A stretch of DNA of 64,000 bases from Pseudoalteromonas shioyasakiensis (GTDB taxonomy: Bacteria; Pseudomonadota; Gammaproteobacteria; Enterobacterales; Alteromonadaceae): positions 1,756,001 to 1,820,000 of the forward strand of contig NZ_CP077770.1 in NCBI RefSeq assembly GCF_019134595.1. The letters are read 5' to 3'. Position numbers and translations under genes: made by a program. The notes beneath the pieces were generated by a model, which was given only the letters and a program-made list of their open reading frames with translations, ran no database searches and was not told the origin of the DNA. Positions 1 through 64,000 of the stretch are shown in pieces. Within the stretch, counting starts at the first letter, position 1, and the number at the start of each line of letters is the position of its first letter.

Positions 1-1122
1 TTTATCAGCCGAGGCATTGTTATTGGTGCTAATGGTGTCGAAGTACCTTTAGTTCCTGAGTTTGATGAGCACGGTGGTATTAGCGCAGCTTACGGTATTA
101 CCAAAACAAACGCTGGCTACGAAGTGGTAGGTACCGTATCTACTGGTATTCCAATTGATCCTCAAGATGATATCGATGATCGATGTGATAATGAAGACGA
201 GCCAGTTTCTGATTGTGTTGAAACCTTAAACCGTACTTATAGAAAAGGCATTTTTCATAAACGCGCTGTTAAATGGACACTTGATAGTAATTTAAATATT
301 ACAAATACCGAAATATTAGGTTTAGGTGTAACTCCAGAGGATGATGAAGACTTTGCTTTTCGTAGCAATGCTATTGCAATAAATGAAAATGGTTTAGTCG
401 TAGGTTCATCAGACGTTCGTTATAAAAATGGCATTTACTCTATGCCGGTAATTTTCGAAAATGGTGAAGTAAAAGAGTTTATTGATTTTGAAGATGACTG
501 GAGAACGGGTCAAGCTCTAGCTTTAAATAATAACGATATTGTGGCTGGTTACGCTGCCAAAAGAATAGATGGTACAAATCGTACTAAATTTTTCTATTAC
601 GACAAGGCTAGCGATAGTGTTGTTTTCCCGACTGATTATTTCTCGAGTTCTAGCTCAATCGCTAATGACATAAATGATAATGGTATCATAGTCGGAGAAG
701 GTGAAACCGATATCTACAATACGTCTACACGTCGTCGTGAAGGCTTTATGTACACCATCGGCGAAGATAAAGTCGTAAATTTAAACAATCTATTACCTTG
801 CTATGAAGAAGATGGTGAAACACGATTTAAATACGTTGTTGCTGAAGCCAAGTCGATTAACAACAATAATGAAATCTTCGGTGTTGCTACCAAAACGGTA
901 GAAAAAACAGATTCATTCGGTAACACGGTAGTCGATCTTAACGGTAATGTTGAATATGAAAGTATTGCAGTACCTGTTAAGTTAACACCAATTAGTGGAT
1001 CAATTGAAGAGTGCCCTGCAGAAGAAGTTGAACAATACGAGCGTCAATCAGCAAGCTTCCCTTGGTATGCATTATTGCTATTACCATTTGCAGCAGCACG
1101 TCGTGTATTTCGTAAGAAGTAA
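1..1122 (+). CDS. DUF3466 family protein, 5' end cut by the window
   Basis: The reading frame is open from the first base, so the start lies outside the window and about 373 C-terminal residues are visible. The protein carries several HAF-like repeats of the form INxNGxVVG, for example INENGLVVGSS, LNNNDIVAGYA, INDNGIIVGEG and INNNNEIFGVA, as in DUF3466 proteins. The C-terminus has a short hydrophobic segment (FPWYALLLLPFAAA) followed by RRVFRKK. That is the layout of sorting tails such as GlyGly-CTERM, although no glycine pair precedes the helix here. It is probably an exported, membrane-anchored or processed envelope protein of unknown function. The family call rests on repeat pattern and architecture. 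Confidence 0.75.
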   Translation, partial: FISRGIVIGANGVEVPLVPEFDEHGGISAAYGITKTNAGYEVVGTVSTGIPIDPQDDIDDRCDNEDEPVSDCVETLNRTYRKGIFHKRAVKWTLDSNLNITNTEILGLGVTPEDDEDFAFRSNAIAINENGLVVGSSDVRYKNGIYSMPVIFENGEVKEFIDFEDDWRTGQALALNNNDIVAGYAAKRIDGTNRTKFFYYDKASDSVVFPTDYFSSSSSIANDINDNGIIVGEGETDIYNTSTRRREGFMYTIGEDKVVNLNNLLPCYEEDGETRFKYVVAEAKSINNNNEIFGVATKTVEKTDSFGNTVVDLNGNVEYESIAVPVKLTPISGSIEECPAEEVEQYERQSASFPWYALLLLPFAAARRVFRKK

Positions 1123-1170
1123 TAATTAGAGAGTTGTTTGCAAAGCAAATAGCTTTCTTGCAAGAAATAA

Positions 1171-1196
1171 AAAACCCAGCTTTAAGCTGGGTTTTT
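1171..1196. terminator. Bidirectional intrinsic terminator
   Basis: A near-perfect palindrome has arms AAAACCCAGCTT and AAGCTGGGTTTT, with a T-run on the plus strand and an A-run giving a T-run on the minus strand. It lies between the convergent DUF3466 and DUF2062 genes and can serve both. Confidence 0.85.
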
Positions 1197-1214
1197 TGTC
1201 TATACTGAAATCAG

Positions 1215-1724
1215 TTATTTTTTATGTCGATGTATCCATGCTTTACGGACTGAGCGTTTCCAAAGCATGTCGGTACCAAAATAACCAATGATTGCCGCAG
1301 CTGTTGCACAAATAAATGAGCCAACTAAAAATGCTGGGCCAATTGTTGTAAGGCTATCTATAAACCATTGCCAGCTTGGTTCAAATTGGAAGTGCTGCCG
1401 TGGCTGAGCAAGGGCAATCGTGCCTACAATATATGAACAATAGAAAATAGGAGGCATGGTTAGTGGGTTAGTGATCCACACTGTTGCAACAGAAATCGGT
1501 AAATTCACTCGAAATGGAATAGCCAGGGCGGCTGCAAGAACCATTTGAAAAGGAACAGGGATGAACGCAAAAAATAAACCAACCGCAAATGCACCGCGTG
1601 CTGAGCGTCTATTTAAGTGCCATAAATTGGCATCATGCAATAAACGACCAAAAATTCTTAAATACTTGTGTTCTTTTACCTTGTTATGATCAGGTAAAAA
1701 GCGTTGGATCGTTTTCTTAGCCAT
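1215..1724 (-). CDS. DUF2062 domain-containing membrane protein
   Basis: A 169-residue protein with a basic N-terminus and three hydrophobic stretches at about residues 43-70, 76-105 and 128-150. The central motif ITNPLTMPPIFY is typical of DUF2062 proteins, which are small inner-membrane proteins of unknown function. The basic C-terminus (RKAWIHRHKK) is probably cytoplasmic. The gene is divergent from comEC and its first 21 bases overlap the proposed comEC start on the opposite strand, so the two promoters must lie inside each other's coding sequence. Family assignment is from the motif and topology; no biochemical role is claimed. Confidence 0.8.
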   Translation of the reverse strand: MAKKTIQRFLPDHNKVKEHKYLRIFGRLLHDANLWHLNRRSARGAFAVGLFFAFIPVPFQMVLAAALAIPFRVNLPISVATVWITNPLTMPPIFYCSYIVGTIALAQPRQHFQFEPSWQWFIDSLTTIGPAFLVGSFICATAAAIIGYFGTDMLWKRSVRKAWIHRHKK

Positions 1725-3974
1725 TTAAAGCAACCATTTACATCTATTTGGTTATGCAGCGGCTTTGTCATAGGCTGTTTTTTCACCCTATATACATTTG
1801 GCACTGCGGCGTTTTATATAATGAGTTTTGCTGTATTGCTAGCAGGTGCCTATTTTAAGCCTTTTTTAACTCTATTGTCAGGGTTTATTTGCGCTATTTT
1901 AGTAGTGATTTTTCATTACTTCATCTTTTACTCCATCTCTGACTGTCAAATAGATTATCAACAAAGCCGAATAGTTCGATTTCAGGTAGTTGAAACATAC
2001 AGTGAACAAAGCCCTTATTACATTAAAGCAAGTCTAAAAAATATTGAATTTTGCCCTGCAAGCATGCGTCCTGCTCCTTATGCAATGTTAAGCATTACTT
2101 CAGATAAACCCGTTACTCGTGGAGTTGAATTAAGTGCAGCACTCAAACTTAAACCTTATCGGTCTGTAAAAAATTTCTACAGTTTCAATAGGGAACGACA
2201 AGCATTACTTGAGCGAGTATTTTATAAAGGTCGAAGCGTAGGAGAGATAAGCTATTTAGGTCATCATAGATATGACTCCCTGCGTATGAGTTACCGTACA
2301 TATATTGAAAAAGTGACGGCAAACACCCGATTACAATGGCTTTATTATGCGCTTTTAACCGGTGACAAAAGTAAAATAAGCTATGAAGATAGAAAGCACC
2401 TGCGTGAATTAGGTTTGTCTCATCTACTTGCTATTTCAGGTCTTCATATCGGACTTATCTTTGCTGTCGGCTTTTATAGTAGTAAGTGGCTGTTAAGAGT
2501 GAGTCATTTACGTGTAAGCCAATCAATTCAATTAAATAAGTTATTTGTTTTAGTAGGGTTCAGTTGCTCATTCGTCTATGTCTACTTAAGTGATTTCATT
2601 GTGTCAGCAAGCCGAGGGCTGCTGATGTTAGGCTGTTACCTTGTTATTTATAACCTAGGGAAAAACCCAGTGCGTTGGCGTTCAATCTTGTACGCCTTGA
2701 GTGTGGTGTTGTTTATAGACCCATTTGCGCTTTTGAATCCCGGACTTTATTTTAGTTTTTTGGCCGTGACGATCATCTTTCTACTGACTAAAATGACAGT
2801 TAATTTATCACTTGGTTTTTTAAAGCGATTTGCACAGCTACTGCAAGTTCAGTGCGCTTTATTTGTCGGTTTACTGCCTCTATCCTTATATTATTTCTCA
2901 GGCACTAGCGTCATAGGTTTATTGATTAACCTTATTGCAGTGCCCTTGGTTGGTTTGCTGTTATTACCTTTGTTGATTTTTTATGGTCTGATTTCTAGCC
3001 TACTGGATATTTCAGGTTTGTTATCACTCGTTGACAGTGCACTGTATTTTAGTTATCAATTACTGCTTTCTATCCCTAATGACTGGCGTTGGTTATCGTT
3101 CAATGAGTTTAATTTTTCATTATTGATCATCAGTTACATAACACTTCTGCTGTTGTACTTTAGCCCAAATAAATATGTGTGTTTAATTCCAGTGTGCATT
3201 TATGCCGTTGATAGTGAATTACAACCAGAAGCAAAGTTTCAGTTGGATGTGTTTGATGTCGGACATGGCTTAATGGTGATGGTAAGCAGTAAAAATAAAG
3301 CGGTAATTTATGATTTAGGTCCACAGTATTTTGGTCGTTATGATTATGTACGCCGTGTATTAGTTAACAACATCACTAAACAGCAGCTATCTGTTATCGC
3401 CACAATAATAAGCCACTTAGATAACGACCATTCCGGCGGTTTAGCAAGTTGGAAAATGGTGGGCTATAAAGATACTTTAGCTACTTTTCATCCACAGGGG
3501 CTGGAACATAAGTGCAAAACAACAACGCTAAAACTTGATGAGCTTAATATCAGGAGTTTTACAGCAAAGGTAGAAAATGCGAGTCGTAATGATCAGTCGT
3601 GCTTGTTAAAAATTACGGGGGTTAATTATTCACTATTACTGACTGGAGATATATCCACAGAGGCAGAAACTAAACTTGTTGAAGAGGGGCTGGATTTACG
3701 AGCGACTATTTTAATAAGCCCCCATCATGGTAGTAATACTTCTTCAAGTTATGAATTTATAGATGCAGTAAACCCTGAAGTGGTTATCCATTCATCTGCT
3801 TACCACGGGCAATGGCACTTTCCTCATCCTGAGGTTGTAAATCGTTATAACCAACACCACATACAGCAATTATCGACGGCAGAGTATGGCCATATACGCC
3901 TAAAATTTTACGAAGATAAATATCGCTTAGAATTTGCGCGAGAGCAGGAAAGTTATTGGTTCGAACAAGATTGA
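1704..3974 (+). CDS. comEC: DNA internalization protein ComEC/Rec2
   Basis: ComEC forms the inner-membrane channel for single-stranded DNA during natural transformation. The 756-residue protein has N-terminal membrane helices with a DUF4131-type region, then the competence domain with the hallmark LLAISGLHIGL around residue 240 and many further helices. A C-terminal metallo-beta-lactamase-like domain starts near residue 515. Its metal-binding motif is HLDNDH at residues 571-576, with HHG near 674, so the putative nuclease centre looks intact. The start is a TTG with an AGG about ten bases upstream. No ATG occurs before residue 39, which is why the TTG is preferred. msbA follows 59 bases downstream, an arrangement common in gammaproteobacteria. 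Confidence 0.92.
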   Translation: MDRFLSHLKQPFTSIWLCSGFVIGCFFTLYTFGTAAFYIMSFAVLLAGAYFKPFLTLLSGFICAILVVIFHYFIFYSISDCQIDYQQSRIVRFQVVETYSEQSPYYIKASLKNIEFCPASMRPAPYAMLSITSDKPVTRGVELSAALKLKPYRSVKNFYSFNRERQALLERVFYKGRSVGEISYLGHHRYDSLRMSYRTYIEKVTANTRLQWLYYALLTGDKSKISYEDRKHLRELGLSHLLAISGLHIGLIFAVGFYSSKWLLRVSHLRVSQSIQLNKLFVLVGFSCSFVYVYLSDFIVSASRGLLMLGCYLVIYNLGKNPVRWRSILYALSVVLFIDPFALLNPGLYFSFLAVTIIFLLTKMTVNLSLGFLKRFAQLLQVQCALFVGLLPLSLYYFSGTSVIGLLINLIAVPLVGLLLLPLLIFYGLISSLLDISGLLSLVDSALYFSYQLLLSIPNDWRWLSFNEFNFSLLIISYITLLLLYFSPNKYVCLIPVCIYAVDSELQPEAKFQLDVFDVGHGLMVMVSSKNKAVIYDLGPQYFGRYDYVRRVLVNNITKQQLSVIATIISHLDNDHSGGLASWKMVGYKDTLATFHPQGLEHKCKTTTLKLDELNIRSFTAKVENASRNDQSCLLKITGVNYSLLLTGDISTEAETKLVEEGLDLRATILISPHHGSNTSSSYEFIDAVNPEVVIHSSAYHGQWHFPHPEVVNRYNQHHIQQLSTAEYGHIRLKFYEDKYRLEFAREQESYWFEQD

Positions 3975-4033
3975 CGTTTTGTTTTTACCCCCTAAAGGCT
4001 ACAATAGTCGAAGTCTATGAATAAGAGAGTGTT

Positions 4034-5776
4034 ATGGATCAAACTACATCCCAAATCTATAAGCGATTAATCAGTTATGTGGGTGATTATAAGTTAATCG
4101 CGTTTTTCGCCATTGTAGGCATGATTGGCTATTCAGCCATGGATGCATTGTTTATCAATTTAATGAAGCCGTTCATTGATGAAGGTTTAAATGATCGTAA
4201 CACTGATGTTTTAACTTATGCACCATTTGTTGTGATTGCATTGGTATTAGGTCGTGGCATGTTTAACTATATGTCGTCGTACTGTTTAAGTTATGTTGGC
4301 TCTCAAGTTGTAAGAACGTTGCGCCAACAATTATTCGAACATATTTTACATCTGCCGGTGTCTTTTCATGATAAGAATTCAAATGGCGATTTAATCTCTA
4401 AAATCACCTTCGATACCGAGCAGGTTCAACAGGCAATAACTAAAGCCCTGTTAATTGTTGTAAGAGAAGGGGCGTTTGTTGTTTTCTTACTTTTTAATAT
4501 GTTTTATACCAGTTGGAAGCTGTCACTGATATTTTTAGTGATTATTCCGCTGGTGGCCGTGATCGTTGCCTTTGTTTCGAAACGTTTTCGTATGATTTCG
4601 AAAAAAATCCAATCTGCTATGGGTCAAGTAACTCGCAGCTCAGAGCAAATGCTATCTGGTCACAAAGTGATACATGGCTTTGGTGGTCAAAAGCAAGAGA
4701 TAACGCAGTTTTCGGCTATTAATAATCATAATCGCCAGCAGCGCATTAAAATGGATGCGACCAAAGCGTTAAGTGTTTCTGTAATTCAAATATTAGCGGC
4801 AAGCGCGATGGCCGTGATTTTATGGGTTGTGTCTATGCCGTCAATGATTGATACCATAAGTTCTGGCGACTTCGTATTACTTATTTCATCAATGATGATG
4901 TTACTGCGTCCACTTAAGCAACTTTCAAACGTAAATAGCGACTTACAACGTGGTATTTCTGCAGCGCAAAGTATCTTTTTAGTACTTGATGAAGAAGTAG
5001 AAAAAGACACAGGTACTTACAGCGTTGATAAAGTTACGGGAAAAATTGAAGTAAACAATGTGACCTTTAAATACCCAACGAAAGATGAGCCAGTATTAAA
5101 GAATTTATCACTTTCGATTAATGCCGGTGAAAGTATTGCGTTAGTGGGCCGTTCTGGTTCAGGTAAATCGACCATCTCAAATTTATTACCACGTTATTAT
5201 GAGCTTGAAGCTGGCAGTGAAATTTTGCTTGATGGCGTCAATATCGCTGATTACAAACTGACAGACTTACGTAAGCAATTTGCACTGGTTTCGCAGCAAG
5301 TGGTTTTATTTAACGACACCATAACTAATAACATTTGCTATGGCCTCGACCGCGAATTAACAAACGAGGAGTTAATGGCGGTTGCCAAGCAAGCACATGT
5401 TTGGGAGTTTGTTAAAGACTTACCAGAAGGTTTAGATACCATGGTGGGTGAAAACGGCGTAATGTTATCAGGCGGTCAGCGTCAGCGTATAGCCATTGCC
5501 CGAGCAATATTAAAAGATGCCCCTATTTTGATACTTGATGAAGCGACATCTGCTCTCGATACTGAATCTGAAAAATTGATCCAGCAAGCACTTGATAGCT
5601 TAATGAAAGAAAAAACATCGATTGTGATAGCACACCGTTTATCAACAATAGAAAACAGTGATTGCATTTATGTCATCGACCATGGTCAAGTTATCGAAAA
5701 GGGCACACATAGCGAGCTTCTTGAAAAAGACGGTACCTATAGTGCGTTATGTAAGATGCAATTTGGTGAGCAGTAG
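4034..5776 (+). CDS. msbA: Lipid A export ATP-binding/permease protein MsbA
   Basis: MsbA is an inner-membrane homodimeric ABC exporter that flips core-lipid A to the periplasmic face. The 580-residue half-transporter has six membrane helices in roughly residues 1-310. The nucleotide-binding domain has Walker A GRSGSGKS at 372-379, the signature LSGGQ at 478-482 and a Walker B ILILDEATSALD near residue 500. Length matches the E. coli protein (582). It precedes lpxK with a one-base overlap, the conserved msbA-lpxK order, which separates this essential copy from the second MsbA-like protein at 49421-51184. A GAGAG-type ribosome site lies just upstream of the ATG. Confidence 0.95.
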   Translation: MDQTTSQIYKRLISYVGDYKLIAFFAIVGMIGYSAMDALFINLMKPFIDEGLNDRNTDVLTYAPFVVIALVLGRGMFNYMSSYCLSYVGSQVVRTLRQQLFEHILHLPVSFHDKNSNGDLISKITFDTEQVQQAITKALLIVVREGAFVVFLLFNMFYTSWKLSLIFLVIIPLVAVIVAFVSKRFRMISKKIQSAMGQVTRSSEQMLSGHKVIHGFGGQKQEITQFSAINNHNRQQRIKMDATKALSVSVIQILAASAMAVILWVVSMPSMIDTISSGDFVLLISSMMMLLRPLKQLSNVNSDLQRGISAAQSIFLVLDEEVEKDTGTYSVDKVTGKIEVNNVTFKYPTKDEPVLKNLSLSINAGESIALVGRSGSGKSTISNLLPRYYELEAGSEILLDGVNIADYKLTDLRKQFALVSQQVVLFNDTITNNICYGLDRELTNEELMAVAKQAHVWEFVKDLPEGLDTMVGENGVMLSGGQRQRIAIARAILKDAPILILDEATSALDTESEKLIQQALDSLMKEKTSIVIAHRLSTIENSDCIYVIDHGQVIEKGTHSELLEKDGTYSALCKMQFGEQ

Positions 5777-6753
5777 TGAGTGTTATTGAAAAAAGCTGGT
5801 ATAAAAAGCCAGGGTTACTCAGCGTTCTGCTGTTACCTTTCAGTTTGCTTTTTTGGCTTATCTCAACGCTTCGTGCTTTGTTATATAAGTTTAATATACT
5901 AAAAGCATTTAAAACGCATCTTCCTGTCATTGTTGTTGGTAACATTAGTGTCGGTGGAAACGGCAAAACGCCATTTGTTATTTGGCTTGCTGAGTACTTA
6001 CAGCAGCAAGGTTTAAAAGTGGCTGTGATCAGTCGTGGTTATGGTGGTCAGTCTGATTCGTATCCTTTGTTAGTGACTGAACATACGAGTACAGCGCAAG
6101 CTGGTGACGAACCAGTACTTATTAAACGCCGCCTAGGTTGTGTTGTAATGGTTGGCCCTGACCGACAAGCCAGTATAAAAAAATTAGAGCAATATGATAT
6201 CGATGTCATTATATCTGATGATGGCATGCAGCATTATAAAATGGCGCGTGATATCGAATGTTGCATTGTTGATAGTGAACGCCAATTTGGTAACGGTTTA
6301 TTAATGCCTGCAGGTCCACTTCGTGAAACCAAAGCGCGCTTAAAATCGGTTGATTTAGTCATCGAAAATGGTGGCAACGCACTAAGCCGCTATGATTTAA
6401 CATCAAGCCCATTTCGAACTGTGAGTAATTCAGAACTTGCCAATTCAGTTCAAGATAAAGGCCATGCAGTCAGTGCTATTGGTAATCCCAAACGCTTTGA
6501 GATAAGTCTTGAGCAGCAAGGCATAAACTTGCTATCTACTCATCATTTTCGTGATCATTATGCCTACCAAGCAAGTGACTTTAGCGATTTTGCAGATGAC
6601 GCCGTATTTATGACAGAAAAAGATGCAGTTAAATGCTTTAGTTTTGCTAAACCAAATTGGTATTATTTGCCTGTTGATGCAAAACCAACAGCAGCAGTTA
6701 TCGAAAAACTTAATTTATTATTAAAACAAAAAGGGATCCTCAATGGCCTTTGA
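5776..6753 (+). CDS. lpxK: Tetraacyldisaccharide 4'-kinase LpxK
   Basis: LpxK phosphorylates the 4'-position of the tetraacyl-disaccharide to make lipid IVA at the inner membrane. The 325-residue protein has an N-terminal hydrophobic anchor at about residues 14-32 and the P-loop variant [13 protein letters not shown] near residues 55-68. The kinase core includes [16 protein letters not shown]. The start is GTG sharing its first base with the msbA stop (TAGTG), indicating translational coupling. The 3' end overlaps ycaR by 11 bases. The gene belongs to the msbA-lpxK-ycaR-kdsB operon for lipid A and Kdo synthesis. Confidence 0.94.
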
Positions 6754-6940
6754 TACAAAATTACTTGAAATTATCGCTTGCCCAGTATGTAAAGGTAAAC
6801 TACGTCTTGATAAAGAAAATCAAGAGCTTATCAGTACTGCTGCGAAACTAGCGTACCCAATCAAAGACGATATTCCGGTGCTTTTAGAAAATGAAGCCCG
6901 TGAATTAAGCCAAGAAGAGGTTGATAAGTGGAATTCGTAG
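6743..6940 (+). CDS. ycaR: Trm112/YcaR family protein
   Basis: A 65-residue protein with the YcaR layout: [14 protein letters not shown] at the N-terminus with a single CxxC, then a beta-rich tail ending in a short acidic helix. YcaR proteins belong to the Trm112-like fold. In bacteria the gene is regularly found between lpxK and kdsB, but its role is not established. It overlaps lpxK by 11 bases and kdsB by 13 bases, so translation of all three is likely coupled. Only one cysteine pair is present, so a full four-cysteine zinc site is not encoded in the monomer. Confidence 0.88.
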
Positions 6941-7683
6941 TCGTTATCCCAGCTCGCTACGCATCGACACGTTTACCAGGCAAACCACTTGCTGATATTT
7001 GTGGTAAACCAATGATCCAACATGTTTATGAAAAAGCGGTTGCATCAGGTGCATCACAAGTTTATGTAGCGACTGATCATCAAACAGTGTTTGATGCAGT
7101 AAAGAAGTTTACTGATAATGTATTGATGACACGTGAAGATCACCAATCAGGCACAGAACGTTTAGCTGAAGTTGTTGAACAGTTAAAACTTGAACGTGAC
7201 ACTATTGTTGTGAACGTACAAGGTGATGAGCCTTTATTGGCGAGTGAAAATGTATCTCAAGTTGCCATGCTGCTTGCTGATTCTGATGCGCCAATGGCAA
7301 CATTAAGCACCAGCATTGATGAGATTGACGATATATTTAATCCCAACTGTGTAAAAGTTATTAACGATGCAGACAACAATGCACTGTATTTTTCGCGTTC
7401 GCCAATCCCTTATCACCGTGATGCGATGATGAATGATGACCGAGATAAGCTAGATCTTGCTGATTTTGCGCGCCATATTGGTATTTATGCTTATCGTGCT
7501 GGCTTCATTAAGGACTACATCGAATTACCAGAATCTCGATTAGAGCTGTTAGAGTCTTTAGAGCAGCTTCGCGTACTTTATCATGGTCACAAAATTAAAA
7601 TCGCAAAAGCTCTGTGTGCACCGCAAGCAGGCGTAGACACCCCTGAAGATTTAGCGCGCGTTATTGCAGTGCTTGGCAATTAA
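6928..7683 (+). CDS. kdsB: 3-deoxy-manno-octulosonate cytidylyltransferase KdsB
   Basis: KdsB activates Kdo with CTP to give CMP-Kdo, the donor for the inner core of lipopolysaccharide. The 251-residue sequence starts with the nucleotidyltransferase signature [17 protein letters not shown]. It contains [10 protein letters not shown] near residue 95 and YFSRSPIPY further on, all typical of the family. The start is GTG inside the 3' end of ycaR. Length matches E. coli KdsB (248). The cytoplasmic enzyme completes the lipid A/Kdo operon that begins with msbA. Confidence 0.95.
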
Positions 7684-7685
7684 AA

Positions 7686-8360
7686 ATGCATGATGTAAAC
7701 ACTGTTCATCTTCATGCCAGTGAAGATGACTTCTTTGTTTTTTATAAACCAGCAGGTGTGAGCTTTCATAGTGAACAATGTGCTGGTTTTGTCGTACTTG
7801 CTGAAGAGCTTGTTAATGAGAAGCTCTATCCGGTTCATCGGCTAGATAAAGTGACATCAGGTTTAATTATATTAGTCCGTAACAAAGAAGCCGCAGCCGA
7901 ATTCACTTCGCTATTTTCTGATCATAAAATAAATAAGTTTTATCTCGCCGTGAGTGATGCTAAGCCTAAGAAAAAGCAAGGTTGGATAAAAGGGGATATG
8001 CAAAAAAGTCGTCGTGGTGCATTTAAGCTGTTAAAAAGCCAAACGAATCCTGCTATCACACGCTTTTACTCAAAAAGTATTCGACCAGGGTTACGTGCAT
8101 ACTTGTTAAAGCCATTCTCTGGTAAGACACATCAGCTTAGAGTCGCGATGAAAAGCTTAGGCGCTCCAATTCTTGGTGATATTACATATGCTGGTAGTCA
8201 AGACGAGCGCACAAACTTGCATGCCTATGCACTACAATTTAGCTATAAAGGGCAGCTTAAAGAATATCGATGCGATTACACTTTAGGTGCTCATCTTAAT
8301 GAAGTTTTTAACTCAGACGAATTCAAAGAGTGGACAGCTCCTTGGACGTTGGATTGGTAA
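7686..8360 (+). CDS. RluA-type pseudouridine synthase (TIGR01621-like)
   Basis: This 224-residue enzyme belongs to the RluA/RsuA-like pseudouridine synthases, which isomerise uridine in rRNA or tRNA. The catalytic motif HRLDKVTSGLI places the nucleophilic aspartate at residue 54, and the supporting motif GKTHQLRVAMKSLGAPILGD lies near residue 150. There is no N-terminal S4 domain and the protein is short, which fits the single-domain TIGR01621 group rather than RluC or RluD. Its RNA target is unknown. It starts two bases after kdsB and runs directly into tcdA, so it is probably co-transcribed with both. Confidence 0.82.
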   Translation: MHDVNTVHLHASEDDFFVFYKPAGVSFHSEQCAGFVVLAEELVNEKLYPVHRLDKVTSGLIILVRNKEAAAEFTSLFSDHKINKFYLAVSDAKPKKKQGWIKGDMQKSRRGAFKLLKSQTNPAITRFYSKSIRPGLRAYLLKPFSGKTHQLRVAMKSLGAPILGDITYAGSQDERTNLHAYALQFSYKGQLKEYRCDYTLGAHLNEVFNSDEFKEWTAPWTLDW

Positions 8361-9155
8361 ATGAAAGAAACAACACAAGACATCCGTTTTGGTGGCATTA
8401 AACGTTTATATGGTCATCAACAATTTGATTGGTTACAACAAGCACATTTTTGTGTCATAGGTATTGGTGGCGTAGGTAGCTGGGCTGCTGAAGCATTGGC
8501 TCGAACGGGTGTTGGGCAACTAACTCTCATTGATTTAGATGATATTTGTGCAACCAATGTTAATCGTCAAATTCATGCTTTAACTGGTACTGTAGGCGAA
8601 GCAAAAGTAGAAGCGATGAAAACACGTTGTGAGCTGATAAACCCAGATATAAAAATTAATGTTATTGATGATTTCATTACGTTAGATAACATTCGAGAGC
8701 ATATTCAAGGTTTTGACTATGTGATTGATTGCATTGATGCTGTAAAAGAAAAAGCAGCGTTAATTGCGCATTGTAAACGTATAAAGTTACCGGTTATAAC
8801 AACCGGGGGCGCAGGCGGGCAGACAGACCCTAGTCAAATCAGTTTTGGTGACGTTGCAAAGACAACCCATGATCCATTGCTTGCAAAAGTACGTTATATT
8901 TTGCGAAAACAGTACAACTTTAGTAGCAATCCGAAGCGAAAATTTAACGTCGATTGTGTTTATTCTACAGAGCAGCTTGTATATCCAACCTCTGAAGGTG
9001 AGGTTTGCCAAGCAAAACAAGGTGCAGATGGTTCAATGAATATGGACTGTAATAATGGTTTTGGCTCTGCAACCATGGTGACAGGCAGCTTTGGCTTTTT
9101 TGTTGCAGCCAAAGCGATTAGAAAATACCTAGATAAAAAACAGCGTAGTTTATAA
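8361..9155 (+). CDS. tcdA: tRNA threonylcarbamoyladenosine dehydratase TcdA (CsdL)
   Basis: TcdA is an E1-like ATP-dependent enzyme that cyclises t6A37 of tRNA to ct6A. The 264-residue protein has the ATP-binding glycine motif IGIGGVGSWAAEALARTGVG near residues 31-50, then LIDLDDICATNVNRQ. ITTGGAGGQTDPSQI and GFGSATMVTGSFG follow in the C-terminal half. Length matches E. coli TcdA (268). It is convergent with csdE-csdA, which in E. coli supply sulfur-transfer functions needed for ct6A formation, so the neighbourhood supports the call. The upstream pseudouridine synthase ends at the base before this ATG. Confidence 0.93.
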   Translation: MKETTQDIRFGGIKRLYGHQQFDWLQQAHFCVIGIGGVGSWAAEALARTGVGQLTLIDLDDICATNVNRQIHALTGTVGEAKVEAMKTRCELINPDIKINVIDDFITLDNIREHIQGFDYVIDCIDAVKEKAALIAHCKRIKLPVITTGGAGGQTDPSQISFGDVAKTTHDPLLAKVRYILRKQYNFSSNPKRKFNVDCVYSTEQLVYPTSEGEVCQAKQGADGSMNMDCNNGFGSATMVTGSFGFFVAAKAIRKYLDKKQRSL

Positions 9156-9158
9156 AAC

Positions 9159-9572
9159 TTATTGTTTTTGTTCAGCCATGGTTTGAATTTTATCAACCAT
9201 GGCTTTAATACCATTACCACGAGAAGGGCTCAAATGACTAATTAGACCGAGTCGTTCAAATTCATCATAGGCATTTATTTGCGCTGCTTGCTCCGGTGTA
9301 AGACCATTGTATAAGGCTAAAATTAAAGCCAATAGTCCTTTAACGATGCGAGTATCTGAATCGCCCGCTAAAACCAGGCTGTTTTCTGTATGATCAAAGT
9401 CGATATATAGCCAAACTTTACTTTCACAGCCTTTAACTAGGGCATCATCTACTTTGAGTACTTCAGGCATAACAGGTAATTGCTTACCTAAGAGCATTAT
9501 TTGGCGATATTTTTGCTGCCAGCCAGCAGCTGTTTCAATGTTTTTACTAACGGCTTCAAACGCTGAATTCAT
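9159..9572 (-). CDS. csdE: SufE-family sulfur acceptor CsdE
   Basis: CsdE accepts persulfide sulfur from the cysteine desulfurase CsdA. The 137-residue protein is a single SufE domain with the acceptor cysteine at residue 49 in VKGCESKVWLYI. LLALILALYNGLTPEQAAQI follows, a conserved SufE stretch. It lies 13 bases downstream of csdA on the same strand and converges on tcdA with a three-base gap. In E. coli CsdE also interacts with TcdA (CsdL), consistent with this clustering. Assignment to CsdE rather than SufE rests on the partner genes, because no suf genes are present here. Confidence 0.88.
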   Translation of the reverse strand: MNSAFEAVSKNIETAAGWQQKYRQIMLLGKQLPVMPEVLKVDDALVKGCESKVWLYIDFDHTENSLVLAGDSDTRIVKGLLALILALYNGLTPEQAAQINAYDEFERLGLISHLSPSRGNGIKAMVDKIQTMAEQKQ

Positions 9573-9585
9573 AACTTATCCAAAA

Positions 9586-10800
9586 TTAATCTAATAACTC
9601 AATACTGCTTTTAACAGCACTGATAAAGGCGTCTACATCAGCTTTAGTGTTATATAATGCGAAACTTGCTCTTACAGTCCCTGGTATACCTAAATGGTTC
9701 ATTATAGGTTGCGTACAATGATGGCCACTACGCACGGCAACGCCAAATCCATCAAGTAGGGTGGCTAAATCAAACGGATGTTCATCGCGATAATTAAAAC
9801 TAATGTTACCGATGTTATCTGTTTGGTTTGAATAGATATTAATACCATCGATAGCTGATAATTGTTTTATCGCATAGTCAAAAACTGTATGCTCATGTTG
9901 ACGCATTTGCTGAAAATCTAATGATGTTAAATAATTTATTGCCTCACTAAAGGCAATTACACCTGCAATATTGGGTGTTCCTGCTTCAAATTTACCCGGT
10001 GCATCACGAAAAGTGCTTTGTGTTAGACTCACTGTTTCGATCATTTCGCCACCAGTTTGATAAACATCAAGCGAATTTAACAGCTCAAACCGGCCATATA
10101 AACCACCTAAACCTGTCGGGCCGAGCATTTTATGGGCAGAAAACACGTAAAAATCACAGGAAATTTCTTGTAAATTAGGGCGTAAATGCATTGCTGCCTG
10201 TGCACCATCTACAACAGAAATAGCATTAATGGCTTTACATGCGCTAATGATCGGCGCTAAATCAGTGATATTACCAAGGGTATTTGATGCATGGGTAACA
10301 GCCACGATTTTAGGTTGGTACAGCTTTATAAAGTCTTTGTACTTTTCACTATCAATGACCAAACCGTCTTCAATAGGCAATATAACAAGTTCTGCACCAG
10401 TACGCTGTGCCAGTTGTTGCCATGGGACTATGTTGGCGTGATGCTCAATGGCTGATATGGCAATCTTATCGCAAGAGTTTATTCGAGATGCTAAGCCATT
10501 TGCGATTAAATTAATCGATTCGGTTGCCCCTTTGGTCCACACTATCTCATTACTTTTTACAGAGAAATAATCTGCGAGTAGCGTTCGGGTATGTTCATAT
10601 TGGCGTGTCGCGTTTTCACTGAGTGTATGGCGGCCGCGGTGCACATTGGCGTTCTCTTTGCTATAAAAACGGCTAAGGGCATCAATAACTGCCTGTGGTT
10701 TTTGCGAGGTAGCTGCTGAGTCTAAATACACCAAAGGCTGCTCATTGACTGTTTCATTCAGTATTGGAAAGTCAGCACGGATTTTTGTGATATCGAACAT
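9586..10800 (-). CDS. csdA: Class V cysteine desulfurase CsdA/SufS type
   Basis: A PLP-dependent enzyme that removes sulfur from cysteine to form an enzyme-bound persulfide. The 404 residues show the class V aminotransferase fold. TTKGAT-like WTKGATESINLIA lies near residue 90, and the PLP lysine is K224 in FSAHKMLGPTG. The catalytic cysteine is C362 in VRSGHHCTQPIM, the compact SufS/CsdA-type loop rather than the long IscS loop. csdE follows immediately, forming a two-gene unit. The start ATG lies about 110 bases from the end of gltA, with a terminator between them. Confidence 0.92.
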   Translation of the reverse strand: MFDITKIRADFPILNETVNEQPLVYLDSAATSQKPQAVIDALSRFYSKENANVHRGRHTLSENATRQYEHTRTLLADYFSVKSNEIVWTKGATESINLIANGLASRINSCDKIAISAIEHHANIVPWQQLAQRTGAELVILPIEDGLVIDSEKYKDFIKLYQPKIVAVTHASNTLGNITDLAPIISACKAINAISVVDGAQAAMHLRPNLQEISCDFYVFSAHKMLGPTGLGGLYGRFELLNSLDVYQTGGEMIETVSLTQSTFRDAPGKFEAGTPNIAGVIAFSEAINYLTSLDFQQMRQHEHTVFDYAIKQLSAIDGINIYSNQTDNIGNISFNYRDEHPFDLATLLDGFGVAVRSGHHCTQPIMNHLGIPGTVRASFALYNTKADVDAFISAVKSSIELLD

Positions 10801-10869
10801 GAAAGGCCTTAAGCTACAAGAATGCGACGATTTTAATTACTTTGCACAAATAGACAAGTGCAGGGCAAC

Positions 10870-10896
10870 AAAAAAGGCCGCATAGCGGCCTTTTTT
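10870..10896. terminator. Intrinsic terminator of gltA
   Basis: GGCCGC and GCGGCC arms around an ATA loop are flanked by six A and six T residues. On the minus strand it lies 16 bases beyond the gltA stop and separates gltA from csdA-csdE on the same strand. Confidence 0.9.
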
Positions 10897-10911
10897 AAAC
10901 GCAAATTCGTA

Positions 10912-12198
10912 TTAACGCTTGTCTGTTGGTACGTAATCGCGTGAAGTTTCACCAGTGTATAACTGACGAGGACGGCTGATCTTGTGACCAGGTTGAGAAA
11001 GCATCTCATCCCAGTGAGAGATCCAACCAACAGTACGTGACATTGCAAAGATTACAGTGAACATGCTTGTTGGAATACCGATTGCTTTTAAGATGATACC
11101 TGAGTAGAAATCTACGTTAGGGTAAAGTTTCTTCTCAACGAAGTATGGGTCTTCAAGTGCAATTTGCTCAAGCTTCATAGCGATATCAAGAAGTGGATCT
11201 TGAATGTTTAGCTCAGCAAGTACTTCGTGACATGTTTGACGCATTACTGTCGCACGTGGGTCGAAGTTTTTGTATACACGGTGACCAAAGCCCATAAGAC
11301 GGAAAGGATCAGACTTATCTTTCGCTTTAGCAACGTACTCGTCGATACGGTCAACAGAGCCGATTTCTTCTAACATGTTAAGACATGCTTCGTTAGCACC
11401 ACCGTGCGCAGGACCCCATAGCGATGCGATACCAGCAGCGATACACGCGTAAGGGTTAGCACCTGAAGAACCCGCTAGACGAACAGTTGACGTTGATGCG
11501 TTTTGCTCGTGGTCAGCGTGAAGCATGAAGATTTTGTCCATTGCCTTAGCAAGAACAGGGCTTACTTTGTATTCTTCAGCTGGTACTGAGAACATCATGT
11601 GTAAGAAGTTTTCAGCGAAGCTTAAGTCGTTACGTGGGTAAACAAACGGTTGACCTACATTGTATTTGTAAGCCATCGCAGCGATAGTTGGTAATTTAGC
11701 AACTAGCTTGATTGCGCTTGTTTTACGTTGTGTTGCGTCAGTGATGTCTAAATCTTCGTGGTAGAAAGAAGAAAGAGCACCTACAACACCACACAGCATT
11801 GCCATTGGGTGAGCGTCAAAGCGGAAACCTTGGAAGAAGTTTGCGATTTTAGTATCAAGCATTGTGTTGTGCGTGATTTCTTGAGCAAACGCTTCGTATT
11901 GTTCTTTAGTCGGTAATTCGCCGTTTAATAGTAAGTAGCAAAGCTCGATGTAGTTTGATTCATCAGCTAATTGCTCGATTGGGTAACCACGGTGTAATAA
12001 AACACCTTTGCCGCCATCGATGTAAGTGATTGAAGATTCACAAGAACCGGTCGACATGAAACCTGGGTCGTAAGTGAAGTGACCGTGTGAACCTAACGTA
12101 CGTACGTCGATTACGTCTTGGCCAGCAGTGCCTTGGTAAATTGGAAGTTCGATTGGATCAAGACCATCAATATGGACCGTGGCTTTCTTATCCGCCAT
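10912..12198 (-). CDS. gltA: Citrate synthase (type II, hexameric class)
   Basis: Citrate synthase condenses oxaloacetate and acetyl-CoA at the entry to the TCA cycle. The 428-residue protein equals E. coli GltA in length and carries the long N-terminal domain of the hexameric gram-negative type. Active-site motifs are visible: [25 protein letters not shown] with the catalytic histidine, [14 protein letters not shown], and PNVDFYSGI with the catalytic aspartate. It is divergent from sdhCDAB across a 409-base regulatory region, the same arrangement as in E. coli. A minus-strand AGGAGA stands seven bases before the ATG. Confidence 0.96.
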
Positions 12199-12607
12199 CT
12201 ATTTATCTCCTATTAAGATAACAACTCTGATTGTTATGTTCTGAATCTGTTTAAGCACATTCTTTTCATTTTAACGTGAAAGAGGGGTATAAAGTCAATT
12301 TTTATAAACATTATGCACAAATGGATAATAAATATTCTGCCAGGATTAAATATTATACTATTGGCTAATTCGCAAACGTCTCTAACTAAACAAGAATTGT
12401 AAAAAGGCCTTTGGCTATATATACTATCCAAGGTTTTATACCGTATTGTCTGTAGGTAAACTTTATTTTTACATTTGAGTTTTGCATAAGTGTGAACTTT
12501 TTGTGTATCAACACGGTTTACTTAGATAGTTCCATCGAAATTCATTTTGATGGGTTTTAGAAAAACAAGTAGATGAGCTCCTTAGTGGGCAAGATGGGCA
12601 AGTAACT
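12199..12607. promoter_or_regulatory. Divergent gltA / sdhC promoter region, no gene seen
   Basis: This 409-base stretch between divergent TCA operons has no credible coding frame. On the minus strand TTGACT (12293-12298) and TAAAAT (12268-12273) could form a gltA promoter, although the 19-base spacer is long. Upstream of sdhC, near 12490-12520, there are TGTGA-like half sites, but no full CRP site was found. Regulators known for this locus in enterics (ArcA, CRP) could not be confirmed by eye. Confidence 0.45.
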
Positions 12608-12985
12608 GTGAAAAAGCAAAGACCTGTAAATCTAGATCTAACAACTATATCTATGCCGGCAACGGCTAAAGCATCAATTTTTCACCGCGTCACCGGTGTT
12701 GCATTATTTTTTGCTTTAACGTTTGTCATTTGGGCTTGGTCTGAGTCTCTTTCTTCTGCAGAAGGTTTTGAATTCGTCAAGGGTCTGTTCAGCGGATTCA
12801 TTGCCAAATTCATAGCATGGGGCACCATTTCTGTATTGGCGTATCACTTAATCGGTGGTATCCGTCATATTATTATGGACATGGGTCACTGGGAAGAACT
12901 TGAATCAGGTAACTTCAGCGCTAAAGTTGCATTAGCTTTAGGTGTTGTAGCTGCAATTCTAGCAGGAGTGTGGATATGGTTTTAA
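12608..12985 (+). CDS. sdhC: Succinate dehydrogenase cytochrome b556 subunit SdhC
   Basis: SdhC is one of two membrane anchors of complex II and shares binding of heme b and the quinone site with SdhD. The 125 residues form three helices. The N-terminus RPVNLDLTTISMPATAKASIFHRVTGVAL is the family signature up to the first helix. AYHLIGGIRHIIMDMGH near residue 78 carries the probable heme-ligand histidine (H80). The start is GTG. The end overlaps sdhD by ten bases, indicating coupling within sdhCDAB. Confidence 0.94.
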   Translation: MKKQRPVNLDLTTISMPATAKASIFHRVTGVALFFALTFVIWAWSESLSSAEGFEFVKGLFSGFIAKFIAWGTISVLAYHLIGGIRHIIMDMGHWEELESGNFSAKVALALGVVAAILAGVWIWF

Positions 12986-13323
12986 ATCAAGCAACTCTTA
13001 AACGTGATGGTGTACAAGATTTCGTATCACTACGTGCAACAGCATTAATAATCAGCGCTTACGCGATTTTTATTATCGGCTATTTTTTATGTACGCCAGA
13101 AGTCACTTTCGAAGCCTGGCAAGGCCTATTCTCTAACCTAGCAATGAAAGGGTTTACCTTAATTACCCTAGTTTGCATCATGGTTCACACCCGTATCGGC
13201 CTTTGGCAAGTTCTTACTGACTATGTTAAATGCGCTAAATTACGTGCTGTTTTAGGCTTTGTATTAAACCTTATGGCTGTTGCTTACGTAGCAATTGGTC
13301 TAATCGTTTTATGGGGTGTTTAA
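12976..13323 (+). CDS. sdhD: Succinate dehydrogenase hydrophobic anchor subunit SdhD
   Basis: The second complex II anchor, 115 residues with three predicted helices. The ATG at 12976 is chosen because AGGAG stands seven bases before it. A GTG six bases further upstream would leave the ribosome site too close. The sequence includes RATALIISAYAIFIIGYF and HTRIGLWQVLTDYVK, the latter containing residues near the quinone/heme site in E. coli SdhD. The stop is followed directly by the GTG start of sdhA. Confidence 0.92.
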   Translation: MVLNQATLKRDGVQDFVSLRATALIISAYAIFIIGYFLCTPEVTFEAWQGLFSNLAMKGFTLITLVCIMVHTRIGLWQVLTDYVKCAKLRAVLGFVLNLMAVAYVAIGLIVLWGV

Positions 13324-15096
13324 GTGAATTATTCTGTTCGTGAATTTGACGCTGTAGTGATTGGTGCCGGTGGTGCGGGTATGCGCGCAGCACTAGCTAT
13401 CACTGAATCAGGCAAAACCTGTGCACTTATCTCAAAAGTTTTCCCTACACGTTCTCACACTGTGTCTGCACAGGGTGGTATTACGGTTGCTCTGGGTAAC
13501 TCACATGAAGATAACTGGGAATGGCACATGTACGATACTGTTAAAGGTTCCGATTTCATCGGTGACCAAGACGCTATCGAATATATGTGTAAAACAGGCC
13601 CAGAAGCTATTACTGAATTAGAAAACATGGGTTTACCATTTTCTCGTTTTGAAAATGGCCGTGTTTACCAACGTCCTTTCGGCGGTCAGTCGAAAAACTT
13701 TGGTGGTGAACAGGCTGCACGTACTGCAGCAGCAGCTGACCGTACTGGTCACGCGCTATTACACTGTTTATACCAACAGAACGTTAAAAACAAAACTAAC
13801 GTATTCTCTGAGTGGTACGCACTTGATTTAGTTAAAAACAGCGATGGTCACGTTGTTGGTTGTACAGCAATCGACATCGAGTCTGGCGAAGTTGTTTACT
13901 TCAAATCAAAAGCTGTTGTTTTAGCAACAGGTGGTGCAGGCCGTATCTACGCATCGACAACGAATGCACACATCAATACTGGTGACGGTGTTGGTATGGC
14001 TACACGTGCTGGTGTTGCAATGCAAGATATGGAAATGTGGCAGTTCCACCCAACAGGTATCGCCGGTGCCGGTGTACTTGTAACTGAAGGTTGTCGTGGT
14101 GAAGGTGGTTACCTTCTAAATAAAGACGGCGAACGCTTCATGGAACGTTACGCACCAAATGCAAAAGACTTAGCGTCTCGTGACGTTGTTGCTCGTTCAA
14201 TGATGACTGAGATCCGTGAAGGTCGTGGTTGCGATGGTCCTTACGGTCCACACATCAAGCTTAAGCTTGACCACTTAGGTGAAGAAACTCTTAACCTACG
14301 TCTTCCAGGCGTATGTGACCTTGCGAAAACGTTCGCACACGTTGATCCAGCTAAAGAACCAATTCCAGTTATCCCAACATGTCACTACATGATGGGTGGT
14401 GTTCCAACTAACGTAAATGGTCAAGCATTACAAATTGATGCAAACGGCCAAGAGAAAGTAGTTGAAGGTTTATTCGCTGTTGGTGAGATTGCATGTGTAT
14501 CTGTACACGGTGCTAACCGCCTAGGTGGTAACTCGCTACTTGACTTAGTTGTATTCGGCCGCGCAGCTGGTAACTTCTTAGGTAAGTACCTTAACGGTGT
14601 TGAAGCAGGTAAAGATGCGTCTGAATCAGACCTTGAAGCATCACTTGCACGCTTTAATCGTTGGGAAAGCTCTAAAGTTGGCCAAGGTGAAGACCCAGTA
14701 CAAATCAAGAAAGACTTACAAATGTGTATGCAACTTAACTTCTCGGTATTCCGTGAAGGTGATGCAATGGCAACGGGTCTTAAAGAGCTTAAAGAAATTC
14801 GTGAACGTCTTCAGTACGCTCGTCTTGACGACAAGTCGACTGAGTTCAACACTGCACGTATCGAATGTCTAGAGCTTGATAACTTGATGGAAACAGCATA
14901 CTCAACAGCAGTAGCTGCAAACTTCCGTACAGAAAGCCGTGGTGCTCACTCTCGTTTTGACTTCCCAGATCGTGATGACGATAACTGGCTATGTCACTCT
15001 ATCTATAACCCAGTTACAGATGAAATGACAAAACGTGAAGTAAACTACGCGCCAAAACTGCGTGAAGCTTTCCCACCTAAAGCACGTACATACTAG
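13324..15096 (+). CDS. sdhA: Succinate dehydrogenase flavoprotein subunit SdhA
   Basis: SdhA oxidises succinate to fumarate using covalent FAD on the cytoplasmic side of the inner membrane. The 590 residues begin with the FAD-binding motif [14 protein letters not shown]. The flavinylated histidine is H45 in [10 protein letters not shown]. Substrate and catalytic motifs include [22 protein letters not shown] and [22 protein letters not shown]. The start is GTG immediately after the sdhD stop. Length matches E. coli SdhA (588). Confidence 0.97.
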
Positions 15097-15106
15097 GAGC
15101 GAGACG

Positions 15107-15823
15107 ATGGCACAAGTACAATTTTCGGTTTATCGTTACAATCCAGATGTTGATAATGCACCACGTATGCAGGACTTCTCGCTAGAAACGCAAGAAGGCC
15201 AAGATATGATGGTATTGGATGCGCTTATGCAATTAAAAGAGCAAGATCCAACATTATCATTCCGTCGTTCATGCCGTGAAGGTGTGTGTGGTTCAGACGG
15301 TATCAACATGAATGGTAAAAACGGTTTAGCGTGTATTACTCCTTTATCAACGCTACTTAAAGGTGGCAAAGGTAAAATTGTAATTCGTCCTTTACCAGGT
15401 TTACCTGTGGTACGTGACCTTGTTATTGACATGAGTCAGTTCTACACTCAATACGAAAAAGTTAAGCCTTACCTAATCAACGACACGCCTGCGGCGGGTG
15501 AGCGTCTTCAGACAATCGAAGAACGTGATAAGTTAGATGGCTTATATGAGTGTATCTTATGTGCATGTTGTTCAACATCGTGTCCTTCGTTCTGGTGGAA
15601 TCCAGACAAGTTCATCGGTCCTGCGGGTCTTCTTCATGCGTATCGTTTCTTGGCTGATAGCCGCGATACAGCTACTGAAGAGCGTCTTGCTGACCTTGAC
15701 GATGCGTTCAGCGTGTTCCGTTGTCACAGTATCATGAACTGTGTTAGCGTGTGTCCAAAAGGTCTTAACCCGACCAAAGCAATTGGACAAATCAAATCAA
15801 TGCTTTTAAACCGCGCTGTTTAA
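15107..15823 (+). CDS. sdhB: Succinate dehydrogenase iron-sulfur subunit SdhB
   Basis: SdhB passes electrons from FAD to quinone through three iron-sulfur clusters. The 238-residue form starting at the ATG at 15107 is chosen because AGGAGCGAG precedes it and its length equals E. coli SdhB. The [2Fe-2S] ligands lie in SCREGVCGSDG and NGLACITP (C56, C61, C64, C76). The [4Fe-4S] and [3Fe-4S] ligands lie in CILCACCSTSCPSFWW and CHSIMNCVSVCPKGLNP. It is the last gene of sdhCDAB and is followed by a hairpin before sucA. Confidence 0.96.
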   Translation: MAQVQFSVYRYNPDVDNAPRMQDFSLETQEGQDMMVLDALMQLKEQDPTLSFRRSCREGVCGSDGINMNGKNGLACITPLSTLLKGGKGKIVIRPLPGLPVVRDLVIDMSQFYTQYEKVKPYLINDTPAAGERLQTIEERDKLDGLYECILCACCSTSCPSFWWNPDKFIGPAGLLHAYRFLADSRDTATEERLADLDDAFSVFRCHSIMNCVSVCPKGLNPTKAIGQIKSMLLNRAV

Positions 15824-15836
15824 AGCTTGAATATGT

Positions 15837-15868
15837 AAGGTGGTTAAGTGATTAACCACCTTGTTTTT
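15837..15868 (+). terminator. Terminator or attenuator between sdhB and sucA
   Basis: Eleven-base arms AAGGTGGTTAA and TTAACCACCTT enclose a GTGA loop and are followed by GTTTTT. It begins 14 bases after the sdhB stop and would end the sdhCDAB transcript, at least in part, before sucAB. Confidence 0.8.
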
Positions 15869-15907
15869 ACAACAATTAATTTCTGCGCTAAAGAAAAGGG
15901 CTTATAA

Positions 15908-18727
15908 ATGCACGAAGGTGTGATGAAGGCATGGCTAGAATCTTCTCACTTAAACGGCGGTAACGTTGCTTACGTAGAAGAGCTTTATGAAGCGTACTTA
16001 GATGATGCGACTTCTGTGCCAGAAGAATGGCGAGAAGTGTTCGAACAGTTACCAAAAGTTGATGGTGTGGATGTTGACGTTAAACATTCAGAAGTTCGTT
16101 CACAATTTGCACAGCTTGCTAAAAACAAGCATAGAGAAGTAGTGGTAGCAGAGGGTGGCTCTGGCGATCCTAAACAGGTCAAGGTGCTACAACTTATTAA
16201 TGCTTTCCGTTTCCGTGGTCACCAAAATGCCAACCTAGATCCATTAGGTATTTGGCAACGCGAACGTGTTCGTGATCTAGAACTAGAGTACCACGATTTA
16301 TCTGAAGCTGATTTTGACCGTGAATTCAATGTGGGTTCGTTTGCTGTCGGTCGCGAAACCATGCCATTAGGTGAGCTATATCAAGCACTCAAAACCACGT
16401 ATTGTGGGTCGGTTGGTGCTGAGTATATGCACATCACTTCAACTGAAGAAAAGCGTTGGTTACAACAACGTTTAGAATCAGTGCAATCACGTCCAACGTT
16501 CTCTAAAGAAGAAAAGCTACGTATCCTTAAAGGATTAACAGCTGCAGATGGCCTTGAAAAATACTTAGGGGCTAAGTTCCCTGGTGCAAAACGTTTCTCA
16601 CTTGAAGGTGGTGACGCGTTAGTACCAATGCTTAAAGAACTAATTCATCGTGCAGGTGAAAGCGGACAAAAAGAAGCTGTTATTGGTATGGCTCACCGCG
16701 GACGCTTGAACGTACTAGTGAACGTTTTAGGTAAAAACCCATCAGAATTATTCGATGAGTTCGCTGGTAAACACAAAGAAACATTAAGCTCAGGTGACGT
16801 TAAATATCACATGGGTTATTCATCTGACTTTGCAACTAACGGTGGCAACGTGCACATGGCACTTGCATTTAACCCGTCACACTTAGAAATCGTTAACCCA
16901 GTGGTTATGGGGTCGGTACGTGCTCGTTTAGACCGTCTAGGTGATAAGTCAGGTATTAAAGCATTACCAATTACTATTCACGGTGATTCTGCAATTGCAG
17001 GTCAAGGTGTTGTACAAGAAACATTTAACTTATCGCAAACTAATGCATTTAGTTGTGGTGGTAGTATCCGTATCGTTGTTAATAACCAAGTTGGTTTCAC
17101 AACGTCAAAACAAGCGGATGTACGTTCTACACCATACTGTACTGATATTGCGAAAATGGTTCAGGCACCAATTTTCCACGTTAACTCTGACGATCCTGAA
17201 GCGGTTGCATTTGTAACTCAAATCGCACTTGATTTCAGAAACCAGTTTAAACGTGATGTAGTGATTGATTTAGTATGTTATCGCCGTCATGGTCATAACG
17301 AAGCGGATGAGCCGAATGCGACTCAACCACTTATGTACCAAAAAATCAAAAAGCATCCAGTTCCTCGTCTGATTTACGCAGATCAATTACTTGCTGAAGG
17401 TTCATTCACAGAAAATGAAGTAAAAGCACTTGCTGATGATTACCGTAATGGCTTAGATAAAGGCAACTGTGTTGTTGAAGAAATTCAACTAGAGACATCG
17501 CACTCTTCTGATTGGGCTAAGTTTGTTGGTCACGATTGGGATGTTGAGTACGATGCAACAGTATCAGTTGAAAAGTTAAAAGAGCTTGGTGAGAAAGTAG
17601 CAAGCTACCCAGAAAGCCACAAAGCACAGTCGCGCGTTAAGAAAATTTACGACGACCGTAAGCTAATGGCGACAGGTGAAAAAGCACTTGATTGGGGCAT
17701 GGCTGAAACACTTGCTTATGCAACGCTTGTTGATGCGGGTACAGATATCCGTTTAACAGGTCAAGATTCAGGCCGTGGTACATTCTTCCACCGCCATGCT
17801 GTTGTTCATAACCAAAAAGATGCATCAACATACTTGCCGCTGCAAAATATCAGCGAAAAGCAAGGTGCGTTTGAAGTTTATGACTCAGTTCTTTCTGAAG
17901 AAGCAGTCCTTGCATTTGAATATGGTTACGCTACAGCTGAACCTACGTCACTTGTAATGTGGGAAGCACAATTTGGTGATTTCGCTAACGGTGCACAAGT
18001 TGTATTTGACCAATTCTTAAGTTCAGGTGAGCAGAAGTGGGGCCGTTTATGTGGTCTTACATGTTTACTTCCACATGGTTATGAAGGTCAAGGTCCTGAG
18101 CATAGCTCGGCACGTTTAGAGCGTTTCTTACAGTTGTGTGCTGATCACAACATGCAAGTATGTGTTCCTTCAACACCTGCGCAAGTTTATGCAATGCTTC
18201 GTCGTCAATCGGTACGTCCACTTCGTCGTCCATTGATTGTTATGACGCCTAAGTCGCTACTTCGTCACCCGTTGGCAACATCGTCACTTGAAGAGTTATC
18301 TGAAGGTGTGTTCCACAATATGATCGATGAAATCGATGATATTGCAGCAGATAAAGTAGAACGCGTTGTATTCTGTAGCGGTAAAGTTTACTACGAGCTA
18401 CTACAAGAACGTCGTAAGCAAGAATTAAATAACATTGCTATTGTTCGTGTAGAACAATTATATCCATTCCCACACGCTGAGATGGATACAATCATGCAGC
18501 GTTACCAACACGTTAAAGATTTTGTTTGGTGTCAAGAAGAGCCACAAAACCAAGGTGCATGGTATTGTTCTCAACACCACTTTGTTGACGCAATCCCAGC
18601 TGGTGCTAAATTAACTTACGCAGGTCGTAAAGCATCAGCATCACCAGCGTGTGGTTACATGTCAGTGCATAATAAAGAACAACAAGCGCTAATTGCAGAT
18701 GCGCTTACTATTGAAAAGAAAGGATAA
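15908..18727 (+). CDS. sucA: 2-oxoglutarate dehydrogenase E1 component SucA
   Basis: SucA is the thiamine-diphosphate E1 subunit that decarboxylates 2-oxoglutarate and succinylates the E2 lipoyl group. The 939 residues start with the E1-specific N-terminal segment (SSHLNGGNVAYVEELYEAYL). The ThDP-binding region follows (GMAHRGRLNVLVNVLGK; HGDSAIAGQGVVQETFN). The C-terminal half contains QDSGRGTFFHRHAVVHNQ and HGYEGQGPEHSSARLERFLQ. Length is close to E. coli SucA (933). It is followed three bases later by sucB, and the two form one transcription unit. Confidence 0.97.
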   Translation: MHEGVMKAWLESSHLNGGNVAYVEELYEAYLDDATSVPEEWREVFEQLPKVDGVDVDVKHSEVRSQFAQLAKNKHREVVVAEGGSGDPKQVKVLQLINAFRFRGHQNANLDPLGIWQRERVRDLELEYHDLSEADFDREFNVGSFAVGRETMPLGELYQALKTTYCGSVGAEYMHITSTEEKRWLQQRLESVQSRPTFSKEEKLRILKGLTAADGLEKYLGAKFPGAKRFSLEGGDALVPMLKELIHRAGESGQKEAVIGMAHRGRLNVLVNVLGKNPSELFDEFAGKHKETLSSGDVKYHMGYSSDFATNGGNVHMALAFNPSHLEIVNPVVMGSVRARLDRLGDKSGIKALPITIHGDSAIAGQGVVQETFNLSQTNAFSCGGSIRIVVNNQVGFTTSKQADVRSTPYCTDIAKMVQAPIFHVNSDDPEAVAFVTQIALDFRNQFKRDVVIDLVCYRRHGHNEADEPNATQPLMYQKIKKHPVPRLIYADQLLAEGSFTENEVKALADDYRNGLDKGNCVVEEIQLETSHSSDWAKFVGHDWDVEYDATVSVEKLKELGEKVASYPESHKAQSRVKKIYDDRKLMATGEKALDWGMAETLAYATLVDAGTDIRLTGQDSGRGTFFHRHAVVHNQKDASTYLPLQNISEKQGAFEVYDSVLSEEAVLAFEYGYATAEPTSLVMWEAQFGDFANGAQVVFDQFLSSGEQKWGRLCGLTCLLPHGYEGQGPEHSSARLERFLQLCADHNMQVCVPSTPAQVYAMLRRQSVRPLRRPLIVMTPKSLLRHPLATSSLEELSEGVFHNMIDEIDDIAADKVERVVFCSGKVYYELLQERRKQELNNIAIVRVEQLYPFPHAEMDTIMQRYQHVKDFVWCQEEPQNQGAWYCSQHHFVDAIPAGAKLTYAGRKASASPACGYMSVHNKEQQALIADALTIEKKG

Positions 18728-18730
18728 GCA

Positions 18731-20242
18731 ATGAGCACAGAAATTAAAGTTCCTGTACTTCCTGAGTCGGTTGCTGATGCTACAGTTGCAACATGGCACG
18801 TAAGTGTTGGCGACAAAGTAAGCCGCGACCAAAACTTAGTTGATATCGAAACAGATAAAGTTGTTTTAGAAGTTGTTGCACCAAATGACGGTGTAATCAC
18901 TGAAATTTCACAAGAAGAAGGTGCAACGGTACTTGGCGAACAAGTAATTGCATTACTTGGTGATGCAGATGCTGCACCAGCAAGTGACGACTCTGCTCAA
19001 GAATCTGCACCAGCTAAATCAGAAGACGCGCCAGCGGCGCAATCAGCACCAGCATCAGAAGGTAAAGAAGTGGACATTAAAGTACCTGTACTTCCAGAAT
19101 CAGTCGCAGACGCGACAATTGCTACTTGGCACGTTCAACCAGGTGAAGCGGTAACTCGCGACCAAAACCTTGTTGACATCGAAACTGATAAAGTTGTTCT
19201 TGAAGTTGTTGCTCAAGAAGACGGTATCATGGGTGAGCACATTCACGCTGAAGGCGAAACAGTACTTGGTGAGCAAGTAATTGGTACAGTTAAAGCGGGT
19301 GCAGCACCGGCAGCCGCAGCTCCTAAAGCTGAAGCAGCACCAGCAAGCGAATCAAATGACAGCTCTGACGTATTAACGCCGTCAGTTCGTCGTTTAATCG
19401 CTGAGAAAGGCCTTGATGCATCAAAAATCAAAGGTACTGGCAAAAATGGCCGTGTAACCAAAGAAGATGTTGATACATTCTTAAAAGCACCGGCAGCAGC
19501 TCCTAAAGCAGAAGCAGCAGCGCCAGCAGCACCTATGGGTGACCGTACACAAAAACGTGTTCCTATGACTCGTTTACGTAAAACAATCGCTAATCGTCTT
19601 CTTGAAGCGAAAAACTCAACTGCAATGTTAACGACTTTCAACGAAGTTAACATGAAGCCAATCATGGACCTTCGTAAGCAGTACCAAGAAGTATTCGAAA
19701 AGCGTCACGGTATCCGTTTAGGCTTCATGTCTTTCTACGTGAAAGCAGTTACTGAAGCACTTAAGCGTTTCCCTGAAGTAAATGCGTCTATCGACGGTGA
19801 TGATATTGTTTATCACAACTACTTCGACATCAGCATCGCGGTTTCTACACCTCGTGGTCTTGTTACTCCAGTTCTTAAAGACTGTGACAAGCTATCAGTT
19901 GCTGAAATCGAAAAAGGTATCCGTGAGCTAGCGCTTAAAGGTCGTGACGGTAAATTATCACTTGATGATATGACAGGTGGTAACTTCACTATCACTAACG
20001 GTGGTGTATTCGGTTCATTACTATCTACACCAATCATCAACTTACCACAGTCTTCAATCTTAGGTATGCACAAAATCCAAGAGCGTCCTATGGCTGTAAA
20101 TGGTAAAGTTGAAATCTTACCTATGATGTACTTAGCGTTATCTTATGATCACCGCCAAATCGATGGTAAAGAATCAGTAGGTTTCTTAGTAACAATTAAA
20201 GAGTTACTTGAAGATCCGACTCGTTTACTACTAGATGTTTAA
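18731..20242 (+). CDS. sucB: Dihydrolipoyl succinyltransferase SucB with two lipoyl domains
   Basis: SucB is the E2 core that transfers the succinyl group to CoA. At 503 residues it is about 100 longer than E. coli SucB because it carries two N-terminal lipoyl domains. These are at about residues 3-77 and 115-189, each with the lipoylation motif [10 protein letters not shown]. Ala/Pro-rich linkers follow each domain. The peripheral subunit-binding domain ([22 protein letters not shown]) is near residue 215. The catalytic domain has [11 protein letters not shown] near the C-terminus. The repeated domains begin with almost the same segment ([13 protein letters not shown]), pointing to a lineage-level duplication. 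No lpd gene is nearby. Confidence 0.96.
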
Positions 20243-20260
20243 TCTGGTTGTATGAAAACT

Positions 20261-20292
20261 AAGCTGTGAACCTCGTTCACAGCTTTTTTTTT
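20261..20292 (+). terminator. Intrinsic terminator after sucB
   Basis: Arms AAGCTGTGAAC and GTTCACAGCTT around CTC are followed by a run of T residues, 18 bases after the sucB stop. sucCD therefore probably has its own promoter in 20293-20419. Confidence 0.9.
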
Positions 20293-20419
20293 GCGCCTTT
20301 GGTCTAACTGGGGTTTTCATGTGGAGCCTTGGGATTTATACTAAGTGCGCAATTTGGGATAGCTGTTTATTTTGCATAAATATTCAGCTCTTTTAGTATA
20401 AAAAATTGGATAAAGCATC

Positions 20420-21586
20420 ATGAATTTGCATGAGTATCAGGCAAAACAACTTTTTGCCGAATATGGTTTACCAGTTTCTCAAGGTTTCGCTTGCGATACA
20501 CCTGAAGAAGCTGCAGCAGCTGCTGAGAAAATCGGCGGTGATATGTGGGTTGTTAAAACACAGGTTCACGCAGGTGGCCGTGGTAAAGCTGGCGGTGTTA
20601 AGCTAGTTAAAACAACTGACGAAGTTAAAGAGTTCGCTGCGAACTGGTTAGGTAAAAACTTAGTTACTTACCAAACAGACGAAAATGGTCAGCCAGTATC
20701 AAAAATTCTTGTTGAAAGCTGCACTGACATCGCTAACGAATTATACCTTGGCGCTGTAGTAGATCGTGCTTCTCGTAAAGTTGTTTTCATGGCATCTACT
20801 GAAGGTGGTGTTGAAATCGAGCAAGTTGCAGAAGAAACTCCAGAACTAATTCACAAAGCTGAGATCGACCCACTAGTTGGTCCTCAAGCTTACCAAGCTC
20901 GCGAGTTAGGTTTCAAACTAGGTTTAAACCCTACTCAAATGAAACAGTTCGTTAAGATCTTCATGGGTCTTGCTAACATGTTCAACGATTTCGATTTCGC
21001 ACTATTAGAAATCAACCCGCTAGTAATCACAGACGAAGGTAACCTTCACTGTCTAGACGGTAAAATCGGTGTAGATGGTAACGCGCTTTACCGTCAACCT
21101 AAAATCCGTGAAATGCACGATCCTTCACAAGAAGATGCGCGTGAAGCTCACGCAGCAAGCTTCGAGCTTAACTACGTTGCACTAGACGGTAACGTTGGTT
21201 GTATGGTTAACGGTGCAGGCCTAGCGATGGGTACTATGGACATCGTAAACCTACACGGTGGCAAGCCAGCTAACTTCCTAGATGTTGGTGGCGGTGCAAC
21301 TAAAGAGCGTGTATCTGAAGCATTCAAGATCATCTTATCTGACGACAACGTTAAAGCTGTTTTAGTTAACATCTTTGGTGGTATCGTTCGTTGTGACATG
21401 ATCGCAGAAGGTATCATCGGCGCAGTTAAAGAAGTGGGTGTAAACGTTCCTGTAGTAGTACGTCTAGAAGGTACTAACGCTGAACTTGGTCGTGAAGTAC
21501 TAGCTAGTTCTGACCTTAACATCATCGCTGCTGAATCACTAACAGACGCAGCTGAAAAAGTTGTTGCTGCTGCGGAGGGCAAATAA
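20420..21586 (+). CDS. sucC: Succinyl-CoA synthetase beta subunit SucC
   Basis: SucC with SucD makes succinate, CoA and ATP (or GTP) from succinyl-CoA. The 388 residues equal E. coli SucC and start with the ATP-grasp N-terminus [38 protein letters not shown] follows. The C-terminal CoA-ligase-like domain has [22 protein letters not shown] and [16 protein letters not shown]. The stop shares one base with the ATG of sucD (TAATG). Confidence 0.97.
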
Positions 21587-22458
21587 TGTCTGTATTAATC
21601 AATAAAGATACAAAAGTTATCTGTCAAGGTTTCACAGGTGGCCAAGGTACTTTCCACTCTGAGCAAGCGCTTGAGTACGGTACACAAATGGTTGGTGGTG
21701 TAAGCCCAGGTAAAGGCGGTCAAACGCACCTTGGTCTTCCAGTATTCAACACTGTTCGTGACGCTGTTGAAGCAACTGGCGCAACTGCATCAGTTATCTA
21801 CGTACCAGCACCTTTCTGTAAAGATGCAATCTTAGAAGCTATCAATGCTGGCATTGAGCTAATCGTTTGTATCACTGAAGGTATCCCAACACTAGACATG
21901 GTTGACGTTAAAGTTAAGCTTGATGAAACTGGTGTTCGTATGATCGGTCCTAACTGCCCAGGTGTTATCACTCCGGGTGAAACTAAGATCGGTATCATGC
22001 CTGGTCACATCCACAAGCCTGGTAAAGTAGGTATCGTATCGCGTTCTGGTACTTTAACTTACGAAGCGGTTAAGCAAACTACTGACGCTGGTTTCGGCCA
22101 ATCAACATGTGTTGGTATCGGTGGTGACCCAATCCCTGGCACTAACTTCATCGACGTTTTAGAAATGTTCGAAAAAGACGAGCAAACTGAAGCTATCGTT
22201 ATGATCGGTGAAATCGGTGGTACTGCAGAAGAAGAAGCTGCAGAATACATCAAGCACAACGTGACTAAACCTGTTGTTTCTTACATTGCGGGTGTTACTG
22301 CACCTCCAGGTAAGCGTATGGGTCACGCTGGTGCAATCATCGCAGGTGGTAAAGGTACTGCTGATGAGAAATTTGCTGCATTAGAAGCTGCTGGCGTAAA
22401 AACTGTACGTTCACTAGCTGACATCGGTAATGCACTTAAAGAGAAAACAGGCTGGTAA
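21586..22458 (+). CDS. sucD: Succinyl-CoA synthetase alpha subunit SucD
   Basis: SucD binds CoA in an N-terminal Rossmann fold and carries the phosphohistidine intermediate. The 290 residues include [19 protein letters not shown] and the strictly conserved [12 protein letters not shown]. The active-site histidine is about H247 in [15 protein letters not shown]. Length matches E. coli SucD (289). It is translationally coupled to sucC by a one-base overlap and followed by a strong terminator. Confidence 0.97.
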
Positions 22459-22474
22459 TCAGCTCTAATCTCTT

Positions 22475-22504
22475 AAAAAAGGCTCGCTTATGCGGGCCTT
22501 TTTT
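22475..22504 (+). terminator. Intrinsic terminator after sucD
   Basis: Arms AAAAAAGGCTCGC and GCGGGCCTTTTTT with one T:G wobble and a TTAT loop end in a T-run, 17 bases after the sucD stop. Confidence 0.9.
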
Positions 22505-22549
22505 GTATCTAACATTTTTTGTTCCCTACAAAAAATTCCAATCATAAAT

Positions 22550-22588
22550 TAAGAATAATAATGCTTTATTTGTGAATATAAATTCTCT
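22550..22588 (+). promoter_or_regulatory. Tandem ARG boxes (ArgR operator) upstream of argA
   Basis: TGAATATAAATTCT at 22573-22586 matches the E. coli ARG box core TGAATwwwwATTCA at 13 of 14 positions. Three bases upstream, 22550-22567 contains a weaker box, AGAATAATAATGCT at its centre. The 21-base centre spacing is the one used by hexameric ArgR. The pair lies 63 bases before the argA start, so arginine-dependent repression is likely. Confidence 0.75.
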
Positions 22589-22650
22589 ACACTTGTGGCT
22601 TGTATATCTGTTTTTATTAAAACACTCGACTTTAATAAGGTAAATATTAC

Positions 22651-23991
22651 GTGCGTACCACAGAATTGGTAGATGGATTTCGCCAGTCAACCCCATACGT
22701 TAATGCTCACCGCGGTAAAACATTCGTTGTTATGCTTGGCGGAGAGGCGATCGATCAGTCTGGTTGTCGCAGCATCATCAACGATGTCGCGCTATTAACT
22801 AGTCTTGGTATTAAGATTGTTTTAGTGTTTGGTGCTCGCCCACAGTTTAACGCAGCACTTGAACAAGTTGGCATAACTAGTCAGTTTCATAATGAAATAC
22901 GGGTAACTGATAATGCAACATTTGATGTAATTAAGAAAGTTGCGGGTGCAATGCAGTTTGATATAACCGCGCGTTTATCTACGTCTTTAAGTAGCACACC
23001 TATGTCTGGCTCATTTTTAAATGTGGTGAGTGGCAACTTTGTTATTGCTCAGCCTTTAGGTGTCGATGAAGGTGTTGACTATCATCATTCAGGTAGAGTG
23101 AGACGTATCGATGTTGCCGGTATTCGCCACCAGTTAGATAACAACGGAATTGTTCTGCTTGGGCCAATAGCGGCTTCTGTTACAGGTGAAAGCTTTAACT
23201 TAACTGCTGAAGAAATTGCTACGCAAGTAGCTCTTAAACTACGCGCTGATAAAATGCTTGGGTTCTGTAAAGAAGCCGGTATTTTGGATGAAAATGGTGA
23301 GGCGATTGCAGAGTTAATGCCAAATGAAGCTGAGCAGCTACTAGTAAACTATCGCAAGCAACCAGATTCATGTGTAAGCGCAACCGTATTCTTACAAGCT
23401 GCAATTGATGCGTGTCGAGGTGGCGTACATCGTTGTCATCTTGTTAGTTACAAAGAAGACGGCGCCTTATTACAAGAGTTGTTCTCGTTAGATGGTATTG
23501 GTACACAAATCGCTCCGCAAAGCTCTGAGCAATTACGAAGTGCAAGTATTGCTGATATTACCGGAATCATTAACCTTATTAGACCGCTTGAACAGCAAGG
23601 CTATTTGGTGCGCCGTTCACGTGAACAGCTAGAAATCGAAATTGAACAATTTACGGTTATTGAGCGTGATGGTCTTATTATAGCCTGTGCGGCTTTGTAT
23701 CCGTTTGCAGATGAACAGGTAGGTGAATTTGCAAGTTTGGCTGTTCATCCTCAGTACCGAGATGCTGATCGCGGCAGTTATCTACTAAGGTTTATTATTA
23801 ATAAGGCTAAACGTGCAGGTTATTCACATTTATTTGCTCTCACCACACGCAGCATTCACTGGTTTTTAGAGCAAAGTTTTGAAATAGTGACAGTTGATGA
23901 GCTACCTGCGAAGAAAAAAGCGCTTTATAACCATGAGCGCCGCTCAAAAGTATTGCGTCTAGATTTAACTAAGCTCAGTAATAAGAGGTGA
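22651..23991 (+). CDS. argA: Amino-acid N-acetyltransferase ArgA
   Basis: ArgA makes N-acetylglutamate from glutamate and acetyl-CoA, the first step of arginine synthesis. The 446-residue protein has the ArgA two-domain layout. An amino-acid-kinase-like domain spans about residues 1-290 (KTFVVMLGGEAIDQSG near residue 24). A C-terminal GNAT domain has FASLAVHPQYRDADRGSYLL near residue 365. The kinase-like domain usually provides arginine feedback binding. The start is GTG with TAAGG upstream. Tandem ARG boxes precede the gene, supporting a biosynthetic rather than degradative role. The stop codon lies inside a ten-base-arm hairpin. Confidence 0.95.
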   Translation: MRTTELVDGFRQSTPYVNAHRGKTFVVMLGGEAIDQSGCRSIINDVALLTSLGIKIVLVFGARPQFNAALEQVGITSQFHNEIRVTDNATFDVIKKVAGAMQFDITARLSTSLSSTPMSGSFLNVVSGNFVIAQPLGVDEGVDYHHSGRVRRIDVAGIRHQLDNNGIVLLGPIAASVTGESFNLTAEEIATQVALKLRADKMLGFCKEAGILDENGEAIAELMPNEAEQLLVNYRKQPDSCVSATVFLQAAIDACRGGVHRCHLVSYKEDGALLQELFSLDGIGTQIAPQSSEQLRSASIADITGIINLIRPLEQQGYLVRRSREQLEIEIEQFTVIERDGLIIACAALYPFADEQVGEFASLAVHPQYRDADRGSYLLRFIINKAKRAGYSHLFALTTRSIHWFLEQSFEIVTVDELPAKKKALYNHERRSKVLRLDLTKLSNKR

Positions 23992-24007
23992 CGCATTCGT
24001 CACCTCT
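23984..24007 (+). terminator. Hairpin over the argA stop codon
   Basis: Ten-base arms AGAGGTGACG and CGTCACCTCT around CATT include the argA TGA. No T-run follows, so it may stabilise the 3' end or act as a weak terminator rather than a canonical one. Confidence 0.5.
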
Positions 24008-24009
24008 AA

Positions 24010-24065
24010 TATACCCAAACCACCCCAAGGTGCGAGTTTCTGCATCTTGAGGGGGCTTGGTTATA
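24010..24065. repeat. REP-like imperfect palindrome
   Basis: TATACCCAAACCACCCCAAG and CTTGAGGGGGCTTGGTTATA are near-complementary arms (about three mismatches or wobbles in the central 15) around a 16-base middle. The element sits between convergent argA and the 356-residue gene. Its form resembles dispersed intergenic palindromes of Alteromonadales, but only one copy was noticed here. Confidence 0.55.
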
Positions 24066-24068
24066 CTC

Positions 24069-25139
24069 TTAATATTGATAGTTAATGTGCTGATAAAAAC
24101 GCACGCGTAAATCTTGGCGAGTTGGATTAAAGGCCAGCTCGTCAGTAACTTCATTTATCGCACTTTGCACTTGATTCATGAACTTACCATAACCAATGTC
24201 ATGCTTGTCTTTATCGGCTGCCGCAATCACAAAATGTAAAGAATCTACAAGTTGATTTGCATCCCAGTACTGTTGTAATTGCACTTGTTCAGAGCTGCAA
24301 TCAAAGGTTAACTTTTGCAGTTCAGTGTTACTTTGTGCGTTATCAATATTACTATTACGAACAATAGGGCGGGTACCGTTAGCGATAAAAGCACCGAGTG
24401 TTAAGCCGCGTTTATCACATGCACGTTTGAACGCATCAAAGATGTATTGATAAAACTGCGTATAATTCTCTTCGTTCAACATATGCTGAAATTGCGTTTT
24501 AATGGCGCGGGTAACAGGAATCGAAAACCCTGCATACGTCATTTCACTGTGTTCATTTGGTAAATGACATTGGCGAGACTGGTAACGAGGATATAAGCTA
24601 CGTAATTTATAGCCATAACTTTCTTTGTGACCTTTTGCTTTAGCAAATAAATCATAAGTTAGGTGTTGGTGGTCACGAATTTTAAGAGGTGGTTGGCCGC
24701 TTAGTAGCTTTTCTTGTAGTGAGTTGATCACTCTTTGCACATTATGATGAAAACTCGCCGCATGAGCGCGAATATCTTCACCGGTCGCTAAGAATAATAA
24801 ACGAATTTTTTTGCATTTTTGCTCACCATCGGCAAATACATTATGTGCTTCATGATATTGTGGGTTATAGAAAAACAAAATCTGCTTAGCGGTTTCTAAA
24901 CTGTATGCCTCATCATGGTAACGAACCACGGGTAATTTATCGTTCGCGATTAGGTGTACATTATGTAATTCATATTCATCACATAGTGCAAATAACTCCC
25001 TTGCAAGACGCTTATAAGCACAGCTCACATTGGTGAACTGGGCAAAAAACTCATCAGTAGGTTTAAATTCAACTAACACATACTGGTTTGCACGTGCTGA
25101 GCTTGGAATATAGACTCGATGTTGATTGAGCGAAGCCAT
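24069..25139 (-). CDS. Uncharacterised protein, possibly DUF3083 family
   Basis: A 356-residue soluble-looking protein with no signal peptide, no clear membrane segment and no catalytic motif that I recognise. It is rich in aromatic residues and histidines (HRVYIPSSARANQYVLVEF at the start, TRQDLRVRFYQHINYQY at the end). Both termini look conserved in style, and codon use matches the neighbouring core genes, so it is very likely real. From memory, length and occurrence in Alteromonadales suggest the DUF3083 family; this is a tentative match only. It is transcribed away from glnS and converges on argA, with the REP-like palindrome between them. Confidence 0.6.
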   Translation of the reverse strand: MASLNQHRVYIPSSARANQYVLVEFKPTDEFFAQFTNVSCAYKRLARELFALCDEYELHNVHLIANDKLPVVRYHDEAYSLETAKQILFFYNPQYHEAHNVFADGEQKCKKIRLLFLATGEDIRAHAASFHHNVQRVINSLQEKLLSGQPPLKIRDHQHLTYDLFAKAKGHKESYGYKLRSLYPRYQSRQCHLPNEHSEMTYAGFSIPVTRAIKTQFQHMLNEENYTQFYQYIFDAFKRACDKRGLTLGAFIANGTRPIVRNSNIDNAQSNTELQKLTFDCSSEQVQLQQYWDANQLVDSLHFVIAAADKDKHDIGYGKFMNQVQSAINEVTDELAFNPTRQDLRVRFYQHINYQY

Positions 25140-25367
25140 CTTTTTTCCTTATTGGTAGTGAAACTGACGGCACTATATCGCTAGTCAATGATCATTTTAT
25201 TGCGTTAGAACAATTTTTTTACCGATTTTGTCGAGTCTGTGAACTATGTATTCAACAATCGACGTAATATCTTCAATAAACATGATGCAACCACTGTATG
25301 TTAGGGTTTGTTTTTGTAATAATGCATTAGTTTTGTCACCATGCAATATTCAGAGGATTATGCTCCT

Positions 25368-27035
25368 ATGGCGGAAATTGAGAATCGCCCAAGTAACTTT
25401 ATTAGAACGCGTATCGACGAAGATCTAGCAAGCGGTAAGCATGCGGCTACACACACGCGTTTTCCACCAGAACCAAACGGTTTTTTACACATTGGTCATG
25501 CAAAGTCTATTTGTTTGAATTTTGGTATCGCCCAAGATTATCAAGGTCTTTGTAACTTACGTTTTGATGATACGAATCCAGAAAAAGAAGACATTAACTA
25601 CGTAAATTCGATTAAAGAAGATGTGCAGTGGCTAGGTTTCCAGTGGGATGGTGAAATTAAATATTCATCTAACTATTTCGATGCGTTATATGGCTATGCT
25701 GTTGAGCTTATCGAAAAAGGCCTAGCATATGTGTGTTTCTTATCGCCAGATCAAGCCCGTGAATACCGTGGCACTTTAAAAGAGCCAGGTAAAAACAGCC
25801 CATACCGTGATACGCCAGTTGAAGAAAACCTAGCGTTATTTGAAAAAATGCGTAATGGCGAATTCAAAGAAGGTGAGTGTGTACTGCGTGCTAAAATCGA
25901 TATGGCAAGCTCATTCATGGTACTGCGTGATCCAATTATTTACCGTGTACGTTTTGCTCATCACCACCAAACAGGTGACAAGTGGTGCATTTACCCAATG
26001 TACGACTTCACGCACTGTATTTCAGATGCGCTAGAAGACATTACACATTCATTATGTACGCTTGAGTTCCAAGATAACCGTCGTTTATACGATTGGGTAT
26101 TAGATAACATCAGCCTTGAGTGTCATCCGCAACAAATCGAGTTCTCACGATTAAATCTTGAGTACACCATTATGTCTAAGCGTAAATTAAACGACTTAGT
26201 GGTTAATGGTCATGTTGAAGGCTGGGACGACCCGCGTATGCCAACGATTGCTGGTCTACGTCGTCGTGGTTATACACCGGCATCAGTGCGTGAGTTTTGT
26301 TCTCGTATCGGTATCACTAAACAAGAGAACATGGTTGAAATGGGTATGCTAGAAGCATGTATCCGTGAAGATCTAAATGAGCATGCACCGCGTGCAATGG
26401 CTGTTCTTGATCCTGTGAAGATTGTTATCGAAAACTATGACGCAGATAAAGTAGAGACGTTATCTGTGGCTAATCACCCGAATAAAGAAGAGATGGGTCG
26501 CCGTGACGTACCTTTCACTCGTGAGATTTATATTGAGCGTGAAGACTTCCGTGAAGAAGCAAATAACAAGTTTAAGCGTTTAGTTCTTGATAAAGAAGTG
26601 CGTTTACGTGGTGCGTATGTCATTAAAGCTGAGCGCGTTGAAAAAGACGAAAACGGCGAAATTACTACTATTTTCTGCTCTTACGATCCTGAAACTCTAG
26701 GTAAAAACCCAAGTGATGGTCGTAAGGTTAAAGGTGTAATTCACTGGGTATCAGCAAGTGAATCTATCACAGCTGAAGTTCGTTTATACGACCGTTTATT
26801 TAACGTACCAAACCCAGCTGCAGCAGAAGACTTTAACGCAACACTAAACCCTGAATCACTCGTGGTCCTTGAAAATGCGAAAGTTGAGCCGTCACTTGCA
26901 AATGCACAAGCAGAGCAGGGCTTCCAGTTTGAACGTACAGGTTACTTCTGTCGTGATAGCAAAGCAGAAACATTAGTATTCAATCAGACTGTGGGTCTTC
27001 GTGATTCATGGGCGAAGATTGAACAAAAGGGCTAA
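25368..27035 (+). CDS. glnS: Glutaminyl-tRNA synthetase
   Basis: GlnRS charges tRNA-Gln with glutamine. The 555-residue form from the ATG at 25368 is chosen because [20 protein letters not shown] aligns with the usual N-terminus, AGAGGA lies ten bases upstream and E. coli GlnS has 554 residues. An in-frame ATG at 25341 would add nine residues. The class I signature HIGH appears in [16 protein letters not shown] near residue 40. The KMSKS-type motif appears as TIMSKRKL near residue 270. The C-terminal beta-barrel anticodon-binding domains are complete. Confidence 0.95.
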
Positions 27036-27065
27036 TACCTAATTTATTAAGTTTCTAAGCTTAAT

Positions 27066-27102
27066 AAAAACCCTTTCACTTTAAAAGTGAAAGGGTTTTT
27101 TT
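27066..27102. terminator. Bidirectional terminator between glnS and the TonB receptor
   Basis: AAAAACCCTTTCACTT pairs with AAGTGAAAGGGTTTTT. T-runs on both strands allow it to serve the convergent glnS and receptor genes. Confidence 0.9.
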
Positions 27103-27119
27103 ATAACTATTAAAAGTGA

Positions 27120-29531
27120 TTAGAAATAACCGCGAATACCCAAGCTAAAGTTACGACCAGGTAGTGGTGCTTTTTCTTTAATGAATGAACTGTGTACGAA
27201 ACCAAGTTCATCGGTTAAGTTATCAACATTGATATAAAGCTGTGTATCAACAGGACCTAGGTCAAGTTGGTAGTTAGCTGATGCATCAAACAGGGTATAA
27301 CCGTCAGTTTTTGTCTCGTAAGCAGTAACGTCAGACTGCTCAAAATAATGAGTACCGGTTAGGCTAAACTTCCAATCAGACACTGTGTACTGTAATTCAG
27401 AACCCAGTTTATTAGCAGGGATACGCGGTAAGTAACCTTCATCATCTTTTAGCTTAGCCGTTGTTGAATCACCAAATACTTTAACTAGCGCACTTGGCGT
27501 CACTTGATAATGTACGTCAAATTCAATACCGTATAATTTCGCATCTTTACTTGTGAATTGGTAAACCGCCATTGCATCTGCATCAGCTGCTGATTCTAGG
27601 CCATGCTCTTCATCAAAAACTAACCCGGTATTTTGCTGGTAATAGTAGTTTTCAATGTCGTTATAGAAGAAGTTAACTGTGTAACCAAAGTCACCAATAA
27701 AACGACGGAAACTTAAATCAAAGTTCGTTGCAGTTTCTTGCTTGATATCTTCTGGCTCAAAATGAATTTCGCCATCTTCAATATGATAACCAAGGCCTAG
27801 CTCATAAGTACCTGTTGCGATATGAATACCGTTTGATAATAATTCAGCACTTAGCGGCGCACGTTCTGAACGTGATACACTCAGAGCAACACTTTGACCT
27901 TCTTGATATTGCCAAATTGCACCTGCAGATAAGCTTAGATTTGTGAAATCTTCACTGTAGTTGATGATTTCTGCTTCTTCTTCATGGTGCTCTTCTTCCT
28001 CTTCATGATCATGATGATGCTCAGCCATGCTTACAGCAGAATCGATTTGATAATCTTCAAGGCGTGCACCTAGCTCAACGGTCACATCACCAAACTGGCG
28101 CTCTTCAAGAACGAATAACGCGTTTGTTTTAGTAACACTTGCTGGCGTAAAGGCTTCTTCACCATCTGCATCATAGTCAGACTCAGTGTAGTGATAACCA
28201 GCCATACCGTGCCAAAGGCCTAACTTGTGCTCAACGGTTGCACGTGCTTCGGTTGTTTTGTTTGTAAACACGGTGCCCACTGCACCATCTTCAATTTCAG
28301 CGTGCTTGTAGTCTGTGTAGCCAACGCGTAGTGAGATATTTTCAATCCAGTTATCATGAAGTGCATAGCTCATGTAACCTTGCCAGCGGTCTTGCTCTAG
28401 CTGTGCAAATACTGATTCTTCATGCTCTTCTTCACCTTCGTGTTCATCATGATGCTCACCTTCTCCATGCTCTGCATGGTGATGGTGTTCATGGGCAGGA
28501 ATACCGTAATCAGTTTCGATGCGACCGTAAGACACACCAAGAGTTAGGTGTTCACCAACATAACTAGTACCGAAGTTGACGGTTTGGCTATCAATAAAGG
28601 TATTTTCTACGCTGTTAGCTGTTTCGTGTTCTTCATGCTCTTCACCTTCATGCTCCTCGTGCTCTTCATGTTCCTCAGGAAGCTCAAAGTTTGGTGTGTC
28701 GTAATCGTGACCTTTACGCTTTGTACCGTCAAAATGGAAGTTGAAACCATCATTACCGGTTTCAAGTTTTGCAGCATAGGTGTTGGTATTTGATACTGTA
28801 TCGTGTGTGTAGTGTGCAGCACCAGTTAAAGTGTCAATGTTGTCAGTAGGAATACGGTTATCAACAACGTTCACCACACCACCGATAGCGCCAGAGCCAT
28901 AAAGTAGGGTAGCAGGGCCACGAAGTACTTCAATTTGCTCTGCAGCTAGGCTGTCATTTGATGTTGCGTGGTCAGGGCCAATACGAGATGCATCACTGCT
29001 ATCAAGACCATTTTGGGTGATCTTCACACGCGGACCATCTAAACCGCGAATAATAGGGCTAGATGAAACAGGGCCAAAGTAGCTTGCATTAACGCCTGGT
29101 AAACCTTTTAGTGTTTCGCCTAATGTCGGTTTTGCTTTATCTTTTAGCTCATCACCGGCTAAAACATTCACTGGCGAAATCATTTCAAGACTATTTTTAT
29201 GAAGCGCTGATGCATAAACAACAACTGTTTCAACTGATGTTGGTGTAAGTGTAACAACAAAATTTTGGTCTTCACCATTAATAGCAATACGCTTATCGAT
29301 GAAATTGTTTTTACTGATATGAAGCTGACCTTTATTATCTACATCAATTTTAAACTGACCTTGCTTGTTTGTGACAACGCTTTGTGATTTACCGTGTACA
29401 TGAATTTCAGCATTGCTGATAGGTTGTTGGTTTTTATCTAATACTTGACCTGTGATCACAGCAGCCATTGTTGATTGAGAAAACAGCGCAGCGGCAACAG
29501 CACTAGAAAGAATTGAAACTTGTTTCATCAT
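27120..29531 (-). CDS. TonB-dependent outer-membrane receptor, probable zinc receptor (ZnuD-like)
   Basis: An 803-residue outer-membrane protein. A signal peptide ends near AAVITGQV. A carboxypeptidase-regulatory-like domain at about residues 24-90 is followed by a plug domain (VNVLAGDELKDKAKPTLGETL; GGVVNVVDNRIP) and a beta-barrel ending in SLGIRGYF with the terminal aromatic residue. Three segments at about residues 285-305, 346-374 and 504-523 are extremely rich in His and Glu, a feature of zinc receptors such as ZnuD. Two Zur-type palindromes lie upstream. Zinc uptake is an inference from these two facts; another metal or a metal-chelate is possible. It stands alone, divergent from the YaeQ-family gene. 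Confidence 0.85.
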   Translation of the reverse strand: MMKQVSILSSAVAAALFSQSTMAAVITGQVLDKNQQPISNAEIHVHGKSQSVVTNKQGQFKIDVDNKGQLHISKNNFIDKRIAINGEDQNFVVTLTPTSVETVVVYASALHKNSLEMISPVNVLAGDELKDKAKPTLGETLKGLPGVNASYFGPVSSSPIIRGLDGPRVKITQNGLDSSDASRIGPDHATSNDSLAAEQIEVLRGPATLLYGSGAIGGVVNVVDNRIPTDNIDTLTGAAHYTHDTVSNTNTYAAKLETGNDGFNFHFDGTKRKGHDYDTPNFELPEEHEEHEEHEGEEHEEHETANSVENTFIDSQTVNFGTSYVGEHLTLGVSYGRIETDYGIPAHEHHHHAEHGEGEHHDEHEGEEEHEESVFAQLEQDRWQGYMSYALHDNWIENISLRVGYTDYKHAEIEDGAVGTVFTNKTTEARATVEHKLGLWHGMAGYHYTESDYDADGEEAFTPASVTKTNALFVLEERQFGDVTVELGARLEDYQIDSAVSMAEHHHDHEEEEEHHEEEAEIINYSEDFTNLSLSAGAIWQYQEGQSVALSVSRSERAPLSAELLSNGIHIATGTYELGLGYHIEDGEIHFEPEDIKQETATNFDLSFRRFIGDFGYTVNFFYNDIENYYYQQNTGLVFDEEHGLESAADADAMAVYQFTSKDAKLYGIEFDVHYQVTPSALVKVFGDSTTAKLKDDEGYLPRIPANKLGSELQYTVSDWKFSLTGTHYFEQSDVTAYETKTDGYTLFDASANYQLDLGPVDTQLYINVDNLTDELGFVHSSFIKEKAPLPGRNFSLGIRGYF

Positions 29532-29560
29532 TACTACTTCTAAGTTTGTTGTTGAGTGTT

Positions 29561-29577
29561 GCGTTATATTATAACGC
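29561..29577. promoter_or_regulatory. Zur-type box 1
   Basis: GCGTTATATTATAACGC is a perfect 17-base palindrome containing GTTATAnTATAAC, the core of the gammaproteobacterial Zur operator. It ends 30 bases from the receptor start. Confidence 0.8.
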
Positions 29578-29599
29578 TGAAAATATTAATCGCAATAAC

Positions 29600-29612
29600 G
29601 TTATACTATAAC
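29600..29612. promoter_or_regulatory. Zur-type box 2
   Basis: GTTATACTATAAC matches the same GTTATAnTATAAC core exactly, 37 bases centre to centre from box 1. It lies closer to the YaeQ-family gene, so it may control one or both divergent genes. Confidence 0.75.
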
Positions 29613-29681
29613 TTTACCTGAAGTCGCGATTTTATCACCATACACTATACTTAGACTGTTACAGTGAGATGGCCAAATCTT

Positions 29682-30209
29682 ATGTCTGATAAAAATAGGG
29701 TATTTAAAGCAAATTTTACCATTGCTGATTTAAGAGAGCACCGCAATCACAAAGAAGTGTTCACCACTGCTTGTGACCGTCGTGAAAGCTATCAACATTT
29801 TGTCCTCAAGCTTTTAAGTTATTGCTTATTTTCACACAATGAAACAGCGATATTGAATACAAGGTTTAATCATGCTGAACCGGATGTGTCAATAAAAGCG
29901 CTTGATGACCATTATCAAACTTGGCTTGCTGTTGACCAACCGGATATCTTACAACTCAACAAAATCGCAAAGCGGGTTGATGAACTATGGGTCGTGACAA
30001 CCTTAAATAACGATTGGCTTAAAGAAAATGAACACCAATTAGAGCTTATCAATAATGGTCATTTAATTGCGTTTGATGACAACTTCATTGACCAGTTAGC
30101 GAGTCATCTCACTAAAAATCTACAGTGGGATGTTACGATTGATCAGCAAATGGTGAGTGTGTCAGATAAAGAAAACTTCTACCAAACGAGCGAGCTTGTT
30201 TGGCATTAA
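29682..30209 (+). CDS. YaeQ family protein
   Basis: A 175-residue protein resembling YaeQ across its length: KANFTIADL at the start, a helical YQHFVLKLLSYCLF segment, EPDVSIKALDDHYQTWLAVDQPD, and RVDELWVVTTLNNDW. YaeQ proteins adopt a PD-(D/E)XK nuclease-like fold, but a defined activity is not established. The ATG at 29682 is preferred over a GTG at 29664 because the family start MSDKNRVFKANF follows directly. It converges on yfaE, overlapping its stop by four bases, and shares the Zur-box region with the receptor gene. Confidence 0.75.
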   Translation: MSDKNRVFKANFTIADLREHRNHKEVFTTACDRRESYQHFVLKLLSYCLFSHNETAILNTRFNHAEPDVSIKALDDHYQTWLAVDQPDILQLNKIAKRVDELWVVTTLNNDWLKENEHQLELINNGHLIAFDDNFIDQLASHLTKNLQWDVTIDQQMVSVSDKENFYQTSELVWH

Positions 30210-30478
30210 AGCTCAATTTTTACCTTACCATTTGGTTTACTACAACACAGTAATACTTCGCCAGTTCTAACGAACGCAAGTGGTTCTTGATTGTAGCTCA
30301 CATCACCTTCAACTAACTTTGCGCGGCATGCGCCACAATAACCTTCACGGCATTGGTAGGGGACATCTATTTTGTTTTGTTCTAGGCATTCAAGGAGAGA
30401 TGAACAGCCAGAATCAAATTCTAAATTCTGGCTGTCTGTTCCTGCAAGGATAACCTCTGCAGTGGTGTTTTCGCTCAT
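30206..30478 (-). CDS. yfaE: 2Fe-2S ferredoxin YfaE, diferric-tyrosyl radical maintenance
   Basis: A 90-residue plant-type ferredoxin. Cluster ligands are C43, C48 and C51 in YQCREGYCGACR and C78 (or C79) in LLCCSKP. In E. coli YfaE supplies electrons to rebuild the diiron-tyrosyl radical of NrdB. It directly follows nrdB, its start overlapping the nrdB stop by one base, so the three genes form nrdA-nrdB-yfaE as in enterics. Confidence 0.92.
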   Translation of the reverse strand: MSENTTAEVILAGTDSQNLEFDSGCSSLLECLEQNKIDVPYQCREGYCGACRAKLVEGDVSYNQEPLAFVRTGEVLLCCSKPNGKVKIEL

Positions 30479-31608
30479 TACAGGTCGAAGTCACCAAAGT
30501 CAGATGCATCAACTTGAGAGTCAATTTGACCAACAAGGTAAGAGCTGATTTCAGCTTCTTGTGGGGCAACTTGAACGTTGTCTGATACTAACCAAGAGTT
30601 GATCCACGGAATAGGGTTACTTTTACTCTCGAACTGTGCAGGTAGGCCTACCGCAGTCATACGTGCATTAGTAATGTATTCAACGTATTGGCATAAGATA
30701 TCTTTGTTAAGACCAATCATAGAGCCATCTTTGAACAGGTATTCTGCCCAATCTTTTTCTTGTTCAGCTGCTTCAACAAACATCTGAATTGCTTCTTCGC
30801 GACATTGTGCTGCAACGATTGCCATTTCTGGGTCGTCTTTACCTTCTTGCATAATGTTCAAAATGTGCTGTGTGCCAGATAAGTGTAGCGCTTCATCACG
30901 GGCGATTAGCTTGATGATTTTTGCATTACCTTCCATTAATTCACGCTCAGCGAAAGCAAATGAACAAGCAAAGCTTACATAGAAACGAATTGCTTCTAGG
31001 ATGTTAACCGACATCATTGCTAAGTAAAGTTGCTTTTTAAGGTCAAATAAGCTGACTTTAACTTCTTCACCGTTGATCACATGTTTACCTTCACCATACA
31101 GGTTGTAAACAGAAATCATATTGATTAAATCATCGTAGTACTTAGTTACCGCATCAGCACGCTCACTGATTTTTTCGTTGCTTACGATATCGTCAAAGAT
31201 AAGCTCAGGAGATTGCGTAACGTTACGAATAATGTGCGTGTATGAACGGCTGTGAATGGTTTCACTGAACGCCCATGTTTCAATCCAAGTTTCTAACTCA
31301 GGAATAGACACAATAGGTAGTAACGCAACGTTAGGTGAACGACCTTGCACACTATCAAGTAGCGTTTGATATTTTAAGTTACTTAAAAAGATGTGCTTTT
31401 CGTGCTCTGGTAACGCTTGGAAGTCAAGACGGTCTTTACTTACATCAACTTCTTCAGGACGCCAAAAGAACGAAAGTTGCTTTTCGATTAGCTTCTCGAA
31501 GATAGGGTACTTTTGTTGGTCGTAACGTGACACGTTTACCGTTTGGCCGAAAAACATCGGTTCTTGTAATTGGTTATTATGATTTCGGCTAAAAGTTGTA
31601 TATGACAT
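30478..31608 (-). CDS. nrdB: Class Ia ribonucleotide reductase beta subunit NrdB
   Basis: NrdB houses the diiron-tyrosyl radical cofactor needed for deoxynucleotide synthesis. The 376 residues match E. coli NrdB. The radical tyrosine is Y123 in [13 protein letters not shown]. Iron ligands lie in [26 protein letters not shown] and [13 protein letters not shown]. The C-terminus SDFGDFDL is the acidic tail that docks on NrdA. It is 70 bases downstream of nrdA, with a strong hairpin in that gap. Confidence 0.97.
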
Positions 31609-31635
31609 AGTGATTTCTCAAAAAACAGTCAGGGC

Positions 31636-31659
31636 AAAGCGGGCAAATGAGCCCGCTTT
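31636..31659 (-). other. Hairpin in the nrdA-nrdB spacer
   Basis: AAAGCGGGC and GCCCGCTTT form nine-base arms in the 70-base spacer. Reading on the minus strand only three T residues follow, so it is more likely an RNA-processing or stability element than a full terminator. Confidence 0.5.
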
Positions 31660-31678
31660 TGTTATGTTATTAATTTAA

Positions 31679-33964
31679 TTAGATTTTACAAGCGCCGCCT
31701 GCACAACCGTCATCTTCTACCTCTGGTGTTAACTCATCTTGAGAGTCTGATGCACCATCACGTGTGTTGTGATAGTACAGGGTTTTAACACCAAGTTTGT
31801 ACGCAGTCAGTAGGTCTTTTAAGAGCACCTTCATAGGTACTTTACCGCCTTCGTACTTAGATGGATCATAGTTAGTGTTTGCAGAGATCGTTTGGTCAAC
31901 GAATTTTTGCATAATACCAACCAGTTGTAGATAACCATCGTTTGAAGGAATATCCCACAGTAGCTCATAGTTATCTTTCAGATTTTCATAATCTGGCACT
32001 ACTTGCTTTAAGATACCATCTTTACTTGCTTTAACGCTGATATGACCACGTGGTGGTTCAATACCATTTGTTGCGTTAGAGATTTGCGATGATGTCTCTG
32101 AAGGCATAAGGGCAGATAGCGTAGAGTTACGCATACCGTGCTCTTTAATGCTTTCGCGTAATGAATCCCAATCTAAATGAAGAGGCTCATCACAGAACTG
32201 ATCTAGGTCACGTTTGTAAGTATCTGTTGGCATAATGCCTTGAGAATACGTTGTCTCGTTAAATTTAGGACACGCACCACGTTCTTTAGCTAACTCATTT
32301 GATGCTTTCATTAGATAATATTGAATTGCTTCAAATGTCTTGTGAGTTAGGGCATTTGCGCTGCCATCTGAATAGCGCTTACCATTTTTCGCTAAGTAAT
32401 ACGCGTAGTTAATAACACCAATACCTAGCGTACGACGACCCATAGTCGCGTTTTTAGCCGCAGGAACAGGGTAGTCTTGGAAATCAAGTAAGTTATCAAG
32501 GGCACGTACTGCAAGTTCAGCAAGCTCTTCTAATTCGTCAAGTGACTCAATTGCACCTAAGTTAAACGCCGACAGCGTACAAAGTGCAATTTCACCTTCT
32601 TCATCCATTACATTGCTAAGTGGCTTAGTTGGTAATGCAATTTCTAAACATAAGTTAGATTGGCGAATTGGTGCCACAGTCGAGATGAACGGGCTGTGCG
32701 TATTACAGTGGTCAACGTTTTGTAAGTAGATACGGCCTGTGCTGGCACGCTCTTGTGCAAACATTGAGAATAACTCAATCGCCTTAATACGTTTTTTGCG
32801 AATTGACTCGTCTTGCTCGTATTTGATGTATAGCTCATCAAACTTCGCTTGATCTTCAAAGAAGGCATCGTATAGACCCGGTACATCTGATGGGCTAAAT
32901 AATGTGATGTAATCGTCTTTGATTAAACGGCTATACATTAATTTGTTGAACTGCACACCGTAGTCAAGGTGACGTACACGGTTGTCTTCAACACCACGGT
33001 TGTTTTTAAGAACAAGTAGGTTTTCAACTTCTAAGTGCCAAAGTGGGTAGAACAACGTTGCTGCGCCGCCACGAACACCACCTTGTGAACAGCTCTTAAC
33101 AGCAGTTTGGAAGTGTTTATAAAAAGGAATACAACCTGTGTGGTACGCTTCGCCGTTACGAATTGGGCTACCAAGGGCACGGATGCGACCGGCATTAATA
33201 CCAATACCCGCACGTTGCGAAACATATTTAACAATCGCAGACGATGTCGCATTAATAGAATCTAGGCTATCACCACATTCAATAAGTACACATGAGCTGA
33301 ACTGACGTGTAGGGGTACGTACACCTGCCATGATAGGTGTAGGTAATGAAATTTTGAATGTAGAAACTGCATCATAAAAACGCTTGATGTAATCAAGGCG
33401 TGTCTCTTTTGGATAATCAGAGAATAAGCTTGCAGCAACTAAGATATATAAAAACTGTGCACTTTCGTAGATTTCACCAGTAACACGGTTTTGAACTAAA
33501 TACTTACCTTCAAGTTGCTTTACAGCAGCGTAGCTGAAGTTTAAGTCACGGTTGTGATCGATATAAGCATCTAACTCATCAATTTCTTGCTCGGTATAAT
33601 CAACAAGTAGGTGTTGATCATAACGCTTGTCTTCAACTAACTTCGTGATGTGATCGTATAAGCGTGGTGGCTCAAATTGACCGTAGGCTTTTTTACGTAA
33701 ATGGAATACAGCTAAGCGAGCAGCTAGGTATTGGTAATCAGGCGTATCTTTAGAGATCTGATCAGCTGCAGCTTTGATGATTGTTTCATGAATGTCATCG
33801 GTACGAATGCCGTCATAAAATTGAATATGTGACTTTAATTCAACTTGTGAGACAGACACATTATCAAGACCTTCTGCGGCCCAAGCGATCACGCGATGGA
33901 TCTTATCTAGATCAAGTGACTCTTTACGGCCGTCACGTTTGCTTACAGATAGCTGTTGGTTCAT
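31679..33964 (-). CDS. nrdA: Class Ia ribonucleotide reductase alpha subunit NrdA
   Basis: The catalytic subunit reduces ribonucleoside diphosphates. It has 761 residues, the E. coli length. It begins with the ATP-cone regulatory domain (about residues 1-95). Active-site regions include FSSCVLIECGDS, the thiyl-radical region NLCLEIALPT and ALCTLSAFNLGA. The C-terminal tail DDGCAGGACKI carries the swivelling cysteine pair that thioredoxin or glutaredoxin reduces. Upstream lie NrdR boxes and a DnaA box, predicting repression by NrdR-nucleotide and coupling to replication. Confidence 0.97.
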   Translation of the reverse strand: MNQQLSVSKRDGRKESLDLDKIHRVIAWAAEGLDNVSVSQVELKSHIQFYDGIRTDDIHETIIKAAADQISKDTPDYQYLAARLAVFHLRKKAYGQFEPPRLYDHITKLVEDKRYDQHLLVDYTEQEIDELDAYIDHNRDLNFSYAAVKQLEGKYLVQNRVTGEIYESAQFLYILVAASLFSDYPKETRLDYIKRFYDAVSTFKISLPTPIMAGVRTPTRQFSSCVLIECGDSLDSINATSSAIVKYVSQRAGIGINAGRIRALGSPIRNGEAYHTGCIPFYKHFQTAVKSCSQGGVRGGAATLFYPLWHLEVENLLVLKNNRGVEDNRVRHLDYGVQFNKLMYSRLIKDDYITLFSPSDVPGLYDAFFEDQAKFDELYIKYEQDESIRKKRIKAIELFSMFAQERASTGRIYLQNVDHCNTHSPFISTVAPIRQSNLCLEIALPTKPLSNVMDEEGEIALCTLSAFNLGAIESLDELEELAELAVRALDNLLDFQDYPVPAAKNATMGRRTLGIGVINYAYYLAKNGKRYSDGSANALTHKTFEAIQYYLMKASNELAKERGACPKFNETTYSQGIMPTDTYKRDLDQFCDEPLHLDWDSLRESIKEHGMRNSTLSALMPSETSSQISNATNGIEPPRGHISVKASKDGILKQVVPDYENLKDNYELLWDIPSNDGYLQLVGIMQKFVDQTISANTNYDPSKYEGGKVPMKVLLKDLLTAYKLGVKTLYYHNTRDGASDSQDELTPEVEDDGCAGGACKI

Positions 33965-34069
33965 AGTTTTGCCTGTATTCCTTGGGAAGTTTTAGTTGTA
34001 AGACAAAGGTATTCTTAATGTAATTATTATTATGCAACACCAAAAGAAACTAATTGAATAACATTTAGC

Positions 34070-34114
34070 CACAATATCTGGTGTTGTTTAAATTGTAGAT
34101 CACAAGATAGTGTG
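34070..34114. promoter_or_regulatory. Proximal NrdR box pair
   Basis: CACAATATCTGGTG (34070) and CACAAGATAGTGTG (34101) each match the NrdR box pattern CACwATATaTwGTG with two differences. They start exactly 31 bases apart, three helical turns, the usual spacing for paired NrdR sites. They lie about 106-150 bases upstream of nrdA. Confidence 0.75.
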
Positions 34115-34152
34115 GTCTGGGTTGTTTTGCAAGGGATAGAATTGCCCCAATT

Positions 34153-34161
34153 TGTGGATAA
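34153..34161 (-). promoter_or_regulatory. DnaA box upstream of nrdA
   Basis: TGTGGATAA on the plus strand is the exact complement of the consensus DnaA box TTATCCACA. In E. coli DnaA regulates nrdAB, so a site about 190 bases upstream of nrdA is plausible regulation. A single nonamer could also occur by chance. Confidence 0.6.
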
Positions 34162-34322
34162 CTATTGGATAAGCGCATTGTGTTAGTAACCATTAACCTT
34201 TGAACATTCATAGACGACGAAATTTGTAGAAATCAACAAAAGATCCAGAAAATTTACCGTTTTGAAAAATAAATTTTGACTGATTTTTTTATCATCAATG
34301 AATGCTCAAAAGTAAACCAAAT

Positions 34323-34367
34323 CACAATATATGGTGTTTTAATTTTTAAATAGCACTATATATGGTT
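34323..34367. promoter_or_regulatory. Distal NrdR box pair, overlapping the end of gph
   Basis: CACAATATATGGTG (34323) differs from the NrdR pattern at one position, and CACTATATATGGTT (34354) at two. Their starts are again 31 bases apart. The second box overlaps the last codons of gph. This pair is about 253 bases upstream of the proximal pair. The rest of 33965-34355 contains no gene. Confidence 0.7.
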
Positions 34368-35030
34368 AAAGCCGTCAATTGGTGTTTGCCAATTGAAATC
34401 CGCTTGCCAGCCAAGTGCAGCGTCCACACTCGGTATGTAACCCCATAACGCTGTTGCGCTATACATGTTGGCTGCTTTTGCAGCTTGAATATCACGCTCA
34501 GCATCACCGATATACAAACAACGGCTCGGATCAACCTCTAAGATCTCAGCGGTGTGTAACAGTGGATCCGGTGATGGTTTTGACACAGCTAATGTATCGC
34601 CACTGACAACTGCCTTTGCATCACGCAAAGAGGGAATAGCTTGCACTAAGGGCTCAGTTAAAAAGCCTGGCTTATTAGTCATAATGCCCCACTTAATATT
34701 GTTTTGCTCAAGTGCAATTAAAAGCTGTTCGATGCCGTTGAAGCATTTACTGTGCACAGCAATATCTTCGGCGTAGTAGTCAAGAAGCTGTTGGCGCAAG
34801 GCGAGTTGTTCAAGTTCGGGCCATTTATCCCCAAACCCTACTTCTAATAATGCATTTGCACCGTTAGACGCAGCAGGGCGATAAATATGCTCAGCAACAG
34901 GCGCCACATTGGCATCTGCTAATACGCGGTTTAATGCACCACCTAAGTCATCCGCGGTATCGAGTAGTGTGCCATCTAAATCAAAGATAAACGCATCAAA
35001 ATCGATAGAGGGTGTTTGCACACCACTCAT
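34356..35030 (-). CDS. gph: Phosphoglycolate phosphatase Gph
   Basis: A 224-residue HAD-superfamily hydrolase that removes 2-phosphoglycolate, a product of DNA-end repair. Motif I is FIFDLDGTLLDTADDLGGAL with both catalytic aspartates. Motif II is in IMTNKPGFL, motif III is the lysine in VSKPSPDPLL, and motif IV is YIGDAERDIQAAKAA. Family members with this ubiG-adjacent position are annotated Gph in related genera; substrate is inferred. The start ATG shares one base with the ubiG stop, so the two are co-transcribed, and its last codons contain an NrdR-like box. Confidence 0.86.
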   Translation of the reverse strand: MSGVQTPSIDFDAFIFDLDGTLLDTADDLGGALNRVLADANVAPVAEHIYRPAASNGANALLEVGFGDKWPELEQLALRQQLLDYYAEDIAVHSKCFNGIEQLLIALEQNNIKWGIMTNKPGFLTEPLVQAIPSLRDAKAVVSGDTLAVSKPSPDPLLHTAEILEVDPSRCLYIGDAERDIQAAKAANMYSATALWGYIPSVDAALGWQADFNWQTPIDGFNHI

Positions 35031-35740
35031 TAGGCTAGTTTCTCAAAGTGCAGGATGTAATTAACACTTACATCATCATTTAAGTTGTACTGCTTAGAAA
35101 ACGGGTTATAGTGAAGGCCGGTACTGGCGCGTACTTTTAATCCTGCTTCTTCTGCCCATGCAATAAGCTGCGCAGGTTTGATAAACTTTTTATGGTCATG
35201 CGTACCTTCAGGCACCATCTTCAAAAGCTTTTCAGCACCGACAATAGCAAACAAGTAGGCTTTTGGTGTTTTATTTAATGTTGAAAAGAACACATCTGCG
35301 CCTGGTTTAGCAAGTTCTGCTACAGCACGAATAATAGAAGCAGGGTCTGGAACATGCTCAAGCATTTCCATACAAGTTACAACATCAAAGCGAGCAGGGT
35401 GCTCAGCAGCGAATTGCTCTGCAGGTACTTTTATATAATCAACAGGCACGCCTGTTTCTAAACTATGTAACTTAGCAACGGTGAGTGGCTCTTGGCCCAT
35501 ATCGATGCCGGTTACTTTAGCGCCCATACGCGCCATACTTTCACTTAAGATGCCGCCACCACAGCCAACATCTAAGGTTTCCTTATCAAATAAGCCGCCT
35601 ACTTTATCAGCGACAAAATCCAAACGCAGAGGATTTATTTCATGAAGGGGTTTGAACTCTCCGTCGCGGTCCCACCAACGTTCTGCGATGGCTTCAAACT
35701 TTGCAATTTCTGCATTATCTACATTTTGATGCTCGGTCAT
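35030..35740 (-). CDS. ubiG: Ubiquinone biosynthesis O-methyltransferase UbiG
   Basis: UbiG performs both O-methylation steps in ubiquinone synthesis. The 236-residue form starting at 35740 is chosen because GAGGAAG stands six bases upstream and [20 protein letters not shown] matches the usual N-terminus. An in-frame ATG at 35797 would add 19 unlike residues. The SAM-binding motif is [19 protein letters not shown] near residue 58, followed by [13 protein letters not shown]. It is divergent from gyrA, the arrangement seen in E. coli and many relatives. Confidence 0.94.
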
Positions 35741-35916
35741 AAAAAACTTCCTCGTTAATCTGAGGCCATTATATAGGGGGAAATTAATAAATCGCAAAGA
35801 TTTAGCGCCTGTAAATCTAAATAAATTGTGATAGCATGGTCTGGAAATAATAACTAAAGCTCTTAAGACGGCGGTTTGCCTCTTAATGAGTCAATACTGA
35901 AGGAATGTGAAATCAA

Positions 35917-38613
35917 ATGACTGATCTCGCCAATGAAATTCTGCCAGTCAATATTGAAGATGAATTGAAAAACTCCTACCTTGATTACGCGATGAGTGTA
36001 ATCGTAGGACGTGCATTGCCAGACGTACGTGATGGCTTAAAGCCAGTTCACCGCCGCGTTTTATTTGCAATGAACGAACTCAATAATGATTGGAATAAAC
36101 CTTACAAGAAATCAGCACGTGTTGTTGGTGATGTAATCGGTAAGTACCACCCACATGGCGACAGCGCGGTATATGACACCATCGTTCGTATGGCGCAGCC
36201 TTTCTCATTACGCTACATGCTTGTTGACGGCCAAGGTAACTTTGGTTCTGTTGACGGTGACTCTGCGGCAGCAATGCGTTATACGGAAGTCCGTATGGCG
36301 AAAATGTCACATGAATTATTAGCTGATTTAGAAAAAGAAACGGTTGATTACGTACCGAACTATGATGGTACTGAGCAAATTCCTGACGTATTACCTACAA
36401 AAGTACCTAACTTATTAGTAAATGGTTCTTCGGGTATCGCGGTTGGTATGGCGACGAACATTCCACCTCATAACTTAACAGAAGTTATCAATGGTTGTTT
36501 AGCGCTTATTCAAAACCCTGATATGTCAATTGCTGACCTTATTGAATATATCCCAGGTCCAGATTTCCCGACTGCGGCGATTATCAATGGTAAAAAAGGC
36601 ATTGAGCAAGCGTACTTAACCGGTCGTGGTAAAGTATATATCCGTGCTCGTGCTGAAATCGAAGTTGACGAAAAAACCGGTCGTGAAACAATCATCGTTC
36701 ACGAAATCCCTTATCAAGTTAACAAAGCACGCCTTATCGAAAAGATTGCAGAGCTTGTTAAAGATAAGAAGATTGAAGGTATTAGCGCACTACGTGACGA
36801 ATCAGATAAAGACGGTATGCGTATCGTTATCGAAATCAAACGTGGTGATGTTGGTGAAGTAATCTTAAACAACCTTTATGCACAAACTCAGTTACAAACT
36901 GTGTTTGGTATGAACATGGTTGCACTTGATAACAACCAACCTAAGTGTTTCAACTTAAAAGAAATGCTTGAAGCGTTTATCGTACACCGTCGTGAAGTTG
37001 TTACACGTCGTACTGTATTCGATTTACGTAAAGCCCGTGACCGTGCTCACACGCTTGAAGGCTTAGCGATTGCACTTGCGAATATCGACCCAATTATCGA
37101 ACTTATTCGTAAATCACCAACACCAGCAGAAGCAAAAGCGGCACTAACAGCACGTTCTTGGGAACTAGGCACTGTTAAAGCAATGCTTGAAAAAGCAGGT
37201 GAAGATAACGTAGCACGTCCTGATTGGTTAGCGGCTGATTTAGGTATCCGTGACGGTCAGTACTATTTATCTGAGCAACAAGCACAAGCAATTCTAGACC
37301 TACGTTTACACAAACTAACAGGCCTTGAGCATGAGAAGATCTTAGACGAGTATCAAACACTCCTTGATCTAATTGCTGAGCTTTTACATATTCTTTCAAG
37401 CCCAGAGCGTTTAATGGAAGTTATCCGCGACGAGCTAGTAGAAATTAAAGAGCAATATGGTGACGAACGTCGTACTGAAATCAGTGCAGCTGCTCACGAT
37501 ATTAGCCTTGAAGACCTAATCAATGAAGAAGACGTTGTTGTAACGCTTTCTCACGAAGGTTACGTTAAGTATCAACCACTATCAGATTACGAAGCACAGC
37601 GTCGTGGTGGTAAAGGTAAATCAGCAACCAAGATGAAAGATGAAGACTTCATCGAACGTCTATTAGTTGCTAATACCCACGATACAATCCTATGTTTCTC
37701 AACAGCGGGTCGCTTATACTGGTTGAAAGTATATCAGTTACCATTAGCAAGCCGTGCAGCGCGTGGTAAGCCAATAGTTAACTTATTACCACTTGAAGCT
37801 GATGAGCGTATTACTGCTATCTTACCAGTACGTGAGTACGAAGAAGATAAATACATCTTCATGGCAACTGCATTTGGTACAGTTAAGAAAACACCACTTA
37901 CAGCATATAGCCGTCAACGTGCGAGCGGTATCATCGCTGTTAACCTAAATGAAGGCGATAGCCTAATTGGTGTTGATATTACTGATGGCACGAATGAAAT
38001 TATGCTATTCACTGATGCTGGTAAAGTTGTTCGCTTTAAAGAAGCTGAAGAGTCAGCAGTTGTTGATGAAAACGGTAACCCAGTTCTAGACGAAAATGGT
38101 AACCCAGAAATCCGCTTCAAAGGTGTACGTCCAATGGGTCGTACAGCAACAGGTGTTCGTGGTATTAAGATGGCTGACGACCAACGCGTTGTGTCGTTAA
38201 TCGTACCTAAGTCAGATGGTGCAATCCTAACTGTGACAGAAAACGGTTACGGTAAGCGTACAGCACTTGAAGATTACCCATCGAAGAGCCGTGCAACACA
38301 AGGTGTTGTATCAATCAAAGTAAGCGAACGTAATGGCGCTGTGGTTGGTGCAGTACAAGTTGACGATAACGACGAAATCATGATTATCTCGAATCGCGGT
38401 ACCTTAGTACGTACCCGTGTAAACGAGGTTTCTACGGTTGGTCGTAATACTCAAGGCGTTATTTTGATACGAACTATTGACGAAGAGCAAGTAGTTGGTT
38501 TACAACGTATCGAAGAAATCGAAGTTGATGAGCTAGAAGCCATCGAAGGCGAGGCCGTTGAAGTAGTCGATACCAATACTGAAGAAACGGGTGATAACCC
38601 ACCTTCAGAATAA
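35917..38613 (+). CDS. gyrA: DNA gyrase subunit A
   Basis: GyrA breaks and rejoins DNA during negative supercoiling. The 898-residue protein has the catalytic tyrosine Y122 in [10 protein letters not shown]. The quinolone-resistance region [11 protein letters not shown] has S83 and D87, the drug-sensitive residues of E. coli. The C-terminal beta-pinwheel includes the GyrA-box [13 protein letters not shown] highly acidic tail (about 35 residues) ends the protein, as in other gammaproteobacteria. It is preceded by a promoter-containing spacer shared with ubiG and followed by a strong terminator. Confidence 0.97.
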
Positions 38614-38622
38614 CATTGATTT

Positions 38623-38648
38623 AAAAAGCGGCTCCGGCCGCTTTTTTT
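38623..38648 (+). terminator. Intrinsic terminator after gyrA
   Basis: AAAAAGCGGC and GCCGCTTTTTT around TCCG form a compact hairpin with a T-run, ten bases after the gyrA stop. Confidence 0.9.
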
Positions 38649-38682
38649 ATCCGCACTATAATTACTGGAATGAGGCAAAGTA

Positions 38683-39771
38683 ATGACTAAGTATAATTTT
38701 TGTGCAGGACCGGCAATGCTACCGCCGGCAGTTATGCAAAAAGCACAAAAAGAATTTATAGATTGGCAAGGTTTAGGTGTCTCTGTGATGGAAATTAGCC
38801 ATCGCAGCAGCGACTTTTTAGCGCTTACCACTAAATGTGAAGCAAGCCTGCGTCGTTTAATGAATATAAGCGATGAGTTCGAAGTGTTATTTATGCACGG
38901 CGGTGGCCGTGGTCAATTCAGTGCTGTGCCACTGAACCTTCACCTTGATGATAAGCCAGCCGTGTACTGTGAAAACGGTGTGTGGTCTAAAGGGGCTACG
39001 TCAGAAGCGGCAAAATTCACTGCAGTTGAAAGCATCAATGTCCGTGATGATGAGCAGCAAAATGGCCAGTTCTCTATAAAACCAGCAAGCAGCTGGGAAT
39101 TACCTGCTGATGCGTCTTACATTCACTATTGTCCGAATGAAACCGTAGATGGCATCGAAATTTTTGACGTGCCATCACACCCATCAGCACCGATTGTGGC
39201 TGATATGTCATCGACTATTTTATCGCGCGAGTTTGACGTAAATCAGTTTGATCTTATTTACGCTGGCGCACAAAAGAATATCGGCCCGTCTGGTTTATCG
39301 ATTGTTATTATTCGCAAAACGCTTCTTGAGCGTGAAGGTCTTGCCAAGCCAGGTATTCTTGATTACGCCTTAGAAGCAAAACAAGGCAGCATGTATAACA
39401 CACCACCGACATTTGCGTGGTACTTAGCTGCTGAAGTATTTGAATGGCTTGAAGCAAACGGCGGCGTTAAAGCGATGGAAGAACAAAACATCGCAAAAGC
39501 AGAACTTCTTTACAATTACATTGATAGCTCAGATTTTTACAGCAACAAAGTTGCTAAGCATTGCCGTTCGCGTATGAACGTACCGTTTTGGCTAAATGAC
39601 GGATCACTGAATGATAAATTCATTACTCAATCAAAAGAAGCAGGCTTATTAGCCCTTGAAGGTCACCGTATCGTCGGTGGTATGCGCGCAAGCATTTATA
39701 ATGCGATGCCACTTGAAGGTGTTCAAGCCTTGGTTAATTTTATGGAAAAATTCGCCAAGGAGAACAGCTAA
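38683..39771 (+). CDS. serC: Phosphoserine aminotransferase SerC
   Basis: SerC makes 3-phosphoserine in serine synthesis and also acts in pyridoxal phosphate synthesis. The 362 residues begin with [15 protein letters not shown], the family signature. The PLP lysine lies in [13 protein letters not shown] near residue 197. The C-terminus has [20 protein letters not shown]. It is two bases upstream of aroA, the conserved serC-aroA operon of enteric bacteria. A GAGG-type site lies upstream of the ATG at 38683. Confidence 0.96.
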
Positions 39772-39773
39772 TT

Positions 39774-41054
39774 ATGGAACAGCTTCGTCTTGAACCGATT
39801 ACAAAGGTAAATGGTAGTGTGACACTACCAGGCTCAAAAAGCTTATCAAACCGTATCTTACTGCTTGCTGCTCTTGCAGAGGGCACAACGGTTGTTGAAA
39901 ACCTACTAGATAGTGATGATATTCGTCACATGCTAGGTGCATTAAATCTTTTAGGCGTAAATGTATCGCTTAACGAAGATAAAACAGTGGCCACCGTAGA
40001 GGGTGTTGCAGGTAAATTTAAAACTCCGAGCGAGCCTTTATTTTTAGGTAATGCAGGGACAGCTTATCGTCCACTGACAGCGGTTTTAGCTGCTGTAGAA
40101 GGCGAGTATCAGCTGGTGGGCGAGCCTCGTATGGAAGAGCGCCCAATCGGCCATTTGGTTGATGCACTGCAAGCACTGGGTGGTGATGTTGAATACCTTA
40201 AGCATAAAGATTATCCACCACTTGCCATAAAAGGCGGCAAAATCAACGGTGGACAAGTTGCAATTGATGGCAGCATCTCTAGCCAGTTCTTAACAGCGTT
40301 ACTAATGGCTGCACCATTATTTAATGGCGATACAGAAATCACCATCAAAGGCACGCTGGTATCAAAGCCTTACATTGATATTACCCTAGATGTAATGAAG
40401 CGCTTTGGCGTTACTGTAAGCCATGACAATTACGAAACGTTTTACGTTAAAGGCTGTCAGCAGTATCAAGCACTTGAGCGTATTATGGTCGAAGGTGATG
40501 CATCAAGCGCCTCTTATTTTGTTGCAGCAGCTGCAATAGCAGGTGGCGAAATTGAAATTAACGGGGTAGGTGCGGCATCTGTTCAAGGTGATATTGGTTT
40601 TGCCAAAGTGATGGAGCAAGTAGGCGCCAAAATCGATTGGTACGATGAAAAGCTGGTGGTTCGTAAAGGTGAGCTAAATGCGGTCGATATTGATGCCAAT
40701 GCAATCCCTGATGCGGCAATGACACTCGCCACTGTTGCGCTTTTCGCAAAGGGTAAAACAGCAATTCGCAATATCTATAACTGGCGTGTAAAAGAAACAG
40801 ATCGCTTATATGCCATGGCGACTGAGCTTCGTAAAGTTGGTGCAGAAGTGGTTGAAGGTGAAGATTTCATCGAAATTACACCGCCAGACACTTTTAACGA
40901 TGTAGCGATAGATACCTATAACGATCACCGTATTGCCATGTGTTTTGCAATGGTTGCCGTTGGCGGAAAGCCGATAACCATTAACGATCCTAAGTGTACA
41001 TACAAAACTTTTCCAACGTTTTTCAAAGTACTAGAGTCTGTCTCAAGTCAATAA
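39774..41054 (+). CDS. aroA: 5-enolpyruvylshikimate-3-phosphate synthase AroA
   Basis: EPSP synthase transfers enolpyruvyl from PEP to shikimate-3-phosphate. The 426 residues show both family signatures: [18 protein letters not shown] near residue 90 and [17 protein letters not shown] near residue 339. The N-terminal [20 protein letters not shown] includes the catalytic lysine. GNAGTAYRP is the class I sequence, normally sensitive to glyphosate. It is preceded by serC and followed by cmk after about 100 bases. Confidence 0.97.
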
Positions 41055-41158
41055 AACAGAAGAAAATATAAAAAGTTACATTCTAAATGCGGATCTATTT
41101 CTAGAACTGGCGTATAATATCGCGGTTTTATTTTGGTGTGCATTGCAGGAGGTTATAA

Positions 41159-41872
41159 ATGCAGGCGTTATCAATGCCCGTAATCACCATCGATGGCCCA
41201 AGTGGTTCAGGTAAAGGAACTGTTTGTCGCTTGTTAGCCGAGAAATTAGGTTGGGATGTATTAGACAGTGGAGCGATTTACCGTGTGCTGTCACTTGCAG
41301 CGCTTCATCATCAAATTGAATTAGATAATGAAGATGCGCTAGTTCCGCTAGCTGCAAACTTAGATGTACAGTTTTTGGTCGATAGCCAAACGCATACTTC
41401 TAAAATTGTCTTGGAAGGCGAAGACGTCACAACCACAATTCGTAACGAAGAAGTGGGTGCTGCGGCATCAAAGATTGCTGCATTACCACGGGTGAGAGAA
41501 GCATTATTACGTCGTCAACGTGCGTTTCGTACTGAGAGCGGCTTAATTGCCGATGGTCGTGACATGGGCACCGTTGTGTTCCCAGATGCACCATTGAAGA
41601 TTTATTTAACCGCATCAGCTGAAGAGCGCGCTCGTCGTCGCTTTGCTGAGTTGAACGAACGCGGTCTTGATGTTACACTAAGTGGTCTACTTGAGGACAT
41701 AAAAGCTCGCGATCACCGTGATATGACGCGTGAAGTTGCGCCGCTTGTTCCTGCAGAAGACGCTATTGAGCTCGATACTAGCGAGCTTAATGCAATGCAA
41801 GTGTTTGATAAAGTTGTAACTTTACTCGACGAAGCCGTACTTGCAGGAAAGCTTCCAAAAGCTAAAAAGTAA
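41159..41872 (+). CDS. cmk: Cytidylate kinase Cmk
   Basis: Cmk phosphorylates CMP and dCMP. The 237-residue protein has the P-loop [11 protein letters not shown] at residues 12-22 and the CMP-binding DSGAIYR near residue 39. [16 protein letters not shown] and [11 protein letters not shown] are the lid and arginine-rich regions. AGGAGG stands directly upstream of the ATG. A TATAAT at 41113-41118 could be the -10 of a promoter for cmk-rpsA, though no good -35 was seen. The cmk-rpsA-ihfB order is conserved. Confidence 0.96.
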
Positions 41873-41910
41873 TTTATTAAGGTGCCGGCAGGAAGCCAGT
41901 GCTATTTTAA

Positions 41911-41931
41911 CAACCCCATGCAGCATGGTTG
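41911..41931 (+). promoter_or_regulatory. Hairpin in the rpsA leader
   Basis: CAACCCCATG and CATGGTTG around CAG can pair in the 92-base space before rpsA. In E. coli the rpsA leader folds into hairpins that let S1 repress its own translation. Here that role is inferred from position only. Confidence 0.4.
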
Positions 41932-41964
41932 CTAATTGGTTATTTAATTATTTAGAGACGTATA

Positions 41965-43632
41965 ATGTCAGAAAATTTTGCGCAGTTATTTGAAGAAAGC
42001 CTTAAGGGTTTTGAAGCAGAGCAAGGCTCTATCGTTAAAGGTACTGTTATCTCAATCGAGAACAACATCGTACTTGTTGATGCTGGTCTTAAATCTGAAA
42101 GTGCAATCCCTGCTGAGCAATTCAAAAATGCTGCTGGTGAACTAGAAGTTGCTGTTGGCGACGAAGTAGATGTTGCTTTAGACGCAATCGAAGACGGTTT
42201 CGGTGAAACTATCCTTTCTCGTGAGAAAGCGAAGCGTCACGAAGCGTGGATCCGCTTAGAAAAAGCATGTGAAGAGCAAGAGACTGTTACTGGTGTTATC
42301 AACGGTAAAGTTAAAGGCGGTTTCACTGTTGAAGTTGATTCAATCCGTGCCTTCCTACCTGGTTCACTTGTTGATGTTCGTCCAGTACGTGACACAACTC
42401 ACCTTGAAGGTAAAGAGCTTGAGTTCAAAGTAATCAAGCTTGACCAAAAACGTAACAACGTTGTTGTTTCTCGCCGTGCAGTTATCGAATCAGAGAACTC
42501 ACAAGAGCGTGAAGAACTTCTTGCTAACCTTGTTGAAGGTCAAGAAGTTAAAGGTATCGTTAAGAACCTTACTGACTACGGTGCGTTCGTTGACCTTGGT
42601 GGTGTTGACGGTCTACTACACATCACAGACATGGCGTGGAAGCGTGTTAAGCACCCTTCAGAAATCGTTAATGTTGGCGACGAAATCGCAGTTAAAGTTC
42701 TTAAATTCGACAAAGAAAAGACTCGTGTATCTCTAGGCCTTAAACAGCTTGGCGAAGATCCATGGGCAGCTATCGCTGGTCGTTACCCAGAAGGTTCTAA
42801 GCTTTCTGGTCGTGTAACTAACCTTACTGACTACGGTTGTTTCGTTGAAATCGAAGAAGGCGTAGAAGGTCTAGTACACGTTTCTGAAATGGATTGGACT
42901 AACAAGAACATCCACCCTTCAAAAGTTGTTTCACTAGGTGACACTGTTGAAGTTATGGTTCTTGAAATCGACGAAGAGCGTCGTCGTATTTCTCTTGGTC
43001 TTAAGCAATGTATTGCTAACCCATGGCAAGAATTTGCTCGTCTACAAAACAAAGGCGATCAAGTTACTGGTAAGATCAAATCAATCACTGACTTCGGTAT
43101 CTTCATCGGTCTTGAAGGCGGTATTGACGGTCTTGTTCACCTTTCAGACATTTCTTGGAACACGCCAGGCGAAGAAGCTGTACGTGAATTCAAGAAAGGC
43201 GACGAAATCACTGCTATCGTATTACAAGTTGACCCAGAGCGTGAGCGTATCTCTCTAGGCGTTAAACAAATCGAAGCTGACCCATTCAATAACTACCTGG
43301 ACGCAAACAAAAAAGGTGCTATTGTTAAAGGTAAAGTGACTGAAGTTGATGCGAAAGGCGCAACTGTTGAGCTAATCGAAGGCGTTGAAGGTTACATCCG
43401 TGTAGCTGATATCGCTCAAGAGCGTGTTGAAGATGCTACTACTGTAGTTTCTGCAGGCGACGAAATCGAAGCGAAATACGTTGGTGTTGATCGTAAGAAC
43501 CGCACTTTAAGCTTATCTGTTAAAGCTCTTTTCGAAGCAGAAGAGAAAGAAGTACTAGAGAAGCTTAAGAAAGAAGAGCCAGCGTTCGAAAACGCTATGG
43601 CTGCAGCATTCAAAAATGCTCAAAAAGACTAA
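41965..43632 (+). CDS. rpsA: 30S ribosomal protein S1
   Basis: S1 binds mRNA at the 30S platform and helps start translation of structured messages. The 555 residues contain six S1 RNA-binding repeats, recognisable by recurring [31 protein letters not shown] segments. Examples are [19 protein letters not shown] near residue 206 and [20 protein letters not shown] near 291. Length matches E. coli S1 (557). It is followed 65 bases later by ihfB with a hairpin between. Codon use is strongly biased, as expected for an abundant ribosomal protein. Confidence 0.97.
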
Positions 43633-43651
43633 TATCTAGTCTTTTAAAATT

Positions 43652-43673
43652 GGAAGGGCAGTTTTGCCCTTCC
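43652..43673 (+). terminator. Hairpin between rpsA and ihfB
   Basis: GGAAGGGCA and TGCCCTTCC around GTTT are followed by only TTTA. This is likely a weak terminator allowing partial readthrough into ihfB. Confidence 0.6.
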
Positions 43674-43697
43674 TTTACCACTCTTTAAGGAAACGCT

Positions 43698-43985
43698 ATG
43701 ACTAAGTCAGAATTGATAGAACAACTTGCCGAGCAACACGCACACATCCCTGTGAAAGATGTTGAAAATGCCGTTAAAGAAATTCTTGAACAAATGGCCG
43801 GCTCATTATCTAGCTCAGATCGCATCGAGATCCGTGGCTTTGGAAGTTTCTCATTGCATTATCGTTCTCCTCGCACAGGTCGTAATCCAAAGACTGGCGA
43901 AACAGTTGAGTTAGACGGTAAGCACGTACCACATTTTAAACCAGGTAAAGAATTGCGTGACCGCGTAAATGCGAGTATTGCCTAG
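43698..43985 (+). CDS. ihfB: Integration host factor beta subunit
   Basis: IhfB with IhfA bends DNA at specific sites. The 95 residues equal the usual length. The DNA-binding signature [26 protein letters not shown] lies at about residues 42-67, with the intercalating proline in RNPKTG. The N-terminus [13 protein letters not shown] is typical. It follows rpsA, the conserved location. A strong AAGGAAA site precedes the ATG. Confidence 0.96.
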
Positions 43986-44005
43986 TTTTATACAGGAGTA
44001 GTTAC

Positions 44006-44287
44006 TTGTTTAGGGTATTAAAAATTGTATTAATTGCGCTGTGTTTATTTATTGCGTTTGTACTTGGTTCACAGAATCCACAATTGGTGCAAATCAATTA
44101 TTTAATCGCTAGTAATACTTTGCCCTTAGCTGTTGTAATAAGTATCTGCTTTATTTTAGGTGTCGCAATTGGTTGTTTTATAAGCTTTACACTGTTTTCT
44201 CAGTTAAAGTGGCAAAATTATCGCTTAAAGAAAAAATTAGCGCCTGAAAAAAACAATAAAAAGCTTGTTGCTAATAAAGACATCTAA
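44006..44287 (+). CDS. lapA: Lipopolysaccharide assembly protein A (LapA)
   Basis: A 93-residue inner-membrane protein with two helices (about residues 5-25 and 42-65) and a basic, coiled C-terminus (WQNYRLKKKLAPEKN). This is the DUF1049/LapA layout. In E. coli LapA works with LapB to control LpxC proteolysis and so lipopolysaccharide synthesis. The start appears to be TTG with CAGGAG about eight bases upstream; no ATG is in frame nearby. lapB begins three bases after the stop. Confidence 0.85.
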   Translation: MFRVLKIVLIALCLFIAFVLGSQNPQLVQINYLIASNTLPLAVVISICFILGVAIGCFISFTLFSQLKWQNYRLKKKLAPEKNNKKLVANKDI

Positions 44288-44289
44288 TC

Positions 44290-45426
44290 ATGATTGAGCT
44301 TCTGTTTTTACTTTTACCCGTTGCAGCCGGTTACGGTTGGATAATGGGTAAAAACAGCGCTAAAAACCAAGCTCATCAGCTTAATCGCCAAATTACCTCT
44401 GAATATTCTAAAGGCCTTAAATTTCTCTTAGACAGAGAAGAAGACCAAGGCTTAGAACACCTTATTAATCTACTCGAAGTTGCCGCTGATTCTGTTGAAC
44501 ATTATTCAACGCTTGCCACTATGTTCCGCCGCCGTGGCGAACTTGACCGCGCCATTAAAATTCATGAGCTGCTATTAAAACACCCAAGCCTTGATGAGCA
44601 ACAAGCTGCAACTAGCCGCTTAGAGCTTGCTGAAGATTACATAATGGCAGGCTTGTTAGATGGTGCAGAAGAGCATCTAGTATGGCTTGTTAAGGCAGGT
44701 TATAAAGAAGCGTTAGAGCCAATTATTAATCTTTATTCACAAACCCGTGAATGGGATAAGGGCATTAACATGTACGAGGCCCACAGTGAGTTGTTCACTA
44801 AACCTCAGCATGTAAAAGCCATTGCCAATTTTTATTGTGAAGCAGCCTTACAAGACAATGATACGCAAATTATGCGTAAAGCCATTAGCTTAAACCATAA
44901 AGCCATTCGCCCACTGTATGAGCTTGGTCACAGTGCTTTCACCAAAGAAGATTATGTAAAAGCAATTTACTATTGGCGCGAGCTTATTAGCCAATTCACG
45001 TTTTTTGCGCCAGTGTTTATTGAAGAATTAGCACTGAGCTATCAAAAGCTTAATTTAACGCATCAGTTTTACGAATTGCTCAATGAACTGCTCGATAAAG
45101 GTGGCGTATTAATAAAAATAAAACACTGCCAAGCTTTACTTGAACAAGGTCATATAGAGCAAGCAATCAAATTTTTAACGGATAGTTTAAAGCGTCATCC
45201 GACTATTCGTGGCTTTAGTTTTTTATTACAGCTACTTGCCAAGCAAAACAACGATATTAAAGATGTACTCGATCAAATTGATAAGCTAGTAACATCTTAT
45301 ATCGCAACCAAACCTGATTTTCAGTGCCAACACTGTGGCTTTACCAGTCATACCATTTATTGGGTATGTCCATCTTGTAAGCACTGGGAAACAATTGTTC
45401 CAAGCCGTGGCATAGACGGTTTTTAA
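44290..45426 (+). CDS. lapB: Lipopolysaccharide assembly protein B (LapB/YciM)
   Basis: LapB targets LpxC to FtsH and balances lipid A with phospholipid synthesis. The 378 residues have an N-terminal membrane anchor ([17 protein letters not shown]) and a run of TPR helices through about residue 330. A C-terminal rubredoxin-like metal site with CQHCGF and CPSCKHW completes it, all as in E. coli LapB (389). It lies in lapA-lapB-pyrF, the conserved order. Confidence 0.95.
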
Positions 45427-45458
45427 TTCATATTAGTCCATTAGTTTTTAGGAAAGTT

Positions 45459-46163
45459 ATGTCTGTCGAAGATTCAAAAAAAGTATTAATTGCCCTTGAT
45501 TATGATGATCAACAAACAGCTCTTGCGTTTGTAAAGCAATTATCGCCTGATACGTGTCGCCTTAAAGTAGGTAAAGAAATGTTCACGTATTTTGGTCCTA
45601 GCTTTGTTAAGGAACTAATCGACTTAGGTTTTGATGTATTCTTAGACCTAAAATTTCACGATATTCCAAACACAGTGGCAAAAGCTGTAACCGCAGCTGC
45701 AAAAATGGGTGTGTGGATGGTTAACGTGCATGCCTCTGGTGGCGTTGAAATGATGACTAAAGCAAAACACGCTTTAGAACAGTTTGGTGATGACGCTCCA
45801 TTACTGATTGCAGTAACTGTACTAACCAGTATGGATGCCGCAGAGCTTACTCGTTTAGGTGTAGATAAAACACCAGAAGAGCAAGTAATTTACTTAGCAA
45901 ACCTTGCCAAAGAATCAGGCCTTGATGGGGTAGTGTGCTCAGCACAAGAAGCGAAAAAGCTAAAAGCAGAACTTGGCGCAGACTTTAAACTGGTTACCCC
46001 GGGTATTCGCCCAGCAGGCAGCGATGTAGGTGACCAAAAACGTATCATGACACCAAAACAAGCCGTCGAAGATGGCAGCGACTATTTAGTTGTAGGCCGC
46101 CCAATCACCCAATCGGCAGATCCAGTTGCAACATTAAAAGAAATTAACGACTCACTACAATAA
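45459..46163 (+). CDS. pyrF: Orotidine-5'-phosphate decarboxylase PyrF
   Basis: PyrF decarboxylates OMP to UMP. The 234-residue barrel contains the active-site signature [17 protein letters not shown] near residue 60, carrying the catalytic Asp-Lys-Asp set, and the phosphate-binding VTPGIRP and DYLVVGRPI segments. It follows lapB by 32 bases with AGGAAAG before the ATG. It is the last core gene before the accessory region and is closed by a terminator. Confidence 0.96.
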
Positions 46164-46187
46164 CCTCGTTACTTTAAAATAGTCTTT

Positions 46188-46238
46188 AAAGAGCATTGTA
46201 AGCGTAATTTATATCGCGCTATATACAGTGCTCTTTTT
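46188..46238 (+). terminator. Intrinsic terminator after pyrF
   Basis: AAAGAGCA and TGCTCTTT form the outer stem of an interrupted hairpin (TGT/ACA and AGCG/CGCT add inner pairs), with a short T-run after it. It marks the boundary of the conserved operon and the start of the cassette region. Confidence 0.7.
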
Positions 46239-46396
46239 GTTTGTGATGTTACTGCTGGAGCTGATTTTTAAAATCAATTGGTTAACTTACTTCATTGCTA
46301 GGATAGTAGCCTTTTTGCGGGTGAAAATAAAGTTGCTTATCTAGCCAAGTTTAGGTGTAATGAATAATAATCACTGAGCTGCTAAGGGAGGTCAAA

Positions 46397-46906
46397 ATGT
46401 CTTCTGTGCCCAGAAATAAGGATGAATTGGAGTTAGCTATAAATTCAATATTTCCGAAACTCATGGCTGACTATCGTGCAATTCCGGAAAGCAAAGCTCG
46501 TAAGCTTGGAATAAAGGGAAACGTCAAAGGCACAGTTATTAGCGTTAGTGATACAGTGGCTTACTTGATTGGTTGGGGGAGACTCGTTCTTAAATGGCAT
46601 CACTTAAGATCTCAAAACCAACATGTTGATTTCCCAGAAACTGGTTATAAATGGAACCAATTAGGTCCACTCGCTGAAAGTTTCCACGCAGAGTATCGTC
46701 AGTGGAAATATGATGATTTACTCATTGAGCTTGAGTCTACGGTCAACGAGATACTTTCACTCATTTCAAAGTTAAGTGAACATGATTTGTATGGTGGTGC
46801 GTGATATGAAAAATGGACTTTGGGGCGCATGATTCAGTTTAATACATCATCACCTATGAAAAATATGCGTACAAAAGTTCGGCGGTTCAATCGAGAATTC
46901 ACATAA
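46397..46906 (+). pseudogene. ClbS/DfsB family four-helix protein, interrupted by an in-frame TGA
   Basis: The first 135 codons encode a ClbS/DfsB-like protein: VPRNKDELELAINSIFPKLM, then KGTVISVSDTVAYLIGWGRLVLKWH, FPETGYKWNQLGPLAESFH and ISKLSEHDLYGGA. A TGA at 46802-46804 stops the frame. The same frame continues for 33 codons, YEKWTLGRMIQFNTSSPMKN and on to a TAA at 46904-46906. That is exactly the family's C-terminal segment, where a tryptophan (TGG) usually follows LYGxA. A single G-to-A change therefore explains the stop. ClbS itself protects E. coli from colibactin. The gene ends inside an attC site and heads a cassette. Confidence 0.85.
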
Positions 46907-47026
46907 CAAACAATTTTAGAGTGATTCGACACGCGTGGCATTTTTACTATGCATCGGTTTTAGTGATTATGGTGGTATGCGACGGCATCGGTATTGTGTG
47001 CCTTACACCTTAATTAGGCGTTGCAT
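46901..47026 (+). other. Integron attC site 1, VCR-like, forward orientation
   Basis: The 126-base site runs from ACATAAC (overlapping the ClbS-like stop) to GTTGCAT. It shares the VCR-type stretches TAACAAAC and ACACGCGTGGCATTTT near the left and TTAATTAGGCGTTGC at the right. The outer arms are partly complementary. Length and layout match Vibrio-type attC sites. Confidence 0.85.
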
Positions 47027-47043
47027 CAATAGGAAAACTTTAG

Positions 47044-47340
47044 ATGGATCAAAATGAAGAAAAATCGCAGGCAATATATTCAGAAATGCAGCGCACATAT
47101 GCTCTCAAAAAGGAATTTGAAAATCTTCGTCCCAAATGGTGGCAGCCAATCGGAAAACTCATTAGTTACGTTTGTCTAATATTTCTTTTCAGTTATCTAT
47201 TTCCAGAAACTATAGAGCAACCTGTCATTTATATTCTACTAATCTTGGTTTTTGGAGTAAGTATGGAAAATTTCCACGAGAGCAAGCGAATAAATCAGAG
47301 AATAGACTTGCTTCACAAGATGTTAAAAGAAGATTCATAA
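47044..47340 (+). CDS. Cassette-encoded small membrane protein
   Basis: A 98-residue protein not recognised as a named family. It has a charged helical N-terminus (about 38 residues), two adjacent hydrophobic helices at about residues 38-56 and 60-77, and a charged C-terminal helix. AGGAAAA stands seven bases before the ATG. The gene starts 18 bases after the GTTGCAT of attC 1 and its stop overlaps attC 2, the tight packing of an integron cassette. A role as an immunity or membrane-stress protein is possible but not shown. Confidence 0.7.
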   Translation: MDQNEEKSQAIYSEMQRTYALKKEFENLRPKWWQPIGKLISYVCLIFLFSYLFPETIEQPVIYILLILVFGVSMENFHESKRINQRIDLLHKMLKEDS

Positions 47341-47446
47341 CTAGGCCATCATGGCAATTGAACACACAACGCTTGGCTTACGCTCCTTCATTAAGCAGTT
47401 TGCCAAGCATTATTAACTTCTTACACTGCCGTAAGGGCAATTGAGA
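47335..47446 (+). other. Integron attC site 2, forward, with a degenerate right core
   Basis: The site begins with TCATAAC over the stop of the preceding gene. It has an exact inner pair GCTTGGC/GCCAAGC and imperfect outer pairing (GGCCATCATGGCA against TGCCGTAAGGGC). The right core reads ATTGAGA rather than GTTRRRY, so it may no longer recombine well. Confidence 0.65.
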
Positions 47447-47452
47447 GGCATC

Positions 47453-47866
47453 GTGAAATTGAACATCACCAAGCAAGCTCCTAATGTTGATGAGTTTATG
47501 CTTCTTAGAAGTAAAGTTGGCTGGATAAATCCAGAATCAATAATTGCTCAAGAAAGCTTAGATAATTCAACCTTTCATGTTTGTGTTTATGCAGGATCAC
47601 AACTTGTAGGCTTTGGCCGTATAGTGGGTGATGGCTCAATGTACTTTTATCTCCAAGATGTGGTTGTTGACCCTATCTATCAAGAGCAAGGAATAGGTAA
47701 TTTGATAATGCAAGAAATAGAACAATTTCTGGAGAAAAATGCTCGTTCTGGCGCAACAATTGCCTTATTGGCGGCATGCGGAAAAGAAAAGTTTTATTCA
47801 AAATTTGGTTACAGTGACCGAACTGGAAATCCGCTCGGTTTAGGTATGTGTAAATTTGTTGAATAA
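47453..47866 (+). CDS. Cassette-encoded GNAT family N-acetyltransferase
   Basis: A 137-residue single-domain GNAT enzyme. FHVCVYAGSQLVGFGRIVGDG forms the central strands. YLQDVVVDPIYQEQGIGNLIMQEIE near residue 72 holds the acetyl-CoA-binding QxxGIG motif. GKEKFYSKFGYSDR provides the C-terminal tyrosine segment. The GTG at 47453 with GAGAGG upstream is the chosen start; TTG at 47441 is an alternative inside the attC core. Substrate is unknown. GNAT genes are frequent in integron cassettes, and attC sites lie on both sides. Confidence 0.82.
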   Translation: MKLNITKQAPNVDEFMLLRSKVGWINPESIIAQESLDNSTFHVCVYAGSQLVGFGRIVGDGSMYFYLQDVVVDPIYQEQGIGNLIMQEIEQFLEKNARSGATIALLAACGKEKFYSKFGYSDRTGNPLGLGMCKFVE

Positions 47867-47981
47867 TTGCACAAACACCTCAAGACGGACTATCAACATT
47901 TAGCATTTCCAATTCCTATGAGTTGTAGTGGGCACGGTAGTTGTTTTTTTGTGTTGACAGTCCCTAAGACGGGCGTTACTT
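47866..47981 (+). other. Integron attC site 3, VCR-like, forward
   Basis: CACCTCAAGACGGACTATCAAC on the left, shown here only in part by GGACTATCAACA, pairs with TGTTGACAGTCC on the right. The site ends GACGGGCGTTAC, very close to the VCR end GGCGGGCGTTA. The left core is degenerate (TTGCACA). It closes the GNAT cassette. Confidence 0.8.
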
Positions 47982-48250
47982 ACTTGTTGCACATTAAATA
48001 GTGTGTAAAGTCTGCACTCGTCGGTTTTTGATATTTAATCGTAAATTTAATAACATAAATCATATATTTACTAGTTTTATCCTGCCTCTCAGTCACAGCC
48101 ATTTAGTTATCCACTGCACAATTTTTTGTTGAATAATAGAAAAGCATAATAAATTCAATAAATTTTATGTAAGCAAAAGACAACATTATGCTCATAGATT
48201 CTACACATTCATACAAATCCTAGACATTTCTAGACAGAAGCCGCTTTTAT
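47982..48250. other. AT-rich leader region upstream of the lipid-export operon
   Basis: No credible gene is seen between attC 3 and the five-gene operon. It includes two close copies of CTAGACA around 48220-48236 and an AT-rich stretch at 48040-48080 and 48130-48170, where a promoter could lie. The 19-base tandem repeat follows directly. Confidence 0.4.
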
Positions 48251-48288
48251 TTGTTGCGAAAATAGCAGATTGTTGCGAAAATAGCAGA
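48251..48288 (+). repeat. Two tandem 19-base repeats upstream of the ACP gene
   Basis: TTGTTGCGAAAATAGCAGA occurs twice with no gap, ending 30 bases before the ACP start. Position and two-turn periodicity (19 bases) suggest a regulator-binding site or an mRNA leader element. No known operator was recognised. Confidence 0.7.
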
Positions 48289-48318
48289 CATCAATGAATC
48301 ATCTTTTAGGTAATGTTT

Positions 48319-48564
48319 ATGCAAATCACCCAACAACTAAAACAAATTCTAGCTCAAGTGCTCAATATCGATACATCGGATTTCACTGAAAATACACCTT
48401 TGTTAGGTGCAATCCCAGAATTTGATTCCATGGCTATCATGACTTTGTTAATGGAGTTAGAAAATCAATTCAGCTTTTCTATTAGCAATGCTGAATTAGA
48501 AGCAGAGCAATTCGAGTCTGTAGCGTCACTACAGCAATTTATTTCACAACAAGCTAACGACTGA
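48319..48564 (+). CDS. Acyl carrier protein of the Alm-like operon
   Basis: An 81-residue carrier protein. The phosphopantetheine serine is S37 in EFDSMAIM, the DSM/DSL motif, and three or four acidic helices surround it. The ATG at 48319 has AGG eight bases upstream; an ATG at 48313 would sit too close to it. The gene opens a five-gene operon with an LpxL/AlmG-like acyltransferase, MsbA-like exporter, AMP-forming ligase and PLP decarboxylase. In Vibrio, AlmF plays the carrier role between ligase AlmE and transferase AlmG. In exosortase-A loci a similar ACP accompanies the ligase and decarboxylase. Which amino or fatty acyl group it carries is unknown. Confidence 0.88.
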   Translation: MQITQQLKQILAQVLNIDTSDFTENTPLLGAIPEFDSMAIMTLLMELENQFSFSISNAELEAEQFESVASLQQFISQQAND

Positions 48565-49409
48565 TGAATAATTATTCCAAGCGCAATAAAGTCAAAGGAC
48601 TACTTATCAGCATGTTCTTGGCAGGCTTTAAAAAATTGAGCCGATCATCGAGACGAAAACTCTGCTTTAGCTTAGCTAGGACCGTGCTGAAACTAGCAAA
48701 CAAAACCCGGCATCGTGGTATAGCTAATATTAGTGCTGCTATGCCTCATTTAACTGAGCAAGAAGTTGAGGCTCTGGCGTTCATTTCATATCAAAACATC
48801 GTTTTTGGTGTAGTGGAATGTTTTTATTTAGACCAAGTCGATTTTGAATACCAGATTAGTGCAGAAGCCGATGCTATTTTAAAGCAAGGTCAAGGGGCTA
48901 GTGTGGCTACCATGCATATGGGCTGTTATGAAGTTGTTCCCTTTGCTATGCAGGTTTTAACAAAGCGATCTAGCACGTTATCAAAGATCCCAGTGTTTAT
49001 GCCCGATGGTAAAAAGATATATCGCGAGATGGGAATAGATTGTATTGATAAAAACGACTCAGACAGTTTGTTTCAGCTGCTAAAAGCTATCAATAATAAG
49101 CAGGTCGTCAGCCTGCATTCAGACCATTACGCAAAGGATACACAGCTAACATTTTTTGGACGTGAAACTGGTGCGCCATGCGGTGCAGCAATATTGTCAG
49201 CATACGGCAAGGTACCTTTGTTACTTAGCTTTGCTATTTTGCAACCAAATGGTGCTTACAAAGTATATGTAGAAGTGATTAGAGATACTCAAGTTGAGAC
49301 TAATACAGACAGCATTCACAAAGTGACATGTGAGATATATCAAAGATTTGAACAGATCATTACAGAGTACCCGGAGCATTGGTACTGGTCTTATAAACGC
49401 TGGCGATAA
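48564..49409 (+). CDS. LpxL/AlmG-type lysophospholipid acyltransferase superfamily protein
   Basis: A 281-residue membrane-associated acyltransferase of the LpxL/LpxM (LABLAT) superfamily. The HX4E catalytic motif is H118 to E123 in MHMGCYE. SLHSDHYAKDTQLTFFGRETGAPCGAAILSA is the second conserved block, visible here from about residue 180. The end YPEHWYWSYKRW matches the PEQWxWxHKR-type tail of LpxL proteins. A hydrophobic, basic N-terminus suggests binding to the inner membrane. It overlaps the ACP stop by one base. By analogy with AlmG, it could move an aminoacyl or acyl group from the ACP to lipid A or another lipid. The acceptor is not evident. Confidence 0.85.
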   Translation: MNNYSKRNKVKGLLISMFLAGFKKLSRSSRRKLCFSLARTVLKLANKTRHRGIANISAAMPHLTEQEVEALAFISYQNIVFGVVECFYLDQVDFEYQISAEADAILKQGQGASVATMHMGCYEVVPFAMQVLTKRSSTLSKIPVFMPDGKKIYREMGIDCIDKNDSDSLFQLLKAINNKQVVSLHSDHYAKDTQLTFFGRETGAPCGAAILSAYGKVPLLLSFAILQPNGAYKVYVEVIRDTQVETNTDSIHKVTCEIYQRFEQIITEYPEHWYWSYKRWR

Positions 49410-49420
49410 CAGGAGTAAAT

Positions 49421-51184
49421 ATGTCTAGTCACAATTTGAGCCAGCAACCCACATTAGCGCGTTTATTGACTTATTTCTCCGAACACAAGTTTTTGTTATG
49501 TTTGGCTTTCTTATCGACCATTATCTTTAGTGCTGTCGATGCAGGTATGGTGTATTTGATCAAGCCACTTATCGATAATGGTTTGGCTCAGGCCAATGGC
49601 CAGGTGCTGAAAATAGGGGCTTTATTTGTAGTGGTCATCTTCTTTATAAGAGGTATTGCTAGCTTTGTTTCGAATTATAGCTTGGCTTATATCAGTAGTA
49701 AGATCACTTATAAGATCAGGGAGCAAGCTTTTGAACATTTGCAATTTTTGCCAATGAGTTATTTGCAAGAGCACAGTTCGGGTCAGATCATAGCCAAGTT
49801 TACTTATGATGCAGAGCAAGTGGCAAAAGCCATGGCGGAAACTATGTTGGTGTGCTTGCGAGAATCACTGATAATCTTAGTGCTGATCGCTATTATGTTT
49901 TACACTAGTTGGCAACTGTCTTTGATTTTCTTTGTTATTGCTCCTGCTATTGCTTTTGTGATTACTCGCGTCTCTCGCCGTTTCAAAGATATTAGTAAAA
50001 TATTGCAAGACGCTATGGGTGAAGTGACTCGACAATGCGAGCAAAGTGTAGCCAATCATAGAGAAGTCTTAGCCTTGTCCACCCAAGCACAAGAACTGCA
50101 AAGGTTCGATACGGTCAATAATCACAACCGTCAGCAAACGATGAAATTAGCGTCAGCTTCTGCCATGTGCAACCCGATTGTTCAGTTGATAGCTTCTTTG
50201 GCTATGGCTATAGTTTTTTACCTAGCCAGTGTTGAAGGCATAGTCGAGAGTTTGAGTGCAGGGAGCTTTACCGCCACATTGGTGGCTATGGGGTCTTTGT
50301 TGAGACCGCTTAAACAGCTCACGAATATTAATCAGAACCTACAAAGGGGATTGGCAGCGGCACAAAGCTTGTTTCAATTTTTAGATCTGCCTAAGGAATG
50401 CGATAGAGGCGAGCAAAACATAGAGTTTCAGCATGAATTACAGTTAAAAAATGTCAATTTTTGTTACCCTCAAAGTACACAAACTGTACTCAAAGAAGTG
50501 AGTTTTACTCTGAGAAAAGGCAAGAAACTGGCGATTGTCGGCGAATCAGGCAGTGGTAAAAGCAGTTTGCTGAACCTGTTATTGCGCTTTTATCGAGCTG
50601 AGCAGAGACCGGATTCCTTTATTACCCTTGATGGTACTGAGCTGCAACAAATTTCACTGCAAAATTTGCGTAAACAATTTTCTTTGGTATCACAACAGAT
50701 AGTGCTATTTGATGACTCGATTGCAGCTAATATTCGCTATGGCTGTGAGACAAACGTTTCACCTGAACAAATTGAAGCCGCTGCCAAGGCCGCTCATGTG
50801 TGGGATTTTGCTCAACAGATGGCTATGGGTTTAAATAGTCCTGTAGGGGAAAATGGCAACTTGTTATCTGGTGGTCAAAAACAGCGAATAGCCATTGCCA
50901 GAGCTATTCTCAAAGATGCGCCAATTTTATTACTGGATGAGGCTACCTCAGCTCTAGATAGTAAATCAGAAGCACAAATACAGCGTGCATTAGAACAATT
51001 GCAAAAAAACAAAACTAGCATAGTTATCGCCCATAGGTTAAGCACTATACGTGATGCTGACCAGATCCTAGTGATGAGCCGAGGCGAAGTGGTTGAGCGG
51101 GGTCAGCACAGCCAGCTTATTGCGAACAAAGGTAATTATTATCAATTATATCTACAACAAATCCTGTCTAAAGAGGAAGCATAA
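49421..51184 (+). CDS. Second MsbA-like ABC lipid exporter
   Basis: A 587-residue half-transporter, clearly similar along its length to the MsbA at 4034-5776 but diverged. Shared segments include MFYTSW, NNHNRQQ and LSGGQ(R/K)QRIAIARAILKDAPI. Walker A is GESGSGKS at residues 374-381 and the D-loop and H-loop are intact (DEATSALDS, IVIAHRLSTI). It lies inside the operon between acyltransferase and ligase, with a one-base overlap to the ligase gene. Its codon use differs from the first copy, with many more TTG leucine codons. A dedicated flippase for the operon's lipid product is the natural inference. Confidence 0.88.
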   Translation: MSSHNLSQQPTLARLLTYFSEHKFLLCLAFLSTIIFSAVDAGMVYLIKPLIDNGLAQANGQVLKIGALFVVVIFFIRGIASFVSNYSLAYISSKITYKIREQAFEHLQFLPMSYLQEHSSGQIIAKFTYDAEQVAKAMAETMLVCLRESLIILVLIAIMFYTSWQLSLIFFVIAPAIAFVITRVSRRFKDISKILQDAMGEVTRQCEQSVANHREVLALSTQAQELQRFDTVNNHNRQQTMKLASASAMCNPIVQLIASLAMAIVFYLASVEGIVESLSAGSFTATLVAMGSLLRPLKQLTNINQNLQRGLAAAQSLFQFLDLPKECDRGEQNIEFQHELQLKNVNFCYPQSTQTVLKEVSFTLRKGKKLAIVGESGSGKSSLLNLLLRFYRAEQRPDSFITLDGTELQQISLQNLRKQFSLVSQQIVLFDDSIAANIRYGCETNVSPEQIEAAAKAAHVWDFAQQMAMGLNSPVGENGNLLSGGQKQRIAIARAILKDAPILLLDEATSALDSKSEAQIQRALEQLQKNKTSIVIAHRLSTIRDADQILVMSRGEVVERGQHSQLIANKGNYYQLYLQQILSKEEA

Positions 51185-52764
51185 TGCGTACTTTGTTACA
51201 TCAACTCATTAGCCATCAAGCGAGTATTTTGCCGGAGTTGCCAGCTCTAGGTTGTAAAGAAGTATGGCTGTCTTATGCTCAACTTCAGCAGCGAGTAGAG
51301 CAAGTGACTCAAGCTTTGTTGAGTTGTGGTTTACAAACTCAACAAAGGGTAGCCATTTATTTGCCTAAAGAGATAGAAGCCGTACTCGCCATGTTTGCTA
51401 CGAGTTGTGCCAGAGGGATCTTTGTACCTATAAACCCAGTGTTAAAAGCAGCACAAGTGACCCATATTCTAAAGGACAGCGAAACCAGTATTCTGATTAC
51501 TAACTTGTCTAGATGGCGTACTTTAGCAGAGCAGAAACCTACGTCGGTTGAGCTAGTTGTAGTACTTGATTTACCCGAACATGAACAAACTGACAGAGTG
51601 ATAACTTGGCAGGCTTTTATGGCTTCAGGAAAAAATCAAGCGCTGCCGGTCGGGTTGGAAACGGACTTAGCCGCTATTTTGTATACCTCTGGTAGTACAG
51701 GGAAGCCAAAAGGAGTGGTTCTATCTCAACGCAATATGGTACTAGGAGCAGCGAGTGTTGCGCAGTATTTGGATAGCCGAACTACAGATAGAATGTTAGC
51801 TGCGTTACCACTGAGTTTTGATTATGGTTTTAGCCAGTTGTCTATTGCCTTCACAGTTGGTGCGAGTTGTTACATGATGGAGTTACTGTTTCCTCAAGAT
51901 ATTATTTTGGCGGTTGAGCGAGAGCGAATAAACTGTTTGGCCTTAGTCCCCCCTATGTGGATAAAACTTGCTAGAGTACAATGGCCTGAGAAGGTAGCCA
52001 AGCAGATTCGATATTTCACTAACTCGGGTGGCGCTATGCCTATACCGGTGCTACAACAACTTCAACAGCAATTGCCCGAAGCTGAACCTTACATGATGTA
52101 CGGGTTGACTGAAGCATTTCGTTCTTGTTACTTGCCACCCAAAGATATTTCCAGCAAACCAGGCTCTTTCGGCAAGGCTATTCCCAACGTAGAATTGCGT
52201 GTAATTAATGAGTTTGGCGCAGAGTGTCGGGCTAATGAAGCTGGTGAACTCGTTCATTTTGGTCCTTTAGTAAGTCAAGGTTATTGGAATGACAAAGAAA
52301 AAACGTTAGAGCGATTTAAACCTGTACCTGCCACTTTGCCTATACTGAGGCAGCAAGTCGGTGTTTGGTCTGGTGATATTGTTACAAGGGATGAAGAAGG
52401 TTACTTTTATTTTGTCGGCCGCAACGACGAAATGATCAAAACCTCAGGTTATCGAGTTAGCCCAACAGAGTTGGAAGAAGTTATATACCAATCTGGTTTG
52501 ACTCTAGAAGCTGTGGTACTTGGAGTTCCCCATCCTGAGTTAGGGCAAGGTATCGTATTATTGGTTGTGTTGGATCCGAGCAAAGCGACTTGTGTCTCTC
52601 TAATTCAAAACCTATGCCGATCACAGTTGCCTAATTACATGCAGCCTAAGTCTGTGATCGCCTTAGATACATTGCCGCGCAACGGCAATGGCAAGATAGA
52701 TCGTAAAGCCTTATTGAGTCAATATCAACAACACTTTGCAATTAAGGAGGGAAGCTATGAGTGA
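51184..52764 (+). CDS. AMP-forming acyl/aminoacyl ligase (exosortase-A-associated TIGR03098-like)
   Basis: A 526-residue ANL-superfamily adenylating enzyme. Core motifs are intact: LYTSGSTGKPKGV at 166-178, YGLTEAFRSCY, SGDIVTRDEEGYFYFVGRNDEMIKTSG in part, and the catalytic lysine K504 in NGNGKIDRKAL. SFDYG near residue 211 sits at the A4 position, where amino-acid-activating domains carry an Asp that binds the amino group. This hints at an amino acid substrate. The best family match I recall is the acyl-CoA ligase linked to exosortase A loci, but no exosortase is here. It probably loads its substrate onto the operon's ACP, as AlmE does for AlmF. Confidence 0.85.
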   Translation: MRTLLHQLISHQASILPELPALGCKEVWLSYAQLQQRVEQVTQALLSCGLQTQQRVAIYLPKEIEAVLAMFATSCARGIFVPINPVLKAAQVTHILKDSETSILITNLSRWRTLAEQKPTSVELVVVLDLPEHEQTDRVITWQAFMASGKNQALPVGLETDLAAILYTSGSTGKPKGVVLSQRNMVLGAASVAQYLDSRTTDRMLAALPLSFDYGFSQLSIAFTVGASCYMMELLFPQDIILAVERERINCLALVPPMWIKLARVQWPEKVAKQIRYFTNSGGAMPIPVLQQLQQQLPEAEPYMMYGLTEAFRSCYLPPKDISSKPGSFGKAIPNVELRVINEFGAECRANEAGELVHFGPLVSQGYWNDKEKTLERFKPVPATLPILRQQVGVWSGDIVTRDEEGYFYFVGRNDEMIKTSGYRVSPTELEEVIYQSGLTLEAVVLGVPHPELGQGIVLLVVLDPSKATCVSLIQNLCRSQLPNYMQPKSVIALDTLPRNGNGKIDRKALLSQYQQHFAIKEGSYE

Positions 52765-53980
52765 ATTTGACCGCTTGTCTAGACTAACTCAAACTAATAA
52801 TCAATTGTTAATGGCGGGTAAGACTGTCGAACAAATCAAACAAATAGCACCTTGCTTCCCTTGTTATGTATACGAAAGGGAAGCAATTACCCGCCAGATA
52901 AATTATGTAAAACAGCATTTACCTCGTCAGGTTAAGTTACATTACGCGATAAAAGCGAACCCCATGCCAGCTCTGGTTTGTCATATAGCCCAATATGTAG
53001 ATGGTCTCGATGTGGCATCTCATCGGGAAATGATGTTGGCTTTGTCTACCGGTATGTCCGCTGATAAGATAAGCTTTGCTGGGCCTGCAAAGTCGCAACA
53101 AGAGCTAGCCGCTGCCATTGCAGCAGGTGTTGTGCTTCACGTTGAATCGGTGACTGAGTTACAGCGAATTGCTCTATGTGCCGAAGTCATGGCGACTTGT
53201 GCTAAAGTGGCAATACGAGTTAATCCGGACTTTACCTTGAAAGGTGCGGGCATGAAAATGTCCGGCGGTGCGAAGCCTTTTGGTATAGATGCTGAACTAT
53301 GTGCCCAAGTAATACGTCAATTTAATAATGATCTTATTGAAGTGATCGGGCTGCATATTTTTAGCGGTTCGCAAACGCTTAGTGAAGAACACCTCAGTTC
53401 AATGCAACGGCAAACCTTAGCTCTCGCGGTAAAAATATGCACTGAAGCCGAATTGATACCTAAGCAAATTAACATAGGTGGAGGATTCGGTATCCCTTAT
53501 TTTTCCAGAGAAACCGCGCTAGACCTCCCTCTTATTTGTCAAGCTTTGCAGTGCCATTTAGCGACACTGCCAGAGTGTTTAGCGGAAGTTGAGATTCACT
53601 TGGAGTTGGGGCGTTACTTGGTCGCAGAAGCGGGGACTTACTTGTGTGAAGTGACAGATAAAAAAATATCTAGAGGGCAAACGTTTTTGATGACAAATGG
53701 TGGGATGCATCACCATTTAGCGAACTCTGGAAACTTTGGTCAAGTAGTGAGGAAAAACTATCCTGTGATCCTTGCCAATCGCGTTGAGTGCAGTGATGTT
53801 GAACAAGTGGAAATTTGCGGCCCTTTATGCACGCCCTTGGATATAGTAGCGGCAAAAGTAACTTTGCCGAAAGCTGAAATAGGCGATGTAATTGCAGTTC
53901 TACAATCCGGTGCCTATGGTGCTAGTGCAAGCCCATGCAACTTCTTGAGCCACCCTGAAGTGACGGAGCTTTTACTTTAA
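52757..53980 (+). CDS. PLP-dependent decarboxylase, alanine-racemase fold (TIGR03099-like)
   Basis: A 407-residue fold-type III PLP enzyme of the diaminopimelate/ornithine decarboxylase class. The PLP lysine is K66 in HYAIKANPMPAL. INIGGGFGIPY binds the phosphate. ICGPLCTPLD supplies the cross-subunit catalytic cysteine and GAYGASAS the C-terminal tyrosine. The ATG at 52757 follows GGAGGGAAGC and overlaps the ligase end by eight bases. It lies far from lysine genes, so a biosynthetic lysA role is unlikely. With ligase and ACP adjacent, decarboxylation of an amino acid held on the ACP is plausible. BtrK does this in butirosin synthesis. Confidence 0.85.
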   Translation: MSEFDRLSRLTQTNNQLLMAGKTVEQIKQIAPCFPCYVYEREAITRQINYVKQHLPRQVKLHYAIKANPMPALVCHIAQYVDGLDVASHREMMLALSTGMSADKISFAGPAKSQQELAAAIAAGVVLHVESVTELQRIALCAEVMATCAKVAIRVNPDFTLKGAGMKMSGGAKPFGIDAELCAQVIRQFNNDLIEVIGLHIFSGSQTLSEEHLSSMQRQTLALAVKICTEAELIPKQINIGGGFGIPYFSRETALDLPLICQALQCHLATLPECLAEVEIHLELGRYLVAEAGTYLCEVTDKKISRGQTFLMTNGGMHHHLANSGNFGQVVRKNYPVILANRVECSDVEQVEICGPLCTPLDIVAAKVTLPKAEIGDVIAVLQSGAYGASASPCNFLSHPEVTELLL

Positions 53981-54003
53981 TCCAGCAAAGGTGACAAAAA
54001 TAT

Positions 54004-54040
54004 AAAAAGAGCACTATTCATTAAGAGTATGGCTCTTTTT
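54004..54040 (+). terminator. Intrinsic terminator after the five-gene operon
   Basis: AAAAAGAGC pairs with GCTCTTTTT, with a 19-base apical part and a terminal T-run, 24 bases after the decarboxylase stop. Confidence 0.75.
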
Positions 54041-54367
54041 ATTTGTGGCAAACTCCGAATAAACTTAATAAGGTAAATTCTCTATAACTGTAGCGAGTGA
54101 AAAGTGGTCATTGAGATTGGATAAATATCGTTGTTAATTTTCTCTTTACGGCATATCCATGAATATAAGAGGAGCGCATATTATTCTTTTTAACTTTACT
54201 TTAAAGTTTTAAAAACTTTTTGATAGTAATACGTTAGGTAATTTGTTAAAAACTATAAAAGGTAGATAATTGAGCGTTGCACCGGAAGAAATATGCGCAA
54301 TGAGCGCACTATTAAATGTTATATGCTTCAATAAGTCTGAGCATTACTCAAGCAAGGAGAGAGTATT
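54041..54367. other. AT-rich stretch with no gene
   Basis: No credible coding frame was found. It contains short inverted GAGCG/CGCTC-type copies near 54273-54310 and ATGTTATATGC at 54317-54327. That sequence resembles the right boundary of an attC, so a short or decayed attC may precede the interrupted small gene. The evidence is weak. Confidence 0.35.
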
Positions 54368-54437
54368 TTGACATTAGATGGATATAGAAAAGAATTTGAA
54401 CAATCTTCAAACAGATCTATTTCAATGCCGGTTGCTG

Positions 54438-55746
54438 GACTCTGTAACTAAATCTGTGTAACTGCCTATTATTAATCCTTAAAAAGGGTTTAGGATAGGC
54501 AATGATGAATAAGAAAGAACTGGAAGCGTTTGCTAAGCAAGCTGCTAAATCAATTAAGTCAGAAGCAGATTTAACTGACTTTCGTAAAATGTTAACCAAG
54601 GTGACGGTTGAAGCAGCACTCAATGCTGAATTAGACGAACACCTTGGTTATGCTCGTCATGAGCAGTCTGAGCAACAAAATTCCCGAAATGGTTATTCAG
54701 CTAAAACCATTCGAACCGAAGATGGTAAAGTTGAATTAGATACACCTCGTGACCGAGATGCTAGCTTTGAGCCGCAACTGGTTAAAAAGAACCAAACTCG
54801 CTTTACGTCAATGGACGACAAGATTTTGTATCTATATTCCAAAGGCATGACGACCCGTGAAATCGTTTCTACGTTCAAAGAAATGTATGACGCTGATGTA
54901 TCACCAACACTGATTTCTCGTGTCACAGATGCCGTTATCGCTCACGTCGTAGAATGGCAAGCTAGGCCACTTGATGCTGTTTACCCAATCGTCTATCTCG
55001 ACTGTTTAGTTGTTAAGGTTCGCCAAGATAAGCAAGTCATCAATAAGGCCATTTACTTAGCCTTAGGCGTTAATATAGAAGGCCACAAAGAACTGCTTGG
55101 CATGTGGATATCAGAGAACGAAGGCGCTAAGTTCTGGCTAAACGTGCTAACAGAACTTCAAAACCGTGGCGTTAAAGATATCCTTATCGCCTGTGTTGAC
55201 GGCCTTAAAGGCTTCCCTGATGCAATTAATACCGTTTATCCTGATACGCAAATTCAGCTCTGTATCGTACATATGGTGCGTAATTCATTGAAGTTCGTGC
55301 CGTGGAAAGACTACAAGGCCATCACGGCTGATTTAAAGCGCATATACCAATCGGTAACTTAAGACGAAGCCTTAATGGCTTTAGAACAGTTCGAGCAACG
55401 CTGGGATAGCAAGTACCCTAATATATCTCGCTCATGGCGCAATAATTGGCAAAACGTCAGCACCTTATTTAATTACCCCGAAGATATTAGAAAAGCTATT
55501 TACACTACCAATGCCATTGAATCGCTGAACTCAGTTATCCGTAAAGCCATCAAAAAGCGTAAGCTGTTCCCGCATGATGACTCGGCTAAAAAGGTCGTTT
55601 ACTTGGCTATTGAGCAGGCATCAAAAAAATGGACGATGCCGATAAGAAATTGGAAATCGGCCTTAAATCGATTTATGATTGAATTCGAAGACCGATTAAA
55701 AGATGTTATTTAAAACTGGCAGTTACACAAAATGTGTTACAGGGTC
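54438..55746 (+). mobile_element. IS256-family insertion sequence, 1,309 bp
   Basis: The element has 29-base terminal inverted repeats (54438-54466 and 55718-55746) that agree at 24 positions; both contain TGTGTAACTGCC at their inner end. GGTTGCTG is duplicated directly at 54430-54437 and 55747-55754, the 8-bp target duplication typical of IS256. The only gene is a mutator-type transposase with one nonsense codon. The intact duplication and repeats indicate a fairly recent insertion that later lost activity. Confidence 0.93.
54502..55713 (+). pseudogene. IS256-family transposase with one in-frame TAA
   Basis: The full frame spans 404 codons including its terminal stop, the normal IS256 transposase length. 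A single TAA at 55360-55362 (codon 287) splits it in RIYQSVT-stop-DEALMALEQF, with both parts in the same frame. The likely ancestral codon is GAA or CAA. DDE residues are visible: VYLDCLVVKVR, ACVDGLKGFPDAI, and the Glu in TNAIESLNSVIRK downstream of the stop. The first product would lack the catalytic Glu, so the element is not expected to move by itself. Confidence 0.93.
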
Positions 55747-55807
55747 GGTTGCTGGAGCCATTATTTGGGGTTTAGTTTAGTTGACTCTATTCCGTTTAAA
55801 GTGCTTG

Positions 55808-56275
55808 TTAGCTTACCTTTACTCCCATATCAATAAATACTCTTTTATGATCATCACTCAAACCGCAATACTCATCTATTTCTTCAATACCAAGTTGAAA
55901 TAGTCTCTCGATATCTTTTGCATAAGTGAAATCAAGAAATTCTAGCTTCTTTAAATTTACCATTATTTCTACACCTGAAAATGACTTGATTGCAAACTCA
56001 TTTCCTTCTCCATCCAAATTAGGCATAATTAGGTGATGAGTTTTACAACACTCCCCAGAGAGAAGAGTAATTTTTTCAAATTGTTTCTCAGTTATATTAA
56101 TTGCAAGTAACTGCTTTTCTATCTCAGGAATACAATCAAACCATTCATACTTTGGATTCTCTCCGAATACCAACTTATCCAAGTTTTGTTCATCAATAGC
56201 ATCTATTTGTTTTTTTATTTCATTATCATCATAGTACAAACTACCTAGAGCTAATAATTTCAAATTGTTATCCAT
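55808..56275 (-). CDS. Unknown cassette protein
   Basis: A 155-residue acidic protein of no family I recognise. It contains short leucine-rich stretches (NLKLLALGSLYYDD, VNLKKLEFLDFTYAKDIERL) spaced like irregular LRR-type units, and CCKTHH near the middle. The ATG at 56275 has AGGAGG nine bases upstream, better placed than a TTG at 56284. The stop codon TAA lies in AGCTAAC at 55807-55813, a possible attC left core on the minus strand. attC 5 lies immediately upstream. It is therefore a reverse-oriented integron cassette gene. Confidence 0.75.
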   Translation of the reverse strand: MDNNLKLLALGSLYYDDNEIKKQIDAIDEQNLDKLVFGENPKYEWFDCIPEIEKQLLAINITEKQFEKITLLSGECCKTHHLIMPNLDGEGNEFAIKSFSGVEIMVNLKKLEFLDFTYAKDIERLFQLGIEEIDEYCGLSDDHKRVFIDMGVKVS

Positions 56276-56294
56276 GTAAAACAACCTCCTTGTA

Positions 56295-56421
56295 AGCTAA
56301 CGCCGCGTTAAGTGGTGAACAACGCGACCACCAAATCTAAACCAATGTACCGTAGACACTAAAGCTGATTCAAACCAAAAATGCCAAGCGTTGTGACCCC
56401 ATCTTAACCGCTTTGTTAAGC
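56295..56421 (-). other. Integron attC site 5, reverse orientation
   Basis: On the minus strand the 127-base site runs from GCTTAAC (56421-56415, including the NYN stop codon) to GTTAGCT (56301-56295). Inner blocks are GGTCACAACGCTTGGCA on the left and CGCGTTGTTCACCACTTAACG on the right. This is a classical attC layout with a long variable centre. Confidence 0.88.
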
Positions 56422-57195
56422 AGCTTTTCTCTGGTCTCGGATATAGACATCAACGATACCAGAACCAGGATCCCTACGATCTACCTCAAATAACTCTGTG
56501 GCTTCAATTAACTGAGTTAGTGTATTGAAACCATAGTTTTTTGGACTAAAGTCTGGATACTGTCGCTTGATTAAGCTTCCACAAGTAGCTAGCAGTGACC
56601 AACCATTTTCATCTTGATATTCACTTGCCGCTCCGCGGAGAGTATTTACAAGTTTGGTATCACCTCTTAACTTGTTACGTAATTCCCTAGACTCGGGCTT
56701 TTTGAGTATCACTGTACTTTGCATTGAGGTTTCTTCTTTAATCGCATAACGATCTTTCAATACTTCGGTATAAATAAAGTCATCACATGCATTTCTAAAT
56801 GCAATTGGCGTTTTCTTTTCACCAACACCAAATACATAAATCTCAGATTCCTTTAACCTAGATGCAAGTTTAGTGAAATCACTGTCACTACTAATTAAGG
56901 CAAAGGCATCATACTTATCAGAATAAAGTAAATCCATCGCATCAATAATCATTGCAGCATCAGATGAGTTTTTGCCTTGTGTATAGGAAAATTGTTGAAT
57001 TGGATTTATAGCAAGTTCGTTTAGTGGTTGCTTCCAGTTTTTCAAACAGCCGGAGCTCCAGTCCGCATAAGCTTTTTTAACTAATATATGTCCATGCTTA
57101 GAAAGCTCTTTTAGTACATAATCTAAAACGGCATATTGCGCGTTTTCAGCATCAATGAGAACCGCTATCTTCTTTTCTGAATTTATATCTATCAA
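56416..57195 (-). CDS. NYN domain protein with C-terminal LOTUS/OST-HTH domain (putative ribonuclease)
   Basis: A 259-residue protein. Residues 8-145 form a NYN (PIN-like) domain with acidic residues D15 in AVLIDAENAQ, D79 and D85 in NSSDAAMIIDAMDLLY, and D104/D106 in ISSDSDFTKLA. These are expected metal ligands of the nuclease. Residues about 170-245 (LRNKLRGDTKLVNTL; GWSLLATCGSLIKRQYPDF) resemble the OST-HTH/LOTUS RNA-binding domain. The combination predicts an RNA-processing or RNA-degrading enzyme. The gene sits between two reverse attC sites and its stop lies inside one, so it is cassette-borne. A defence role is possible but not shown. Confidence 0.85.
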   Translation of the reverse strand: MIDINSEKKIAVLIDAENAQYAVLDYVLKELSKHGHILVKKAYADWSSGCLKNWKQPLNELAINPIQQFSYTQGKNSSDAAMIIDAMDLLYSDKYDAFALISSDSDFTKLASRLKESEIYVFGVGEKKTPIAFRNACDDFIYTEVLKDRYAIKEETSMQSTVILKKPESRELRNKLRGDTKLVNTLRGAASEYQDENGWSLLATCGSLIKRQYPDFSPKNYGFNTLTQLIEATELFEVDRRDPGSGIVDVYIRDQRKAA

Positions 57196-57222
57196 CTAAA
57201 TTATCTCCATATTCTGCCTGAT

Positions 57223-57281
57223 GCCTAACATTTTAGTATTTATGCAACACGCAGTTTGTGTTGCATAATCGCTTGTTGGAC
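57223..57281 (-). other. Integron attC site 4, short form, reverse orientation
   Basis: On the minus strand the 59-base site starts with GTCCAAC and ends with GTTAGGC, both exact fits to RYYYAAC and GTTRRRY. In its centre TATGCAACAC and GTGTTGCATA are perfect ten-base arms around a 7-base loop (57241-57267). It is the attC of a cassette whose gene would lie at higher coordinates. Confidence 0.88.
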
Positions 57282-57711
57282 TGAGTCACTATCTGTTCGG
57301 TGTGTCAGAGTTGGTGTTGTTTATGCTATAGGAGTTTGCTTTTTGGAGACTATCACTTTTCTAGCTAATTTAATCAGCTTAGCTAGTGTAATTTAAGCTT
57401 TCCCTGCATTGCTCAGCGCTTATTATGTATTCATTAAATCTAAATTTTTCTAAATACGCAATTATATTTTCACGCACACAGAGGCTGCTACCTAACTACT
57501 CAGTCGTTCTATTTTGGGTAACTTCCGTAGTTCGTTCAAATTCGACTCTAGAGCATCTGCTCTGAATTGTCTTGGGACAGAAATGAGTTAATCTGGAAAG
57601 GATGCTTATGGAACAATGCCGACTTTCACTTCTAAATGAAAAATACTCAAAAAAGCGATAGAAAACTTATTGCATACACACGTCAAAGCTATAAAGCCAA
57701 TAAGAATAAAA
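57282..57711. other. Gene-poor stretch with a possible minus-strand gene remnant
   Basis: attC 4 implies a minus-strand cassette gene here, but no full gene is seen. A 32-codon minus-strand frame at 57379-57477 (VRENIIAYLEKFRFNEYI and on to a TAA) could be the end of a decayed gene. Nothing else is supported. Confidence 0.35.
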
Positions 57712-57739
57712 AAAGAGTAAAGCGTTCACTTTACTCTTT
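57712..57739 (-). terminator. Intrinsic terminator of cvfB
   Basis: AAAGAGTAAAG and CTTTACTCTTT form 11-base arms. Reading on the minus strand the hairpin is followed by a run of seven T residues. It lies beyond the heptamer repeat downstream of cvfB. Confidence 0.85.
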
Positions 57740-57760
57740 CAAATACTTCAATATCTTGTT

Positions 57761-57820
57761 AACTCGCAACTCGCAACTCGCAACTCGCAACTCGCAACTC
57801 GCAACTCGCAACTCGCAACT
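57761..57820. repeat. Heptamer tandem repeat, eight copies
   Basis: AACTCGC is repeated eight times without change at 57761-57816, then AACT. The last base is the first base of the cvfB stop triplet on the plus strand, so the repeat forms the start of the cvfB 3' untranslated region, before its terminator. Confidence 0.95.
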
Positions 57821-58650
57821 TACTTCAATCTAATCGACGTTGCTTCAATCTCGATCAAACCTTGCTTAAACAAACCGCCAATGGCTTTTTTGTAGTTTGC
57901 TTTACTGGTAGAGAAAGTCTTTTTAATTGCCTCTGGGTCTGACTTATCACCTAGGTGAAGTACGCCGCCTTCGGTTTTTAATTTAGCTAAGATTTTTTCG
58001 CCTAAGTCGTTCACTTTGCCCATGCCTGGCTTTTCAAGTAGTACATCAATTTTACCGTCTTCACGTACTTTTTGAATAAAGCCTTTTAAGCGTTGGCCAA
58101 CAAATAGCTTTTTAAATACGGTGTTGTAGTAAACCACACCAATATGGGCTTCGTTTACGAGTACTTTGTAACCTAGGTCTGTTTTACCGGCAACGATTAG
58201 ATCAACTTCTTCCATTACAGAGTAAGTTGGTTCATCTTTCGATAAAAACTTATTAAAGTTGCTCGATGCACAAATACGTTGGCTGGCATTATCGAGATAT
58301 AAACGTACAAGATACGAAAAGCCGTCTTTCATTTTTGGCTTTTGTTCGTTGTATGGCGCAAGTACGTCTTTTTCGAGACCCCAATCCAAAAACGCACCGG
58401 TGCTGTTGATTGCTTTAACACGTAGTAGGGCAAATTCGCCCACTTCAGCTAAAGGTTTTTTTGTTGTGCCGGTTGGGTGACCTGCGTGATCTAAGTAAAT
58501 GAATACTTGCACGCTGTCGCCAGCTTCTAGTTCGTAATCAATTTCTTTGCTTGGTAAGAATACTTCGCCTAAATCACGGCCATCTAAATAAGCACCTTCG
58601 TTAGACATTTCGTTAACGAAAAGGGTTTGTGTGGTTCCTAAAATACTCAT
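57820..58650 (-). CDS. cvfB: S1-like RNA-binding protein, CvfB/YitL family
   Basis: A 276-residue protein with several S1-like OB folds. LFVNEMSNEGAYLDGRDLGEVFLPSKEI is the first, seen in part, followed by STGAFLDWGLEKDVLAPYNEQ. YKVLVNEAHIGVVYYN and LKGFIQKVREDGKIDVLL follow. A C-terminal winged-helix domain begins near residue 225 (GVLHLGDKSDPEAIKKTF). This is the CvfB/YitL architecture. CvfB affects virulence-factor expression in Staphylococcus; its role in marine bacteria is unknown. It is two bases downstream of the DEAD-box helicase gene, so the two may be co-transcribed and both act on RNA. Confidence 0.88.
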   Translation of the reverse strand: MSILGTTQTLFVNEMSNEGAYLDGRDLGEVFLPSKEIDYELEAGDSVQVFIYLDHAGHPTGTTKKPLAEVGEFALLRVKAINSTGAFLDWGLEKDVLAPYNEQKPKMKDGFSYLVRLYLDNASQRICASSNFNKFLSKDEPTYSVMEEVDLIVAGKTDLGYKVLVNEAHIGVVYYNTVFKKLFVGQRLKGFIQKVREDGKIDVLLEKPGMGKVNDLGEKILAKLKTEGGVLHLGDKSDPEAIKKTFSTSKANYKKAIGGLFKQGLIEIEATSIRLK

Positions 58651-58652
58651 TG

Positions 58653-59978
58653 TTATTCCTGTTCTGGCTTTTTCTTACGGCGCATTGGAGCAAAACCATC
58701 TATATCAATTGGTGCTTGAATAGGGGCTTTTGGCTTTTTAGGGGCTGCTTTGCGTTTTGGTTTTGCAGGTTTAGCAGCCACTTTTGTCTCTGCTTTTTTC
58801 CAAACTGTGTTTGGTTTTTTCTCACGCAAACCTTTAAATTTACCAACAAGGCCGTCAACGGTGAAAAAGCTTAATTCATCATTTAAAAATGCTTTAATTG
58901 CTTTGTAGCTTGGCCAATCTTTCGGGCCCACTAACGAAATAGCAGTTCCTTTAAAGCCCGCGCGACCAGTACGACCAATACGGTGCACATATTCTTCAGC
59001 ATGTTTTGGTAGGTCAAAGTTAATTACGTGGGTCACGCTCAATAAATCAAGACCACGTGATGCAACATCGGTGGTGATCAAAATCTTAAAGTTTTCACGA
59101 CTAAAGGCGTCCATGATTTCAAGGCGCTTGGCCTGAGTTAAGTCACCCGCAAGCGCTTGCGCTTTGTAGCCTTTATCGTTTAACAGCTGGCTTAAACGCT
59201 GAGTGTCGGCACGTGTTGCGGTGAAAATAATGCATTGGCCAACATTGTCTTGTTTTACAAAGTGCTCAAGTAGGGCTTCTTTGTGATCTAGATGATCAGC
59301 TAAATAAAGCTGCTGAGTAATGTCACTATGTTGCTCGTTCGAAGCACTTAACAGAATTTGTTTTGGTGAACGCAATAAGTTACGTGACAGAGCATCAACT
59401 TGTGCATGGTCAAGGGTTGCTGAAAACAATAATGTTTGGCGTAAACGGTGATCAGCAAGTTCGTTAATCATTTTAACTTGTTCGGTAAAGCCTAAATCTA
59501 AAATACGGTCAGCTTCATCAAAAATTAAAAGCTCTAAGCCTGAAAGCTGTAATGAGCGTTGACTTATATGGTCAGCTAAGCGACCCGGAGTACCCACCAC
59601 AAAATGTGGGTCTTTACGAAGCGCTTTAATTTGGTCATTAAAGTTTTCGCCACCCAGTACTTTTACAGCACTGATATTTGTACCAGCAATTAATAACCTT
59701 AATTGGCTATACACTTGGGTTGCTAATTCGCGGGTAGGCGCAACGATTAAAACGCGAGGGTCGCGTTTACTGAGTGCTTTTTGTTTCATCACACGCTGTA
59801 CAGCAGGTAATAAAAACGCCAGCGTCTTGCCCGATCCTGTTTTTGACTGTGCAAAAATATCATGGCCTGCGATAGCTGTTGGTACCGCGTGAGCTTGAAT
59901 GTCAGTGGGCTGGGTGATGCCTTGATGCGCAAGTTGTTTTTCGAGGCGTGTATCAATCCCAAGTTCAGTAAAGTGCAA
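58653..59978 (-). CDS. DEAD-box ATP-dependent RNA helicase (RhlE/SrmB-like)
   Basis: A 441-residue helicase. It has the Q motif (FTELGIDTRLEKQLAHQGITQPTDIQ, seen in part), motif I AQSKTGSGKT, motif Ia PTRELA, motif II DEAD, motif III SAT, and motif VI HRIGRTGRAG. A lysine/proline-rich C-terminal tail (about 60 residues) probably binds RNA. The TTG at 59978 is preferred: CGGAGA lies about eight bases upstream, and a TATAAT at 60018-60023 would start transcription downstream of the alternative GTG at 60038. Sub-family and RNA target cannot be fixed by eye. cvfB follows after two bases. Confidence 0.9.
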   Translation of the reverse strand: MHFTELGIDTRLEKQLAHQGITQPTDIQAHAVPTAIAGHDIFAQSKTGSGKTLAFLLPAVQRVMKQKALSKRDPRVLIVAPTRELATQVYSQLRLLIAGTNISAVKVLGGENFNDQIKALRKDPHFVVGTPGRLADHISQRSLQLSGLELLIFDEADRILDLGFTEQVKMINELADHRLRQTLLFSATLDHAQVDALSRNLLRSPKQILLSASNEQHSDITQQLYLADHLDHKEALLEHFVKQDNVGQCIIFTATRADTQRLSQLLNDKGYKAQALAGDLTQAKRLEIMDAFSRENFKILITTDVASRGLDLLSVTHVINFDLPKHAEEYVHRIGRTGRAGFKGTAISLVGPKDWPSYKAIKAFLNDELSFFTVDGLVGKFKGLREKKPNTVWKKAETKVAAKPAKPKRKAAPKKPKAPIQAPIDIDGFAPMRRKKKPEQE

Positions 59979-60017
59979 TGCGTAATCTCCGATGAGCAAA
60001 ATTTGTAAATCCTGTTC

Positions 60018-60023
60018 ATTATA
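60018..60023 (-). promoter_or_regulatory. Candidate -10 element of the helicase-cvfB unit
   Basis: The minus strand reads TATAAT here, 40 bases before the preferred TTG start. No convincing -35 was found at 16-18 bases, so the promoter call is tentative. Confidence 0.45.
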
Positions 60024-60076
60024 ACGCACTTGACTCACTTGGAGACAGTAAAAACACAGCTATTTCGCATCAGTTT

Positions 60077-60104
60077 TTGCAATTATCGCTAATTCGCGTA
60101 AAAT
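60077..60104 (+). promoter_or_regulatory. Candidate promoter of trhO
   Basis: TTGCAA (60077-60082) and TAAAAT (60099-60104) are separated by 16 bases. The -10 lies inside the palindrome CGCGTAAAATACGCG, a form of -10 region that recurs in this window near cmk (GCGTATAATATCGCG). Confidence 0.6.
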
Positions 60105-60177
60105 ACGCGCCCTCAATGCGCCGGATTTGCGATTCGGTTAACGCCCCATATGGGCATTTAAAGCAAAAGGTAAAACC

Positions 60178-61185
60178 ATGACTGCTGTTCATAAAGACAA
60201 TGTAACTAGCGAGCACTTCGTTGTTTGCGCACTTTACAAATTTGTAGCCCTTCCTGATTTTGAAGCTATTCGCCAACCACTACTAAAAGTAATGGAAGAC
60301 AATGAAGTACGCGGTACTTTGTTACTTGCGGCTGAAGGTATCAACGGTACTGTTTCTGCTAAACGTGAAGGTATCGATAACCTACTTGCATGGTTAGATT
60401 CACAACCAAACCTAGACAACATCGTGACTAAAGAGTCATACGATGATGAATGCCCGTTCTACCGTACTAAGGTAAAACTGAAAAAAGAAATCGTAACTAT
60501 GGGTGTTGAAGGTATCGATCCACGTGAAGTAGTGGGTACATACGTAAAGCCAGCTGAATGGAATGCATTAATTTCAGACCCTGAAGTGATTCTTATCGAT
60601 ACGCGTAACGATTACGAAATCGAGATCGGTACTTTCCAAAATGCGGTTGATCCAAACACTAAAACATTCCGTGAATTCCCTGCGTGGGCGAAAGAAAACC
60701 TAGACCCAGAAAAGCACAAGAAAGTTGCTATGTTCTGTACCGGTGGTATTCGCTGTGAAAAATCAACTGCGTACATGAAAGAGCAAGGCTTTGACGAAGT
60801 ATTCCACCTTGAAGGCGGTATTCTTAAGTATTTAGAAGAAGTACCAAAAGAAGAAACCATGTGGGAAGGTGAGTGTTTTGTATTCGATAACCGTGTTGCG
60901 GTAAATCACGACTTACAAAAGGGTTCTTACGACCAATGTCACGCGTGTCGTATGCCTATTACTGAAGAAGAAAAGCAAAAGCCTGAATACATGGAAGGTG
61001 TATCGTGTCATCACTGTCACGACAGCCTAACAGAAGAGCAACGTGCACGTTTTGCTGAGCGTCAAAAGCAAATCGAATTAGCACAAGCACGTGGCGAAGG
61101 CCACATCGGTAACGAAGCGCAAGAAGTTCTTCGTAAGCGTAAAGAAGCTAAAAAAGCGCAAAAAGAAGCACAGCGCCAACAGTAA
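60178..61185 (+). CDS. trhO: tRNA uridine(34) 5-hydroxylase TrhO (YceA)
   Basis: TrhO is a rhodanese-family enzyme that hydroxylates U34 of certain tRNAs with oxygen, leading to cmo5U or mo5U. The 335 residues have an N-terminal ferredoxin-like domain ([19 protein letters not shown]). A rhodanese domain around residues 130-225 has the active-site cysteine C187 in [13 protein letters not shown] zinc-like tail with CHACRMPI and CHHCHDSL precedes a charged lysine-rich C-terminus. AAAGGT is the ribosome site before the ATG. Confidence 0.93.
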
Positions 61186-61208
61186 TTCTTAGCTTTATGA
61201 ATTGATAG

Positions 61209-61236
61209 AAACCTCAGCATTGTCTGGGGTTTTTTT
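61209..61236 (+). terminator. Intrinsic terminator after trhO
   Basis: AAACCTCAG pairs with CTGGGGTTT (one wobble) around CATTGT and ends in a T-run, 23 bases after the trhO stop. Confidence 0.85.
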
Positions 61237-61347
61237 ATGCCTGTCCGTTTTTGCTACATACAGTTTTTTACACATCTTAAACAGTCTCTAACTGATGTTA
61301 GGAATACTATCTAACTTAAGCTTTTATACTGATGGGATGAGAATAGA

Positions 61348-61776
61348 ATGAATAAATTACTGCTAGGTTTACTATTTTTAGGTGGCTGCGCGACACAAGG
61401 GGTAGATAGAGCCGACCAAAATGTGATGATTAAACGCTTTTATGCAAAAGTGACATCGGTTCAGCCGGTTAAGTTATCATCCAACGTTAAAACGGGTATA
61501 GCAGCAGGCTCTACAATTGGTTTTGTTGATCAGTTAGATGGCAACCACGAAGAGATGATTGCAGGGGCAGTTGCAGGGGCACTTGTTGGCGGCCTAGTAA
61601 CAGCTATATCTGAAGGAAGTAATGATGCTTTTGAGTATTCATTAAGGTCAGCACAAGAAGGCAGTTTTACACTAATTCAAAAGGAACAAATAACTGATCA
61701 ATCTGATTGTGTGGAGGTAACCATTGCAAGCGAAACACACATAAAAGAGGTCGATTCAACATATTGTCGTTTCTAA
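61348..61776 (+). CDS. Small lipoprotein with glycine-zipper segment
   Basis: A 142-residue lipoprotein. The signal MNKLLLGLLFLGGC has the lipobox LGGC with the lipidated cysteine at residue 14. A glycine-zipper-like stretch AGAVAGALVGGLV lies near residue 72, recalling the SlyB/Pcp-like membrane-inserted segment, and two more cysteines (in QSDCVEV and TYCRF) may form a disulfide. A GAATAG-type site precedes the ATG and the gene appears to be a single unit. Its function is unknown; an outer-membrane envelope role is inferred from the signal and zipper only. Confidence 0.7.
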   Translation: MNKLLLGLLFLGGCATQGVDRADQNVMIKRFYAKVTSVQPVKLSSNVKTGIAAGSTIGFVDQLDGNHEEMIAGAVAGALVGGLVTAISEGSNDAFEYSLRSAQEGSFTLIQKEQITDQSDCVEVTIASETHIKEVDSTYCRF

Positions 61777-61861
61777 ATAGTAAACATAGGCGGTGTATTC
61801 GTTTATTTCACCTTGGCTAATTGTTTGTTAAACGAAGTCAGCTTTTTATTGATCACAAAGC

Positions 61862-61878
61862 TGTTACACTTCGTAACA
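61862..61878. promoter_or_regulatory. Palindromic operator candidate before the RND efflux genes
   Basis: TGTTACACTTCGTAACA has exact six-base arms TGTTAC/GTAACA around ACTTC, 29 bases before the adaptor start. The form suits a dimeric repressor of the TetR type or similar. No regulator gene is adjacent in the window. Confidence 0.5.
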
Positions 61879-61907
61879 ATTAAAACGATTCTTATTTAGG
61901 TGAAATT

Positions 61908-62924
61908 TTGACAATTGGCAAATTACATACATGGACTTTAATTGCCTGTATTAGTTGTGTTTCCGTCGCTGAGGCGGCTAATGTAGTTGTAGAATCAGTG
62001 TCTGTTGAAAAGTCTAAACAACAGATAAAAGCCGTGGGTAATGCTGAAGCGATTCACTCAGTTATTCTTTACCCAGCCGTTGGAGACAGAGTCACTGCTG
62101 TTTACTTTAAACCAGGCGATAACGTTGCCAAAGGTGACTTACTATTAGAGCTTGATTCCCGTAGACAAAAAGCAGCGTTGATCGAAGCTGAAATTACTTT
62201 AAAAGATGCTGAGCGTACCATGAAAAGGCTTGAAGAAAGCCACGCCCGTGGTGCGGTACCGCAAAGTGATTTAGATGATGCGAAAACGCTTTATGAGCTA
62301 GCAAAAGTCCAGTTAATGCAAGCCAAAACAGAGCGTGAAGACCGCGAAGTTCGCGCTCCTTTTAGTGGTGTTATGGGTTTAACTGACGTCGAAGTAGGCG
62401 ACAGGATCACAACCCAAACAGCCATTGCCACTATCGATGATATTTCTGAGCTTTATATCAATTTTAATGCCCCAGAGGCCGCTATCTCAGTGCTTAAGCA
62501 AAAATCTTCGGTCGAAGTGGTGCCTTGGTTAGGCGATAAAGCTTACACGGCTAAGGTGGCAGAGCTTGATTCGCGTATTAATGCGCAAACCCGCACTCTT
62601 AGAACTAAAGCCAAACTTGATAATAATGCCCAGCAATTTATGCCGGGTATGAGCTTTCGTGTGCACATAAATATTCTAGGTGAAGAGCTTGCCGTAGTAC
62701 CCGAAGCTGCCATGATGTGGGGCGCAGCAGGCCCTTACGTATGGAAGAGCGTCGATAAAAAAGCAACTCGCGTTGATGTTAAAATTGAGCAGCGTTTAGC
62801 TGGGCGTTTGTTAGTCTCTGGTGGCTTAAATGAAGGCGATTTATTGGTGACAGAAGGAGTTCAGCGCCTAAGACCTAATCAAGAGCTTAATTTCATCAAT
62901 GAAGTGCAGCTAGCCAAGGAGTAA
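61908..62924 (+). CDS. RND efflux periplasmic adaptor (membrane fusion protein)
   Basis: A 338-residue HlyD/AcrA-type adaptor that would link an RND pump to the outer membrane. A cleavable signal peptide ends at about AEA in VSVAEAANVVV. The biotinyl-lipoyl-like half motifs are PAVGDRVTAVYFKPGDNVAKGDLLLELD (seen in part) and REVRAPFSGVMGLTDVEVGD, flanking a short alpha-hairpin. The beta-barrel domain has YINFNAPEAAISVL and RTLRTKAKLDN. The start is TTG with AGGTGAAA upstream. No N-terminal lipobox is seen. Its stop overlaps the permease ATG (TAATG). Confidence 0.9.
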   Translation: MTIGKLHTWTLIACISCVSVAEAANVVVESVSVEKSKQQIKAVGNAEAIHSVILYPAVGDRVTAVYFKPGDNVAKGDLLLELDSRRQKAALIEAEITLKDAERTMKRLEESHARGAVPQSDLDDAKTLYELAKVQLMQAKTEREDREVRAPFSGVMGLTDVEVGDRITTQTAIATIDDISELYINFNAPEAAISVLKQKSSVEVVPWLGDKAYTAKVAELDSRINAQTRTLRTKAKLDNNAQQFMPGMSFRVHINILGEELAVVPEAAMMWGAAGPYVWKSVDKKATRVDVKIEQRLAGRLLVSGGLNEGDLLVTEGVQRLRPNQELNFINEVQLAKE

Positions 62925-64000
62925 TGATGAAACAGCAACCTATGATGGAAGACTTACCATCAATGGCGATACGTCGCCCTGTTTTAATTGTGGTACTTAA
63001 CTTACTCATTATTATCGCCGGTATTGCTGCAATAGCAGGGGTTGAAGTACGAGAGCTTCCTGATGTCGATAGACCACGCATTACTGTATCAGCGTCTTTT
63101 CCGGGTGGCTCACCAGAAACTGTAGATACCGAAGTAACCAGTAAGCTTGAAGGGGCGGTTGCTAGGGTCAGTGGTGTAAAGTCGATTCGTGCGCAAAGTG
63201 AAGAAAACAATGCTCGTATCGTGGTTGAGTTTCGCCCCGGTGTTAATCTAGATGATGCTGCAAACGAAACACGTGAATCGGTGGCCCGTGTACAGCGGGA
63301 ACTACCCGAAGAAGTAGAGCGGGTATCAATTATCAAGGCCGATAACGATGCCGAAGCGGTAGTATCGTTAACAGTATCAAGTGATAGCTTATCCCTTGAG
63401 GCACTGACAGAGCGTGTTGATGTTGACTTAGCCCCGCAGTTTTTGACCATTCCAGGGGTTGCCGATGTACGCTTAAATGGCGACCGTGAACGGGTGCTTA
63501 GAGTGCGTATCGACCCACTTAAGCTAAGCAGCTTTAACCTTACCGTACCAGATATTGCCGATGTACTTCGTCAGGCTCCCTTTGATGTGCCTGCAGGTAG
63601 TTTAAAATCAAGCGATCAACAGGTGATTGTTCGTGCTGATGCAACATCAATTTCTGCTGAACAAGTAGCCGATATCATTGTACGAGACGATACCCGTATT
63701 GGCGATGTTGCTGCTGTTTACTTTGGCCCAGCTGATCCTCGTTCATTCGTAAGGCTTAATGGCACACCCGTGATTGGCATGGAAATAATTCGTCAGGCGC
63801 AATCTAATACCATTGAAATTTCTGATGAAGTGCTCACTTTAATCGAACGAATGCGAGTGCGTTTTCCTGAAATGGAATTTACTTTAACCTCTGATGATGC
63901 GCAGTTTATCAGAAGCTCAGTTGATGAAGTTATTAACTCACTGTTACTAACCGTGCTGTTAGTGGTGATCACACTGTGGGTGTTTATTGGCTCATGGCGC
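62924..64000 (+). CDS. RND family efflux permease, 3' end outside the window
   Basis: The frame from the ATG at 62924 stays open to the last base, giving 359 residues of what should be about 1,030. The N-terminus has MAIRRPVLIVVLNLLIIIAGIAAIAGV (TM1, seen in part) and then VRELPDVDRPRITVSASFPGGSP. This is the HAE1-type signature of AcrB/MexB-like pumps. TM2 begins at SLLLTVLLVVITLWVFIGSW at the window edge. The start overlaps the adaptor stop by one base, so both are translated from one operon. Substrate is unknown. Confidence 0.92.
   Translation, partial: MMKQQPMMEDLPSMAIRRPVLIVVLNLLIIIAGIAAIAGVEVRELPDVDRPRITVSASFPGGSPETVDTEVTSKLEGAVARVSGVKSIRAQSEENNARIVVEFRPGVNLDDAANETRESVARVQRELPEEVERVSIIKADNDAEAVVSLTVSSDSLSLEALTERVDVDLAPQFLTIPGVADVRLNGDRERVLRVRIDPLKLSSFNLTVPDIADVLRQAPFDVPAGSLKSSDQQVIVRADATSISAEQVADIIVRDDTRIGDVAAVYFGPADPRSFVRLNGTPVIGMEIIRQAQSNTIEISDEVLTLIERMRVRFPEMEFTLTSDDAQFIRSSVDEVINSLLLTVLLVVITLWVFIGSWR

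What the first reader, a model, noticed from the sequence alone, without database searches (positions are those of the whole stretch)
48251..54040. Five-gene operon combining Alm-like lipid aminoacylation logic with a decarboxylase and its own MsbA
Seen: ACP, LpxL/AlmG-type acyltransferase, second MsbA-like exporter, AMP-forming ligase and fold-III PLP decarboxylase, closely packed or overlapping in one direction with a terminator at the end. Known: AlmE (ligase), AlmF (carrier) and AlmG (LpxL-superfamily transferase) add glycine to Vibrio cholerae lipid A, giving polymyxin resistance. BtrJ/BtrI/BtrK load glutamate on a carrier and decarboxylate it there. The ligase and decarboxylase types occur together near exosortase A genes with no settled function. 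Inference: this operon activates an amino acid, decarboxylates it on the ACP, transfers the amine-bearing acyl group to lipid A or another lipid, and exports it by a dedicated flippase. I know of no described system with all five parts.
Basis: partly seen in the sequence, partly recalled or inferred. Interest (0 to 1): 0.9.

Follow-up and report, generated by a model that had tools for sequence, protein, structure and literature searches.

The report
Probable lipid-decorating amino-acid operon
A rare five-gene operon in marine bacteria appears to load an aspartate-like amino acid on a small carrier protein, strip one carboxyl group from it, attach the resulting amine-bearing unit to a membrane lipid (probably lipid A) and flip that lipid out with its own pump, a combination we did not find described.

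Summary
The five genes are real and in the stated order. The same order recurs in six distinct operons: four Pseudoalteromonas-type genomes, Algicola and an uncultured Colwellia. Evidence on mechanism: (1) the ligase's substrate half matches VinN best in the PDB and keeps VinN's D230/S299/R331 triad (S or T at the second place; 18 of 18 sequences, the window's included; 0 of 17 other AMP-forming ORFs), predicting activation of an aspartate-like side-chain carboxyl. (2) The decarboxylase's best PDB match is BtrK, which acts on glutamyl-ACP. (3) The transferase has the LpxM fold and H-x4-E, with a carrier-like gene directly upstream in 22 of 23 loci. (4) The second MsbAs of 13 genomes form one clade (SH-aLRT 100) and keep residues that contact Kdo2-lipid A. 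(5) Twelve related Colwellia loci pair the same transferase and exporter with an ordinary amino-acid adenylation enzyme and no decarboxylase. Best reading: beta-alanyl (or GABA-type) aminoacylation of lipid A, exported by a dedicated flippase. Amino acid and acceptor are inferred; no biochemistry was available. It is rare: 4 of 108 genus genomes.

The parts
48251..48288 (+). perfect tandem repeat, 2 x 19 nt, ending 24 bases before the first start codon; role unknown
   Evidence: 2 matches in the window, 0.02 expected in shuffles; its 14-base core occurs in 4 of 127 loci, all copies of this locus
48313..48564 (+). dedicated acyl carrier protein (83 aa, FDSM phosphopantetheine site)
   Evidence: (PF00550 38 bits)
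48564..49409 (+). LpxL-superfamily transferase (281 aa), H118-x4-E123
49421..51184 (+). second MsbA-type ABC exporter (587 aa)
51184..52764 (+). AMP-forming ligase (526 aa), VinN-like substrate triad D213/S281/R313
   Evidence: (TIGR03098)
52757..53980 (+). fold-III PLP decarboxylase (407 aa), BtrK/VinO type
   Evidence: TIGR03099; BtrK 2J66, 232 bits
54002..54042 (+). terminator-like hairpin with the T run in its 3' arm
   Evidence: z -4.85
4034..6753 (+). housekeeping msbA-lpxK pair, for contrast (not part of the operon)

Best explanation
The operon makes and exports an amine-bearing acyl modification of a lipid, most likely lipid A. The ligase adenylates the side-chain carboxyl of an aspartate-like amino acid (L-Asp most likely; [quoted passage not shown] The PLP decarboxylase removes the alpha-carboxyl on the carrier, giving beta-alanyl-ACP (or GABA-ACP). 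The LpxL-type transferase passes this omega-aminoacyl group to a hydroxyl of lipid A, and the second MsbA flips the modified lipid. Shown by sequence: families, triad, BtrK kinship, catalytic dyad, exporter residues, gene order. Inferred: the amino acid, the order of steps, the acceptor and the benefit (positive charge on the outer membrane).
For: Ligase: its substrate half (188 aa) has VinN (3WV4/3WVN) as best PDB match; [quoted passage not shown] D and R are invariant and 281 is S or T in 18 of 18 TIGR03098-type ligases; 0 of 17 other AMP-forming ORFs of the fetched loci have S/T and R there. Decarboxylase: best PDB match BtrK, 232 bits, against 143 for the next protein, deposited as a probable DAP decarboxylase; it shares GPLCTP and GGMHHH with BtrK, while the genome's LysA-type protein L117 has GPVCETGD, EPGR and AGMND. 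VinO and BtrK act on carrier-bound substrates (PMC11284099, PMC7857480; passages). Transferase: a carrier-like ORF directly upstream in 22 of the 23 loci, and also in the window and L084; LpxM fold; E123 aligns with LpxM's catalytic Glu. Exporter: 13 of 13 second copies form one clade, SH-aLRT 100, with R78, R148, R238, K243 and K299 in 13 of 13 and R188 in 12 of 13; R78, R188, R238, K243 and K299 contact headgroup parts of Kdo2-lipid A in E. coli (PMC10945598 passages). Six five-gene operons, their ligases one clade, SH-aLRT 99. Twelve Colwellia loci have an ordinary adenylation enzyme and no decarboxylase in the fetched stretch.
Against: No biochemistry or lipid analysis of any member was found. 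Over its full length the ligase matches NRPS adenylation domains and a malonyl-CoA synthetase (175 bits) better than VinN (155), and its second-best NCBIfam model is a fatty-acid-CoA ligase subfamily (301 bits, cut-off 476 not met). Another paralogue of the genome, L118, also has ELGR and GPLCT, so those parts of the motif are not peculiar to BtrK types. The transferase reaches no cut-off among the 12 NCBIfam models it matched (best 59 against 248). Of two other ABC paralogues used as contrast, L070 has none of the five contact residues but L071 has three (R78, R188, K243), so these residues discriminate only in part. The 12 Colwellia transferases are one clade, so their exchange counts as one event. 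TIGR03099 occurs in 20 of 23 related genomes (E up to 1e-80), in L074 and L077 beside a TIGR03694 acyltransferase, so the ligase/decarboxylase pair has other uses. The five-gene decarboxylases are not resolved as one clade. L060, L063 and L066 have carrier and transferase without the exporter alongside.
Confidence: 0.52

Rival explanations
1. The aminoacyl group goes to another membrane lipid (a phospholipid or glycolipid), and the second MsbA flips that lipid rather than lipid A.
Against: All five contact residues are kept together in 12 of 13 second copies and the protein passes the curated MsbA cut-off.
Confidence: 0.22
2. The operon makes a small exported metabolite or lipoamine: the omega-aminoacyl-ACP is joined to a fatty acyl group by the LpxL-type enzyme and the product leaves through the ABC protein, as VinN/VinO-type modules feed natural products.
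For: The VinN-type triad and BtrK-type decarboxylases are known from natural-product pathways; in L074 and L077 the same pair sits beside a TIGR03694 acyltransferase.
Against: No PKS, NRPS module or second carrier in the operon; the exporter is an MsbA by curated cut-off with the Kdo2-lipid A contact residues.
Confidence: 0.13
3. The transferase is an LpxM-like fatty acyl transferase for lipid A using ordinary AcpP, and the ligase/decarboxylase part is a separate function merely co-transcribed.
For: The genome has only one strong PF03279 protein besides this one (283 bits; a third scores 27.5), so an LpxM role is open; H-x4-E and fold match LpxM.
Against: Only 4 of 108 genus genomes have it; a carrier-like gene is directly upstream in 22 of 23 loci; the loading enzymes differ around a constant carrier-transferase-exporter core in Colwellia.
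Confidence: 0.08
4. It is a component of an exosortase A (PEP-CTERM) system, as the NCBIfam names of ligase and decarboxylase suggest.
For: TIGR03098 and TIGR03099 cut-offs are met. One of the six five-gene genomes, G082, has an exosortase.
Against: No PF09721 match in 5 of the 6 five-gene genomes, the window's included.
Confidence: 0.02

Closest known systems
AlmEFG lipid A glycylation (Vibrio cholerae)
   Same: Ligase, small carrier and LpxL-superfamily transferase acting together (system recalled; [quoted passage not shown] The Colwellia loci, with an ordinary adenylation enzyme, resemble it more.
   Different: Here the ligase's substrate half is VinN-like, a decarboxylase is added and the operon has its own MsbA. 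AlmG itself was not compared.
VinN-VinL-VinO (vicenistatin) and, as proposed, BolO-BolC-BolN (bolagladin)
   Same: Side-chain-carboxyl adenylation enzyme with the D/S/R triad, stand-alone ACP, decarboxylation on the carrier.
   Different: Those hand the group to a PKS or NRPS; here the partner is an LpxL-type transferase plus an MsbA.
BtrK-BtrI (butirosin)
   Same: BtrK is the nearest solved decarboxylase; it makes a GABA thioester on the carrier BtrI.
   Different: The loading ligase BtrJ is of another kind (recalled); the product goes to an aminoglycoside.
Exosortase A-associated ligase and decarboxylase (TIGR03098/TIGR03099)
   Same: Same curated families.
   Different: No exosortase detected in this genome; the ligases of the six operons form their own clade among 18.
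Housekeeping MsbA
   Same: TIGR02203 cut-off met, Kdo2-lipid A contact residues kept.
   Different: Thirteen operon-associated copies form a clade apart from the 15 housekeeping copies of these genomes; E. coli MsbA joins that clade's base at SH-aLRT 87.

Membership tests
VinN-type side-chain-carboxyl adenylation enzymes | Asp230, Ser299, Arg331 of VinN (alpha-amino and alpha-carboxyl recognition) | tested here: met
   D213/S281/R313 aligned; in 18 of 18 sequences with S or T at 281
VinN-type side-chain-carboxyl adenylation enzymes | VinN is the closest solved relative | tested here: inconclusive
   true for the substrate half (71 bits), not for the full length (155 bits against 175 for a malonyl-CoA synthetase)
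VinN-type side-chain-carboxyl adenylation enzymes | adenylates the beta-carboxyl of (methyl)aspartate | not testable with these tools
   needs ATP-PPi exchange
BtrK/VinO carrier-dependent decarboxylases | closest kin among solved fold-III decarboxylases is BtrK | tested here: met
   (232 bits, next protein 143)
BtrK/VinO carrier-dependent decarboxylases | acts on aminoacyl-carrier only | not testable with these tools
   needs an assay
Diaminopimelate decarboxylase LysA | TIGR01048 cut-off 297.9 bits; CE, EPGR, AGMND motifs as in the genome's L117 | tested here: not met
   224.7 bits; motifs differ
LpxL superfamily (PF03279) | gathering score, H-x4-D/E, fold | tested here: met
LpxL/LpxM/LpxP models of NCBIfam | curated cut-offs | tested here: not met
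   12 models matched, none at its cut-off; best 59.1 against 248
AlmG | sequence kinship to AlmG beyond the superfamily | not tested
   no AlmG sequence was compared
AlmEFG | ligase activates glycine through its carboxyl (recalled) | tested here: inconclusive
   the VinN-type triad argues against it; no assay
MsbA | TIGR02203 cut-off 602 bits | tested here: met
   651 bits
MsbA | residues contacting the Kdo2-lipid A headgroup | tested here: met
   R78, R188, R238, K243, K299 in the window copy; roles PMC10945598. Contrast paralogue L071 has three of the five
Exosortase A system | exosortase in the genome | tested here: not met
   0 matches to PF09721
Carrier proteins | PF00550 gathering score and serine site | tested here: met
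   38.2 against 20.8 bits; FDSM. This row is for the window's ACP; four of the 12 Colwellia carriers were scanned and none reaches the cut-off (13.7 to 20.7 bits)

The most novel reading that the evidence does not exclude
A new lipid A modification: an omega-amino acid (beta-alanine or GABA), made on a carrier by activation of an amino acid side chain and alpha-decarboxylation, is attached to lipid A and exported by an MsbA paralogue specialised for modified lipid A; carrier-transferase-MsbA is a transferable core onto which different amino-acid-loading modules are grafted.
Probability: 0.4. Interest if true: 0.85.

Novelty: new variant of a known kind. Interest (0 to 1): 0.72.

Why it matters
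If true, it is a way to put an amine on a lipid without a tRNA, an aminosugar or glycine, and a possible reason for a bacterium to keep a second, specialised MsbA. It would also give the ligase/decarboxylase pair filed under 'exosortase A' a concrete chemistry that can be assayed: side-chain loading of an aspartate-like amino acid on a carrier, then decarboxylation. The different loading enzyme in Colwellia makes specificity directly testable. Outer-membrane charge could bear on antimicrobial peptides, phage adsorption and cold or salt tolerance in marine bacteria.

Tried and rejected
Exosortase membership: not supported for 5 of 6 five-gene genomes. Free diaminopimelate decarboxylase: disfavoured by score and motifs. 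Fatty-acid-only ligase: disfavoured by the A4-type Asp, the VinN triad and the A10 Lys (motif names recalled), but a fatty-acid-CoA ligase subfamily is its second-best NCBIfam match and a malonyl-CoA synthetase outscores VinN over full length. Viral origin of the transferase: one scan of viral contigs found no relative, PHROGs none. The second-look fold search lists LpxM and PatA first; other families are not excluded by it. Common regulatory site: a TTAC-N5 tandem array that looked like a CpxR box (recalled) was noticed by eye and then scored in 24 upstream regions; 5 of 24 reach p 0.025 or less (L084 and L062 with 0 of 200 shuffles as good; L045, L055, L057), the window's own does not (p 0.35), so nothing is claimed. 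Five-gene decarboxylases as one clade: not obtained (2 changes). Five-gene transferases as one clade: not obtained (4 changes, at least 3 forced). The choice between Asp, Glu and 3-methyl-Asp could not be decided. Ten paper searches of an open-licence library listed no title or abstract start that describes the five-part system; the lists were capped at 8 to 15 rows and most subscription papers are not held.

Rows dropped before counts: L080_86 is gapped at the triad; L069_1100 is the window's own copy; L083_260 has the triad but is below the TIGR03098 cut-off (391 against 592) and is in neither the 18 nor the 17. P0121 (the window's own) and P0145 (200 aa) were left out of alignment A1 (24 of the 25 hits' places, with the window itself as first row: 23 hits used). 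The carrier count used a loose rule (position, 55-130 aa, a [DK]S motif); by sequence search 10 of the 22 are recognised, and the other 12, all Colwellia, rest on the loose rule.
Full report
The observation. Five genes on the + strand, 48313-53980, are packed with gaps of -1, +11, -1 and -8 bases and are followed by a terminator-like hairpin at 54002-54042. Curated models give carrier protein (PF00550), lipid A acyltransferase superfamily (PF03279), MsbA (TIGR02203, over cut-off), AMP-forming ligase (TIGR03098, over cut-off) and PLP decarboxylase (TIGR03099, over cut-off). The genome (4.72 Mb, two contigs) has its housekeeping msbA-lpxK in the same window at 4034-6753, so the exporter is a second MsbA. 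No exosortase was detected in it (PF09721), so the family names 'exosortase A system-associated' do not describe a role here. The genus is Pseudoalteromonas by inference: same-genus genomes G033 and G028 have contigs of the same lengths and match places as the P. denitrificans and P. aurantia records.

Conservation. A profile of the transferase found 23 loci in the genome collection. Four of the 23 carry the five genes in the same order (P. denitrificans L045, Algicola L049, P. aurantia L051, uncultured Colwellia L067); with the window and a further same-genus genome (G031, locus L084) there are six distinct five-gene operons. Three of 23 have carrier-transferase-exporter only (Thalassotalea L047, an Alteromonadaceae genome L048, a Kangiellaceae genome L050); each of these genomes has one TIGR03098 and one TIGR03099 gene elsewhere, side by side. 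Twelve of 23, each a Colwellia, have an ordinary amino-acid adenylation enzyme, a small carrier-like ORF, the transferase and the exporter. Three Burkholderiales loci have carrier and transferase without the exporter alongside (L060, L063, L066), and one Glaciecola locus the transferase without either (L046). The carrier is directly upstream in 22 of 23, but for the 12 Colwellia loci it is recognised only by a loose rule: four of them were scanned and none reaches the Pfam cut-off, and the site reads KS where the others have DS.

Flanking genes of nine operon loci (six five-gene, three three-gene) are mostly not shared: an all-against-all search at E 1e-8 gave a handful of pairs between loci, the strongest between L045 and L084 (269 bits) and between L048 and the window (220 bits). 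The uncultured Colwellia ligase nests among Pseudoalteromonas ones with SH-aLRT 81 to 98 on the branches concerned, which suggests lateral transfer. The system is rare: 4 of 108 genus genomes (E up to 1e-40) and 1 of 369 drawn from the class, the window's own. In the first sample of the genus, the window's genome plus 35 relatives, TIGR03099 over its cut-off occurs in 5 of 36, of which 4 are the ones with the transferase. Protein clusters related to the transferase number 25 by single sequence and 25 by profile at E 1e-20, 32 together, reaching Roseateles and Rhodocyclaceae.

The loading module. The substrate half of the ligase has VinN as its best PDB match (71 bits, gramicidin synthase 65). 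Over its full length the order differs: gramicidin synthase first (267 bits, two domains summed), a malonyl-CoA synthetase 175, VinN 155; and its NCBIfam matches after TIGR03098 are fatty-acid-CoA ligase subfamilies (301 and 297 bits) before the amino acid adenylation domain (242), all below cut-off. D213, S281 and R313 fall on VinN D230, S299 and R331. PMC7756342 (passages) says these are proposed to recognise the alpha-amino (D) and alpha-carboxyl (S, R) groups of beta-methyl-aspartate, whose beta-carboxyl is adenylated, and that they are conserved in BolO. In 18 of 18 TIGR03098-type ligases D and R are invariant and 281 is S or T; of 17 other AMP-forming ORFs in the fetched loci none has S/T and R there. 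The decarboxylase's nearest solved relative is BtrK, the glutamyl-carrier decarboxylase (232 bits; next, a chain deposited as probable DAP decarboxylase, 143; plainly named DAP decarboxylases 113 at best). Its motifs GPLCTP and GGMHHH are BtrK's; the genome's LysA-type L117 differs at these, while another paralogue, L118, has ELGR and GPLCT too. VinO and BtrK decarboxylate on the carrier (PMC11284099 and PMC7857480, passages). Where the Colwellia loci have an adenylation enzyme without the triad, no decarboxylase lies in the fetched stretch; these twelve are one clade, so this is one event. A free alpha-amino acid head is what such a decarboxylase needs, so triad and decarboxylase would explain each other; that step is inference.

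Interpretation. The simplest account of all five parts is omega-aminoacylation of lipid A: an aspartate-like amino acid loaded by its side chain, decarboxylated on the carrier to beta-alanyl-ACP (or GABA-ACP), transferred to lipid A and flipped by a specialised MsbA. The amino acid, the acceptor and the benefit are inferred. Against it stand the lack of any lipid data, the uninformative kinship of the transferase, the mixed full-length matches of the ligase, the use of the same pair in other contexts (TIGR03694 neighbours in L074 and L077) and loci that lack parts. Rivals are another lipid as acceptor, a small exported lipoamine, or an LpxM-like role with unrelated co-transcribed genes.

Novelty. 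Each part has a known relative: Vin, Bol and Btr modules for the loading, Alm for the transferase logic, MsbA for export. Ten searches of the open library listed no description of the combination. Papers seen: passages of PMC11284099, PMC7857480, PMC7756342, PMC10945598 and PMC11631085, abstract and outline of PMC12493201, search listings for the rest. I file it as a new variant of a known kind, lipid aminoacylation.

Noticed in passing
window 48251-48288: Perfect 2 x 19-nt tandem repeat just upstream of the first gene; its core is in no other fetched operon. Possible operator or recent duplication.
   Followed up: partly
window 54438-55746: Mutator-type (PF00872) transposase in two adjoining ORFs (286 and 112 aa) downstream of the operon, with 39-nt inverted repeats, 77% complementary, at its ends.
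   Followed up: partly
L074 7390-12950 and L077 7134-11888: In Thalassotalea and Colwellia the separate TIGR03098/TIGR03099 pair sits between a patatin-like gene (below cut-off) and a TIGR03694 acyltransferase (over cut-off); in L074 a ThiF-like gene follows. It hints at N-acylation of a carrier-made amine.
   Followed up: partly
L083 (G034) and L080 (G066, P. aurantia second copy): TIGR03099-type decarboxylase near other adenylation enzymes; in L083 one ligase (TIGR03098 391 bits, below cut-off) has the VinN triad including the preceding K. Perhaps other natural-product clusters.
   Followed up: partly
L090, L092, L093, L094, L097: Housekeeping MsbA of five Colwelliaceae genomes has Q at the position of E. 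coli R148, while the second copies of the same genomes keep R.
   Followed up: no
L084 upstream of the ACP: TTAC units at 10-base spacing, like a CpxR box (recalled); no shuffle as good there or in L062, but not significant in the window.
   Followed up: partly
G000:C2:885177-889593: A weak PF03279 protein (27.5 bits) near two carrier-protein matches on the second contig, perhaps another acyl-carrier cluster.
   Followed up: no
window 55808-57195 (-): NYN + OST-HTH/LOTUS domain protein next to a DUF6892 gene.
   Followed up: no
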